DNA of 50,330 bases, taken from Bryobacterales bacterium (GTDB taxonomy: Bacteria > Acidobacteriota > Terriglobia > Bryobacterales > Bryobacteraceae). The notes under the pieces are model-generated. The model searched no databases. It was not told the DNA's origin and was given only the letters and a program-made list of their open reading frames with translations. Below, piece after piece: positions 1-50,330 of this stretch (positions are counted from its first letter, which is position 1; every line of letters begins with the position of its first letter). Location of the stretch: contig JADZCI010000207.1 of the NCBI GenBank assembly GCA_020851655.1, forward strand, positions 1 to 50,330, given 5' to 3'. The position numbers and the translations under genes were made by a program.

Positions 1-2
1 CT

Positions 3-866
3 TATCTCCAGGCGCGCCGCGAGCAGGCCAATCGCGCCGGGATCGTAATTGACCAGGGTACGGGGTGCATCTGCCCGACCTCTTCCGCCTGGAACCCGAA
101 GAACGGCACTCCGGAAGAGTACCTGCTGAAGAGCATTGCCGTTGCGCAGGCCGTTGGATCGAAGAACCTGCGTGTGTTTGTGAGCAGTCCGGATAACCGC
201 CGTTCGGGGCCTCCCATCGAAACGCACGCCGAAAGCACGTTGGCGGTGCTGCGGAAGTGCCGGGGTCAAATCACCGCTTCCGGAGTGAAAGTCGCCATCG
301 AGAACCACGGAGACTTCACGGCGCGTGAGATGCGTGCGCTGGTTGAAGCCGCGGGCAAGGACTACGTCGGCGTGTGCCTGGACACCGGGAATCCGCTGTC
401 GGTCATGGAAGACCCGATGCTCACCGTCGAAGTGCTGTCGCCGTACGCGGCCAGCAGCCACTTCCGCGACTCGGTTGTCTTTGAGCACCCGCGAGGCGCG
501 GCGTTTCAATGGGTAGCCACCGGCGACGGCTGTGTGAATCTCGACCAGGTATGCGCGAAGTTCAAAGCCGCGTGTCCGGCGGCCCCGGTTCATTTCGAGG
601 TTATTACCGGCCGGCCGCCGTACATTCTTCCGTACCTGGAAGAAGATTTCTGGAAGCCCTATTCCAAGCTGCCATCAGCCGACTTTGCGCGGTTCGTGCG
701 CCTGGTAAAGCAAGGCCGCCCGTTTGCGGGCGCCATGATGATTGCCGGAACCGGCAAGCAGCCTCCCGCCTACGAAGCGGCTTTGATTGAACAGCAGCGG
801 ATTGACCTGGAACGCAGCCTCGCTTATGCGCGCAAGAATTACGGGCTGGGTGAGAAGGCGGCTTAG
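3..866 (+). CDS. Sugar phosphate isomerase/epimerase (xylose-isomerase-like TIM barrel), 5' partial
   Basis: The frame is open from the window edge, so the N-terminus is missing; only about 287 residues are visible. The family is the AP endonuclease 2/xylose-isomerase-like TIM barrel, which uses a divalent metal to isomerise or epimerise sugars. Candidate metal ligands are seen in order: Glu in VAIENHG, Asp in VCLDTGN, His in SSHFRD and Glu in HFEVITG. An internal ATG at 174 is not the real start, because conserved-looking barrel sequence (TSSAWNPKNGTPEEY) lies upstream of it in frame. The stop TAG overlaps the stop of the convergent YceI gene by four bases. The substrate cannot be told from sequence. 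It is one of two members of this family in the window; the other is at 6500. Confidence 0.82.
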   Translation, partial: YLQARREQANRAGIVIDQGTGCICPTSSAWNPKNGTPEEYLLKSIAVAQAVGSKNLRVFVSSPDNRRSGPPIETHAESTLAVLRKCRGQITASGVKVAIENHGDFTAREMRALVEAAGKDYVGVCLDTGNPLSVMEDPMLTVEVLSPYAASSHFRDSVVFEHPRGAAFQWVATGDGCVNLDQVCAKFKAACPAAPVHFEVITGRPPYILPYLEEDFWKPYSKLPSADFARFVRLVKQGRPFAGAMMIAGTGKQPPAYEAALIEQQRIDLERSLAYARKNYGLGEKAA

Positions 867-1438
867 CTCTTCTTGCTGGCTTCGATCTCGATGGTGACTT
901 TCACTTCGTCACCGACGACTACGCCGCCGGTCTCAATCGCACGGTTCCAGTTCAAACCCCAATCCCTCCGGTTCACCGTGCCTGTCACGGTAGCCCCCAC
1001 TCGAACTCCCATCGGTGTTTTCATTTCCGGCGTGGGACCCTCCACGTCAAACACGACTTCCTTGGTGACGCCGTGCATGGTCAAGTCCCCCTTTACCCTC
1101 AGCTTTGCACCGTCACGGAAGAACTGCTTGCTGGTGAAGTTGATGGCCGGAAACTTCTCCACATCAAAAAAGTCCGGGCTTTTCAAATGCGCGTCGCGCT
1201 TGATTTCCTGCGTGTTGACGGTCGTGGCGTCAGCGGTTGCGTCGACTTTGCTTGCGGTCAGGTTGTTGTGGTCAAAAACAACGGTTCCCTTCAAGCCGGT
1301 GAATGTACCCTTGACGTTGGACACCATCAGGTGCCTGACTGAAAACTGCGCCGACGAGTGCGCCGGATCGATCGCGTACGTGCTTTGCCCCAACAGCGTG
1401 GCGGGGACGGCCAACAGGCCTAGTGCTCCCAGTTTCAT
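863..1438 (-). CDS. YceI family exported protein
   Basis: The protein has 191 residues, the usual size for YceI proteins, which form a lipocalin-like beta barrel that binds polyisoprenoids or other amphiphiles in the periplasm. An N-terminal signal peptide is visible (MKLGALGLLAVPATLLGQ). The mature part opens with the family hallmark YAIDPAHSSAQFSVRHLMVSNVKG, shown here only as its key elements: the DPAHS box and the VRHLMVS strand. Later blocks fit the family: DATADATTVNT, AHLKSPDFFDVEKFP and LTMHGVTKEV. The ATG follows a purine-rich AAAGGA, with AGGAG a little further up. The gene is divergent from the sigma factor gene at 1498 and converges on the sugar isomerase gene, sharing four bases at the stops. 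The exact ligand is unknown. Confidence 0.9.
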   Translation of the reverse strand: MKLGALGLLAVPATLLGQSTYAIDPAHSSAQFSVRHLMVSNVKGTFTGLKGTVVFDHNNLTASKVDATADATTVNTQEIKRDAHLKSPDFFDVEKFPAINFTSKQFFRDGAKLRVKGDLTMHGVTKEVVFDVEGPTPEMKTPMGVRVGATVTGTVNRRDWGLNWNRAIETGGVVVGDEVKVTIEIEASKKS

Positions 1439-1497
1439 GATTCCTTTGTTCTCCTGCCACTATTATCCCGCACCGCGGCCTGTATACTTTCTTGAAT
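1439..1497. promoter_or_regulatory. Divergent promoter region between yceI-like and sigma factor genes
   Basis: This 59-base gap has to serve both directions. On the plus strand a TATACT box (1483-1488) lies 15 bases before the ATG at 1498, leaving room for only a very short or absent leader. On the minus strand a GATAAT box (1462-1467) lies 24 bases before the YceI start. Neither box has a convincing -35 at 16-18 bases. Confidence 0.4.
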
Positions 1498-2205
1498 ATG
1501 CCGGAAGGAGCCTTTCCCGCCACGCGTTACTCCGTGTTGTCGCGTATGCGGGACGAGGATCCGGGTGTACGAAGAGAGGCGTTGTCGGCCATTGTCGAGG
1601 CTTACTGGAAGCCCGCCTACAAGCACATCCGGCTCAAGTGGAAAGCTTCGCCGGATGAGGCGCGGGATCTGACCCAGACTTTCTTTGCGTCGCTATTGGA
1701 GCGGGAATTGCTCTCACGCTACGATCCCGGCAAAGCCGCGTTCCGGACCTACCTTCGCACTTGCATAGACGGAGTCGTCGCCAACGAGCGCAAGTCAGCC
1801 TCTCGCGTCAAGCGTGGCGGCGAATCGCAGATCGTTTCGCTCGATTTCCAGCAAGCGGAGTCCGAGGTTGCCTTGACGGCGGCCGAACCGGTCGAAGAGG
1901 TGTTCTACCGGGAATGGCAGCGCCAGATGTTTTCGCTCGCGGTCGAGGACTTGCGGCGGCATTGCGAGCAAACCGGCAGGCAGGTTCGCTTCCTGCTATT
2001 CGAACGCTATGATCTCGCCGCCGGAGAAGGGCCATCGTACGAAGCGCTGGCGGCCGAGTTCCGGATCCCGGTGACAGCCGTAACCAACCATATGGCGTGG
2101 GCGCGCCGGGAATTGCGGCGCTGTCTTTGGGCCCGCCTGGCCGTGATCACCTCCGGGGAGCCGGAACTTTCCGCCGAAGCAAGCCGGTTGATGGGACGGC
2201 CATGA
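1498..2205 (+). CDS. ECF-like RNA polymerase sigma factor
   Basis: The protein has 235 residues. Residues about 30-100 resemble sigma region 2 (EARDLTQTFFASLLERELL, then DPGKAAFRTYLRT), and residues about 160-213 form a region 4-like helix-turn-helix (PSYEALAAEFRIPVTAVTNHMAWARREL). The DxTQxFF...RYDPxKGxFRxYL pattern is typical of extracytoplasmic sigma factors coupled to Ser/Thr kinases. I chose the ATG at 1498 over an in-frame TTG at 1492 because TTG would add only two residues and sits even closer to the TATACT box. The stop TGA overlaps the kinase ATG (ATGA at 2202-2205), so the two are translationally coupled. No anti-sigma gene is adjacent, which suggests control by phosphorylation; that part is inference. 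Confidence 0.85.
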   Translation: MPEGAFPATRYSVLSRMRDEDPGVRREALSAIVEAYWKPAYKHIRLKWKASPDEARDLTQTFFASLLERELLSRYDPGKAAFRTYLRTCIDGVVANERKSASRVKRGGESQIVSLDFQQAESEVALTAAEPVEEVFYREWQRQMFSLAVEDLRRHCEQTGRQVRFLLFERYDLAAGEGPSYEALAAEFRIPVTAVTNHMAWARRELRRCLWARLAVITSGEPELSAEASRLMGRP

Positions 2206-3077
2206 GCTACCTGCCCGACGACGTCGTGCGGCGCCTGCAATCGGTGGTGGAGTTGCCTGATCTGACCGGCACGCGTTATGAGTTGCTTGGCGAGATCGGA
2301 CGCGGCGGCATGGGCGCCGTCTATCTTGTGCGGGACCGGGAACTCGAGCGCAACGCCGCGCTCAAGGTTGCAGGCAGCCTCGACAGCGAGGCTCGGCTCA
2401 TGGCGGCCCTCGAACATCCCGGGATCGTGCCTGTGTACGACGCCGGAGTCTTGCCGGACGGCCGGGCGTTCTACGTGATGCGCTTTGTGGAAGGCCGGCG
2501 GCTTGACGAGTATTGCCGGGAGACTCCAAATCTCGCCGAAAGGTTGCGGGTGTTCCAGAAAGTCTGTGACGCCGTGTCGTTTGCCCACAGCCGCGGAGTC
2601 ATACATCGTGACTTGACGCCGCGGAACATCATGGCCGGCCCATTCGGCGAAGTGTTCGTTCTCGACTGGGGCGTGGCGCGATCCGGGCAGGCGCGGGAAT
2701 CGCCGGGGTTGGTGGTCGGCACTCCGGACTACATGCCTCCGGAACAGGCCGCCGGCGACAGCCATCAGTCGACGGTCGCGTCCGACGTCTATGCCCTTGG
2801 GGCGGTGCTCGCCTCCGTCCTCGGGCCGGCGGCGCCCAAACCGCTCGGCGCAATTGTCAGGCAGGCGTGCCAGAGCAACCCCGCTGACCGCTATGCGGAG
2901 GTTCAGGCGCTCAACCGGGAGATCACGCGTTACCTCGAATTGGAGCCAGTTCTGGCCTACCGCGAATCATGGCGTGAGCGGCTGGGCCGGTTTGCTGGCA
3001 AGAACAGGACGCTGCTGCTCCTGCTCGGCGCTTATCTCGCAGTCAAGGTGCTGCTCTATTTCTTCCGTCCGAATTAG
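2202..3077 (+). CDS. Compact Ser/Thr protein kinase with C-terminal membrane anchor
   Basis: The protein has 291 residues, almost all kinase domain. Seen are the glycine loop GRGGMGAVY (33-41), the ATP lysine K55 in ALKV, the catalytic loop HRDLTPRN (135-142), the metal site as DWG (155-157) in place of DFG, and MPPEQ (178-182). A hydrophobic helix of about 20 residues (271-288) ends the protein, so the kinase should be tail-anchored with no outside sensor domain. The HRDLKP lysine, which normally contacts the transferred phosphate, is Thr139 here. The start is the ATG overlapping the sigma stop; longer in-frame starts would read through the sigma gene. Its likely substrate is the sigma factor or that factor's complex. 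Activity is probable but the Thr substitution leaves doubt. Confidence 0.88.
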   Translation: MSYLPDDVVRRLQSVVELPDLTGTRYELLGEIGRGGMGAVYLVRDRELERNAALKVAGSLDSEARLMAALEHPGIVPVYDAGVLPDGRAFYVMRFVEGRRLDEYCRETPNLAERLRVFQKVCDAVSFAHSRGVIHRDLTPRNIMAGPFGEVFVLDWGVARSGQARESPGLVVGTPDYMPPEQAAGDSHQSTVASDVYALGAVLASVLGPAAPKPLGAIVRQACQSNPADRYAEVQALNREITRYLELEPVLAYRESWRERLGRFAGKNRTLLLLLGAYLAVKVLLYFFRPN

Positions 3078-3089
3078 GCCGGGCGGCCG

Positions 3090-4301
3090 CTACGATATCG
3101 TCAGCCGCGCGGCATCGAACCGGACGCGGCGCTTCTGCCGGAGCGCTTCGGCCGACATGATTCCGGCGACGGCGTGTGAAAAGCCGGCCTGAACGCCGGC
3201 GGCCGGCTCTTTCCGGCTCCGCATGCATTCAATCCAGTTGCGGACGTGCGCGACGGTTGGATCCGGCGTAACCGGTTCGGCGGGTTCGAGCTTGGTTTCC
3301 GAGGGCACGGCGTCTTTCTGCTCGCTTCCCGCTCCGCTGACGGTCCAGCGTTCGCAATCGATCGTGCCCCGCGTGCCGCACCACAAGTTGCGGGCGCCCT
3401 GGGAGTTGGTCAGCGACATGGCCCACGTGGTGATGAACTCCTTGGGGTACTCGAGCAGCGTGTAGAAGACGTCGGAAGTCTTCCGGCCATCCTTCCACAG
3501 GAAGACGCCGCCGGCGGAGGCCGCCGCCGATGGGTAGGGGTCGTCCATGAACCACGGCACCAGGTCGATGTAGTGGCTCATCCACAGTCCTGGCAAGCCG
3601 TTTGTGGTTTCTTCAAAGAGCTGCCATTCGCGCAGCAGACGCGGGTCGAAACCTCTGTCGAAGCGGCCCATCTGGAATGCTTTCCAATCCACGTCTTCTG
3701 GATTGACGGCCTCGGCGGGCCGCCGCCAGCGAGGCTGCTGAAAGTGCACGGCCATCTCAACGCGCGTGATCTTGCCCACGGCGCCGGAGCGGGCGGCGCG
3801 CGCCGCAGCCGCATATAACGGGTCGCTGCGGCGCTGGGTTCCCACTTGAACCACACGGCCGCTCTTCTTCACGGCCAGGTAGGCCTGCTTGGCATCTTCG
3901 AACGCCACGCCAAACGGCTTCTCGACGTAAGCGTCCTTGCCCGCCTCGACTGCCGCCTTCAGAATCGGGGAGTGCCCAAAATCCGGAGTCGCGATCAGGA
4001 CGGCGTCTGTTTCTTTCCAGGCAAGGGCTTCGCGGTAGTCTGCCGCCGTGCGGGGTTGGGCGCCGAAGTTTTGCGCGGCGAATTGCGCCGCTTTGTCCCG
4101 GTTCGGGCGATACACGTCGCAAATGCCGGTGACGGCGATATTCAGATCCTTCCAGCGGACATAGTGGCGCAGGTGGGCGGTTCCCCGGCCACCGGCGCCG
4201 ATCACCGCAATGCCAATGCGGTCATTGGCGCCCAACACGCGCGAATAGGATGCCGCACCCGCCGCAATCAGACTGCGCCGCGACACTGAAGATGGATTCA
4301 C
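3090..4301 (-). CDS. Gfo/Idh/MocA family oxidoreductase, Tat-exported
   Basis: The protein has 403 residues from a GTG start. A twin-arginine signal (SSVSRRSLIAAGAAS) precedes a Rossmann fold with the nucleotide motif GAGGRG, then the family's EKPFGV box with its catalytic lysine. The C-terminal half is the usual alpha/beta Gfo/Idh/MocA domain. I chose GTG at 4301 because GGAGG sits four bases upstream; an alternative ATG at 4331 would add ten residues before the signal and has no such site. Family members move hydride between NAD(P) and sugars or sugar derivatives. Tat export implies the cofactor is loaded before export, as in Zymomonas glucose-fructose oxidoreductase. It converges on the kinase gene with a 12-base gap. 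The substrate is unknown. Confidence 0.88.
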   Translation of the reverse strand: MNPSSVSRRSLIAAGAASYSRVLGANDRIGIAVIGAGGRGTAHLRHYVRWKDLNIAVTGICDVYRPNRDKAAQFAAQNFGAQPRTAADYREALAWKETDAVLIATPDFGHSPILKAAVEAGKDAYVEKPFGVAFEDAKQAYLAVKKSGRVVQVGTQRRSDPLYAAAARAARSGAVGKITRVEMAVHFQQPRWRRPAEAVNPEDVDWKAFQMGRFDRGFDPRLLREWQLFEETTNGLPGLWMSHYIDLVPWFMDDPYPSAAASAGGVFLWKDGRKTSDVFYTLLEYPKEFITTWAMSLTNSQGARNLWCGTRGTIDCERWTVSGAGSEQKDAVPSETKLEPAEPVTPDPTVAHVRNWIECMRSRKEPAAGVQAGFSHAVAGIMSAEALRQKRRVRFDAARLTIS

Positions 4302-4343
4302 AAGGCCTCCAATCGACCCTACTGATATCACAGGCGGCTTCGG

Positions 4344-6404
4344 TCAGGCTGAACGCGTTAGCACAACCACCGACCGGGGGCTCAGAGCGTACTGAGCCGA
4401 AGAGAGTGGCTCAGCCGCTTCGGCGTCCACGATGTCGTCCGGGCTGGGCCGGCTGGTATCGACAATGCGGCGCCACTCGTTTGCCTGGCCTTCCTGTACT
4501 TCAAAAACCAGGGGCTGCCAGTGTCCGTTGATCATCACGTAGATGTCGGATTCGCGGAAATTCTCGCCGCGCAGGCGCCACGCGAGGCAGCGGGATTCAA
4601 AGGAATGATCTACGCCGCCCGAGACGCCATACCAGGCCACATCCTCGCGCCAGTACCGGCTGCGTCCCAGCGACCGCCGCTGCTTGCGGAACCCGATCAT
4701 CTTCTGAAAGAACCGGAAGATGTCCCGGTTCTGTTCCAAGTGGTTCCAATCAAGCCAGGTGATCTCATTGTCCTGGTTATACGGGTTGTTGTTGCCGAAT
4801 TGAGTATTGAGGAACTCGTCGCCGGCACAGAACATTGGCGTGCCGTTGGCGAGCATCAGGAGCGTGAAGAAATTCTTCACCTGCCGGCGGCGCAAGGCGA
4901 GCACTTCCGCGGGGGCGCCATGATCTCCTTCCCAGCCGCAGTTCCAGCTCAGGTTGTCCCCGGCGCCGTCCGTATTGCCGTGGCCGTTGGCTTCGTTGTG
5001 TTTGTGATTGTAGGCCACCAGGTCATACAGGCAGAACCCGTCATGCGCGGTGATGAAATTGATGCTCTGGTAGGGGTGGTACACATCTCCGGGGCGGTCG
5101 GGAAAGAGGTCGTCGCTCCCGTAGAGACGTGTCATGAGCGCCCCGACTTTTCCCGGATCGCCTTTGACGAAGGCTCTCAGGTCGTCGCGAAACTGCCCGT
5201 TCCACTGGCGCCAGCTCAGGCCCGGAAAGCTCCTGCCCAGCAGGTACGCGCCGATATCCCAGGCTTCGGCGATCAGGCGCACGTCCAATAGCGATCCCAA
5301 GGCGCCGATTTCGTGGACCATTGCGGGTTCCTCCATGTCCACGTCACCGCGGGAATTACGCGCAAATACCGAAGCCAGGTCGAAACGGAACCCATCCACG
5401 CTCATTTCCCCGGCCCAATACCGCAGGCTTCGCAGTACGAGCGCGCGAACGGCGGGGTGCGCACAGCGCGTCGTGTTCCCACAGCCACTGTCGTTGAGAT
5501 AGGATCCGTCCGGCTGAACGAGATAGTAGCTGCTGTTATCGAGGCCTCTGAGCGAGTAGGTGGGGCCCGCCGCGCCGCCTTCCGCGGTGTGGTTGTAAAC
5601 GACATCGAGCCACACCTCGATGCCGGCTTCATGGAAGGCCTTCACCATCTGCCGGAATTCGGCTATCGGGTCACTGACCGCATAGCCGCGGTGCGGCGCA
5701 AAGAAGTTGAGGGTCATGTAACCCCAGTAGTTGCCCTCCTGAGGATCGAATTGATGAACCGGCAGAAGTTCGACTACCGTCACGCCCAGGTCTTTGAGAT
5801 ACGGAATCTTTTCGATGAGCCCCAGAAAGGTTCCGCGATGCGAAGGGGTGACCCCGGAGGTGGGGTGAGCGGTAAAGCCTTTGACGTGGAGCTCATAGAT
5901 GATGGCATCGTGAGAGTGCCGCGGGCTTGGTTGCTCCGGGCCGGATAGCGGCGTGGGGCCGGGCAGCACGCCGAGCGGCGCGCGGCCTTCATTCGACCCG
6001 CTAGCGCCCGCCGCGTCCCTCGAAAAGGTCTCGGGAAAATACACGGCGGAGGCATTGGGATCCAAGAGCACCTTTTGCGCATCGAAGCGGTCTCCGGTCG
6101 CGGGATTGAACGGGCCGGCCGCCCGCCATGCATAGTACCGTGCGCCCGGGACGGCTGCCTTTTTGACAAAACAATGCCAGATGCGGCCCGATTTGTTGCG
6201 GACCGGGTCGAGCGGGAGTTCCAGCAGGGCATGATGCACATCGGCGCCGTACAGCAGAAGAGCCATCCCGCTCGCATGCCGCGAGAATACGGAGAAGTTC
6301 CAGGCCTGCTCCGGGTCAATCCAGGTGGCGCCCAGCGGAGACGGCGACCCTTCACTCCGCTCCCACTCTTCGACTGTCGTCAGCGTTCCGCCGCCATTAG
6401 CCAT
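4344..6404 (-). CDS. glgX: Glycogen debranching enzyme GlgX (GH13 isoamylase type)
   Basis: The protein has 686 residues, close to the usual GlgX length. An N-terminal CBM48-like domain (about 20-125) is followed by a GH13 barrel. Catalytic residues can be placed at D342 in GFRFDLA (nucleophile), E380 in IAEAWD (acid/base) and D455 in ITAHDG, with region I as LDVVYNHTAEG. The enzyme hydrolyses alpha-1,6 branch points of glycogen or limit dextrins in the cytoplasm; there is no signal peptide. I preferred the second in-frame ATG (6404) because AAGGA lies five bases upstream of it, whereas the ATG at 6410 overlaps that site. No other glycogen gene is next to it. Isoamylase or TreX-like specificity cannot be excluded. 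Confidence 0.92.
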   Translation of the reverse strand: MANGGGTLTTVEEWERSEGSPSPLGATWIDPEQAWNFSVFSRHASGMALLLYGADVHHALLELPLDPVRNKSGRIWHCFVKKAAVPGARYYAWRAAGPFNPATGDRFDAQKVLLDPNASAVYFPETFSRDAAGASGSNEGRAPLGVLPGPTPLSGPEQPSPRHSHDAIIYELHVKGFTAHPTSGVTPSHRGTFLGLIEKIPYLKDLGVTVVELLPVHQFDPQEGNYWGYMTLNFFAPHRGYAVSDPIAEFRQMVKAFHEAGIEVWLDVVYNHTAEGGAAGPTYSLRGLDNSSYYLVQPDGSYLNDSGCGNTTRCAHPAVRALVLRSLRYWAGEMSVDGFRFDLASVFARNSRGDVDMEEPAMVHEIGALGSLLDVRLIAEAWDIGAYLLGRSFPGLSWRQWNGQFRDDLRAFVKGDPGKVGALMTRLYGSDDLFPDRPGDVYHPYQSINFITAHDGFCLYDLVAYNHKHNEANGHGNTDGAGDNLSWNCGWEGDHGAPAEVLALRRRQVKNFFTLLMLANGTPMFCAGDEFLNTQFGNNNPYNQDNEITWLDWNHLEQNRDIFRFFQKMIGFRKQRRSLGRSRYWREDVAWYGVSGGVDHSFESRCLAWRLRGENFRESDIYVMINGHWQPLVFEVQEGQANEWRRIVDTSRPSPDDIVDAEAAEPLSSAQYALSPRSVVVLTRSA

Positions 6405-6499
6405 AAGCATCCTTATCCGATGAGATCTTGCCTTACCGCGTTCCCGCAGCGCAACGCGGCTATGCGTATGATAGGTTGTTCTTGAAAATGGAGCCAGCT

Positions 6500-7339
6500 A
6501 TGAAACGGATCTCCCGGCGTACCGTGATCGCTTCCGCGGCGGTTTCCCGCCTTTGGGCCAAGCGCAGTAATCTGCGTATCGGCGTGACCGACTGGAACCT
6601 GCGCCAGACGGGAAAGGTGGAGGCTGTCGCACTCGCCAAGAGCCTGGGATTCGACGGTGTCGAGGTCAGCCTCGGGCGTCATCCGCGCGACGGAAAACTC
6701 CCACTGGACAATCTCGAACTCCAACAGCAATACCTGGACCAAGCCAAGGCTCAAGGCATCGCGCTGGCGGGCACTTGCCTCGACATCCTGCACGTCAACT
6801 ATCTGAAGAACGACAAGCTCGGGGCCAAGTGGGTGGCCGACGGCATCCCCATTACGCGGCGCCTGAACGCCCGGGTGATGCTCCTGCCGTTTTTCGGAAA
6901 GGGCGCCCTGACGACGCACGACGAAATGGACTACGCCGGCGATGTGCTGAAGGATCTGGCCCCCGAAGCCGAGAAGGCCGGCGTTCTGCTGGGGTTGGAG
7001 AATACCATCTCGGCGGAAGACAACGTCCGCATCATGGACCGCGTGGGCAGCAAAGCGCTGAAAGTCTACTACGATGTCGGCAATTCAACCCGGGCGGGCT
7101 TCGACATCCTCAAGGAGATTCCGTGGCTTGGGGCGAACCGGATTTGCCAGTTCCATCTGAAGGACAATCCGCACTACCTGGGACAGGGCACAATCGCCTT
7201 CCCCGAGGTCATGCGGCGGATCATGGATTTGGGTTTTGACGGCTTCGCCAACCTGGAAACCGACTCGCCTTCGAAGTCTGTCGAAAACGACATGCGCACG
7301 AACCTCAACTTCGTCCGGAAGCTGTTGAAAACAACTTGA
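6500..7339 (+). CDS. Sugar phosphate isomerase/epimerase, Tat-type signal
   Basis: The protein has 279 residues and a complete xylose-isomerase-like TIM barrel. It opens with MKRISRRTVIASAAVSRLWA, a short twin-arginine signal. Candidate metal ligands occur in the expected order: Glu in LGLENTIS, Asp in VYYDVGNS, His in CQFHLKDN and Glu in ANLETDS. I chose ATG at 6500 because GGAG (6490-6493) sits six bases upstream; the ATG at 6488 would place this site inside the gene. A TATGAT box lies at 6467-6472. It starts a plus-strand run with carD and an enolase-family enzyme, and is divergent from glgX. If exported, it could act with the Tat-exported Gfo/Idh/MocA enzyme on periplasmic sugars; that is inference. 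Confidence 0.85.
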   Translation: MKRISRRTVIASAAVSRLWAKRSNLRIGVTDWNLRQTGKVEAVALAKSLGFDGVEVSLGRHPRDGKLPLDNLELQQQYLDQAKAQGIALAGTCLDILHVNYLKNDKLGAKWVADGIPITRRLNARVMLLPFFGKGALTTHDEMDYAGDVLKDLAPEAEKAGVLLGLENTISAEDNVRIMDRVGSKALKVYYDVGNSTRAGFDILKEIPWLGANRICQFHLKDNPHYLGQGTIAFPEVMRRIMDLGFDGFANLETDSPSKSVENDMRTNLNFVRKLLKTT

Positions 7340-7468
7340 GATAGCACCTTTTGGGAGTGGCATGTCCTGCTTGAAAGGTGTGTCAGCGTTTACACAAGCG
7401 GACCATTTCAGTCCCAAATTAAGATTTGATTAAGCCTTGAAGTCCTTGAATCCGTTCAGGATTCCGTA
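7340..7468. other. Region upstream of the carD promoter with small repeats
   Basis: No gene is visible here. Together with the carD leader, the 227-base gap holds a direct repeat GAAAGGTGTG (7373-7382 and 7547-7556), an 8-bp inverted pair GTTTACAC (7388-7395) and GTGTAAAC (7514-7521), and the 6-bp palindrome at 7448-7464. The first copy of the direct repeat also pairs with CACCTTT at 7345-7351, but no T tract follows, so it is not an obvious terminator. Confidence 0.4.
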
Positions 7469-7498
7469 TTGACAAGGTCAAGTTGTTGGGTTTACTCT
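7469..7498 (+). promoter_or_regulatory. Predicted sigma-70 promoter of carD
   Basis: A perfect TTGACA (7469-7474) is followed after 18 bases by TACTCT (7493-7498). The predicted transcript start near 7505 would leave a leader of about 60 bases. A 6-bp inverted repeat GAATCC-GTTCA-GGATTC (7448-7464) lies directly upstream of the -35. This is the only clear TTGACA-type promoter in the window. Confidence 0.55.
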
Positions 7499-7566
7499 TG
7501 TGTTTCGAACACGGTGTAAACCTGACAACTCCACGTTAGTGGCTCCGAAAGGTGTGAGGTCCAAGC

Positions 7567-8076
7567 ATGGCCTTCATGGTAGGTGAAAAAGTCGTCTATC
7601 CAAATCACGGGGTGGGCACCATTGAAAATGTTAGCGCTCGCGTTTTTGGCACTCAGATCGAGCGCTTTTATCTCCTCCGGCTGGCATACAACAGCTTGAC
7701 CGTAATGGTCCCGTTCTCGCATGTGGACCAGGTTGGTCTCCGCAAGGTGACCAAAAACGGTGAAGTCTCCAAGATGCTTTCTTACCTTTCCACCGGCGAG
7801 TGCAAGAACTGCCCGGATTGGAAGAACCGGTTCAAGGAGAACTCCGTCAAGATGCAGAACGGCAGTCTGCAGGAAGTCGCCGAGGTTCTGAAGAGCCTCG
7901 CTTCTCTCCAGAAGGACAAGCCGCTGTCATTCCGGGAAAAGAAGATGCTGGAGAGGGCGCGGGTGATGATCGTGTCCGAGCTGGCTACATCCCGGGGATT
8001 GAAGGAGCCCGAAGCGATCGAGGCTTTGGACAAGGCAATGCAGAAAGCCAATCTGCGTTTCCCTGAGCCACTCTAG
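7567..8076 (+). CDS. carD: CarD/CdnL family transcription regulator
   Basis: The protein has 169 residues, normal for CarD/CdnL. The N-terminal RNA polymerase interaction domain (about 5-60) has the usual KVVYPNHGVGTIE start, and the helical C-terminal half carries a tryptophan at residue 85 (CPDWKNRFKEN). In mycobacterial CarD a tryptophan at this place contacts the upstream edge of the -10 element. The protein binds the RNA polymerase beta subunit and stabilises open complexes, classically at rRNA promoters. GAGG (7556-7559) lies seven bases before the ATG. It has its own TTGACA promoter, the strongest-looking one here, as expected for an abundant factor. The enolase-family gene follows after 20 bases. 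Confidence 0.93.
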   Translation: MAFMVGEKVVYPNHGVGTIENVSARVFGTQIERFYLLRLAYNSLTVMVPFSHVDQVGLRKVTKNGEVSKMLSYLSTGECKNCPDWKNRFKENSVKMQNGSLQEVAEVLKSLASLQKDKPLSFREKKMLERARVMIVSELATSRGLKEPEAIEALDKAMQKANLRFPEPL

Positions 8077-8096
8077 ATCGCTTCCGCGACCGTCCT

Positions 8097-9242
8097 TTGA
8101 AGATCTCGCGTGTCGAGGTGATCCACGCCCGGCGCGGCATCACCGTTCATGCCGGTCCGATTGGCTGGCTATGGGTGCGCCTTCACACTGATACCGGACT
8201 GACCGGGCTCGGTGAGAGCTATCCGCATCCGGGCTCGGAAAAGGCCGTTATCCTGGACCGCTACGCTCCGCTGCTGATCGGGCGCGATCCGCTGGCGGTC
8301 GAGCGGATCTGGCAGGATCTCTTTCTGGCGGTCTCGTATTCGGGCTGGGCCGGCGCCGAGATGCGCGCCCTTAGCGCGATCGACATCGCCTTATGGGACC
8401 TGGCTGGGAAGTGCGCGGGCATGCCGGTCTACCACCTGCTGGGCGGTCCCTGCCGTGAGAAGATTCCGGTTTACAACACCTGCTACGACCACATCGACTT
8501 TCTCGCCGAACCGGTCCGCCTGGCTCAGTCGCTCGCCGGGATGGGAATTCGCGCCATGAAGATCTGGCCATTTGATCCGATTGCCCGCGAAACGAGCGGG
8601 CACCGTATCACCGCGGCGCAGATGCGCCAGGGGATGGAGCCACTGCGCCAGATTCGCGAAGAGTTCGGAGATTCGATGGAGGTGGCGATGGAGTTCCACG
8701 GTTATTGGGATTTGTCGTGCGCCATCGATATTGCCCAGGCTCTGGAGCCTTTGAAGCCTATGTGGCTGGAAGAGATGTTGCCGCAAGACAACATGGCAGC
8801 CTACCGCGAGTTGGCCGCCTCCACCAAACTGCCTCTGTGCATCAGCGAACGGCTGATGACCCATTATCAGTATCGGGAGCTGTTGGAGAACCGGGCGGCC
8901 AGAATCGTTATGCCTGATCTGAGCTGGTGCGGCGGCTTCACGCCGGCGCGCAAGATTGCGGCGATGGCGGACGCGGCCTATTTGCCGGTCGCCCCACACA
9001 ATTGTGGCGGGCCCGTGCTGCACTTCGCCTCCGCACACTTGGCCGCGGCTGTGCCGAACTTACGCATACTTGAAACAGTTCGCCGCCATTACCTGGATGA
9101 GTACACCGGCCTGATGACAAGGATGCTTATGCCTGGAGAAGACGGGACACTCCCCTTGCCTCCTGGCCCAGGCCTTGGCGTGGAACTCTCGCCGGCCCTC
9201 TTGGCACGCCCCGACGTGACGATTGAGTCGTATCCGAATTGA
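8097..9242 (+). CDS. Enolase-superfamily enzyme (mandelate racemase/muconate lactonizing type)
   Basis: The protein has 381 residues: an N-terminal capping domain (about 1-125) and a TIM-like barrel. The superfamily abstracts a proton alpha to a carboxylate, and many members dehydrate sugar acids. Likely metal ligands are E199 in AMEFHGYWD, E225 in WLEEML and E251 in ISERL; H201 and H301 (VAPHNCGG) and K155 (MKIWPF) are candidate acid/base residues. The first ligand is usually Asp, so Glu199 is unusual. The start is a TTG 20 bases after carD with no clear ribosome site, so the N-terminus is uncertain, although MKISRVEV fits the family. D-galactonate- or mannonate-dehydratase-like activity is possible; the substrate is not determined. 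Confidence 0.85.
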   Translation: MKISRVEVIHARRGITVHAGPIGWLWVRLHTDTGLTGLGESYPHPGSEKAVILDRYAPLLIGRDPLAVERIWQDLFLAVSYSGWAGAEMRALSAIDIALWDLAGKCAGMPVYHLLGGPCREKIPVYNTCYDHIDFLAEPVRLAQSLAGMGIRAMKIWPFDPIARETSGHRITAAQMRQGMEPLRQIREEFGDSMEVAMEFHGYWDLSCAIDIAQALEPLKPMWLEEMLPQDNMAAYRELAASTKLPLCISERLMTHYQYRELLENRAARIVMPDLSWCGGFTPARKIAAMADAAYLPVAPHNCGGPVLHFASAHLAAAVPNLRILETVRRHYLDEYTGLMTRMLMPGEDGTLPLPPGPGLGVELSPALLARPDVTIESYPN

Positions 9243-9265
9243 CTCCGTAAGCGGCGGCAACCCGG

Positions 9266-9303
9266 TATCCTGATTGCCTGACTCCCAGGAGGCTGTTAGC
9301 CTC
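9266..9303 (+). promoter_or_regulatory. Possible promoter and leader hairpin of the membrane protein gene
   Basis: A TATCCT box (9266-9271) is followed by a perfect 6-bp stem with a three-base loop, GAGGCT-GTT-AGCCTC (9289-9303). The hairpin lies 11 bases before the ribosome site GAGG (9314-9317). No T tract follows, so it is not a terminator. It could shape translation of the next gene. Confidence 0.35.
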
Positions 9304-9322
9304 AGAGGGATTCGAGGTGAAC

Positions 9323-10483
9323 ATGAGTGACGAGCTCTATTTTTCCGTTATCCGGGGCGGCCCGCTCTATTCTTTCCGGCGCCGGATTGGCTTGGTTCCT
9401 GAACAGGGCCTGGGTCTGGCCAAGCGGTGGCTGATCATTGTCGCCATCGCCTGGCTTCCGGTGGTCGTCGCGGCTGCTTTCGAGGGCTTGGCGTTTGAAG
9501 GCAGCAGGGCTTCCGACCCTCTGCTGCGGCACTACGGCGTCCACGCGCGCTTCCTACTGGCGATCCCTCTCCTGCTGCTCGCTGAAGTTCTGATGGAGAA
9601 GGCGGTTCCATCCGTTACCCGGCAGTTTGTGGCGACCGGACTCGTTGATGGCGAGAACATGCCGGCTTTCCTCAAAGTGCTGCGCAAGGCTGAAAGTGTT
9701 CGCGATTCGGCGGCCGGATTGATCGTCATCTTGGGCCTGACCGCGGCCCCGATCGTGGCGCCGATGTATAACACCGGGGCGGAGGAGATGTCGTGGGCCA
9801 GCGTGGGCAATGGCATTGGGATTGCCGGACGCTGGTACATGTATATCTCCAGGCCGATCTTCGCGATGCTGCTGAGCGTGTGGCTCTGGCGGATGTTCAC
9901 GCTTTGGTACTTCCAGGCTCGGCTATCGGGCGTCAAACTCAAGCTGGTGCCATCGCATCCGGACGGCGCGGGCGGGCTCGGATTCGTCACGTTCCTCACC
10001 ACCCCGGTCGCACCCGTGATTTTCGGCATATCACTGGTGCTGGCTGGCCGTTGGGCGCACGACGTGAGATTCCACGGAGTCCACGTCAAAGACCTTCAGC
10101 CGCTGATGGTGACCTACGTAATTGTCGTCCTGGTCCTGTTTGTCGGTCCGGTCCTGCTCGCGTCGCGTTCGCTTCTGGCGTTCAAGAGGGCCAGCCTGCT
10201 GCAATACGGAAGGCTGCTCGGCCATCAGGGCCGGATGTTTCATCAGCGATGGATCCTCAAGCAGGCGCCCGACGATCCTTCGATTCTCGATGTGCCCGAG
10301 CTTGGGCCCCTGGCCGACGGAATCTCCTTGTATAACGCGGTGAACAGGATGCGTCCAGTCGTGGTCAGCAAGGCGACCATCGTACCGGTCGCTCTGGCCG
10401 CCGTCCTGCCGCTGGTTCCGGTGCTGGCTCTCGAAATGCCCTTGGGGGAGGTCTTGAAGAAACTGGCCCTGACCCTCGTCTAA
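9323..10483 (+). CDS. Multi-pass membrane protein of unknown function
   Basis: The protein has 386 residues and I cannot assign a named function. Hydrophobic stretches suggest about seven membrane segments: near residues 33-53, 75-94, 128-147, 172-194, 217-238, 257-280 and 360-380. A loop in the middle holds a striking LVPSHPDGAGGLGF motif just before a membrane segment, which looks like a conserved site rather than filler. The cytoplasmic stretch before the last segment is about 70 residues and carries many charges. I chose ATG at 9323 because GAGG lies five bases upstream; the GTG at 9317 is only two codons longer. The stop TAA directly abuts the stop of the convergent carboxylesterase gene. 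It may be co-transcribed with the enolase-family gene. Confidence 0.8.
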   Translation: MSDELYFSVIRGGPLYSFRRRIGLVPEQGLGLAKRWLIIVAIAWLPVVVAAAFEGLAFEGSRASDPLLRHYGVHARFLLAIPLLLLAEVLMEKAVPSVTRQFVATGLVDGENMPAFLKVLRKAESVRDSAAGLIVILGLTAAPIVAPMYNTGAEEMSWASVGNGIGIAGRWYMYISRPIFAMLLSVWLWRMFTLWYFQARLSGVKLKLVPSHPDGAGGLGFVTFLTTPVAPVIFGISLVLAGRWAHDVRFHGVHVKDLQPLMVTYVIVVLVLFVGPVLLASRSLLAFKRASLLQYGRLLGHQGRMFHQRWILKQAPDDPSILDVPELGPLADGISLYNAVNRMRPVVVSKATIVPVALAAVLPLVPVLALEMPLGEVLKKLALTLV

Positions 10484-11980
10484 TCAACGTGCCGCCGGAG
10501 GCGGGTTCAACAGCGCGTCGCGAAAGAACTCCAGTTTGGTGGCCGGAGCGGTGGGGATTGGCCCAAAGTGGTCACCGATCTCCATCGTCACGCTCTGCCG
10601 CGGATCGAACGGCGGCCACGCCGGCAAGCCGCGCCCGTTCGGGTCGCCCCGGGTGACGAAATTTACCCAATACGCAGAGATGGTGCGCGCGATCCGGCGA
10701 TCCTCATCTGTCCAGGGGCGATCCGGCTTATCGACCAGGTTCATGAAGACATACGGGATCTCGCCCGTGTGAAACGCCCCAAACTTTTCGCGTGCCGGGC
10801 CGGGCATCGCATGGGTGAAGTAGTAGGTAAACGTCTTGGTCTTGGATGATTTGTCCCGGTTGACGGCCCACAGGTACATCGAAACCCGGCCTTGATCCCG
10901 AGCCGCTTCAATCTGATCGGCGGCGAGGTACAGCGCCAGAAACGCCTGTGCTTTTCCGCCGTAACGCTGTTGCGCTTGATTGGCGAACTGGGCGGCGTCG
11001 AGCTTGCCATAAGTTGGGCCGGCGCTGCCCTCGTCCGCATTCAAGCCGGTCAACACCGGTACGTCGTTCACAATCCCGCTGGAAGGAAACAGCCACCCGT
11101 CCATTACCGGACCAAAGCCGCTGGCGATGAGATCTTTTGCCTCCTTGGCCCTGAGTTCGGCCAGCGTGGGCGTGCCTCGTGATTCGGCAAATTTCACGCC
11201 TGCTTGCTCGGCGTCGCGAAGAGTCCGGGACAGTCTTCCCGTGCCCGACCCGCTCTGGGCAATGGCACGATGGAAAAGTCCGGTTGCGAGCGGGCTGGCC
11301 ATCAGAACGTGAACGGCCATCGCGCCGGCGGACTGGCCCGCGATGGTTACGCGATTGGGGTCGCCACCGAAGCCTTCCACGTTCTGTTGAATCCAACGCA
11401 GGGCGGCGATCATGTCGAGGATTCCGTAGTTGCCTGAGACCTTGTGATCGGATTCGGTGGAAAGCTCGGGATATGCCAGAAAGCCCAGCGCCCCGACGCG
11501 ATAATTCGCCGTGATCATGACCAGCCCTTGGCGGGCGAGTTGCTCGCCGTCATAGGTGGCGATGGATCCAGAGCCTTCATTGAATCCACCGCCGTGGAAA
11601 AACACCAGCACTGGGCGTTTTTCGCCCGCCTTTCGGGCTCCGGTCCACAGATTTAGGAACAGGCAATCCTCGCTCACCGCCCCCTGGTGCATGAACTCCT
11701 CAGTCCATGGCGGGCGCGTGCCGGGAACGTTCTGCACGCACGCCGGACCAAAGTCGGCGGACTTGCGAACGCCCTCCCAGCTTTTCGGAGGCCGTGGAGC
11801 GCGCCAGCGGAGGTCCCCAACGGGCGGTGAGGCAAAAGGGATGCCCTTGAACGCCGTCACCTTGGCGTCCCGGCCTGGCACTCCGAGCAGGAGGCCGGTG
11901 GTGGTTCTGACGGGATTGGTAAGCGCCGCGGCCGCGGCAAGGCAGGACGCCAAGTATAGGACGAGGGCTCTTGATGTCAC
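10484..11980 (-). CDS. Type-B carboxylesterase, exported
   Basis: The protein has 498 residues from a GTG start. A signal peptide (VTSRALVLYLASCLAAAAAL region) precedes a full carboxylesterase fold. Seen are the entry motif TAFKGIPFASPPVGDLRWRAP, the SEDCLFLNLW box, the oxyanion loop FFHGGGF, and the nucleophile elbow GQSAG. The enzyme hydrolyses carboxylic esters in the periplasm or outside. I chose GTG at 11980 because GGAG (11989-11992) sits eight bases upstream and the signal peptide then begins at once; a TTG at 12019 would add a polar stretch before it. A TATGAT box lies just upstream at about 12008-12013. The gene follows the FAD oxidoreductase gene after 51 bases. The natural ester is unknown. 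Confidence 0.9.
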   Translation of the reverse strand: MTSRALVLYLASCLAAAAALTNPVRTTTGLLLGVPGRDAKVTAFKGIPFASPPVGDLRWRAPRPPKSWEGVRKSADFGPACVQNVPGTRPPWTEEFMHQGAVSEDCLFLNLWTGARKAGEKRPVLVFFHGGGFNEGSGSIATYDGEQLARQGLVMITANYRVGALGFLAYPELSTESDHKVSGNYGILDMIAALRWIQQNVEGFGGDPNRVTIAGQSAGAMAVHVLMASPLATGLFHRAIAQSGSGTGRLSRTLRDAEQAGVKFAESRGTPTLAELRAKEAKDLIASGFGPVMDGWLFPSSGIVNDVPVLTGLNADEGSAGPTYGKLDAAQFANQAQQRYGGKAQAFLALYLAADQIEAARDQGRVSMYLWAVNRDKSSKTKTFTYYFTHAMPGPAREKFGAFHTGEIPYVFMNLVDKPDRPWTDEDRRIARTISAYWVNFVTRGDPNGRGLPAWPPFDPRQSVTMEIGDHFGPIPTAPATKLEFFRDALLNPPPAAR

Positions 11981-12031
11981 GAAAGAAACTCCGAAGCGAC
12001 CAAGAGCATCATACGTCAACTGCGCCCAGTC

Positions 12032-13945
12032 TTACGCGTAGCAGCGAATCTCAAAGACCCGGGCAAAGTCGCTGCCATTGACCTTGTCTATATGCAGGCG
12101 AAGCGACCGGGTGGTGACCGGTTCAACCCGGTGGCGGTTGAGCCGCTGAAAGTTGCCTTCCACCTTCTTGATCTCCCGGCCACCGGCAAGCAGCCGGTAG
12201 TCCCTGACCGTTTCCGGCTGCGCGCTCCGGATGATGCCGCGTGAAATTGAATCGGAAGAACTGAGGGTCAATTCCCGCTGGAACCCGGTGTCGAACGTGA
12301 CTTGAATTTCACGCAAGGTGACAGGCTGGTCCCAGTACAATTCGATCCAGGCTCCGCCCGTTGCCATGGGCGCCGTCCACTGGTGCGTTTCCTTTCCCGG
12401 AATATCGCGCGTCTGGCCGCTCAGAAGGTTCCCGGCGGGCGCGTATGGCTCGGAGGAAGAAGCCCGCACTTTGGCCCGGCGCGCCAGGTCGAGCGGATCT
12501 TCGTTCCGCCGGGAGCGAATGGATTGGTCGTCCCGCAGCAGCGTCTGCTGGAGGTGGGCGAGTTGCTCTTTGTTGCGGTAGAGCTGGCGCGGCGACAGGT
12601 TGTTGCGGACGCATTGCGCGGCCGCGGTCCCAACAGCCTGGCCAACGGCGGCGCAGGTCGCCATGACGCGCGTCGAGGTGAACGCCGCGTGCGAGGCGCT
12701 GATGTTCCGGCCGGCCATCATGAGGTTCGGCACATTCCGGCTGTACATCGCGCGCAGTGGCAGGTTGTAGACTTCCGCGGTCTTCATCACCGTGTTGGGA
12801 GGAAGGTCCGGGTGGTCGAAGCCTCCCGGGGGGTGGTCGTCCATGGGCCAGCCTCCCATCGATACCGCATCCTCGAAGTCGCCGCGGATGAGGTCGTTCT
12901 GCGTCACGATGACGTCACCGATGACGCGCCGGCTGCCGCGCCGGCCGGGCATCATGCCCACCCAGTCCAGCGCCCAGTTCGCACTGTCGGGATGATTTCC
13001 GCTGTTCTTGATGTAATCCCAGACGCCCATGGTGATCGCCAGCAGTTCGAAACGAATGCGCTCATTATCGTGAACCGTGGAGAGGTTGCCGCCCCATTCG
13101 ATCCACCAGTAGCCGTATTCCCAGGTGTTGGTCGGCCTGAATTTGAGATGCTCCTTCGTCACCTTGCGCGCCCAGGAGGGCGGCGCGAACGGCATGGGGC
13201 GGTCATGGCGGCGGGACGTGAACAGGATACTGCTGCCCAAAGTCTCGGAATCCGCCTTTTCCGGTGCGAGGGATTCGCTAAACTCGCTACGGGTCTCGCG
13301 TCCCCAGCGAAACTCGGCGTTCGATTCGAGCGCCAGACGTGAGTCCCCGGTGGCATCGACAAAGACCGGCGCCTTGATGCGGTAGAGGTGCTCGCTCCGG
13401 TCGCAGCGCGCCATGACGGATTCGATGCGGCCGCCGCTCATTTTGGCGGCGTACAACGTGGTCTCCAGCAGCAGCGTGATGTCCGGTTCGGAGATCACCT
13501 TGTCATAGAGCAACAGGTCCCAGAGTTCCCAACACCGCTGCGGATTGTTGACGGCGTCGGCGAGACGTAATTCCTCAATCAAGCCGCCCTCGCGCCAGCC
13601 GGGCCGTCCTTTGTGGCAGGTTGCGCCCACCACGTGCATCTTCACCTCGCTCGAGGAGTTGCCTCCAAGGCGGGAGCGGTCCTGCACCAGGACCACCTTG
13701 GCGCCATGGCGGGCGGCAGAGATCGCCGCGCAGACGCCGGCCAGACCGCCTCCGGCAACCGCCACGTCCGCCGAGAGATCGACTAGTGTCATGTGCGGTT
13801 CGACCGGCGACGGAACCCGCTTTCCGGCCGGAGGGGCCACCGCGCCGAAGTCGCGAAAAGGCCGCGCGGGACTCGGGTCCTGCGCCAACACGTACAGGGA
13901 GTAACCCGTCAAAGGGAGAGAACCCAGGATGTCGCGCCGTCGCAT
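12032..13945 (-). CDS. Exported FAD-dependent oxidoreductase with C-terminal F5/8-type domain
   Basis: The protein has 637 residues. A Tat-like start (MRRRDILGSLPLTGYSLYVLA) is followed by a dinucleotide fold, VAVAGGGLAGVCAAISA with RLGGNSS, near residues 60-97. This is the FAD_oxidored family, which includes flavoproteins of unclear substrate. Further matches are FVDATGD near residue 200 and the MMAGRNISASHAA box near residue 415. Residues about 490-637 form a beta-rich region (GAWIELYWDQPVTLREIQVTFD, then TTRSLRLHIDKV) that looks like a discoidin/F5/8 type C carbohydrate-binding domain. That combination suggests oxidation of a polymer-bound sugar. It lies 33 bases downstream of the RND gene. 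The domain call at the C-terminus is less sure than the FAD part. Confidence 0.85.
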   Translation of the reverse strand: MRRRDILGSLPLTGYSLYVLAQDPSPARPFRDFGAVAPPAGKRVPSPVEPHMTLVDLSADVAVAGGGLAGVCAAISAARHGAKVVLVQDRSRLGGNSSSEVKMHVVGATCHKGRPGWREGGLIEELRLADAVNNPQRCWELWDLLLYDKVISEPDITLLLETTLYAAKMSGGRIESVMARCDRSEHLYRIKAPVFVDATGDSRLALESNAEFRWGRETRSEFSESLAPEKADSETLGSSILFTSRRHDRPMPFAPPSWARKVTKEHLKFRPTNTWEYGYWWIEWGGNLSTVHDNERIRFELLAITMGVWDYIKNSGNHPDSANWALDWVGMMPGRRGSRRVIGDVIVTQNDLIRGDFEDAVSMGGWPMDDHPPGGFDHPDLPPNTVMKTAEVYNLPLRAMYSRNVPNLMMAGRNISASHAAFTSTRVMATCAAVGQAVGTAAAQCVRNNLSPRQLYRNKEQLAHLQQTLLRDDQSIRSRRNEDPLDLARRAKVRASSSEPYAPAGNLLSGQTRDIPGKETHQWTAPMATGGAWIELYWDQPVTLREIQVTFDTGFQRELTLSSSDSISRGIIRSAQPETVRDYRLLAGGREIKKVEGNFQRLNRHRVEPVTTRSLRLHIDKVNGSDFARVFEIRCYA

Positions 13946-13978
13946 ACGCCTATCGTGTCATGTCAAGCGGGCGCCCGC

Positions 13979-16900
13979 TCAGTCGCCCGTAGGCGCTGGG
14001 GCCGGGCCGACGGGCCGGCGCCTGGCCCACCAACCCTTGATGTCCTCGAGAACCGAGTAGGAGACTGGTACGACAAGAAGAGTCAGCACAAGGCACAAGG
14101 TTTGGCCGCCGATGATAGTCACGGCTATCGCGGAACGAGTCGCGGCCCCGGTGCCGATTGCGATGGCGGTGGGAATCAACCCGGCCACGATGGAAAAGGT
14201 CGTCATCAGGATGGGGCGTAGCCGTATCCGGTTGGCTTCCAGGATCGCGGCCCGCATTGGGAAGCCCTCCGCCAGAAGGCGGTTCATGGCGTCAATTTGC
14301 AGAATGCCGTTCTTCTTCACGATTCCGAGTAGCAGAAGAATGCCGAGGGCGCTGAACAGGTTCAGAGAGCGGCCCGTGAGGAGCAGGGACAACAGTGCGA
14401 ATGGGATCGAGAGCGGCAGCGTAAGCAGAATGATGAAGGGGTGGAGAAGGCTCTCGAATTGAGCAGCCAGCACCATGTACATGAAGACCGAAGCCAGACC
14501 GATGGCGAGGATCATGTTGGCCGTGGTCTCTTCCAGAATCTTGACCTGGCCCGAGAACAACAGGCGGTAACCGGGCGGCAGATTCAGATCCTCGACGACT
14601 TTCTGTGTGACCGCCGCGGCTTCCGCCAAGCCTACATTCGCCGCATTGTTGCCATAGATGCCGACACCGAACTGGCGTGATAAACGGTCGATTCGGCTCG
14701 GACCCAGGCCCCGTGCCAGGCTGGCGATGGAATCCAGCCGGATCAAGCCCAGCCGCGACGACGGAACCAACAGGCGGCTGAGGACCTGCGGGTCGTCGCG
14801 CTGGCCTGGCGCCAAGCGGACCGTCACCGGATACTGCTCGCCCTCCTCTTTGAACGTGGAGATCTCGTCTTCGCCGGACATCAGCAACCGGACCGCGCTG
14901 GCCACGTCGGAAACGCGGACGCCCAGATCGGAGGCCAACTGGCGGTCGATGATCACCTGGAGTTCAGGGTTGTTGAAATTCAGGTTGGCGCGTATGTCGG
15001 CCAGTTGAGGCTGCTTGAGCAAGATGGCGACGGCCTCGCGCGTGACCGGAACCAGCTTGGCAAGATCCGGCCCCAACAGCGTGGCGCGAATCGGTGAAAA
15101 GGTTTCGCGCCCGCCGAGCACGTTCGGAAAACTCACCGCGGGCCTGGCATAGGCGTAGTCGCGGGCGATGGTGCGGATCGCCTGTGCGATCTCGTTCAAG
15201 GAGCCACGCTCTCCGGGCGGGGCGAGGAGTATTGTCGCGTCGGCCATCTGGACACGGTCGAGGAAGGATGAACTCTTGGGAAGGATGGCTTTGATGCCGG
15301 GGACCTTTTCGATCTTGCGGCAGATCTCCATCATCACCTGCTCGGTACGCTCGAGCGAGGAGCCCTCCGGCATCTCCAGGCGGAAGCCAAGTTCGCTCTG
15401 ATCTTCCTGTGGCATCCAGTCGCGGCCCAGCCTGTTATAGATCGGGAACGTGGACAAGAACGTCACTACACAGATTCCAACGATGGCCCAGCGGTGATCG
15501 AGGGACCAATTCAGGAGCTTGAGATAGCCGCGCTCCATAGGGCCGCCGGCTTTTTCGTCGTGGCCGGAATGGCCCCCGGACTTCTTCTTGAGGATGCGCG
15601 CGCTCAGCGTGGGCGTCAGCGTGAATGCCACCAGCATCGAGACGAGGATTGCAACCGACATCGTCCAGCCAAACTGGTTGAGATACCGCTTGGCGTAACC
15701 GGTAGTGAAGGCGATGGGAACGAAAATGATGACGAGCGAAATCGTGGTGGCCAGAACCGCCAGTGAAATCTCTTTGGTGGCGACAATGGCCGCGCGCATG
15801 GGCGGGACATCTTCCTTGTTCACGTAGCGGTAGATGTTTTCGAGCACAATGATGGCGTCGTCAATGACAATGCCGACGGCCAGGGTGAGCGCCAGCAGCG
15901 TCATCGAGTTGAGCGTGTAATCGAGCGCCCGCATCAGGGCGAAGGTCGTGATGATGGAAGTCGGAATAGCGATCGCGCTGATCAAGACTGAGCGCCAATC
16001 CCGGATGAACAGCCAGACGATGATGGACGCGAGAAAACTGCCAATGACGAGATGCTCTTCGAGGGATTCGACCGACTTCTTGATATAGGTTGCCTGCTCT
16101 TTGACGACGGTCAGTTCCACGCCCGCCGGCAGTGCGCGGTTCAATTTGGGCAGTTGCGCTTGAATGCCCTCGACAACCCGCACGGTGTTGGTGCCGGTTT
16201 GGCGGCGGATTTCGAGCACAACCGCGGGCTTGTTATTGAAGTAGGCGAAACTCCGGCGCTCAGCCATCCCGTCCTCGGCGTAGCCGATATCACGCAGGCG
16301 GACCGGGACGCCGTTGATGTTCTTGATGATGATCGAATTGAACTGCGAGAGATTCTCCACTCGGCCCATGGTGCGGACGCCCATCTCGTTGGCGCCTCGC
16401 ACAATGCGTCCACCGGGGGCCTCGACATTTTCCGTCACCACCGCGCGCTCAACTTCCTGGGCGGTGAGGTTGTAGCCGTTCATCTTGTTGAGGTCCAGCA
16501 TCAGGTTGATCTGACGCTTGCGGCCGCCGGCAATGTCGACCGCGGCGACCCCATCGATGGTTTCCAGAGTGCGCCGGATCTGCTTGTCGGCGAGTTCAGT
16601 CAGCTCGCGAACGGGGCGAGTGCCGCTCAGCGCCAGCGTAATAACCGGATCGCTGTCCGGGTCCGCCTTGCGGACCACCGGCGGGAGCATGTTTGGCGGC
16701 ATTTGCCGGATGGCGCCGGCGACTTTCTCGCGGACTTCATCCACCGCTTCGCCGATGTCCTTCTCCAGAACGAAGGTGACCACCACAAAGCCGCCGCCTT
16801 CCGAGATCATGGCGCGCAGTTCATCAATGCCGCTGATGGAGCTGATGGCCTCTTCCATGGGCATTGCGACTTGCGAGACGATCTCCTCCGGACTCGCCCC

Positions 16901-17056
16901 GGGCAGCCTGAAGTTGACGTAAACCGTGGCGGGGTCGGTGCGCGGAAACAGGTCTACCCCGAGGTCCAAAAAGCTGAACACGCCCATCACCACCAAGAAC
17001 ATGATGAGCATGAAGGCGAACACCGGCCTTTTGACGCAGATCTCGGTTAAGCCCAA
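13979..17056 (-). CDS. RND family transporter, HAE1-type inner-membrane pump
   Basis: The protein has 1025 residues, the normal AcrB/MexB length. It begins with the family start (ICVKRPVFAFMLIMFLVVMG) and the periplasmic DLFPRTDPATVYV stretch. Membrane helix 4 has the proton-relay pair D399/D400 in GIVIDDAIIVLEN, and the late helix has the paired lysine in LLGIVKKNGIL, so the proton path looks intact. It should export hydrophobic compounds using the proton gradient. The start is TTG with AAGGAG ten bases upstream (17067-17072). No membrane fusion protein or outer-membrane channel gene is beside it, so it must borrow partners from elsewhere. A TACAAT box (17086-17091, minus strand) is the likely promoter element. 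Confidence 0.93.
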   Translation of the reverse strand: MGLTEICVKRPVFAFMLIMFLVVMGVFSFLDLGVDLFPRTDPATVYVNFRLPGASPEEIVSQVAMPMEEAISSISGIDELRAMISEGGGFVVVTFVLEKDIGEAVDEVREKVAGAIRQMPPNMLPPVVRKADPDSDPVITLALSGTRPVRELTELADKQIRRTLETIDGVAAVDIAGGRKRQINLMLDLNKMNGYNLTAQEVERAVVTENVEAPGGRIVRGANEMGVRTMGRVENLSQFNSIIIKNINGVPVRLRDIGYAEDGMAERRSFAYFNNKPAVVLEIRRQTGTNTVRVVEGIQAQLPKLNRALPAGVELTVVKEQATYIKKSVESLEEHLVIGSFLASIIVWLFIRDWRSVLISAIAIPTSIITTFALMRALDYTLNSMTLLALTLAVGIVIDDAIIVLENIYRYVNKEDVPPMRAAIVATKEISLAVLATTISLVIIFVPIAFTTGYAKRYLNQFGWTMSVAILVSMLVAFTLTPTLSARILKKKSGGHSGHDEKAGGPMERGYLKLLNWSLDHRWAIVGICVVTFLSTFPIYNRLGRDWMPQEDQSELGFRLEMPEGSSLERTEQVMMEICRKIEKVPGIKAILPKSSSFLDRVQMADATILLAPPGERGSLNEIAQAIRTIARDYAYARPAVSFPNVLGGRETFSPIRATLLGPDLAKLVPVTREAVAILLKQPQLADIRANLNFNNPELQVIIDRQLASDLGVRVSDVASAVRLLMSGEDEISTFKEEGEQYPVTVRLAPGQRDDPQVLSRLLVPSSRLGLIRLDSIASLARGLGPSRIDRLSRQFGVGIYGNNAANVGLAEAAAVTQKVVEDLNLPPGYRLLFSGQVKILEETTANMILAIGLASVFMYMVLAAQFESLLHPFIILLTLPLSIPFALLSLLLTGRSLNLFSALGILLLLGIVKKNGILQIDAMNRLLAEGFPMRAAILEANRIRLRPILMTTFSIVAGLIPTAIAIGTGAATRSAIAVTIIGGQTLCLVLTLLVVPVSYSVLEDIKGWWARRRPVGPAPAPTGD

Positions 17057-17085
17057 AGTCAGGGATCTCCTTAGAACTAAGGATG

Positions 17086-17091
17086 ATTGTA
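17086..17091 (-). promoter_or_regulatory. TACAAT -10-like box of the RND gene
   Basis: TACAAT on the minus strand lies 35 bases upstream of the TTG start and ahead of the AAGGAG ribosome site. No recognisable -35 is found at 16-18 bases. Confidence 0.4.
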
Positions 17092-17183
17092 TGGCACATC
17101 AAGGTTACCCGGGACTTCCTTCTTGCGCGAAGGCGAAGAACAGTAGAAAGCGGTCCGGGCGCCGGGTGGAGCGGATCGACAGG

Positions 17184-17189
17184 TACAAT
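17184..17189 (+). promoter_or_regulatory. TACAAT -10-like box of fabD
   Basis: The string GGTACAATA places TACAAT exactly 17 bases before the fabD ATG. The same string at the same distance precedes the next gene (18144). No -35 is visible. The predicted leader is only a few bases long. Confidence 0.45.
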
Positions 17190-17200
17190 AAGAGATTCCG

Positions 17201-18151
17201 ATGTCCAAAATCGCATTCCTTTTTCCCGGTCAAGGCTCGCAGTACGCCGGAATGGGCAAAGCGCTGGCCGAGGAATTCCCGGCCGCGCGGAGCGTGTTCG
17301 AACAAGCGGACGAAGCGCTTGGATTTCCGCTGTCCCGGTTGTGTTTCGAAGGTCCTGAAGAGGATCTCAAGCTCACCGCCAATACCCAGCCGAGCCTGCT
17401 GACGGTTTCCGTGGCCGCCTGGGAGGTCTTGAAGCAGCATGGTCTGACACCCGATTACGTGGCCGGGCACAGTTTGGGAGAGTACTCGGCGCTGGTGGCC
17501 TCGGGCGCCCTGAGGTTTGCCGACGCAGTCCGGCTGGTGCGGAAGCGCGGCCAGTACATGCAGGAGGCGGTCCCCGCCGGCGCCGGCGCCATGGCCGCAC
17601 TGCTGAAGTTGCCGGAGTCCAAGCTGGAAGAAGTGCTGCGGGAAGCCTCACAAGGCGAGGTTGTCTCGACGGCGAATTTCAACTCGCCCGGCCAGGTCGT
17701 GATTGCGGGGCACGCCGGCGCGGTGCGGCGCGCCATGGATCTGGCAAAGGCGGCGGGCGCCAAGCGGGCGGTCCCTTTGCCGGTGAGCGCTCCGTTTCAC
17801 TGCGCCCTCATGAAACCCGCGCAGGAACGGCTCCGCGCGGACCTGGACGCGACGCCGTTTTCGGACCTCGCCATCCCGCTGGTAAACAACTGGCAAGCCC
17901 GCGAGGTGCGAACCGGCGGCGAGGCGCGAGAGGGGTTGTACCAGCAGGCGCCAAACCCGGTTCGCTGGACCGAATCGATGCGTTTGCTGGCCAGTTCCGG
18001 CGTTTGCCGCGCCGTGGAGGTGGGAGCGGGCGCGGTTCTATCCGGCTTGATGAAACAGATTGACGGCTCTGTCGCCGCGGCGAAATTCGGCGAACCTGGC
18101 GACCTGGACAACGTCCTGAAACTCCTGCGGCCGGCCGCTCCGGTACAATAG
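17201..18151 (+). CDS. fabD: Malonyl-CoA:ACP transacylase
   Basis: The protein has 316 residues, standard for FabD. It moves malonyl groups from CoA to acyl carrier protein, the first committed step feeding fatty-acid elongation in the cytoplasm. Seen are the FPGQGSQYAGMG start (GQGSQ at 10-14), the nucleophile S91 in GHSLGEYSAL, R116 in KRGQYM which binds the malonyl carboxylate, and H200 in SAPFHCALM. The C-terminal VRWTESMRLL and EVGAGAVLSGL blocks are also typical. No other fab gene is adjacent, unlike the fabD clusters of many bacteria; the foldase lipoprotein gene follows after nine bases. The ATG has no strong Shine-Dalgarno and a TACAAT box 17 bases upstream, hinting at near-leaderless expression. 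Confidence 0.96.
   Translation: MSKIAFLFPGQGSQYAGMGKALAEEFPAARSVFEQADEALGFPLSRLCFEGPEEDLKLTANTQPSLLTVSVAAWEVLKQHGLTPDYVAGHSLGEYSALVASGALRFADAVRLVRKRGQYMQEAVPAGAGAMAALLKLPESKLEEVLREASQGEVVSTANFNSPGQVVIAGHAGAVRRAMDLAKAAGAKRAVPLPVSAPFHCALMKPAQERLRADLDATPFSDLAIPLVNNWQAREVRTGGEAREGLYQQAPNPVRWTESMRLLASSGVCRAVEVGAGAVLSGLMKQIDGSVAAAKFGEPGDLDNVLKLLRPAAPVQ
18144..18149 (+). promoter_or_regulatory. TACAAT -10-like box of the PpiC-type gene
   Basis: GGTACAATA recurs here, overlapping the 3' end of fabD, with TACAAT again exactly 17 bases before the next ATG (18161). This suggests a second start point inside the fabD transcript. No -35 is visible. Confidence 0.45.
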
Positions 18152-18160
18152 CAAGGTTCC

Positions 18161-19180
18161 ATGCGAATTGTTCTTACCGGCGCCGTTTGCCTGCTGGTAC
18201 TGGGTACGGCTTGCAAAAGGACCACTTCTCCCGACGTCGCGGCGACCGTGAACACGCGCGCTTTGACCTACAAGGACCTGGAGAGGCAATACAAGAGGCA
18301 GTTTCCAAACCAGCCGGAAGGCACTCCACTCGATCAGATCCAGATGCAGAAGCTGGAACTGCTGCGCGTCATGATTGACGAAGAGATTATGCTCCAACGC
18401 GCCGAGAAGCTGGGGTTGATCGCTACCGATGCCGAAGTCGACGCGCGCTACAACGAGATTCGCGCGCCGTACACGCAGGAGGAATTCCAAAAGCAGTTGG
18501 ACGCGCGGCAGATGAGCCTTGAGGAACTCCGCACTCAGCTCCGGCGCGATATGAGCGTTGAAAAACTGTTCAACAAGGAAATCAAGTCCCACATCAATAT
18601 CACCGACAAGGATGTGAAAGACTTCTACGAAGCCAACAAGGCGGGGTTCAGTTTTGCCGAGCCTCAAGTCCACCTGGCGCAAGTCGTGGTCACGCCGACG
18701 CCCGATCCGAATGTGCGGAACCTGAAGCGCGACAAAGCGCAAAACGACGAACAGGCGAAGAAGAAGATCCTCATGCTGGAGGCCCGGCTCAAACAGGGCG
18801 AGGACTTCTCCATGGTCGCGCAAAACTACTCCGAGGATGCCAACACGGCGGGCAATGGCGGCGATCTTGGCTTCATTCCGGAGTCGGCGCTGGAGAAAGC
18901 CGACCCGGAGCTGCGCAAGTTTATCCTCACAATCACACCGGGGCAAATGTCGGGACCCATCCGGACAGCGGAGGGGTACCGCATCCTGAAGGTCATTTCG
19001 CGCGAGCCCGCGGGGCAAAAGGAGTTGACCGACCCACGCGTCCAGCAGACCATTCGCGACACCTTGTTGACCCGCAAAGACCAGTTGCTGAAAGCGGCCT
19101 ATTACGAGTCTGCGCGGAACGAGTCACAGGTCATGAACTACCTGGCGCTCAGTATTGCGCCGGGCTTTGAAAAGAAATAA
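18161..19180 (+). CDS. PpiC/SurA-type peptidyl-prolyl isomerase, probable lipoprotein
   Basis: The protein has 339 residues. The signal peptide ends in VLGTAC (Cys18), an imperfect lipobox, so lipid anchoring is likely but not certain. Residues about 28-150 match the helical SurA_N-type chaperone region (LRVMIDEEIMLQRAEKLGL), and residues about 165-285 match a parvulin domain (PQVHLAQVVV, QGEDFSMVAQNYSEDANTAGNGGDLGF split across the domain, and TPGQMSGPIRTAEGYRILKV). The protein should assist folding of exported or outer-membrane proteins in the periplasm. A short lysine-rich insert interrupts the parvulin domain (KRDKAQNDEQAKKK). Its position among genes for exported proteins fits, including a large outer-membrane receptor downstream. 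A SurA or PrsA role cannot be separated from sequence alone. Confidence 0.9.
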   Translation: MRIVLTGAVCLLVLGTACKRTTSPDVAATVNTRALTYKDLERQYKRQFPNQPEGTPLDQIQMQKLELLRVMIDEEIMLQRAEKLGLIATDAEVDARYNEIRAPYTQEEFQKQLDARQMSLEELRTQLRRDMSVEKLFNKEIKSHINITDKDVKDFYEANKAGFSFAEPQVHLAQVVVTPTPDPNVRNLKRDKAQNDEQAKKKILMLEARLKQGEDFSMVAQNYSEDANTAGNGGDLGFIPESALEKADPELRKFILTITPGQMSGPIRTAEGYRILKVISREPAGQKELTDPRVQQTIRDTLLTRKDQLLKAAYYESARNESQVMNYLALSIAPGFEKK

Positions 19181-19198
19181 TCCCGAGCCACAACGATA

Positions 19199-20932
19199 AT
19201 GATGCGTTCTTCCCTGGCCGGCTTCCTCTGTACGCTTGGCGCCTCGGCGCTGCTTTCCGGGTGCCGCCAGCAGCCCGCGCCTGCCTCGATCTCCGGCTTC
19301 GTCGACAAGTACTATGACGCTTTGTTTGACTGGAGCCCTTCGGCCGGCACCTCGGTGGGATTCCATCAATACGATGGGAAGCTGGAGAATCTTTCCGCTC
19401 CGGCATTCGCCGCCCGGATTGCCACGCTGAAGACCCTGCTGGCGGAGGCAAAGGGATTGCGCGCGGCGAAGCTGACTGACCAGGATGACATCGATCTCAC
19501 GGTCCTCGAGAATGCGATTCAGGCCGAGTTGCTGGACCTGGAATCGCTACAGTCGTGGCGGCATAATCCCATCGGTTATGTCAGCGGTCCAGGCAACGCG
19601 GTGGACCTGATCATGAAGCGCGCCTTCGCTCCGGCGAAAGACCGTTTGCCGGCGGTGACGGCGAGGTTAAGCGCCACTCCCGCCATGATAGCGGCGATGA
19701 AGGAAAACGTCGCCAACCCTCCCAAGGAATTCACCAGCCTGGCGATTCGAGTGGCCAGCGGATCATCCGGTTTCCTGGAGAAGGAAGTGGCGGCATGGGC
19801 CAGAGACGCGGCCGCCGGAGACGCGCAAGCGCTGGCGGAGTTTGAGAAGGCGAACAACGCCGCGGTGGCGGCCATGAAGGAAGCGGCGGCGTGGCTCAGG
19901 AATGATTTGCTGCCGCGATCGAAGGGCGCCTATGCCATCGGCGCCGAGGCGTTTGCCAGGAAGTTGCAACTCGAGGAGATGGTGGACCTGCCGCTGGAGC
20001 AGGTGCTGGCCATCGGCCAGGCGAATCTCGACAAGGACTATAGGGATTTTGTCGATACCGCAAGAAAGATCAATCCGAGATCGACACCCGCCGAGGTGAT
20101 GAAGTCTTTGGAAGCTGAACATCCGGCCGAGGCTGATCTGCTGCCAGCCGTCCGCCGCACGATTGAAGGCGCCCGGGCATTTCTGGTCGAACACAAGATT
20201 GTCACGATCCCCTCCGAGGTGCGGCCGAAAATCGAAGAGACGCCGCCTTATGCGCGCGTGGGAACTTTCGCTTCCATGGACACGCCGGGGCCGTACGAAT
20301 CGAAAGCGACCGAGGCGTTCTACTACGTCACGCCGCCGGAAAAGGACTGGGATGCCAGACATAAGGAGGAGCACCTCCGGTTGTTCAACAAGTACGTGCT
20401 GGACATGATCACGATTCATGAGGCATATCCCGGTCACTACTTGCAGTTCCTCTGGAGTAAGCAGTTTCCGACCAAGACCCGCAAGCTGAGCGGCGCCGCC
20501 TCGAACATCGAAGGTTGGGCGCACTATGGCGAACAAATGATGATCGAGCAGGGCTTTGGCGGAGGCGACCCCAAGATCCGCCTGGCGCAACTCGCGGAAG
20601 CTTTGCTGCGCGATTGCCGGTATGTGGCCGGCATCATGCTCCACACGCGGGGCTGGACGGTGGAGCAAGGGCAGAAGCTTTTCATCGAGAAGGGATTTCA
20701 ACAGCCAGCCAACGCATACGAAGAAGCGCGGCGCGGGGCCTACAATCCGACCTACCTGTACTACACACTTGGCAAGCTGATGATCTACAAGCTTCGCGCG
20801 GACTACCAACAGGCCAAGGGCGCCGGATACTCCCTACAGGGTTTCCACGACGAATTCGTACGGCAAGGTCCCCTGCCCCTCAAGCTGATGCGCAGGGTGA
20901 TGCTTCCGGGCAATTCGGGGCCGTTGCTGTGA
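19199..20932 (+). CDS. DUF885 family lipoprotein, probable metallopeptidase
   Basis: The protein has 577 residues. A signal peptide with a good lipobox (ALLSGC, Cys22) marks it as a lipoprotein. The DUF885 family covers most of the length. The key motif HEAYPGHYLQ (near residue 405) resembles the zinc-binding HExxH of metallopeptidases with a spaced third histidine, and SNIEGWAHYGEQ (near residue 435) should supply a further ligand. Members are often annotated as peptidases, but substrates are poorly known. Two ATG codons in a row begin the gene; the spacing from the foldase gene is 18 bases, so they are probably co-transcribed. It could trim peptides at the cell surface, which is inference. 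Confidence 0.87.
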   Translation: MMRSSLAGFLCTLGASALLSGCRQQPAPASISGFVDKYYDALFDWSPSAGTSVGFHQYDGKLENLSAPAFAARIATLKTLLAEAKGLRAAKLTDQDDIDLTVLENAIQAELLDLESLQSWRHNPIGYVSGPGNAVDLIMKRAFAPAKDRLPAVTARLSATPAMIAAMKENVANPPKEFTSLAIRVASGSSGFLEKEVAAWARDAAAGDAQALAEFEKANNAAVAAMKEAAAWLRNDLLPRSKGAYAIGAEAFARKLQLEEMVDLPLEQVLAIGQANLDKDYRDFVDTARKINPRSTPAEVMKSLEAEHPAEADLLPAVRRTIEGARAFLVEHKIVTIPSEVRPKIEETPPYARVGTFASMDTPGPYESKATEAFYYVTPPEKDWDARHKEEHLRLFNKYVLDMITIHEAYPGHYLQFLWSKQFPTKTRKLSGAASNIEGWAHYGEQMMIEQGFGGGDPKIRLAQLAEALLRDCRYVAGIMLHTRGWTVEQGQKLFIEKGFQQPANAYEEARRGAYNPTYLYYTLGKLMIYKLRADYQQAKGAGYSLQGFHDEFVRQGPLPLKLMRRVMLPGNSGPLL

Positions 20933-20993
20933 GCCGGGCGAGGTCCATTTGATGGGCCACGCCGGAAGCGGATATCCTAACGGCAGCGGGGCT

Positions 20994-21023
20994 GGAGGCG
21001 TCTCTATGTCTCCGCTCACATGA
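20994..21023 (+). promoter_or_regulatory. Five-codon leader ORF with strong ribosome site, coupled to the kinase
   Basis: GGAGG (20994-20998) is followed seven bases later by ATG (21006), then TCT CCG CTC ACA and TGA (21021-21023). The encoded peptide is MSPLT. Its stop overlaps the kinase ATG at 21020 as ATGA. The kinase start has no ribosome site of its own at normal distance, so the ribosome may enter through the leader frame and re-initiate. A TATCCT box lies upstream at 20973-20978. Confidence 0.55.
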
Positions 21024-23674
21024 CCGGCGCTTTATTCGGCCACTTTCGAATCCTCGAGAAACTCGGCGAGGGCGGCATGGGTCAAGTCTACAAGGCCCAG
21101 GACCTGAACCTCGACCGGTTTGTCGCGGTCAAAATTCTCCGTTCCGACGCCACCAAAGATGCCGTCCGGCGGCGGAGATTCGAACTCGAAGCCAAGACCG
21201 CCTCGTCCCTCCAACACCCGAACATCGTCTCCATCTACGACATTGGATGGGAAAACGATGTCGAGTACATCGTCATGGAGTACCTGGGCGGAAAGACTCT
21301 GGATGCGGTGATCTCGGGCAAGCCGCTGCCGCCCGAGCGCGCGCTGCGAATCGCCGAACAGATTGCCGGCGCCGTTTCAAAGGCGCACGGAGCAGGCATC
21401 GTTCATCGCGACTTGAAGCCTTCCAACGTGATGGTGCTGCCCGAAGACTTCATCAAGATCCTCGACTTCGGTCTCGCGAAGTTGACCGAGACGGGCGATT
21501 CGAGCGAGGACACCATCACGCACACCCAGTTGAACCTGACGACCGAGGGCATGGTTATTGGGACCGCCGCCTACATGTCTCCCGAGCAGGTGGAAGGAAG
21601 AAAGATCGACGCGCGGAGCGACATTTTCTCCTTCGGCGCGGTTCTTTACGAGATGCTGAGGGGGAAGCGCGCCTTCGCATCCACCAGTCAGATTTCCACT
21701 TTGTCCGCCGTCCTGACTCGCGAGCCGGAAGTTCTCTCTGACGTGCCGGACGAGATTCAGCGGGTCGTCCGGCGCTGCCTGAGAAAAGAAGCGGATCAGC
21801 GCTTCCAGAGCATGGCGGACGTAAGGATGGCCATTGGCGACCTGCGCGACGACCTGCGGACCGGGAGCCTGAGCAGTTCCGCCAGGATGGCGGCCGCGCG
21901 CGCCACGCGCCGATTCCGCTTGTGGTGGCTACTGGCTGTCGTTGGAGCGCTGGCGGTGACCGCCGGGGTTTTATCGCTGTGGCAGGGGCTGTCCACCTCA
22001 CCTCCGCTCCATCCTGTGCAACTCACATCGTATTCGGGAGTTGAAGACAGCCCAACGCTGTCGCCTGACGGAAGCCAGTTCGCTTTTCAGTGGAGCGGTC
22101 CGAACGGCGACAACATCGACATATACGTCCGCTTGGTTGACGGTGGCGACCCACTCAGACTGACCAACGACCTGGGGGACGACACGGTTCCCGCGTGGTC
22201 TCCCGACGGACGTTGGATCGCATACCGTCACATCGAGCAAGGCAGGGCCGATATCCGGCTGGTTTCGCCATTGGGAGGAAGGCCGCGAAAGCTGCTTGAC
22301 CTGGTGGGCGCCACGTTTGGCGCGAGCCACTGCTGGGCGCCCGATAGCCGCCGGCTTGTCGTTTCGATGCCGGTCGACGGCCGGGAGAGCCAGCAACTGC
22401 TGCGAGTTGACGCGCAGACCGGAGAACTGCTGGTCATCGGATATCCGGAACCGGCGGCCAACCAGATGGACTTGAGCTGCGCAGTTTCGCCCGATGGACA
22501 GAAGATTGCCTTTCTCCGGATGGAGGATCGCCAGTCCGTCCGTCTGTTGCTGGTTCCATTCCAGGGCGGATGGGTGACCGACACGGGCGTGATGGTTGCC
22601 AGCGCGACAGGCCTGGCTTGGACTCCGGACGGACTCAGCGTCCTGATCGGTACGCGCATAGAGGGTCTGGACGCGTTGTGGCGAATCCCGATGACCAAGG
22701 GATTTCCCGCCCGCCCGGTGCGGCTGACCGGCGCCGGCGACGGCGGTTCTTCGCCGGCCTTCGCTCCGCCTGGATCCAGACACGGCGCGCGTCTCATATA
22801 CACCCGTGCGCAGTTGGACATTGCCGTGGTGGCGGCGGAATTTGGACCTGACGGCCGGTTCGCCGCCGAGCCGCGAAGAGTGGTCTCCGAGACGGCGCGA
22901 ATGCAGGAGGCCCAGGTCTCGCCCGACGGCAAGCAGATTGCCGTTGTTTCCGAACGCTCCGGGCCTCAGCAGGTCTGGCTTTTCGAAGAAGGCTCGGTGG
23001 ACGCGCGGCAGGTTTCGTGGTTTACCAACATGGCGCCCGGAGCGCTGCGGTGGGCGCCCAATTCACGGGACCTGGTGTTCGATGTGCTCGGCTCCGGCAA
23101 GTCTGATTTGTACACCATGTCGAGCGTGGGCGGCAGCCCACGGCGGCTCACCATGGATTCGTCCAACGAGGCGAGGCCATCGTTTTCCGCCGATGGGAAG
23201 TTTGTGTATTTCCGGAGCGACAAGAGCGGATCGCGGGAACTGTGGAAGATGCCGTTTGCGGGCGGGGAGTGGATTCAGGTCACCAGGGACGGCGGATTTG
23301 AAGCTCAAGAGACAGTCGATGGCAGAAACCTGATTTACATCAAGGGCGCCAACGGTGTGGGCCTGTATGAACGGCCCGTGCCGGGAGGACCCGGCCAGCC
23401 CATTGCGCCGGCGGCCCGCGCCGGACTTTGGAGTTACGCCAATGGGTGGGTGGCGTGGTTCGACGTTCCCGATGGCACTTGGGGAATGTACAAGGCGAAA
23501 GTGGTAAAGGTGATGAACCTGGCGACGCGCGACACGTGGGTAGCGGGGAGCGTTACATCGCGCCTGGCGGTAAACTCCTCCCAGGTTTCGTTATCGCCGG
23601 ATCATAAGAGGTTCTACTTCGTGCGGCGCGCCGAACCGCAAGCGGACCTGGTCCTGGTCGACAACTTCCGCTAG
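21020..23674 (+). CDS. Transmembrane Ser/Thr protein kinase with TolB-type propeller repeats
   Basis: The protein has 884 residues. The kinase domain (about 8-280) is complete: GEGGMGQVY (16-24), K38 in AVKIL, E57, HRDLKPSN (129-136), DFG (149-151) and MSPEQ. One membrane helix follows (about 301-321). The rest, placed outside the membrane, is a series of TolB/WD40-like PD40 repeats with the SPDGxxIA pattern, for example PTLSPDGSQFAF, PAWSPDGRWIAY, AQVSPDGKQIAV and PSFSADGKFVYF; I count about nine. Such domains form beta propellers that could sense proteins or glycans. The start fits the family, where the kinase begins a few residues in. Translation may depend on the five-codon leader. The TonB receptor gene follows after 94 bases, suggesting a linked role. 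Confidence 0.93.
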   Translation: MTGALFGHFRILEKLGEGGMGQVYKAQDLNLDRFVAVKILRSDATKDAVRRRRFELEAKTASSLQHPNIVSIYDIGWENDVEYIVMEYLGGKTLDAVISGKPLPPERALRIAEQIAGAVSKAHGAGIVHRDLKPSNVMVLPEDFIKILDFGLAKLTETGDSSEDTITHTQLNLTTEGMVIGTAAYMSPEQVEGRKIDARSDIFSFGAVLYEMLRGKRAFASTSQISTLSAVLTREPEVLSDVPDEIQRVVRRCLRKEADQRFQSMADVRMAIGDLRDDLRTGSLSSSARMAAARATRRFRLWWLLAVVGALAVTAGVLSLWQGLSTSPPLHPVQLTSYSGVEDSPTLSPDGSQFAFQWSGPNGDNIDIYVRLVDGGDPLRLTNDLGDDTVPAWSPDGRWIAYRHIEQGRADIRLVSPLGGRPRKLLDLVGATFGASHCWAPDSRRLVVSMPVDGRESQQLLRVDAQTGELLVIGYPEPAANQMDLSCAVSPDGQKIAFLRMEDRQSVRLLLVPFQGGWVTDTGVMVASATGLAWTPDGLSVLIGTRIEGLDALWRIPMTKGFPARPVRLTGAGDGGSSPAFAPPGSRHGARLIYTRAQLDIAVVAAEFGPDGRFAAEPRRVVSETARMQEAQVSPDGKQIAVVSERSGPQQVWLFEEGSVDARQVSWFTNMAPGALRWAPNSRDLVFDVLGSGKSDLYTMSSVGGSPRRLTMDSSNEARPSFSADGKFVYFRSDKSGSRELWKMPFAGGEWIQVTRDGGFEAQETVDGRNLIYIKGANGVGLYERPVPGGPGQPIAPAARAGLWSYANGWVAWFDVPDGTWGMYKAKVVKVMNLATRDTWVAGSVTSRLAVNSSQVSLSPDHKRFYFVRRAEPQADLVLVDNFR

Positions 23675-23768
23675 TAGATTCCAATTTAAAGAGCAATCCC
23701 TCTTGCGGACTTTGACTTGCGGGTATAGAGTGGTACCCATCGATTTCAACGTTAGGGGGCGAAGTCCC

Positions 23769-26700
23769 ATGGGTTCCCGGTTCAAGACATCTGTCCTGTG
23801 CCTGTTCACGGCCGTCACGGCGTGCGGCCAAACCTTTTTTGGATCTGTCGTTGGTTCCGTGACAGATCAATCGAATGCGGCCATTACAGCGGCGAGCGTT
23901 TCGTTGATCAATCTGGGCACGGGAGACCGGCGCACCTCTCAGACTGATTCGTCCGGAGGCTACCAGTTCGTCAATCTCGTGCCGGGACAATACCGGCTCG
24001 AAGTCGAAAAGACGGGTTTCCGGCGTTTTACCCGCGAGCCGATTACGGTCGAAGTTCAGAGCGCGGTTCGCATCGATGTTCCGATGCAGGTTGGCGATGT
24101 GAACCAGACCGTGGAAGTGACCTCGCAAACACCGTTACTGCAAACCGAAGACGCCTCGCTCGGCAAAGTGGTGGAGGCGCGCAAGGTATTGGAGATGCCG
24201 CTGAACGGCCGCAATGTGTTTGGACTGGTGGCGTTGGTGCCGGGCGTGGTTCCCGGCGGGCAGTCGGGCACAACACCCACCGGAACCAACCCGTTCGCCT
24301 GGGGCAACTACCAGATTGGCGGCGGGCAGGCGAACCAGAGCGCGACCTACATCGACGGCGCCCCGGTCAACGCGGCGTACGTGAACCTGACGGCGCTGGT
24401 GCCCACGCAGGACGCAATCCAGGAGTTCAGGGTGCAGACCAACAACCTGGGCCCCGAGTTCGGCCGGTTGGCCGGCGGCGCTATCAACCTCACAACCAAG
24501 TCCGGGACCAACGATTTCCACGGCAGCGCCTACGAGTTTCTCCGGAATCGCGAACTGAACGCGAATACTTTCTTCAACAACCGCGCGCGAGTCCAGCGCC
24601 CGGCCTTTTCGCAGAACCAATACGGCGTCAACATCGGTGGGCCGATCATCCACGACAAGACGTTCTTCTTTGCGGGGTGGGAAGGGTTCCGCTTGAGGCA
24701 GGGAGCATCGTACGTCTACACAGTTCCCACCGCGGCGATGCGCGCGGGCGACTTCTCCAATGTTCGCAACGGCGCCGGCAATGTGATTCCCATCTATGAC
24801 CCGCTCACCACCTGCGGACGCTTTGGCAATGCCGCTTGCGGACGCGATGCAAACGGAAACGAGATCATCACGCGAACGCAGTTTCCCGGCAATGTCATTC
24901 CGCAGAACCGGATTGATCCGGCTTCGAAGATTCTGAGCCAGTACTGGGCCTTGCCGAATGGACCGGGCAACCAGTTCACCGCCGTGAATAACTACACGGC
25001 GAACGCCAGCGTGGGTGGCGATAATGACCAGGTCAACGCGCGATTGGATCATACATTCTCGGAGCGAAACCGCCTGTTCCTCCGGTATACCTACTGGCAG
25101 AACCTGAACCTGCCTATCGATCCGTACAAGACCAAGACGTGCGTGGACCGGTGCACGGAGACGTTCAACACCAACCAGGGAGTGATTGGAGACACGTTTA
25201 ATCTGACTCCGACGTTCATCGTCGATCTTCGCGCCTCTTACCTGCGGTTCAGCTATGACCGGACGTCGCTGACCGCGGGTTACGATCTAACCCAGTTGGG
25301 CTGGCCCGCATCGCTCAACAACCAGGTAATCTTCCGCGTCGTCCCGCAACCGGTTGTGACCGGCTACAACGGGGTGTGGAGCACCAATGGCACGGGGAGC
25401 ACGATCATCGCGCGAAACGACGTCTACTCGATTACGCCGAGCGCAACCAAGATTTGGGGCCGTCACACGCTGAAGTTCGGCGGCGAGTTCCGGCGGTTGA
25501 CGCACAACTACTACCAGCAGAACAATCCTTCCGGCAGCTTCAACTTCGATTCCCTGCTGACGTCGTCAAACCCGTTCAATGCGGCCGGAACCGGCAACGG
25601 ATTCGCATCCTTCATGCTGGGCTACGGCTCGGGGGGCGGCGTTACCAACAACGCCCTTGTGGCGGGGCAGATGCTCTACCGCGCTTACTATGTTGGAGAC
25701 CAGTACCAGGCGACTTCACGGTTGACCGTCAACTTCGGCATCCGCATGGAGCAGATGGGGCCGTGGTCGGAACGATTCGACCGGATGATCGTGATGCTGC
25801 CGGGACTGCCGAGCGAGATCTCAGGCCCATCGGGGTTGAACCTGAAAGGCACCATTGGGCTTGTCAATTCGAAGGAGAGTCCGAGCCGGAACAACACGAA
25901 GATGGGCAACCTGTGGGCTCCGCGCTTCGGGTTGGCCTACCGTCTGGACAACAAGACGGTGATCCGCACCGGCTATGGGGTCTTCTGGCTGGGCAACGAC
26001 GTAGCGTTCGGTTTTGCGCCGAACGGCGATCCGGTGAACGCCTATTCCACGCCGTTTCTGGGAACGACGGATGGTTCTCTGACGCCGCGGGACACTCTGC
26101 GCGACCCGTTTCCGAGTGGGCTGACGGCGCCTCCGGGGCGAAGCCCGAACTTCCAGCAATTGTTCTGGGGGCAGGGAATCACCGCACCAGTGTGGGACGA
26201 GAAACACGCCTACGCGCAGCAATGGAATTTCGATGTGCAGCGGGAGATACCCGGCGGACTGGCGCTTTCGATCGCCTACGCCGGCTCCAAGGGTACGCAT
26301 TTGCCAGGGCCCAGCCAGCAATTGGATCAGCTTCCGCCGGAGTTCATGTCCTTGGGCAGCCGGTTGCAGCAGCAGGTTCCGAATCCGTTCTTCGGGCTGG
26401 TGAAACTCGGCGCGCTGGCGCAGCCGACGGTGGCCTACGGCCAACTGCTCAGGCCCTACCCGCATTACAACGGGTATGCGATGCAGAGTCCTCCTAACCG
26501 CAACTCGATTTATCATTCGGCGCAGCTCAACGTCGAAAAGCGGTTCGCCAAGGGTGGATCGATTGTGGCCGCGTATACGTGGTCGAAGCTCATCAGCGAC
26601 ACCGATACGCTGACCGGCTGGCTGGAGCCCGGCGGCGGCGCGGGCGGCGTTCAGAATAACTACAACATCCGCGCCGAGCGGTCGCTGGCGCTCTACGACA

Positions 26701-27254
26701 CCCCACACCGCCTGGTGGTGAGCTACATCGTGGACCTGCCCTTCGGCAAAGGCCGGAAGTTTGGTTCGGATGCTCCCGGCTTCGCCTCGCTGTTGATTTC
26801 CGGTTGGGGGGTGAACGGCGTCAGCACGTTCCAGTCGGGAAGCCCGATCAACCTTTCGACCGCGGTCAACACGTCCAACTCCTTCGGCGGCGGACAGCGG
26901 CCCAATTCCGCCGGTTCGAGCGCCAACATCGAGGGTCCGGCACAACAACGGCTGAGCCGGTGGTTTGACACCTCGAAGTTCACTCTGCCGGCGTCGTTCA
27001 GCTTCGGCAACGTGGCGCGCACGCTACCGGATGTCCGGTCCCACGGCATCGCGAATTACGACTTCACCCTGTTCAAAAACACGCAGATCACGGAGCGATT
27101 TGGGTTGCAGTTCAGGACCGAGGTTTTCAATCTCTTCAACCGGGTCCGCTTCGGGTATCCGGGGCGAGGGATGGGCAATCCGGACTTTGGTGTGATTGGC
27201 GGACAATTCAACGATCCGCGGCTGGTCCAATTCGCCTTGCGCCTGCTCTTTTGA
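23769..27254 (+). CDS. TonB-dependent receptor with carboxypeptidase-regulatory-like domain
   Basis: The protein has 1161 residues. A signal peptide (MGSRFKTSVLCLFTAVTACGQ) is followed by a carboxypeptidase-regulatory-like beta sandwich (about 23-105: GSVTDQSNAAITAASVSL, GGYQFVNLVPGQYRLEVEKTG as key strands), a plug region with EMPLNGRNVFGLVALVPGV, and a long beta barrel ending in LRLLF with a terminal aromatic residue. This is the large Oar-like receptor type that is expanded in acidobacteria and is thought to import oligosaccharides or peptides; the ligand is unknown. I chose ATG at 23769, preceded by AGGGGGCGA, over a TTG at 23703 that would put 22 non-signal residues in front. The CRTAC1 and TPR genes follow closely. 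A TATAGA box sits at 23724-23729. Confidence 0.93.
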   Translation: MGSRFKTSVLCLFTAVTACGQTFFGSVVGSVTDQSNAAITAASVSLINLGTGDRRTSQTDSSGGYQFVNLVPGQYRLEVEKTGFRRFTREPITVEVQSAVRIDVPMQVGDVNQTVEVTSQTPLLQTEDASLGKVVEARKVLEMPLNGRNVFGLVALVPGVVPGGQSGTTPTGTNPFAWGNYQIGGGQANQSATYIDGAPVNAAYVNLTALVPTQDAIQEFRVQTNNLGPEFGRLAGGAINLTTKSGTNDFHGSAYEFLRNRELNANTFFNNRARVQRPAFSQNQYGVNIGGPIIHDKTFFFAGWEGFRLRQGASYVYTVPTAAMRAGDFSNVRNGAGNVIPIYDPLTTCGRFGNAACGRDANGNEIITRTQFPGNVIPQNRIDPASKILSQYWALPNGPGNQFTAVNNYTANASVGGDNDQVNARLDHTFSERNRLFLRYTYWQNLNLPIDPYKTKTCVDRCTETFNTNQGVIGDTFNLTPTFIVDLRASYLRFSYDRTSLTAGYDLTQLGWPASLNNQVIFRVVPQPVVTGYNGVWSTNGTGSTIIARNDVYSITPSATKIWGRHTLKFGGEFRRLTHNYYQQNNPSGSFNFDSLLTSSNPFNAAGTGNGFASFMLGYGSGGGVTNNALVAGQMLYRAYYVGDQYQATSRLTVNFGIRMEQMGPWSERFDRMIVMLPGLPSEISGPSGLNLKGTIGLVNSKESPSRNNTKMGNLWAPRFGLAYRLDNKTVIRTGYGVFWLGNDVAFGFAPNGDPVNAYSTPFLGTTDGSLTPRDTLRDPFPSGLTAPPGRSPNFQQLFWGQGITAPVWDEKHAYAQQWNFDVQREIPGGLALSIAYAGSKGTHLPGPSQQLDQLPPEFMSLGSRLQQQVPNPFFGLVKLGALAQPTVAYGQLLRPYPHYNGYAMQSPPNRNSIYHSAQLNVEKRFAKGGSIVAAYTWSKLISDTDTLTGWLEPGGGAGGVQNNYNIRAERSLALYDTPHRLVVSYIVDLPFGKGRKFGSDAPGFASLLISGWGVNGVSTFQSGSPINLSTAVNTSNSFGGGQRPNSAGSSANIEGPAQQRLSRWFDTSKFTLPASFSFGNVARTLPDVRSHGIANYDFTLFKNTQITERFGLQFRTEVFNLFNRVRFGYPGRGMGNPDFGVIGGQFNDPRLVQFALRLLF

Positions 27255-27263
27255 CAAGGCGGG

Positions 27264-27269
27264 TACACT
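27264..27269 (+). promoter_or_regulatory. TACACT -10-like box upstream of CRTAC1
   Basis: GGTACACTA, nearly identical to the box before fabD and the PpiC-type gene, lies in the 65-base gap after the TonB receptor gene. A TTGACA at 27251-27256 is only seven bases upstream and so is badly spaced. A ten-codon frame (27291-27323) ends in a TGA that overlaps the CRTAC1 ATG. Confidence 0.35.
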
Positions 27270-27319
27270 AAGACAGCGGCGGGCTATCGTATGCGCCTGA
27301 GTCCCGGCGCGGTCTGGGC

Positions 27320-28918
27320 ATGAGATCAATTACCATTCTGCTGGCTGCCGTCACGGGAGTTCTGGCGCCGGTGGCTCCCCCGGGGGTCGATTTTGTGCAG
27401 CGGAATTCGCCCACTTCCGAGAAATACCTGGTCGAAACGATGGGCGGTGGCGTTGCGCTTCTGGACTACAACAACGACGGGCGCCTGGACGTGTTTCTGG
27501 TGAACGGCGGCAAACTAAGGGAACCGCAAAAGACCCCGGCGGATTTCGGGCGGCGCGATCCCGCGTATTGGAACCGGCTCTACCGGCAGAATCGCGACGG
27601 CACATTCTCTGACGTGACCGCGGCGGCAGGGTTGTCGAAGACGGGAAACGGCTATGGAATGGGCGCCGCGACCGGTGATTTTGACAACGACGGATTCACC
27701 GATTTGTATCTCACCAACTTCGGGAACAACGAACTCTACCGCAACCTGGGTGACGGGACGTTCAAGGATGTGACCGACGAGGCGGGAGTAGCCGGCGGCG
27801 GGTGGTCTGTCTCGGCTGGATTTCTCGATTATGACAACGATGGGCGTCTGGACCTGTTTGTCAGCCGTTACCTCGACTGGGACCTGGAACAGAATGTGCA
27901 CTGTGGCACGCCGTTTTGGGCGTATTGCCGCCCGGACAAGTACGAGGGAGTTCCAAATCTCTTATTTCACAATGAGGGCGGCGGGAGGTTCCGCGATGTG
28001 AGCCGGAGTTCCGGGATCGGCGCCTTGAGAGGAAAAGGAATGGGTGTCGCCTTTAATGACGGCGACGGAGACGGAAGAACCGATATTTTCGTATCCAATG
28101 ACGGCATGGAACAGTACCTCTTCCGGAATCGGGGTGACGGCACATTTCAGGAGCAAGCGGTCGAGGCGGGCGCGGCATACGGCGAAGACGGAAAGACTTT
28201 TGCCGGCATGGGTGCGGTGTTTGAAGACTACGATAACGATGGACGGCCGGATATCGCGGTAACCAATCTGGCGCTGGAAAAGTACGCTCTTTTCCGGAAC
28301 GGCGGAGGTGGACGATTTACGTATGCGAGCCTTGCCTCCGGTCTGGCGAGTCTCTCGGCGCGCAGTTCCGGTTGGGGTGTCCTGCTGGCCGATTTCGATA
28401 ACGACGGATGGAAGGACTTGTTCGTCGCGCAAAGCCACGTGCTCGACAACGTGGAACGAATCAACGCCAACCTCAGGTACCGGGAGCCACCAGCGCTCTA
28501 TCTCAACCGGTCAGGAAAATTCCAGCGGGCCGATTTGGGGACTTTGCCCGCGGTTGCGGGCCGCGGCGCCGCGGTGGGCGACCTGAATGGAGACGGCGCG
28601 TTGGACGTGGTGATGCAGGTCCTGGGAGGGCGCCCGCTCGTGCTGTCGGGCATGCCCAACGGGAATCACTGGCTGGAGGTCAAACTGGTGGGAACCAAGA
28701 GCAACCGCGATGGCGCCGGCGCAAAGATCCGGGTGGGAAACCAATCTGCGCATGCCTCGTCCGCGGGGAGTTACCTGTCGGCGAGCGACATTCGTGTGCA
28801 TTTCGGACTCGGTAACATGACCCGAGCTCAGGTCGAAGTTGTCTGGCCTGGCGGCGGGATGCAGACTGTTGACGTTACCGTGGTGGACCGCGTTGTGACG
28901 GTGAAGGAACCGCTGTGA
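27320..28918 (+). CDS. CRTAC1 family protein (FG-GAP/VCBS repeats plus ASPIC/UnbV)
   Basis: The protein has 532 residues. A short hydrophobic start (MRSITILLAAVTGVLA) suggests export. Seven calcium-binding-type DxDxDG loops are spread along the chain (DYNNDGRLD, DFDNDGFTD, DYDNDGRLD, DGDGDGRTD, DYDNDGRPD, DFDNDGWKD, DLNGDGALD), as in integrin-like FG-GAP propellers. The end (NHWLEVKLVGTKSNRDGAGAKIRV in part, then VHFGLG and VEVVWPGG) is the ASPIC/UnbV domain. The family is common outside cells of acidobacteria and planctomycetes, but its role is unclear; binding of glycans or proteins is assumed. The stop overlaps the start of the TPR gene (GTGA), so the two are coupled. A second paralog lies at 45093-46775. 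Confidence 0.92.
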   Translation: MRSITILLAAVTGVLAPVAPPGVDFVQRNSPTSEKYLVETMGGGVALLDYNNDGRLDVFLVNGGKLREPQKTPADFGRRDPAYWNRLYRQNRDGTFSDVTAAAGLSKTGNGYGMGAATGDFDNDGFTDLYLTNFGNNELYRNLGDGTFKDVTDEAGVAGGGWSVSAGFLDYDNDGRLDLFVSRYLDWDLEQNVHCGTPFWAYCRPDKYEGVPNLLFHNEGGGRFRDVSRSSGIGALRGKGMGVAFNDGDGDGRTDIFVSNDGMEQYLFRNRGDGTFQEQAVEAGAAYGEDGKTFAGMGAVFEDYDNDGRPDIAVTNLALEKYALFRNGGGGRFTYASLASGLASLSARSSGWGVLLADFDNDGWKDLFVAQSHVLDNVERINANLRYREPPALYLNRSGKFQRADLGTLPAVAGRGAAVGDLNGDGALDVVMQVLGGRPLVLSGMPNGNHWLEVKLVGTKSNRDGAGAKIRVGNQSAHASSAGSYLSASDIRVHFGLGNMTRAQVEVVWPGGGMQTVDVTVVDRVVTVKEPL

Positions 28919-29961
28919 TCGCGGTTGCGGTTCTATTGCTCGCCTGGCAGCAGGTAACTCCGGAACTACGCGGGCACGTCGAAGCGGGACTGAAGGCCAA
29001 GGCGGCCGGAGACCTCGAAACCGCCGTTCGCGAATTCCGGCGAGTGGTTGAACTGGCTCCCGCGCTTCCCGCAGCTTATGTCAACCTCGGCGCGGTGCTG
29101 TTTCAAGAAAAGGATTACGCAGGCGCCATTCCGCCGCTGCGGAAGGCGCTGGAGTTGACTCCCGACTTGCCCGGAGCATCCGAAATGCTGGGAGCGTCGC
29201 TGCTTGCGCAAGGCTATGCCGCAGATGCGATCCCCCACCTGGAGAAAGCACAGGCCGACGATTTGCTTGGAGTCGCATTGCTGGAGGCAGGGCGGGAGCG
29301 CGACGCGGTGGAGCGCCTGGAGGCGGCGCTTCAGAAGCGTCCCGGCGATCCGGATCTGCTCTACTACCTCGCACAAGCCCACGGGCGGCTTGCCAGAATG
29401 GCTGTGGAAGGGCTGCGTGCCAGCCATCCGGATTCGGCTCGCACGGCGCAGTTGTCCGGAGAAGCAGCGGCGGCGGCGGGCAACCGGGAGGTTGCGGAAA
29501 AACAGTTTCGCACAGCCCTCGAGAAACGCCCGGACCTCAGGGGTGTGCACTACTCGATTGGTGAACTGTACCTGGCCTCGGGTGATTACGAGAAGGCGGA
29601 ACCCGAATTCCGAGAAGAGGTGCGGATGGCGCCGGGGTCCGCCGCCGCGGCTTACAAACTGGGCCTCGTCCTGCTGAACCGGGGCAACGCCAAGGATGCG
29701 GCGCTGGAGTTACAGCGCGCCGACACCCTGTCTCCAGGGATGCCGGAAACCTTGCTGGAGTTGGGCAAGGCGCAGTTCGCCACCGGCGACAGCAGTGGAG
29801 CGGAGAAAGCATTCCTGCAGGTCCTGAGGGCGGAGAAAGAGACGCGTCTGGCTGAAGCCGCGCATTTTCATCTCTCCCAACTCTATCGGGCCCAAGGCCG
29901 AACCGCCGAGGCGGAACGGGAAACGAAGGCGTTTCAGGATCTCAAGCGGCGTGTGCGTTAA
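28915..29961 (+). CDS. Tetratricopeptide repeat protein, exported
   Basis: The protein has 348 residues and starts with GTG in a GTGA overlap with the CRTAC1 stop. A short hydrophobic start (VIAVAVLLLAWQQ) may be a signal or anchor. The rest is made of TPR-type helix pairs, for example AAYVNLGAVLFQEKDYAGAIPPL, LLEAGRERDAVERLEAAL, SIGELYLASGDYEKAEPEF and LYRAQGRTAEAERE. TPR proteins scaffold protein contacts. Coupling to CRTAC1 and closeness to a TonB receptor suggest a surface or periplasmic assembly, but that is inference. No enzymatic domain is seen. Confidence 0.9.
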   Translation: MIAVAVLLLAWQQVTPELRGHVEAGLKAKAAGDLETAVREFRRVVELAPALPAAYVNLGAVLFQEKDYAGAIPPLRKALELTPDLPGASEMLGASLLAQGYAADAIPHLEKAQADDLLGVALLEAGRERDAVERLEAALQKRPGDPDLLYYLAQAHGRLARMAVEGLRASHPDSARTAQLSGEAAAAAGNREVAEKQFRTALEKRPDLRGVHYSIGELYLASGDYEKAEPEFREEVRMAPGSAAAAYKLGLVLLNRGNAKDAALELQRADTLSPGMPETLLELGKAQFATGDSSGAEKAFLQVLRAEKETRLAEAAHFHLSQLYRAQGRTAEAERETKAFQDLKRRVR

Positions 29962-30078
29962 AGGCGGCACTATCGAAAGATGGCGTCAGGCTGGAGAGCG
30001 GGCACGCGCGACGCGTTTGATAATGGAGTATTAGCTCCCAAACTCCTCAACATCCGGGGTATGAGAAAGGATGGTGCG
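29962..30078 (+). promoter_or_regulatory. Intergenic leader of the carbonic anhydrase gene
   Basis: This 117-base gap has a GATAAT box (30019-30024) with no clear -35, followed by the inverted repeat GGAG-TATTAG-CTCC (30025-30038). Nothing else is recognised. Confidence 0.3.
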
Positions 30079-30726
30079 ATGAAGTTCATCTGGATACTCG
30101 GCGTGGTGGCCGTTCTCGCGTCGGTGGCGCCGGCAGGCGAGCATCCCGCCGGAATGCCCGCGGACAAGGCCCTTGCCGTATTGAAAGAGGGGAATCAGCG
30201 CTACGTCACACACCGGGAAACGCACCCTGATGCGACGCCGGAACGCAGGCGTGAGTTGACCAAAGGGCAGCATCCTTTTGCTGTGATCGTGGGTTGCGCG
30301 GATTCCCGCGTGCCGCCGGAACTGGTGTTTGACGCGGGTTTCGGTGATATGTTCGTCATCCGCGAGGCGGGTAACGTCGTGGACTCCATTGTGCTGGGGA
30401 GCGTCGAATATGCGGTCGAGCATCTGGGGATCAAGCTCGTCGTGGTGCTCGGACATGAACAGTGCGGCGCTGTGACAGCGGCGGTGAACCATACTCGCGA
30501 AGGCCACATCACGTCGATCGTCAAAGCCATCGATCCGGCGGTTGCCGAGACCAGGAATCAACCGGGCGACCGCGTCCACAATTGCGTCCTCGCCAACGCC
30601 CGTCGCGCCGCTTCCCAACTGCGTACGGCCAAACCGATTCTCGCCAAGGCCGTCCACGATGATGGATTGAAAGTCATTGCCGCGGTGTACGATCTCGCCA
30701 GCGGAGAGGTGCGATTTCTGAAATAG
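30079..30726 (+). CDS. Beta-class carbonic anhydrase, exported
   Basis: The protein has 215 residues. A signal peptide (MKFIWILGVVAVLASVAPAG) precedes a beta-carbonic anhydrase core that interconverts CO2 and bicarbonate. Zinc ligands can be placed: C73 in GCADSRVPPE, H126 and C129 in LGHEQCGA, with the Asp75-Arg77 dyad. REAGNVVD is also typical. I chose ATG at 30079 because AGGA lies seven bases upstream and the signal peptide then begins at the first residue; ATG codons at 30061 and 29980 would add charged residues before it. A GATAAT box (30019-30024) and a small GGAG-TATTAG-CTCC stem (30025-30038) lie upstream. Export makes a role in periplasmic CO2 or pH handling likely. Confidence 0.92.
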   Translation: MKFIWILGVVAVLASVAPAGEHPAGMPADKALAVLKEGNQRYVTHRETHPDATPERRRELTKGQHPFAVIVGCADSRVPPELVFDAGFGDMFVIREAGNVVDSIVLGSVEYAVEHLGIKLVVVLGHEQCGAVTAAVNHTREGHITSIVKAIDPAVAETRNQPGDRVHNCVLANARRAASQLRTAKPILAKAVHDDGLKVIAAVYDLASGEVRFLK

Positions 30727-30738
30727 TGTAGAGTCAGG

Positions 30739-32631
30739 ATGAAACGCCTGACATGGCTTAGTTTTCTCTGCCTGGGCGCCTTGGCCCAAACCGATAGCCG
30801 GGGAGTCACCGCACACCTAAACCCACCACTAAACACGCCGGATGTCGTGGCGAGCGAGCTTCGGTCGTACCTGATTCGGAAAGCTCCGCCGCTGCCGGTT
30901 GCGCCCAACCGGGCCGGCTGGGCGGAGGAGTCTCAACGTGTGCGGAAGCAGTTTCTGGATCAGATCGTCTTCCACGGTTGGCCCGCCGAATGGGTCACCG
31001 CACCGCCGAAGTTCGAGGACCTGGGGCTGATTCCCACTACCGGCCGGGGCTACCGCATGCGAAAGCTGCGGTACGAGATTGTGCCCGGCTTCTGGTCGGC
31101 GGCAATCCTGTATGAACCGGAGACTCTGAGCGGCAAAATGCCGGCGATGTTGAACGTCAACGGCCACGTCGGCGCTCCGGGCAAGAGCGTTGAGTACAAG
31201 CAGAAGCGCTGCATCCAGCAGGCGCGCATGGGAATGCTGGCGCTGAACCTGGAGTGGCTTTGGTATGGCGAGCTTTCCGCGAAAGAGAACGCCCACTGGA
31301 ACGCGGCGCATCTTGACCTCGCTGGCGCGTCCGGGTTGGGAATCTTCTACCTGGCCATGCGAAAGGGACTGGACTATCTCGCCGCGCACCCCAATGCCGA
31401 CCCTGCGCGGTTGGGGGTGACCGGCTTGTCCGGGGGAGGCTGGCAAACGATCATCCTCAGCTCGCTTGACGAGCGGGTGACGCTGTCCACGCCGGTTGCC
31501 GGATACTCGGCGTTCCGGGCGCGAGTCGAGAGATGGCGCGACACGGGGGATTACGAGCAGAACGCAACCGACATGTTGACGGTCGCCGATTATCCCCGGC
31601 TGACGGCGCTGCGGGCGCCGCGGCCGACCCTGCTGGTCTACAACGCCGAAGACGACTGCTGCTTCCGGGCGCCCCTTGTCAAACCCGATATCTTTGATGC
31701 GGTGAGGCCCGTATTCGCGTCACTGGGCGCTGCCGATGCATTTGAATGGCACGAAAACACCGACCCGTCCGATCACAATTATCAGATGGACAACCGGATG
31801 GCGTTCTACCGGTTTGCCGCGCGGCACTTCCGGCTGAAGCCAGTGGAAGCGGAAGAGCCCGCCCCGCTGCTGAGTTACCGGGAATCGACTGCCGGACTGC
31901 CGCGGGATAACCTGACGATTCTTGGTGTCGCCAGGCAACTGGCCGCGCGCAGAGCGCCAGGCGGCGATTTGCGATCGATCTTGCGCTACAAGCCGTCCGC
32001 TATCACGCGCGTGTGGCCTCTGCGTAACAGCAAGAGCAAAGGATTGGAGACGTGCTCCTACCGCATCGAGTTTGACAATGGCTTGACGGCGACAGCCGTC
32101 TGGCTGCGCGCCTTGCTGGCTCCGCGAGACGCCCGCGCGACTTTGATTCTGAGCGATAAAGGCAAAGCCGGCGCGGGGGCGGAGGTTTCCGGCCGGGTCA
32201 ACCGCGGCGAGAACGTTTTTGCCATCGATCTGTTCCTGCACGGTGATTCCGCTCCCCGGGATCCCGGCCCGTCTCACTACGCGCAGATGTTCACCGCGGC
32301 TGGCGAAAGGCCGCTGGCTTTGCAGGCGGCGCAACTGACGGCTCTCGCCGGCTGGGCCAGACAAACTTCAGGCGCTAAGGAAGTGCGCGTTGAGACCTCC
32401 GGCGTGCGGACAGAGATGGCGGCCTTGACCGCCGCCGCGCTTTCGCCCGGCATGTTCACCGAGGCGATCCTGAGTCAAGCGCGTGGATCTTTGCGGAACC
32501 TGCTGGATGTGCCGGTGGACTACACCGAGGCGCCTGAGCCATTTGTGCTCGATCTGTACAAGCACTTTGACATCGATTCCCTGAGCGCCGCGGCAAAGCC
32601 GACGCGCGTGGTGGTGGAACCGGTTGAGTGA
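30739..32631 (+). CDS. Exported alpha/beta-hydrolase, acetyl-xylan-esterase-like
   Basis: The protein has 630 residues. A signal peptide (MKRLTWLSFLCLGALAQ) is followed by an alpha/beta-hydrolase fold. The nucleophile elbow is GLSGGGWQT with Ser231; an acid is likely in YNAEDDCCF (D305/D306), and His346 in PSDHNYQMDN completes a triad. The fold resembles the acetyl xylan esterase group. A second part (about 380-630) looks like a decayed or divergent repeat of the same fold: it has beta-alpha segments (ARATLILSDKGKAG, NVFAIDLFLHGD) but no clear second nucleophile elbow. It probably removes acyl groups from polysaccharides outside the cytoplasm. It lies 12 bases after the carbonic anhydrase gene and its stop abuts the stop of the convergent nitrilase gene. 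Confidence 0.85.
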   Translation: MKRLTWLSFLCLGALAQTDSRGVTAHLNPPLNTPDVVASELRSYLIRKAPPLPVAPNRAGWAEESQRVRKQFLDQIVFHGWPAEWVTAPPKFEDLGLIPTTGRGYRMRKLRYEIVPGFWSAAILYEPETLSGKMPAMLNVNGHVGAPGKSVEYKQKRCIQQARMGMLALNLEWLWYGELSAKENAHWNAAHLDLAGASGLGIFYLAMRKGLDYLAAHPNADPARLGVTGLSGGGWQTIILSSLDERVTLSTPVAGYSAFRARVERWRDTGDYEQNATDMLTVADYPRLTALRAPRPTLLVYNAEDDCCFRAPLVKPDIFDAVRPVFASLGAADAFEWHENTDPSDHNYQMDNRMAFYRFAARHFRLKPVEAEEPAPLLSYRESTAGLPRDNLTILGVARQLAARRAPGGDLRSILRYKPSAITRVWPLRNSKSKGLETCSYRIEFDNGLTATAVWLRALLAPRDARATLILSDKGKAGAGAEVSGRVNRGENVFAIDLFLHGDSAPRDPGPSHYAQMFTAAGERPLALQAAQLTALAGWARQTSGAKEVRVETSGVRTEMAALTAAALSPGMFTEAILSQARGSLRNLLDVPVDYTEAPEPFVLDLYKHFDIDSLSAAAKPTRVVVEPVE

Positions 32632-33867
32632 TCAGCGGCGGGACGGTGGGTCGGTGGCGATGTCGCCCCGCAGTTCGCGGAAGAACCTCGCGCGCATGTC
32701 TCCAAGCCACGGATCGGCATAGCGCTTGCTTAAGTCGATTGTCGCGGTGGCGACGGCGCCGTCTTCTTCCGTACGCGCCAGCGTCTCACCGTCCGGGTCG
32801 ATGACGAGCGACGGAAAGTCATAGCCGGACGAGGCCAGAAAGAGGTGGTTCTCGATGGCGCGCGCTTTTGCCAGTGTCTCGTTGCCGCCCCAGATGGGCA
32901 TAAGGATCAGTTCCGCGCCCCGCAGCGCCAAGCCGCGCGCGGGGTCCGGGTATTGGACGTCCCAGCAGATCATCATGCCAACCGTGCCGAAGTCCGTCTG
33001 AAAGACCGGGAAGCCGGAACCGGGAGTGATGCCGCCCTCGAACTCTTCGCGAGGGATGTAGATCTTGCGATACTTGCCGGCATACTGGCCGGCGCGGCCG
33101 ATGAGGACGGCCGTGTTGTAGATGGCCGTGCCGTCGCGCTCGTAGACTCCAGCGACTACCCAGGCGTTTTTGCGCCGCGCCAGTTCGCCCAACCGCTGTG
33201 TGGTTGGTCCGGGGATTGCCTCCGCCACATCGGCGTACTTCTTGCCGGTTCCCACAACCGTGACGCCTTCCGGCAGAAGGATGATGTCGGAGCCGGCGGG
33301 CACTCGCGCGTCAGCCGTCTCAATGAAGCGGGCAACCGGGTCGGCGCCACGCGGGTGCAGGCGGATTGTGGCGATGCGGGCGACACGCGGCTTGGGGGCG
33401 CCTGCCGGCTTGAACTCCACGTCCTTCCAGCGGATGGCGGCATTCGGCGCGTTTTGCAGGATCAGTTGCACATTGACCGACGAAGCTTTTTCCGGCGACG
33501 GCGCCGTGAGCGACGCTACCCGCCAATCGCCTTCGGTTGAAACCTGCCACACATAGTCGGGCTGTCCCGCGCGTTTTCCGGCGGCGGTTTGCCAGTCGAG
33601 GCGGACGGGCGTTTGAAGTGGTTCGTAGGTCAACCCGGTCGCCCGGTAGCGGAGTTCGAGGCGGTACCAGTGCCCTGGGACGACCCCGGAAAAGGACCGC
33701 TCCCACCCGCCAAACACGGCGGGGTTGCCTTTCCCTTCGGCGATCAGTTCATCGCCCTGCCGGGATAGCTTGGGAGTGATCTCGTCTCGAGGCGACCAGG
33801 CGTGCCAATCCTGGGCGCAGAGGCTGTGTGCGGACACTAGAATTGCCGGCCAGATCAGGGAGCGCAT
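32632..33867 (-). CDS. Exported nitrilase-superfamily amidohydrolase with N-terminal beta domain
   Basis: The protein has 411 residues. A signal peptide (MRSLIWPAILVSAHSLCA) leads into a beta-rich domain (about 20-155) with ligand-binding-type strands (HWYRLELRYRAT, VNVQLILQNAPNAAIRWKDVEF in part), then a carbon-nitrogen hydrolase domain (about 160-400). The catalytic triad can be read as E200 in LLPEGV, K268 in KYRKIYIP and C301 in MICWDVQYP. The superfamily splits nitriles or amides and usually works in the cytoplasm, so export with an added front domain is unusual. It lies 11 bases after the M14 peptidase gene, as the third gene of a GH127-led operon. The substrate is unknown; an amide released from glycoprotein or cell-wall material is possible. 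Confidence 0.88.
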   Translation of the reverse strand: MRSLIWPAILVSAHSLCAQDWHAWSPRDEITPKLSRQGDELIAEGKGNPAVFGGWERSFSGVVPGHWYRLELRYRATGLTYEPLQTPVRLDWQTAAGKRAGQPDYVWQVSTEGDWRVASLTAPSPEKASSVNVQLILQNAPNAAIRWKDVEFKPAGAPKPRVARIATIRLHPRGADPVARFIETADARVPAGSDIILLPEGVTVVGTGKKYADVAEAIPGPTTQRLGELARRKNAWVVAGVYERDGTAIYNTAVLIGRAGQYAGKYRKIYIPREEFEGGITPGSGFPVFQTDFGTVGMMICWDVQYPDPARGLALRGAELILMPIWGGNETLAKARAIENHLFLASSGYDFPSLVIDPDGETLARTEEDGAVATATIDLSKRYADPWLGDMRARFFRELRGDIATDPPSRR

Positions 33868-33878
33868 CTGCTATGAGC

Positions 33879-35084
33879 TTACCGGATCGTCACGGCGGCG
33901 GCCAGTGTTTTCACGAGTTCTTCGCCGAAACGGAGACGGTCTGGAACTTCGGGCAGGTGGCCGAGCTTAGGATTCAGTGAGACCCGTTGCTCCATGATGA
34001 AAGCCGGAACGCCAAAGTCGCGCGACAAGCCTTGCGAAACGGTCATGCGGCCCGGCTTTCCCGCGGTGGTCGTGGGCGCGGCGTAGAAGAGAGGACGCGT
34101 TGGCGCAAACGTCGTGTCCTTGGAAAGCAGCCGGAACACCCGTTCGGCGAGCACGCGGTGAGCGGACTCATCCGGAGGTCCCTCCAGGTACTCCGCGGTC
34201 TCGGTGTTGTGCAGCGAGAGAAACAGGTCGATGGTGTGGCCGGAGTCGAGCCATGCCTTGATGGCGCTTCTTTGTGCGGCGATCTCCGGCATCTTTGCCG
34301 CGTCCACGGCGTCCCAGTTGCGGTTCAGATCGAAGCCATTCACGTTGTAGCGGACACCGCCGCGGGCAACGCCATCGGGATCGCAGAGCGGGAAGATTTT
34401 CCAGTTCACTTGCTCGCGAAGCCGGGCCGATTCGGGTGTGCGCGCCAGTAGAAACCGCGCCGCGCCCTCGCCGGCCCACGAGCTGCCCGTTTCCCAACTA
34501 TGCTGGCGGAACATCAGCCAGATGGTCGCTTTGCCCTTACGCGGCGCCGGTATGGTCCACAGAGGCATGTCCCGTCCGCCGGCGGTCTGGCCTATGACCT
34601 CTTCGCGAAAATCCGGCTGCGCGGCCAACTCGGAACGTAGCCGGTGCAGCGTTGCGTTCGTATAAGGCGGGCAGTGCGCGATCCAAAACTGCGCCGAGGC
34701 GGGTTTGATGCGCAGGCGGAGTTTGGGCTCCGAGGCGTCGTATTCGAAGTTTTCGACGTGCTTCCATTCTTTCCGGTCGTAACTGATGACCGGAGGTGTG
34801 TCGGCGGTGATCGCGCCTCGATTGGGTTTGTAGTTGTACTCGCCCGGCAGATCGACGATGTCGAAGATCAATTCCGCCGCGGGCGCCCCGTCCACCCGGA
34901 AGTAATACCAGTTGGCTTGCCGGTTGCGCCCATCCTGGTCCGCCTCGCCCTTGGCGCCGAGGCGATAGTGGTTGTTGGCTACCTTCTCGATCCGGCCAAG
35001 GCTGCCGCCCTCGAAAGTGGTGCGGACATCCATGGCGAGCAGCGAAATGCCCCAGAGAAGCCATGACAGCGTTCGGCGGACCAT
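33879..35084 (-). CDS. Exported M14 family zinc carboxypeptidase
   Basis: The protein has 401 residues. A signal peptide (MVRRTLSWLLWGISLLA) is followed by a beta-sandwich domain (about 20-140) and an M14 domain. Zinc ligands can be read as H195 and E198 in RQHSWETG and H292 in LSLHNTE; DLNRNW (252-257) forms the substrate-binding loop and Glu365 in AFIMEQRV is the likely catalytic base. The N-terminal beta domain before M14 recalls the cytosolic carboxypeptidase (CCP/AGBL) group, here in an exported form. It removes C-terminal residues from peptides. The gene begins four bases after the GH127 gene ends, so they form one operon together with the nitrilase. Confidence 0.9.
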   Translation of the reverse strand: MVRRTLSWLLWGISLLAMDVRTTFEGGSLGRIEKVANNHYRLGAKGEADQDGRNRQANWYYFRVDGAPAAELIFDIVDLPGEYNYKPNRGAITADTPPVISYDRKEWKHVENFEYDASEPKLRLRIKPASAQFWIAHCPPYTNATLHRLRSELAAQPDFREEVIGQTAGGRDMPLWTIPAPRKGKATIWLMFRQHSWETGSSWAGEGAARFLLARTPESARLREQVNWKIFPLCDPDGVARGGVRYNVNGFDLNRNWDAVDAAKMPEIAAQRSAIKAWLDSGHTIDLFLSLHNTETAEYLEGPPDESAHRVLAERVFRLLSKDTTFAPTRPLFYAAPTTTAGKPGRMTVSQGLSRDFGVPAFIMEQRVSLNPKLGHLPEVPDRLRFGEELVKTLAAAVTIR

Positions 35085-35088
35085 GGCG

Positions 35089-37488
35089 TCACTTCACCTT
35101 CCATTCCTGGAGTCCGGCCGACCACCGCGGCTGCATCGTGACTTCAAGCCGCAGGGCGGTCGTCGTAACCGGAGTGAAGGTCACCCGGTTGTAGCGGTCT
35201 TTCTCCACACCGTACGGAACCCCAGCCGCTACGGGCTTCCATTCGGTACCCTCCTTGTACAAGACACGCCACGAGGCCGGAACCCGGACCTGCCCGTGTC
35301 CCGTGTCATCGAACCAATACACCTGAGCCTCGGCGACTTTTGTGGGATGGGCGAACGCGTACTCCACCCATTCCGTGGCGCCCTTGGTGGGCCACCAATC
35401 GAAGTAGGACGATCCATCCGCCGATGATTCTGGCTCCTCGCCGTCATTAATCATCCTGGGGTTTTTGCGGCCTGACGTCGTCACTTGCGCCGTGGTGGCC
35501 AGAGTAGGGAAGGGCGCCGGGCGCGCCGAGGCTTCACTCGCCGGAATCCACACCACCATCTGTCCGCGTCCGCGGTTGGCCCAGGCATAATACGGAATCG
35601 CGGTGAACTCCACCGGCTTCTTGCCCGCTGCGCCGTGCTCGTCATAGGCCAGCGCAATGGCCCGGCTTCGAACCACCATCACCCCGTTGAGGAGATTAGG
35701 CCGGAACTCGGCGGTGAGCGGGGCGCCGGCGGGCAGCACGAGGTTGCGAACCCTGCCATCAGGGAACTCGGGCCACTCGGCCGCATAGACGATGGGACCG
35801 CGTTGCAGCGCGATTCTGCCGCGATCCGCCACAACCTCGGCGGCGGCGCCGACCCGTCGCACAGGCATTGGCAAGTTCAGATCCACCACGTCTCCGGCCT
35901 TCCAGCGGCGGGTGATGGCTGCGTAGCCGGCGTTCATTTCCAGGGCGGCCGGGGCGCCATTAACCTTCAGGGTCACTTGGCCCGAATCGCCACCTTCGAA
36001 GCGGTAGAGGCGGCTCGGTACCGGCTGGTTCCGCGCCCATCCGGGGATCCTCAGGTTCAGCGTCCAACTCGCCGCCTCATCCGGATCGAGCTTAAGCCTG
36101 ATCTGGCCTTCCCACGGATAGCGCGTCTCCTGGACGATGTTCACAGACCGGCCGTTGTCGAGCTTGACGCTCGCGGTGGATGCCATGTAGAGGTTGACCC
36201 AGAGCCCGCCGCCCCTTTGCGCATAGACGTATCCCGGAATCGAGGGCATGAAGCGGGAAATGTTGCTGGGACAGCAGGCCACGCCGAACCAGGGGCTGCG
36301 GGCGTGCTGCCCGTTCGATTCCAGCGGATTGGGGTAGAAGAAGGTCTTGCCGTCGAGGGCCACACCCGAAATCAGGCCGTTGTAGAGGGTCCGCTCCATC
36401 ACGTCGATGTATTTCGAGTCGGCGTGCAGGAGGAAGAGACGGTAGTTCCACAGATCGTTTCCGATAGCGGCGCACGTCTCGTTGTAGGCGGTCATGTTGG
36501 GCAGTTCGTAGCCGGCTCCGAATGCCTCGCCGGAACTGGTGGCGCCGATTCCGCCGGTGATGTAGAGTTTCTGGCCCGCGGTGTTCTCCCAGATCCGGTC
36601 AATGGCCCTGACATAGGTTTCATCGCCGGTGAGCGCGGCGACATCGGCCATGCCCGAGTACATGTAGGTGGCCCGAACGGCGTGGCCCACGGCTTCGGTC
36701 TGTTCGGTCACCTTCATGTGGGACTGGTTGTAGGTGCGGCCGCTTCCGGGCCGTCCATCGGGACCGCGCGCGTCAAGCATGAACTTGGCCAGGTCCAGGT
36801 ACTGCTGGTTGCCGGTCGCGCGGTACATCTTGGCCAATCCCATCTCTGTAATCTGGTGTCCCGGCCAGATGGATTGCTTGCCGGGACCGAAGGTGCGGAC
36901 TAACAAGTCCGCGGTGCGGGTTGCGATGTCCAGAAGGTTCCGTTTGCCGGTGGCCTGGTAGTAAGCGACGGCCGCTTCGTAGAGATGGCCCAGGTTGTAG
37001 AGTTCGTGGCTGTCAACGGCTTCTAACTGCCAGCGCTGCGAGCCCGCCCACGGATGCGGATGAGCCGGATCGATAGTCCTCGTCGTGTAGAGATACCCAT
37101 CCGGCTCCTGGGCTGCCGCAATCTCGCCTATGAGGTTATCGACATAGGCTTCCAGCTTGGGGTCGGAGTGAACGTGCATCGAGTACGCCGCGCCTTCGAT
37201 GACCTTGTACACGTCCGTGTCGTCGAACGGGTAGCCGGGCGGCTTCCGGTTCTCGAGCGGTTCGCCACGCAGGACTTTTGCGGCACGGATGAAATTGTCC
37301 ACCCGTCCCGTCTCTTCGTCCTTTTGGAAGGCGAACGGGATGGTTGCGGTGCGATTGATCTCGATCCGCGGAGCCCAGAAAGAGTCTGTGACGCGAACCG
37401 CCGTGAAAGGGACGGGCTTGACCGGGTAGTCTCGCGGCTGCGCCCACAGCGCCGAGGCGAGTGCAAAGAAGATCACGGAACGCCCCAT
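35089..37488 (-). CDS. GH127 family beta-L-arabinofuranosidase-like enzyme, exported
   Basis: The protein has 799 residues. A signal peptide (MGRSVIFFALASALWAQ) precedes an (alpha/alpha)6 barrel of the GH127 type. The residues known from Bifidobacterium HypBA1 (acid/base Glu322; zinc ligands Glu338, Cys340, Cys417, Cys418, with Cys417 as nucleophile) have clear counterparts: E321 in SGEAFGAG, E337 and C339 in AYNETCA, and C405-C406 in FGVACCPSN. HypBA1 releases arabinofuranose from hydroxyproline-linked chains of plant extensin. The last 130 residues or so look like an F5/8 type C binding module (VEYAFAHPTKVAEAQVYWFDD). A TACAAT box lies 14 bases before the ATG. It leads the operon with M14 and nitrilase genes. 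Arabinose specificity is inferred from the family. Confidence 0.92.
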   Translation of the reverse strand: MGRSVIFFALASALWAQPRDYPVKPVPFTAVRVTDSFWAPRIEINRTATIPFAFQKDEETGRVDNFIRAAKVLRGEPLENRKPPGYPFDDTDVYKVIEGAAYSMHVHSDPKLEAYVDNLIGEIAAAQEPDGYLYTTRTIDPAHPHPWAGSQRWQLEAVDSHELYNLGHLYEAAVAYYQATGKRNLLDIATRTADLLVRTFGPGKQSIWPGHQITEMGLAKMYRATGNQQYLDLAKFMLDARGPDGRPGSGRTYNQSHMKVTEQTEAVGHAVRATYMYSGMADVAALTGDETYVRAIDRIWENTAGQKLYITGGIGATSSGEAFGAGYELPNMTAYNETCAAIGNDLWNYRLFLLHADSKYIDVMERTLYNGLISGVALDGKTFFYPNPLESNGQHARSPWFGVACCPSNISRFMPSIPGYVYAQRGGGLWVNLYMASTASVKLDNGRSVNIVQETRYPWEGQIRLKLDPDEAASWTLNLRIPGWARNQPVPSRLYRFEGGDSGQVTLKVNGAPAALEMNAGYAAITRRWKAGDVVDLNLPMPVRRVGAAAEVVADRGRIALQRGPIVYAAEWPEFPDGRVRNLVLPAGAPLTAEFRPNLLNGVMVVRSRAIALAYDEHGAAGKKPVEFTAIPYYAWANRGRGQMVVWIPASEASARPAPFPTLATTAQVTTSGRKNPRMINDGEEPESSADGSSYFDWWPTKGATEWVEYAFAHPTKVAEAQVYWFDDTGHGQVRVPASWRVLYKEGTEWKPVAAGVPYGVEKDRYNRVTFTPVTTTALRLEVTMQPRWSAGLQEWKVK

Positions 37489-37496
37489 GGTTCTCC

Positions 37497-37502
37497 ATTG
37501 TA
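37497..37502 (-). promoter_or_regulatory. TACAAT -10-like box of the GH127 operon
   Basis: TACAAT on the minus strand lies 14 bases upstream of the GH127 ATG, with a GGAG between them. The leader would be extremely short if this box is used. No -35 is recognised. Confidence 0.4.
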
Positions 37503-37530
37503 TGGGCTTGCGAGATGGCCTGGGGGCCGG

Positions 37531-37845
37531 CTAAGTTACGGTGACGCGGATGTGTTTCCGCCGCTCACGCCATTCTTCCTGGGCGAACATCCTCGGTCCC
37601 ATGTCGATGAGACGGGGCAGCATGTGAAATACGGACACCTGGTTCCACGGCTCGCCGTCGCGGGTTGAATAACCCCGGCTGTTGAGGTCCTGCGCAATAT
37701 TGGATAGCCGCTTATCGGCGACGATGCCTTCCATCATGGCGAGCAGGACGGCAATCTCGCCGGGATTCTCCTCCAGGTACCGGCAATCCTGTGAAATTCT
37801 CAGCCCATAAGGGATCTCTTCGCGGTGAGGTGTGTTGTCAGGCAT
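37531..37845 (-). CDS. Small protein with a serine-recombinase-type Recombinase domain
   Basis: The protein has 104 residues. Residues about 40-85 (MEGIVADKRLSNIAQDLNSRGYSTRD in part, then PWNQVSVFHMLPRLIDMGPRMF) look like the Recombinase domain (PF07508), the winged-helix part that follows the catalytic domain in large serine recombinases. There is no catalytic serine domain before it and no zinc ribbon after it. I chose ATG at 37845, with AGGAG nine bases upstream, over an in-frame start at 37878. It may be a free-standing DNA-binding protein or a remnant. The full, well-started frame argues against simple decay. It sits between the MFS gene and the GH127 operon, on the same strand. Confidence 0.7.
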   Translation of the reverse strand: MPDNTPHREEIPYGLRISQDCRYLEENPGEIAVLLAMMEGIVADKRLSNIAQDLNSRGYSTRDGEPWNQVSVFHMLPRLIDMGPRMFAQEEWRERRKHIRVTVT

Positions 37846-37920
37846 GCCAAAGCGCTCCTGTCGCGGAGTAGCGAGCAATCCTGGGGCCGCGGCTGGCGGC
37901 TGAATCTAAAGGGCTGATAT

Positions 37921-39168
37921 TCAGGAGGTCTGTTCAGAGATGGGAACTTCCGTCCCAACGGGTGACACTTCCAGCGGTGGCTGGCTTGCCGCCGTCAATT
38001 GACGGTAACCGGCCACTGAGAGCAGGATGAGCAACGCGGCGCTGCCAAAGTAGAGGTTCCGGATCCCGATCACCTGGGCGAGCCCTCCCGAGAGCGTGAG
38101 GGCGGTGACTTGTGTAAACGCCAGCGCCGATATCAAACTGCTGCTCACCCGGCCGAGCATCGCCATCGGGGTGACCTGCTGGAGAAGCGTCTGGGCCGGG
38201 ATGAATACAAAAGCGACACCGAAGCCGAGCCCCAGCATCCCCAGAAACGTCGTGGGGACCGTTCCGAGCGCCGCGAGAAACGCAATGAAGCATCCGGCGA
38301 CCAGCAGGCCGAACACCACCAGGCTTTTTGCCGGCTTGTCCTTTCCGGCGCGGTGTATGAACTGGGTGGCGATGATCATGCCCAGTCCCACCATCGAATT
38401 CAGCACGCCGAACAGCGAGGAGGTGGCGGAGAGAATGTCACGGACGTAAACGGCCATCAACGCGCCGAAGCAGCGGATGGCGAACATCCCGATCGTCATG
38501 GCGATCATGACAAAGGACACGGCGCTGTGGGTGAAGATGAATTTCAGCCCCTCCGACATTTCGCGGTGCATGATAGCGAGCGACTTGGCCGGCTGGGGCT
38601 CGCGGTGGTAGGAGATGCCCGAGACCATTAACGCCGAGAACAGGAAACTGAACACGTCGAAACCGTAGGCGATGTTTGGCCCGACGGTGTCGACCATGAT
38701 GCCGGCAATGGCGGGCGTGACAATCTGCGTCACCTGCATGGCTTGCGCCATGAGAGCGTTGGCTGTCAGGAGTCCCTGCGAGGGGACGAGCAGACGTACC
38801 GTGACCGACTGCGCCGGTACGAAGAAAGCGGACACAATGCTCAACGCCACGAAGATGGCGTAGAAGTGCTCGACCCGCGTCGCGAAAAACATGCTCGCGG
38901 CGATTAACGCGCGTATCAGATCGCTTGTGATCATCGTGCGCTTCAGGCTCCAGCGGTCCACCAGCACGCCGGCGAGCGGGCTGACGACCGCCAGCGGGAG
39001 CATGTAGAACACCAGCAGCAGGCTGAGTTGAGCGGCGTTGGCATGCAGCCGGAACGTGGCGACACTGAAGACGGCGAAGATGCAGAGGAAATCGCCAAAG
39101 ACGCTCACCAGTTGGGCCAGCCACAGGCGGCGCACGGAGACAATGGACAGTACTTCGCGGAAAGTCAT
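37921..39168 (-). CDS. MFS transporter, EntS-like (MFS_3)
   Basis: The protein has 415 residues, with about 10-12 hydrophobic segments spread evenly. The start MTFREVLSIVSVRRLWLAQLVSVFGDFL and the signature SPLAGVLVDRWSLKRTMITSDLIRA match the MFS_3 group, which contains the enterobactin exporter EntS. It should export a small molecule using the proton gradient; the substrate cannot be told. GGGAG lies ten bases before the ATG. An 11-codon frame (39165-39200) ends in a TGA that overlaps the start. The gene is divergent from the unknown membrane-anchored protein gene at 39226, with a gap of 57 bases. No siderophore genes are nearby. Confidence 0.88.
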   Translation of the reverse strand: MTFREVLSIVSVRRLWLAQLVSVFGDFLCIFAVFSVATFRLHANAAQLSLLLVFYMLPLAVVSPLAGVLVDRWSLKRTMITSDLIRALIAASMFFATRVEHFYAIFVALSIVSAFFVPAQSVTVRLLVPSQGLLTANALMAQAMQVTQIVTPAIAGIMVDTVGPNIAYGFDVFSFLFSALMVSGISYHREPQPAKSLAIMHREMSEGLKFIFTHSAVSFVMIAMTIGMFAIRCFGALMAVYVRDILSATSSLFGVLNSMVGLGMIIATQFIHRAGKDKPAKSLVVFGLLVAGCFIAFLAALGTVPTTFLGMLGLGFGVAFVFIPAQTLLQQVTPMAMLGRVSSSLISALAFTQVTALTLSGGLAQVIGIRNLYFGSAALLILLSVAGYRQLTAASQPPLEVSPVGTEVPISEQTS

Positions 39169-39225
39169 CGCCGGGGATCTCCCGTAGGGAAACTATTCAT
39201 TGTCACACGGCGGCAAGCTGCTAGC

Positions 39226-40584
39226 ATGGCAAAAATGCGCTTGCTCACTTTTCTGATCGCGCTCGCCGCCGCCGCCGGACAGGACCTTCCAAATACGATT
39301 CCGTTGTCGAAGCTCATGGAAGAGCTGTCGCAAAAGCCGGAGGTGAGAGATGAGTTCTTCCGGCGCCTGGATTTGAACCCGGCCGCCGATGGGATTCTGG
39401 GTCAGGAACACATCCGGCGCCTGCGGCAACTGGTGCTTGGCAAGGACTGGCGGAAGGTCGATCATTTTCCGGGATTCTCCGTCGAAGCCTTGGGCCGGAC
39501 TGTGAAGCTTGCCGTGGTGGTGATGGGCAAACCGGCGTCCGGGACACTGCCGCCGCCTCCGGCCGGAACCGGGAAGCTGGGACTTCCGGCGGCAGAGCCG
39601 GCGATCAATCCGGCGGAGCTGAGCAAAGACCTCGGCTTTGGATTGGTGTGGGGCGAAGATCCTCACCCGGAACTGGGCAAGTGGCACGCCAATAGCACGC
39701 GCCTTGCCGAAGCGCTCAACAAGCTGTCACTAGGACAGGGAAAGTTCACCATTGCCACCGAAACCGGCAAGGCTGCGACCCCTGAGGGACTCATCGAGTT
39801 ACTCGGAAAATCGGGGCACACCTACGAGGTGCGGGATGCGCGCTATTTCGCTAACTTCGGCGACCTGCGATATCGGGGCCAGGACGTCTTTACCGGTTTC
39901 TGGCTGGACACAGAGTTGGAAGTGCCGGGCGCCAACCGGACACTGCTGGTTCCGGTGGGGCACTCGCAGCACGAACTGTGGGTCAAGGGTCCGATCAACG
40001 CCGTAGTCTCAATCTATTTTGGCATCGACGGCAAGGCGGAATTCCGCGCTGTTGACACCAAAGACCAGGGATGGGTGATGGGCGACGTCGCACACAAATA
40101 CGAGGGCTCACAGGCGCTGGAGGTGATTCGTTCGGCGGGGGCGATCGTGCGGGCCTACCGGACGGTCCACGAGAAGAACCCCGGCCTGCCTTGGGGCGGG
40201 TACTACCGGCTGGGCGTGTGCAACGACGTCAACGCCATGATCGAGCACCACATGCGGGGCAAGACCACCCTGTTCCCGCTCACGGTCGAATCGAAATACT
40301 TCGAGGGGCTCGGCGAGGTGGAGCAGTGGGCCAAGGCTCTTCCGACGGACGGCGGCGGGCGGCGGCCGGAATTCGACCGAATCCGCGGGTCGATCCCCGT
40401 CGCGCGGATCGAGGACTTGCCGTTTCCCGAACTGCGGGATGACTTGTTGAAGGTCCGTCAAGCGCGGGACAAGGGGGAACTGACCTCCCGGCGGTCTGGC
40501 GCCTGGATTTGGGTGTTCGTCTTGATCGCCGCTCTGGCCGCCGCGGGATGGTGGATGCGGAGGAGATCTCGCGCTTCAGTCTGA
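39226..40584 (+). CDS. Exported, membrane-anchored protein of unknown function
   Basis: The protein has 452 residues and I do not recognise the family. A signal peptide (MAKMRLLTFLIALAAAAGQ) starts it and a single membrane helix (WIWVFVLIAALAAAGWWM) followed by RRRSR ends it, so the large domain should face the periplasm with a short cytoplasmic tail. The middle carries dense, conserved-looking segments, in particular GYYRLGVCNDVNAMIEHHMRG (shown as key residues: Cys, Asn-Asp, Glu-His-His) and PVGHSQHELWVKGP. A proline-rich linker lies near residue 108. These polar clusters could form an active site, but this is speculation. The ATG at 39226 is chosen because the signal peptide then starts at once; 39235 is an alternative. 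The 3' end overlaps the cysteine-synthase-like gene by nine bases. Confidence 0.78.
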   Translation: MAKMRLLTFLIALAAAAGQDLPNTIPLSKLMEELSQKPEVRDEFFRRLDLNPAADGILGQEHIRRLRQLVLGKDWRKVDHFPGFSVEALGRTVKLAVVVMGKPASGTLPPPPAGTGKLGLPAAEPAINPAELSKDLGFGLVWGEDPHPELGKWHANSTRLAEALNKLSLGQGKFTIATETGKAATPEGLIELLGKSGHTYEVRDARYFANFGDLRYRGQDVFTGFWLDTELEVPGANRTLLVPVGHSQHELWVKGPINAVVSIYFGIDGKAEFRAVDTKDQGWVMGDVAHKYEGSQALEVIRSAGAIVRAYRTVHEKNPGLPWGGYYRLGVCNDVNAMIEHHMRGKTTLFPLTVESKYFEGLGEVEQWAKALPTDGGGRRPEFDRIRGSIPVARIEDLPFPELRDDLLKVRQARDKGELTSRRSGAWIWVFVLIAALAAAGWWMRRRSRASV

Positions 40585-41529
40585 CGCGCACTGCATCGGG
40601 CGAAATAGTTCGGTTGTGAAATAGCGTTCCATTCTGTCGGGAAAGACGGTGACCACTTGCGCGCGCGAGCCGAGCGCGCGCGCGGCAAGCACCGCGGCGC
40701 GGTAGTTGAGGCCGGAACTTGGCCCAACTGGAAAGCCGCGGTGAATGAGTTGACGAGTGGTGTCGATTGCGTCGCTGTCGTCAACCTCGATCGTCATGAG
40801 TCCTGGCAGCGCCTCGCTGCGGAAGATCGTGGAAATGGAGTCCACCACTCCGGGAATACGGCAACTGAAGCTGCAGCATTCGACATCGGGTGACCCGCTC
40901 AGCTCGACCGGCCGCGCGTGAACCGGCGCCACGGGACAACCGGCGTCTCTCAAACCCTGGAACAGGCCGACCAGAGTACCGCCCGTGCCGACGCCGCTGA
41001 CCACGGCGTCGACGAAACCTCCCGGCGCCTGGTCCAGGATCTCGCGGGCGGTGCCAAGGCGATGAGCGTCGGAGTTCTCCGGGTTAGAGAACTGGCAGGG
41101 AAGAAATATACCCGGATCTTCCTGGCGCATCCGCTGAGTTTCGGCGATGGCGCCGCGGACTCCTGTGTCCTTGGGCGTGAAGCGTATCCGCCCGCCATAA
41201 CCGCGAATGATCAGGATGCGCTCGTTTGAGACACCTTCCGGCATCACGGCGATGAATCTCACGCCCAACTGCGCACAGGCGAGCGCCATGGCGATGCTGG
41301 TGGACCCGGAGGAGGCCTCCACGACAGTCGACTCCGGACCGATCCGCCCTTCACGCCACGCCTTTTCGAGAATGTAGCGGGCGATGCGGTCCTTGGTCGA
41401 GCCGCTGGGATTGAGAAACTCCAGCTTGCACCAGATGGGCGGGTCGCTGGCATCGATCTGGACAGGCGCTAGTGGCGTCGGCGCGAGCCGGTGGGAGTAA
41501 GTGTTTTGCTGTGGCAGCGGATGAGTCAT
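40576..41529 (-). CDS. PLP-dependent cysteine synthase/CBS-like enzyme
   Basis: The protein has 317 residues, with a fold type II PLP enzyme layout. The PLP lysine is K46 in NPSGSTKDR, the phosphate loop is SGVGTGGT (178-185), and GPSSGLN (269-275) holds the pyridine-binding serine. The substrate loop, usually TSGNTG in cysteine synthases, reads EASSGSTS here (71-78). A similar SSGST loop occurs in cysteine desulfhydrases and related enzymes, so the true reaction may be cysteine breakdown rather than synthesis, or another beta-replacement. No cysE or sulfur gene is adjacent. No signal peptide is seen, so it is cytoplasmic. A strong ribosome site is not obvious before the ATG. Confidence 0.87.
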   Translation of the reverse strand: MTHPLPQQNTYSHRLAPTPLAPVQIDASDPPIWCKLEFLNPSGSTKDRIARYILEKAWREGRIGPESTVVEASSGSTSIAMALACAQLGVRFIAVMPEGVSNERILIIRGYGGRIRFTPKDTGVRGAIAETQRMRQEDPGIFLPCQFSNPENSDAHRLGTAREILDQAPGGFVDAVVSGVGTGGTLVGLFQGLRDAGCPVAPVHARPVELSGSPDVECCSFSCRIPGVVDSISTIFRSEALPGLMTIEVDDSDAIDTTRQLIHRGFPVGPSSGLNYRAAVLAARALGSRAQVVTVFPDRMERYFTTELFRPMQCASD

Positions 41530-41596
41530 GGTGGCGGTCCGATTCCATTGTGGCGTGTTATTGTGGGCCGTATCTCAGCAAACCAGGCGCCGTCTG

Positions 41597-41602
41597 TATC
41601 AT
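41597..41602 (+). promoter_or_regulatory. TATCAT -10-like box of the epimerase-like gene
   Basis: CTGTATCATC lies in the 85-base gap between the divergent PLP-enzyme and epimerase-like genes; the box starts 18 bases before the ATG at 41615. No -35 is recognised. Confidence 0.35.
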
Positions 41603-41614
41603 CCTGTCGTGTAG

Positions 41615-42610
41615 ATGACTGAATTCGAACTGGAAGACCAGTTGAGCCAACCCTACGATGAGGACCGTGAGGCGATGCGGCCGCTCTCCGGGCCGCTGCT
41701 CATCCTGGGATGTGGCGGCAAGATGGGTCCGAGTCTGGCGCACCGCGCCGCGCGCGCCGGCGCCGAGGTGATCGCGGTTTCGCGGTTCTCCGATCCCGCA
41801 GCCCGGCGCCAACTGGAAGAATGGGGCGTCCGGACCATCGCGGTCGACCTGCTGGAGCGGCGGGCGGTGGATGGTCTGCCGGATTCGCCAAACGTGATCT
41901 ATATGGCTGCCCGCAAGTTCGGGACTGAATCTAACAACGCCGAGACATGGGCCACCAATGCCTATTTGCCCGGACTCGTGGCGCAGCGCTATGCGGATTC
42001 CCGAATCGTGGCCTTTTCGACCGGCAACGTCTACCCGTTCTCCCCGGTCGATTCCGGCGGCTGCGCTGAGAACGCCAGAGCCGAGCCCGTGGGCGAATAC
42101 GGCCAATCGGCATTGGCGCGGGAACGCGTGTTCGAGTATTTCTCCCGGGCAAATGGAACCCGTGTGGTCCTGCTGCGGCTAAACTATGCGGTTGAACTCC
42201 GCTACGGAGTGCTGGCCGAGATCGCGCGCAAGGTTCAGGCGGGCGAAGCCGTGGACGTGACCATGGGATTCGTCAACGTGATCTGGCAGGGGGATGCCAA
42301 CTCGGTTTGCCTGCGCAGCTTCCGGCTTTGCGGTTCTCCGGCGGTTCCGTTGAACCTGACCGGTCCCGAGACACTTTCCGTTCGAGAAGTGGCCAACGCT
42401 TTTGCGGCGCGCCTCGGCAGGGAGGCGCGCTTCACGGGCAGCGAATCGCCGACCGCCCTGTTGAGCAACGCGAACTGGTGCGCGAGGGAATTCGGAGCGC
42501 CCCGCGTGGCGGTCGAGAAAATCATGGATTGGATTGCTGAATGGACGGTTGCGGGTGGGAGAACGCTGAATAAGCCTACGCACTTCGAGGTTCGCGATGG
42601 AAAGTTCTGA
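41615..42610 (+). CDS. NAD-dependent epimerase/dehydratase-like protein with altered active site
   Basis: The protein has 331 residues, in the size range of extended short-chain dehydrogenases. The nucleotide motif is GCGGKMG (32-38), followed by VIYMAAR and FSTGNVYPFSP, which match the family. The catalytic YxxxK reads YGQSA (162-166): the tyrosine is present but the lysine is replaced by Ala166. Without it classic hydride chemistry is doubtful, so the protein may be a binding or regulatory homolog or may use another base. Its last 14 bases overlap the DHDPS-like gene, and a GNAT gene follows. This suggests a small pathway for a sugar or sugar acid. The substrate is unknown. Confidence 0.85.
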   Translation: MTEFELEDQLSQPYDEDREAMRPLSGPLLILGCGGKMGPSLAHRAARAGAEVIAVSRFSDPAARRQLEEWGVRTIAVDLLERRAVDGLPDSPNVIYMAARKFGTESNNAETWATNAYLPGLVAQRYADSRIVAFSTGNVYPFSPVDSGGCAENARAEPVGEYGQSALARERVFEYFSRANGTRVVLLRLNYAVELRYGVLAEIARKVQAGEAVDVTMGFVNVIWQGDANSVCLRSFRLCGSPAVPLNLTGPETLSVREVANAFAARLGREARFTGSESPTALLSNANWCAREFGAPRVAVEKIMDWIAEWTVAGGRTLNKPTHFEVRDGKF

Positions 42611-43598
42611 ATTGCGGCGGCGGCTGGCGGCTGGGATGGTCATCCCCGCGCATCCCCTGGCGCTGACGGAGCGAAGGACGCTGGACGAGCGGCGCCAGCG
42701 CGCTCTCACCCGCTACTATCTGGACGCGGGCGCCGGTGGCATTGCGGTCGGCGTTCACACGACGCAGTTTGAGATTCGGGATGCCAGGTATGGACTCTTC
42801 CAGCCCGTTCTCGAGTTGGCGGCCGAAGAGATGAAGCAGCGCGACGCGCTACGCATTGCCGGCGTTTGCGGCGATACGGCAAAGGCACTCAAAGAAGCTC
42901 AGACCGCGGAGGGTCTCGGCTACCACGCCGCGCTGGTAAGCCTGGGCGCGCTGCGGGACGCGCCCACAGCGAGACTGATCGAGCATGTCCGCGCGCTGGC
43001 TGAAGTCATGCCGGTCTTCGGATTCTATCTGCAACCTGCTGTGGGCGGCCGCGTGCTGCCGTTCGACTTTTGGCGCGAGTTTGCCGGGATCCCGAATGTG
43101 GTGGCGGTCAAGATTGCGCCGTTCAACCGCTACCAGACCATCGATGTCGTTCGCGCGATTGCACAATCGGGCCGCGCCGTCGAGATCGCGCTCTACACGG
43201 GTAACGACGACAACATCGTGGCCGACCTGTTGACCGGGTTTGAATTTGGCGGCGTGAGGCTGAGAATTGCCGGCGGGCTGCTCGGGCAGTGGGCGGTGTG
43301 GACGCGCCGGGCTGTGGAAATGCTCAAATCCCTACACCCCGGAATGCTGATGCTGGGAGCGCAACTCACCGATGCCAATGCCGCCGTGTTCGATGCCGCA
43401 AATCAGTTTCACGGGTGTATACCCGGGATCAACGAAGTCTTGCGGAGACAGGGTTTGCTGGCGGGCAGGTGGTGCCTGAATCCCAACGAAGATTTGTCTC
43501 CTGGTCAAGCCGCGGAGCTGGACCGGGTGTGCGGCTCATATCCGCACTTGACTGATGATACCTTTGTGGCTGAGAACCTTGACCGGTGGTTGAGGTAG
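42597..43598 (+). CDS. Dihydrodipicolinate synthase family aldolase
   Basis: The protein has 333 residues and a TIM barrel of the DHDPS/N-acetylneuraminate lyase type. The Schiff-base lysine is K172 in VVAVKIAP and the tyrosine is Y144 in FGFYLQPAV. The usual GTTGE signature is replaced by GVHTTQ (52-57), so this is not a standard DapA; the family also includes sugar-acid aldolases and dehydratases such as KDG aldolase. The substrate is probably a 2-keto sugar acid, which is inference. The ATG lies inside the 3' end of the epimerase-like gene in another frame, giving translational coupling. The GNAT gene starts seven bases after its stop. Confidence 0.87.
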   Translation: MESSELRRRLAAGMVIPAHPLALTERRTLDERRQRALTRYYLDAGAGGIAVGVHTTQFEIRDARYGLFQPVLELAAEEMKQRDALRIAGVCGDTAKALKEAQTAEGLGYHAALVSLGALRDAPTARLIEHVRALAEVMPVFGFYLQPAVGGRVLPFDFWREFAGIPNVVAVKIAPFNRYQTIDVVRAIAQSGRAVEIALYTGNDDNIVADLLTGFEFGGVRLRIAGGLLGQWAVWTRRAVEMLKSLHPGMLMLGAQLTDANAAVFDAANQFHGCIPGINEVLRRQGLLAGRWCLNPNEDLSPGQAAELDRVCGSYPHLTDDTFVAENLDRWLR

Positions 43599-43605
43599 GA
43601 GCGTC

Positions 43606-44421
43606 ATGGCCGAGATCAGACGGCTGCGGGAAAGCGACGTCCCACAGGCATACGAACTTTCGACGATCGCGGGCTGGAACCAGACCAAGGCGGATTGGAA
43701 ACGGCTGTTGAACCTCGATCCCGACGGTTGTTTCTGTGTCGAGCAGGACGGGCAGGTGGTCACCACGACCACGGCGGTACGGCATGGCGGGGACCTTGTT
43801 TGGATCGGCATGGTTCTGACGCGTCCTGAATATCGCGGGCGCGGTCTGGCGCGCCGCCTGATGGTCCATGCGCTGGAGTGGCTGGAATCGCAGGATGTGT
43901 CGCGATCCATGCTCGACGCAACCGAGATGGGCCAGCCTCTGTACGAAAAGCTCGGGTTCGTTTCCGACTATCCCGTGGAGCGCTGGTTCCGGCGCGCGTC
44001 CGACGAAAAGCCGGACGACTCCGCCATGGGCGCTTTTGACGTGAAGGACTGGGTCAAGTTGGACTCCGCCGCGTTCGGCGCCGACCGTTCCAGGCTGCTC
44101 GATCTCATGGACGGCGGCTCGGGGTTCGCCATTGAGAACCAGGGCTACGCGCTTGGACGTCCCGGGCGGATTGCGTCGTACTTCGGTCCATGTGTGGCCG
44201 TCGACGTCGATGTGGCGCGCAGCCTGTTGGTGAAGTTTCTGGCTGGCCTGCGCGGGGAAGCGGTGATCTGGGATTTGATTCCCGCCAGCCCTGGAATCGT
44301 CCACCTGGCCCGCGCTTTCGGGTTTGACCCCATGAGGCACATGGTCCGGATGCGGCGTGGTGGAGAGTACGTGCCCCCCTCGCCGCGAATCGTCGCCATG
44401 GCCGGCCTTGAATTCGGCTAA
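43606..44421 (+). CDS. GNAT family N-acetyltransferase
   Basis: The protein has 271 residues. The N-terminal half is a GNAT domain with acetyl-CoA loop RPEYRGRGLARRLM (73-86) and the closing strand GQPLYEKLGFVSD. The C-terminal half (about 140-271) resembles the Acetyltransf_18 companion domain found in YitH/HpA2-type proteins. These acetylate amines on small molecules or proteins using acetyl-CoA; the acceptor is unknown. It ends the epimerase-DHDPS-GNAT run with seven bases between genes. Its stop TAA overlaps the stop of the convergent methyltransferase gene by four bases (CTAA). Confidence 0.88.
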   Translation: MAEIRRLRESDVPQAYELSTIAGWNQTKADWKRLLNLDPDGCFCVEQDGQVVTTTTAVRHGGDLVWIGMVLTRPEYRGRGLARRLMVHALEWLESQDVSRSMLDATEMGQPLYEKLGFVSDYPVERWFRRASDEKPDDSAMGAFDVKDWVKLDSAAFGADRSRLLDLMDGGSGFAIENQGYALGRPGRIASYFGPCVAVDVDVARSLLVKFLAGLRGEAVIWDLIPASPGIVHLARAFGFDPMRHMVRMRRGGEYVPPSPRIVAMAGLEFG

Positions 44422-45065
44422 TCCTGGACCGCGATCAGCGACTTCTCCCAGCCACAGAAGCGTTCGACCACAATGCGCGAACCGGGAAACAGCGCTAAGA
44501 GATCACGGCGGCCGAGCAGCTTGAGTTCGCGGCTGAAGTCGCGGCAGTGTTGCATGTCGAACTTGGCAGTCAGCCCGGCGAGCGTGGTCCAACGCATCAG
44601 CGCCGGCCGCATCGATCGGGGCGCCCAGTGCACACCAAGGCCCATGAGGTGCTGTTCCACGGGGAAGTACCGGGAAGGCGTCTGCACAAAGTAGCGGGAT
44701 GCAACCCGGCGAATCTCACCGGCTAACTGCTGCTGAGCCTCGCGCGTGTACAAGTGCTCGATGAGCGAGTTGCAAAAGACGACATCGAACGACGAGTCCT
44801 GAAACGGGAGCTTGATGGCGTCGCCGATCACCCACCGGATCCCCGGTGGCGGCGGTTCGGCGGGAGGAACCAGGTTGAGAACGGTGACTGCCGGAGCCGG
44901 CAGCCCGATTTCGCCGGCCAACTGCCAGAAGTATGGAGTGCCGCCAAGGTCGAGGATGCGGGTGGACGCATCGATACGAAACCATTCATAGAAGCGCTTC
45001 AAACGGGCCGGGCGAAAGCGCCGGAAGGCAAGGTGCGAAAGCTGGTGGACGAAGAAACGCTCCAT
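44418..45065 (-). CDS. Class I SAM-dependent methyltransferase
   Basis: The protein has 215 residues. Motif I is ILDLGGTPYFW and the later motif is DAIKLPFQDSSFDVVFCNSLIEHL, both typical of methyltransferase type 11 folds. It should move a methyl group from SAM to a small molecule or lipid; the acceptor is unknown. I chose ATG at 45065 over a TTG one codon earlier. The gene follows the CRTAC1 gene after 27 bases. Related methyltransferases often sit in surface glycan gene sets, but no such set is visible here. Confidence 0.86.
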   Translation of the reverse strand: MERFFVHQLSHLAFRRFRPARLKRFYEWFRIDASTRILDLGGTPYFWQLAGEIGLPAPAVTVLNLVPPAEPPPPGIRWVIGDAIKLPFQDSSFDVVFCNSLIEHLYTREAQQQLAGEIRRVASRYFVQTPSRYFPVEQHLMGLGVHWAPRSMRPALMRWTTLAGLTAKFDMQHCRDFSRELKLLGRRDLLALFPGSRIVVERFCGWEKSLIAVQD

Positions 45066-45092
45066 CAATCAGCCGCGCCGTGGCTGCCGGTG

Positions 45093-46775
45093 TCAGCTTT
45101 CCAGGCCTTTGCCTTCAGTGATGGTGACATAGCGGTCAATGGGAAGTGTCTCGAAGCGGTCGACCCGTTTGGACGGCGCGGCCCAGTGGATTTCCACCCA
45201 ATCGATTTTCGCATTCCGCCCCGCGCCGAGAATCTCCCGCGGATCGTGCGAAGAGAGATAACTGCCGCCGCCATTCTTGAGGCGGCTGCGTTTGACGCCG
45301 CTCGCCGACCAGGTGATGCGAGTTCCGATGGCGTCGCGGTTGGAAACGGTCCCAACCAGTTTCAGCCCGAGCCAGTGGTTGCCGTAAGCTGCGCTGTTCT
45401 TCATCAGAGCAGGTTCTTCGCCGCAATTGCCGACCAGAACGTCCAGGTGTCCATCGTTGTCGTAGTCGCCCACCGCCAACCCGCGCGCAGGATACGCCTT
45501 GGCGAATGCGGACCCGGCTTCGGCGCTGATATTGCGAAGCTTTCCGCCTTCGTTGTGGAACAGGAGAAGCGGCTCTTTGTACTTCACCTGCTGCGAATAC
45601 TGTTCGATCATGTCGTCGGGATGGCCGTTGGCCAGGATGAGATCGATCAATCCGTCGTTGTCGTAGTCGAAGAACTTGAGCCCCCAGCCGCTGAGGAGGC
45701 GTGTCGCCTGTGCGACGGTATGGCGGTGGGCGGTGTCGGTGAACGACTCGTTCTTGTTGTTCTCGTAAAGCGAGAACATTTCCTGGTCGACGTTGGCCAC
45801 GAAGAGGTCTTCCCATCCGTCGCCGTTCAAGTCCGATGCGTCAACGCCCATGCCGGAGCGCGCCTGCCCGTTTTGACTGAACCCCACCTCCGCGGCCAGC
45901 GCGATTTCCTCCCACTTGCCTTTGCCCCGATTCATGAACAGGAAATTCTGAACCGTATCGTTGGCCACAAACAGATCCGTCAACCCATCGTTGTTGATGT
46001 CGGTCGCCACGACGCCGAGGGCTTTCCCCATCGCTTTCTCGATGTCGGTCCCCTGGCTCACCAGCTTGAACGTGCCGTCGCCATTATTCCGGTACAGGAA
46101 ACTCGGCGAACCTTTGAACACCCGGGGTATGCAGTAGTACTTGCGGCCGAGTTTATTGTCGCCGCAGGCGAAGCGCTGGTCGGGAGCGTAGTTGACGAAC
46201 CCGCATAGAAACAGGTCCAGCAGTCCGTCGTTGTCGTAATCGAACCAGACGGCGCTCGTGGTCCATGGCGGTGCGGTGAGTCCGGCCTTTTCCGTGATAT
46301 CGGCAAACGTCCCATCGCCGTTGTTCCGGTAAAGTGTGGGCCTGCCGTAAGCGGTGACGAGCAAGTCGGTGTAACCGTCGTTGTTGAAGTCGCCGGCGGC
46401 AACACCCATGCCGAAGCCTTTGGTCACGGCCACGCCGGCCTTCTCGCTGACATCGGTAAACGTGCCGTCGCGGTTGTTCTTGTAAAGCGCGTTCTTCAAC
46501 GGCGCCTTGGGAGTGAAGAAGTCGCACGGACCGCTGTTGACGAAGAACAGGTCCATCCAGCCGTCATTGTCGTAGTCGAAGAAGGCGCACCCCGGAGGCA
46601 GAGTTTCCGGCAGGTACCGTTCCGGCGACATGGCGTTGTCGTGCTTCCAGACGATCCCGCTCCGGGACGGAGGAACGAGGTTGAAAATCGGAGCCGCCGC
46701 ACCCTGGAGCCGGCTGGTGAGCGAGGCGGAGAGTCCGGCCAGCGCGGTCAGGAAGCGCCTACGGTGTAAATCCAT
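45093..46775 (-). CDS. CRTAC1 family protein (FG-GAP/VCBS repeats plus ASPIC/UnbV), Tat signal
   Basis: The protein has 560 residues. It begins with a twin-arginine signal ([21 protein letters not shown]). Seven DxDxDG loops follow ([63 protein letters not shown]), as in calcium-binding FG-GAP propellers, and the end carries an ASPIC/UnbV domain ([30 protein letters not shown] in part). It differs from the paralog at 27320 in using Tat export. It lies downstream of two VWFA-type genes on the same strand, 97 bases away, and upstream of a methyltransferase gene. Its role is unknown; binding at the cell surface is assumed. Confidence 0.92.
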
Positions 46776-46872
46776 CGGGTCCGATAGCTTCTATGGTAGC
46801 GAAGGCGGTCCGCGTGTACTCAGCTTGAATCACCACGCCGCGGCGCGCGGCGGATTCATCGAATAAGGCGAC
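46776..46872. other. Gap between VWFA and CRTAC1 genes
   Basis: Within these 97 bases I see no gene. On the minus strand TACCAT and TAGAAG-like boxes lie about 20 bases before the CRTAC1 ATG, too weak to call a promoter. No T-tracted hairpin is present after the VWFA stop. Confidence 0.3.
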
Positions 46873-49017
46873 TTACTCGATAGTGACAAACAAACTTCGC
46901 CGGGCGCCCTTGCCGCCTTCGAGCAGTGTGGCCCGGAACTCATACTGGCCCGGTTTGAGCGACTCAACAGGCGTGTTAGCCACGTAGGGTATTGCGCCGT
47001 GCGGGTCCGGCGCCCCGAGTTCCGGGCGCGAGCGGGCCAGGAGCTTTCCGTCCTGCAAGAGATCCAAGATGAGTTGGGGGGCTGCGGTGCCCGTGGGGTA
47101 CAGGACGAAGAAGACCGACAGCAGGGAGCCGGCGCCGGCGGGGATCGTGTCGGACAGGGTTGGCACTACGCGCCCCGACGGCAGGATCATCGGATCGAAC
47201 GGATCGGGAACATCGGGCAGCTTGTCCATGCGGCGCAACAAAGACATCTCACTGATCGCCGGGCCTGGCGCCGCCGGAAGAATCACGACCGCCGTCTTAC
47301 GGGCGGAGACGCGTTGTCCTTCCAGGTCGGCAATCACGCTTTCCACGGTGTAGCGTCCCGGCCGCAGGCGCGCCGGGCGCGTCACAATCAGGCGGCCTTG
47401 CTGGAAGCCTTCGAGCTTGTCGAGCGGTTCGTTGAGCGGGACATCGCGAGAGAGCTTGTCCATCACACGGCCCTGTGCGTCTTTGATGAGCGTAAGAGTC
47501 GAGATGTGGGTCCGGTACTTTCTGGCCGCCTCATCCCTCACAAACGCGACGTTCTTGAGAGGAAGATCGAAAACCAGCAGTGCCTGCTGAACGCCATTCT
47601 GTTGGCGGAAGCGCAGGACGCCGGCGCGGAAATCGAGGTCGCGCGGCAACGGGGTCCGGCCCAGCGCCTTGAGCAGCGGCACTTCGTACGGGTACACCGT
47701 CTGCCCGTCGAGCGGTGGCAGCGCAAAATAGCCATTGCGCGCCTGGACATAAATGCCGGGACGGTTGACTTTGACCTGGATCTCGCGAAAGCGGCCGTCA
47801 TACTCGGAGTTGGGTGGACGGTAGGTGATCTCGTAGTACGTGTTGAACTCTTCGCTGAGCTTGTTGAGGAAGGGCCGAAAGTCGTTGGTATTAGCCATGA
47901 GCGAGCCGCCTGTGGATTCGGCCAACTCGGCGAGCGCCACCTGCTGGTTGGCGCGAATGGAATCCATCGCCAGATCGAATGTGCGCGACTCGGCTCTCTG
48001 CCCGGCGGCATCCTCGGTTTGCGTGTTGCGGGCCCAGGCGCTCCGCTGGGCCGCTGTCTCGAGCATGCTCCGGTTCAGTCCCGAATCACCTCCGGCGCGC
48101 AGTCCCCGGGCATCGATTGCGTAGACGGTGACGTTGGAACGGTTGGCGTCGCTGATCATGGAGCGGAACTGCTGTACGGCGCCGTTTGGCAGCACCAGAC
48201 CTTCTGAAAAATAAAGGACCGATTTTCTGCCGGGCAGGCGCCTCAGTTCCTTGATGACGGCCCACAGTGAAAAGACGGAGGTACGGCCCAGTTCGTCGCG
48301 GGTAATCATGGAGGCGAACTCGGCCATCTCACCGGCGATGCGTCCCGCCTGCTCGGAAGACATGGCGGCGCCGTCGATGGCCACGGGTCCAGAGCCGCTC
48401 TGAGACGCGGCTGAGGCGGTGGCCGCGGCGCCCGATGCGCCCTGAGTGGACAGGAGCATCCGGTCTTCAGCGATGGAGTCTGCCTCGAAGTTGCTCCGTT
48501 CGCCGCTGGTTCCGCGCTCGATGGCGTTGCGGAGGCGGTTCTGATCGTTGGTGTACGGTTGCAGGACGCGGAAATCCCGGTCGATGGCGAACACGCCGTA
48601 GTAGACGTTGGCGCCCAAGTCCCGTCTGACAAGATCAAGCGCCGCCTGGCGTGACAACCGCCGTCCGTCCGGCCCCAGCCGGTCAAATACGATGGACACA
48701 AGGCGTACCTGCCGGTCGACCCGGATGGTGTTCACCGTCTCGCCGGCAGGCGGCGCATCCGGAGCCGCTTCCACACCTCCTGGCTGTGCCGGCGCCGGTC
48801 CCGCTGAGCGCACTTCACGAAACGACGTGACTCTTTGCGTCGCTCCGTCTTCGAGAACGGTGATTTCGCCGGCGCGCAGTCCGTGAACGGTTCTGCCTTT
48901 CTTGTCCCGGACGACTACATCGACCAGAATCTCGTTGGCTTCAGAGTGAAAAACGGGCTGTGGAGGTTGCGCCGCGAGCGAAACACTCCATAGCAATGCC
49001 GAGAACAGGCGTCTCAC
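46873..49017 (-). CDS. Exported protein with acidobacterial VWFA-related domain
   Basis: The protein has 714 residues. A signal peptide (MRRLFSALLWSVSLAAQ, GTG start) is followed by a beta segment NEILVDVVVRDKKGRTVHGL and a von Willebrand A-like domain (about 95-330) of the acidobacterial VWFA-related type. The metal site DxSxS of true vWA domains is not present; the matching strand reads VFDRLGPDGR. The rest (about 370-714) is a large beta-rich region shared with the next gene upstream (ARNGYFALPP, PYEVPLLKALG). Such proteins are very common in acidobacteria and may bind other surface proteins; function is not proven. The GTG overlaps the stop of the upstream paralog (GTGA), so the two are coupled. 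Confidence 0.9.
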   Translation of the reverse strand: MRRLFSALLWSVSLAAQPPQPVFHSEANEILVDVVVRDKKGRTVHGLRAGEITVLEDGATQRVTSFREVRSAGPAPAQPGGVEAAPDAPPAGETVNTIRVDRQVRLVSIVFDRLGPDGRRLSRQAALDLVRRDLGANVYYGVFAIDRDFRVLQPYTNDQNRLRNAIERGTSGERSNFEADSIAEDRMLLSTQGASGAAATASAASQSGSGPVAIDGAAMSSEQAGRIAGEMAEFASMITRDELGRTSVFSLWAVIKELRRLPGRKSVLYFSEGLVLPNGAVQQFRSMISDANRSNVTVYAIDARGLRAGGDSGLNRSMLETAAQRSAWARNTQTEDAAGQRAESRTFDLAMDSIRANQQVALAELAESTGGSLMANTNDFRPFLNKLSEEFNTYYEITYRPPNSEYDGRFREIQVKVNRPGIYVQARNGYFALPPLDGQTVYPYEVPLLKALGRTPLPRDLDFRAGVLRFRQQNGVQQALLVFDLPLKNVAFVRDEAARKYRTHISTLTLIKDAQGRVMDKLSRDVPLNEPLDKLEGFQQGRLIVTRPARLRPGRYTVESVIADLEGQRVSARKTAVVILPAAPGPAISEMSLLRRMDKLPDVPDPFDPMILPSGRVVPTLSDTIPAGAGSLLSVFFVLYPTGTAAPQLILDLLQDGKLLARSRPELGAPDPHGAIPYVANTPVESLKPGQYEFRATLLEGGKGARRSLFVTIE

Positions 49018-50330
49018 TTTGGAGCGGAGATGGTCACAAAGGCCGATTCCTCCGCCATGCTCTGGCCCTGTTTCACAACAGCCTTGACCTGGTAGGTGGC
49101 GGGGGGCATGTTCGCGGCGGGCGAGGACATGACATAGGGAATCCGGCCCCTGGCGTCAGCCGGCGGTAGCGGGACCTCCCCTTTGCCGACAGACCGGCCG
49201 TCTACCAGATATTCGATTACCAACTGGGGCTTTTCCGGAATCGACGGATCGGGATACACGACAAAGAACGTCGACAGTTGTGAGCCCGCAACGGCATATA
49301 CGGCGCCGCTCAGCGTAGGCGTGATCCGGCCGCCCTGGAACTGGAAGGGATCGTCTGGCTGTAGATCCTTTGCATTCGGCTGATAGTTGCGCACCAGACA
49401 CAGGCCGCTGATGGCGACCCCCCTGGATTTGGCCGGAATCACCAGCGCGGTCTTGCGGGCCGCGAACTTGTTGGCTTCGTGGTCCATCACCGCGGCCTCG
49501 ATCGTGTAGCGGCCCGGCGGAAGCTCCAACTGTTCCTTGTAAATGAAGTTGCCGCCCTTCACCTGCGGGATCTGCGCAATCGGACCGGACAGGGGCAGGT
49601 CGCGCGAAAACTTTTGCACGACTTCTCCCGCCTGGTTCTTGATGAGAGCGACCGCGGACAAGCGGGCTTTGTAGATGCCTTTGGTTTCGTTGGGCGTGAA
49701 GGCAATCCCGTTCAGAGGCACCTCGATCAGCACGGTGCCGTGAGTGGCGCCGTCGCCCGGCTGAAAGCGCACAGCGGCGGACCGGAACTCGACCTCCTTG
49801 GGAAGAGGAACGGAAGCCAAGGCCTTCAGCAGGGCGAATTCGTAGGGCAGCACCGCCGGGCCGCGGACATTGGCGGGCAACGCGAAATAGCCGTTTCTGG
49901 CATGAACCCGCACATCCTTCCGGCTCAAGGCCACCTGGGTCTTTCGGAAGCGGCCGTCGTAGGATTCCAGCCCGGGGCTATAAGCAATTTCGTAGTAGGA
50001 GTTGACTTCTTCGCTGACCTGCCGGAGAGCGGGCCGCAGATCGTTGGTTTCGCCGACCAGGAATCCGCCGGTGGATTCAGAGAGATCGCGCAACGGAAGC
50101 TGGACATTGTTGCGCATGCTCAGTTCCGCGGTGTCGGCTGCCAGAATGGCGTCCTTGCTCACCTGTCCGTCCGTGCGGGTCACGTCTTCGGCAGTGATGT
50201 TGGCCGCGCGGCGCATCTGCTCGGCGGCGCTCTCATTGGAGGCGGCGCCCACGCCCCGGGTGTCCACCGCATAGAACGTGACATTGGCCCGGTTGGCGGT
50301 GCTCAGCACACTGCGAAACGGCTCGTCCAA
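49014..50330 (-). CDS. VWFA-related domain protein, 5' partial, tandem paralog
   Basis: Only the C-terminal 438 residues are in the window; the gene begins beyond position 50330. The visible part starts near the end of the VWFA-related domain (SVLSTANRANVTFYAVDTRGV) and continues into the same beta-rich region as the downstream gene: RDLSESTGGFLVGETNDLRP, HARNGYFALP, PYEFALLKALASVPLP and a matching C-terminus ending in FVTISAPK. Similarity along the whole length shows tandem duplication followed by divergence. The stop TGA overlaps the GTG of the next gene by four bases. Together they probably form an envelope pair. Confidence 0.88.
   Translation of the reverse strand: MDEPFRSVLSTANRANVTFYAVDTRGVGAASNESAAEQMRRAANITAEDVTRTDGQVSKDAILAADTAELSMRNNVQLPLRDLSESTGGFLVGETNDLRPALRQVSEEVNSYYEIAYSPGLESYDGRFRKTQVALSRKDVRVHARNGYFALPANVRGPAVLPYEFALLKALASVPLPKEVEFRSAAVRFQPGDGATHGTVLIEVPLNGIAFTPNETKGIYKARLSAVALIKNQAGEVVQKFSRDLPLSGPIAQIPQVKGGNFIYKEQLELPPGRYTIEAAVMDHEANKFAARKTALVIPAKSRGVAISGLCLVRNYQPNAKDLQPDDPFQFQGGRITPTLSGAVYAVAGSQLSTFFVVYPDPSIPEKPQLVIEYLVDGRSVGKGEVPLPPADARGRIPYVMSSPAANMPPATYQVKAVVKQGQSMAEESAFVTISAPK

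Follow-up and report, generated by a model that had tools for sequence, protein, structure and literature searches.

The GH127 glycosidase, M14 peptidase-like, and amidase genes examined here form a real and intact trio, probably co-transcribed, that was found only in the window genome among the genomes examined. We read it as a mostly ordinary transcription unit of local origin or extent. In relatives, the recurrent neighbors of the same GH127 clade are a GH146-like gene and a dipeptidyl peptidase IV (DPP-IV)-like S9 peptidase. We hold the explanation as a whole, with GH127 acting as an arabinofuranosidase inside a local and nonobligate trio, with moderate confidence.

Layout of the locus

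The window is the whole 50,330-nucleotide stretch analyzed, from a Bryobacterales bacterium (assembly GCA_020851655.1, contig JADZCI010000207.1). The three genes of the trio lie on its minus strand. The first encodes an apparently exported GH127 protein, a probable beta-L-arabinofuranosidase carrying an F5/8-type (discoidin-like) module at its C terminus (positions 35089 to 37488; assigned from Pfam, the score to 6ex6, and the Glu/Cys set). It is followed by an exported M14 metallopeptidase-like protein with a cytosolic-carboxypeptidase N-terminal domain (33879 to 35084; Pfam, the solved relatives 4a37 and 4b6z, and conserved residues) and then by an exported amidase of the nitrilase superfamily whose N-terminal domain, at residues about 20 to 155, is beta-rich (32632 to 33867; Pfam CN_hydrolase, a conserved triad, and an AlphaFold model). 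The ORF coordinates give gaps of 4 and 11 bases between them, and the tight, same-strand arrangement described in the original prediction is borne out. Signal peptides had also been assigned to all three proteins. Judged by eye, the N-termini fit, each being short and basic and then hydrophobic. The amidase model, with a pLDDT of 92.6 overall, falls under 50 in the first 18 residues.

The G+C content is even over the trio region. The three genes probably form one transcription unit. A 115-amino-acid recombinase-domain ORF with a TTG start (37531 to 37878, minus strand), 42 bases upstream of GH127, may share the GH127 transcript. Predicted genes of the window that share a strand are often separated by about 20 bases or less, so the spacing is weak evidence of joint function of the trio.

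An exported alpha/beta-hydrolase esterase-like protein (30739 to 32631, plus strand; Pfam and a weak match to 6goc) lies outside the trio and converges on it, as had been described. Its end at 32631 abuts the amidase stop at 32632 on the opposite strand, with 0 bases between. We considered the esterase as a fourth member and rejected it, given its strand and its occurrence near 0 of 27 GH127 orthologues. One of the 29 M14 loci and one of the 27 named amidase loci contained a homologue.

The GH127 enzyme

The catalytic, middle, and C-terminal GH127 domains score 375.7, 90.3, and 73.5 bits in Pfam, all over the cutoff, while the C-terminal F5_F8_type_C match falls below it. The Glu/Cys set is intact, as the original prediction held: Glu321, Glu337, Cys339, Cys405, and Cys406 align with the set of HypBA1 and supply a Cys nucleophile, a Glu acid/base, and a Zn-binding Cys3-Glu site. 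In HypBA1, Cys417 is the nucleophile and Glu322 the acid/base (PMC8106489, excerpt). NETC and CCP motifs occur in 26 of 26 GH127 orthologues, and the longer GE[AS]F-ETC pattern occurs in 25 of 26 (missed in L123). However, 5mqo, a GH127 other than HypBA1, also shows ETC and CCP; since the same Glu/Cys set is present in other GH127 enzymes, it does not fix the sugar.

The best solved relative is 6ex6, which matches residues 20 to 657 at 789 bits, followed by 4qjy (482 bits), 5mqo (341.5 bits), and 3wkw, which is HypBA1 (335 bits). We take 6ex6 (PDB title "Six-hairpin glycosidase") to be the BT3674 GH127 of Bacteroides thetaiotaomicron; our literature search found no paper naming it as a structure. 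BT3674 is a GH127 beta-L-arabinofuranosidase that acts with exo-galactanases on larch arabinogalactan, according to PMC10850190. The window enzyme resembles 6ex6 in its catalytic motifs but adds the C-terminal F5/8-like module, and, in contrast to that system, the part of the window that was examined showed no arabinogalactan enzymes.

HypBA1 from Bifidobacterium longum, which the original prediction used as its reference for function, is a loose comparison. It shares the family and the Glu/Cys set but scores far below 6ex6, and it is intracellular and cuts a released disaccharide, whereas the glycoprotein itself is attacked by the GH121 enzyme HypBA2 (excerpt of PMC8106489). The window protein has a signal peptide as judged by eye, and we rejected equivalence with HypBA1. 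We also rejected membership in the aceric acid hydrolases of the BT1003 type (NF049879). This model gave the sole NCBIfam match over the whole catalytic part, and the architecture is shared, but the score of 471.2 bits (E value, 5.5e-141) is under the cutoff of 950 bits.

GH127 neighborhoods in relatives

A GH146-like gene adjoins GH127 in 6 of 26 orthologue loci. The best solved matches of the one in locus L106 were 5opj (367 bits) and the beta-L-arabinofuranosidases 8k7y (206 bits) and 8k7x (204 bits), all of which we take to be GH146 enzymes, in line with the subject of PMC10850190. Around GH127 in L106 and L107 there are also genes for GH39, a regulator of the LacI type, a sodium:solute symporter, and a protein whose C-terminal domain is that of a fucose isomerase. 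In L118, the gene adjoining GH127 carries an alpha-L-arabinofuranosidase C-terminal domain (GH51-type). The GH146, GH51, GH39, sugar isomerase, and symporter genes around the orthologues thus point to arabinose release. By analogy with these neighborhoods, beta-L-arabinofuranosidase activity is plausible for the window GH127. In the window genome, four further genes match the GH127 catalytic model, one of which shares 37% identity with the GH146-like gene of L106.

The same neighborhoods bear on whether GH127 might free another sugar, such as aceric acid, 3,6-anhydro-galactose, or some other furanoside. GH127 does include an aceric acid hydrolase, BT1003 (PMC10850190, excerpt), and 3,6-anhydro-D-galactosidases (PMC5698469, excerpt); the only strong NCBIfam match is to the former type, and the common Glu/Cys set does not decide between sugars. 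Against this stand the score below that model's cutoff, the score to 6ex6, which is far above that to 5mqo, and the GH146, GH51-type, and isomerase-type neighbors in relatives. We regard a different sugar as unlikely.

The second recurrent neighbor is a DPP-IV-like S9 peptidase (best solved match, DPP-IV 2ecf), found in 8 of 26 GH127 loci (one a fragment) compared with 0 of 22 amidase and 0 of 29 M14 loci. It is important to note that the S9 query was itself picked from the surroundings of GH127, so that 8 of 26 versus 0 of 51 is not a blind comparison and genome-wide distances are fairer. In a family sample of 200 genomes, with GH127 counted at an E value of 1e-150 or better, GH127 and S9 were both present in 19 (odds ratio, 5.8; P = 1e-5), spanning 11 genera (P = 0.002). 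In 9 of these 19 genomes the two genes were on one contig, 8 within 6 kb and the ninth at 20 kb. In a phylum sample of 297 genomes, both were present in 20 (odds ratio, 11; P = 1.7e-9) and lay within 13 kb in 4. These and all other Fisher tests on co-occurrence ignore phylogeny, and many rows are related. Judged by titles and the openings of abstracts, the literature yielded no description of a GH127-S9 cluster.

Joint removal of sugar and peptide, as originally proposed, therefore survives in part: relatives pair GH127 with an S9 peptidase, but M14 and amidase genes were not near GH127 orthologues. The sugar part of the idea is plausible, and the peptide part is supported in relatives with another peptidase. 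As this other peptidase is of a proline type, the pairing hints at plant glycoproteins as the source of the arabinose. The window genome has no close S9 orthologue at an E value of 1e-120, so the context seen in relatives may not carry over to it; the one strong DPPIV_N gene that it does have lies on another contig and shares 30% identity.

Two other gene types were observed near GH127. A DUF885 gene occurs in 3 of 26 loci; the three examined had no HExxH motif and so represent no proven peptidase. A 750-amino-acid Tat-type protein adjoins GH127 in 6 of 26 loci (L058, L060, L061, L113, L115, and L120). No Pfam or NCBIfam family was found for it beyond the Tat signal, one member searched against the PDB gave no sequence match, and the structural model is poor (pLDDT, 47).

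The M14 peptidase and the amidase

The M14 protein has the M14_N and Peptidase_M14 domains of Pfam and shares these domains and the zinc and catalytic residues with bacterial cytosolic-carboxypeptidase-like M14 proteins (4a37 and 4b6z). His195, Glu198, Arg245, Asn254, Arg255, His292, and Glu365 are invariant in all 20 aligned sequences (the window sequence and 19 of the 29 loci), which gives the HxxE...H zinc site, the Arg, the Asn-Arg pair, and the catalytic Glu. The protein differs from 4a37 and 4b6z in being exported and in having HSWE where they have HPGE. Carboxypeptidase activity is predicted; the NCBIfam match is weak (N-acetyl-ornithine deacetylase, 18.5 bits against a cutoff of 400).

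In the amidase, Glu200, Lys268, and Cys301 of the CN_hydrolase domain are invariant in 25 of 25 aligned sequences (the window sequence and 24 of the 27 named loci), and both the Glu-Lys-Cys triad and the fold are those of the nitrilase superfamily. The model matches best to archaeal amidases, with 6ypa as the best VIA match (Z score, 32.1; root mean square deviation, 2.2; 241 aligned, with rows covering 158 to 411 only). It shares its fold and triad with PH0642 (6ypa, 1j31, and 3ivz) but has the extra N-terminal beta-rich domain and an export signal.

Conservation of the trio

A first sample of 61 genomes, with cutoffs differing among the genes, held M14 in 19, amidase in 27, and GH127 in 26. 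In the family sample of 200 genomes, 85 carried M14, 104 carried the amidase, and 37 carried a GH127 of the close clade; for such large runs, the top few candidates per genome were scored. All three genes were present in eight of the 200, the window genome included. Two of the three were adjacent in 0 of the 199 other family genomes, which leaves the window genome as the sole case, and besides it trio members shared a contig only in G008 and G168, where they were megabases apart. Across 105 fetched loci, some overlapping, a second trio member was seen in 0 of 27 GH127 loci, 0 of 49 amidase loci (22 and 27 named, some of the named being the same places as unnamed ones), and 0 of 29 M14 loci. 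Both flanks were at least 2 kb in 20 of 27 GH127, 17 of 22 and 18 of 27 amidase, and 22 of 29 M14 loci. Many of the relatives are fragmented assemblies, their ORFs were called with a simple longest-ORF script, and those listed included no congener of the window genome.

The three-gene order, which the original prediction proposed to look for in other acidobacteria, was thus found in no relative examined, and on this sample a conserved three-gene operon is rejected. A functional link between GH127, M14, and the amidase is not supported beyond their adjacency in one genome. In the family sample, M14 was present in 10 of 37 genomes with GH127 and 75 of 163 others (odds ratio, 0.43; P = 0.04), and the amidase was present in 14 of 37 versus 90 of 163 (odds ratio, 0.49; P = 0.07). 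By genus, co-occurrence of GH127 with either gene was not different from chance.

These results bear on the mechanism first proposed, in which a dedicated operon acts on a single hydroxyproline-rich glycoprotein such as extensin, removing its arabinose, its C-terminal residues, and an amide. The genes are tightly spaced and co-directional, all apparently exported, with intact active sites, and the pairing of the same GH127 with another peptidase in relatives makes sugar-plus-peptide removal a plausible theme. In silico work on Latescibacteria advanced the same idea, with GH127 for extensin arabinose and separate peptidases for the backbone, but as a genome-level inference and, in the excerpt of PMC4454575, with no linked operon. 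However, the order is absent elsewhere, M14 and amidase are less frequent in genomes with GH127 than in others, short gaps are common in the window, and the HypBA2-like (GH121) match in the genome is weak (61.6 bits against a cutoff of 3200). A three-bond attack on extensin by the trio is therefore quite improbable.

It is less probable still that M14 and the amidase are a functional pair in a shared, unlinked pathway beside which GH127 merely landed: the two co-occur in 70 of 200 family genomes (odds ratio, 11; P = 7e-14) and in 35 of 76 genera (P = 1e-5), and both lie beside Gfo/Idh/MocA-type dehydrogenase genes in some relatives, but they are neighbors nowhere except in the window genome, neither has a fixed neighbor among the relatives' loci, and lineages within the family may account for their co-occurrence. 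The Gfo/Idh/MocA-type gene follows the amidase in its closest relatives (L077 and L124 to L126) and abuts M14 in L009, L032, L033, and L039; it was assigned by Pfam scan in L009, L039, and a homologous L076 gene and by similarity in the rest.

A model for the locus

In the explanation that we prefer, an exported, cysteine-type GH127 would release terminal beta-L-arabinofuranose from plant arabinogalactan-type glycans or glycoproteins. Arabinose release is likely, by analogy with relatives, and the source is perhaps a glycoprotein. The GH127 clade is patchy across Acidobacteriota, with the GH146 arabinofuranosidase and DPP-IV-like S9 peptidase as its recurrent neighbors. In the window genome GH127 instead precedes genes for an M14 peptidase-like protein and an amidase of the nitrilase fold, neither of which lies near a GH127 in relatives. 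The three are probably co-transcribed, with M14 and the amidase acting as general scavenging hydrolases and not as obligate partners.

A bolder extension, which we think has a small chance of being correct, is a "de-arabinosylate and digest" cassette in Acidobacteriota for plant hydroxyproline- and proline-rich glycoproteins. Exported GH127 and GH146 enzymes would remove beta-L-arabinofuranose, the co-located S9 peptidase would then shorten the proline-rich backbone, and the window would be a variant with M14 and the amidase in the peptidase's place. If true, such a cassette would be undescribed in Acidobacteriota. For the trio itself, tight spacing in one genome is no pathway. The link between GH127/GH146 and a DPP-IV-like peptidase, repeated across Acidobacteriota, is the more useful by-product, and it makes the turnover of plant structural glycoproteins in soil directly testable.

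Genomic context of the GH127 gene

In the window, the ORF directly upstream of the GH127 gene encodes a 115-aa protein with a recombinase domain (37531-37878, minus strand). On the esterase side of the trio, the plus strand carries a DUF885 gene (19199-20932), distant homologues of which lie near GH127 in three relatives, and a serine/threonine kinase gene (21020-23674) with WD40-like PD40 repeats at the C-terminal end of the product. The gene at 23703-27254 (plus strand) encodes a large beta-barrel protein of the outer membrane that contains a carboxypeptidase-regulatory domain; it is followed by a gene for an ASPIC/UnbV FG-GAP protein (27320-28918, plus strand), and both run toward the esterase gene.

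Among the relatives' loci holding a GH127 orthologue, a DPP-IV-like S9 peptidase gene adjoins the orthologue or lies nearby in L057, L061, L104, L105, L107, L114, and L116; the one in L106 is a fragment. In L105, GH146-like, GH127, S9, and DUF885 genes share one strand. A conserved Tat-type protein of 750 to 800 aa, belonging to no known family, is encoded beside or near the orthologue in L058, L060, L061, L113, L115, and L120.

Across the 200 family genomes, amidase and M14 orthologues co-occurred strongly by genome, though not as neighbors.
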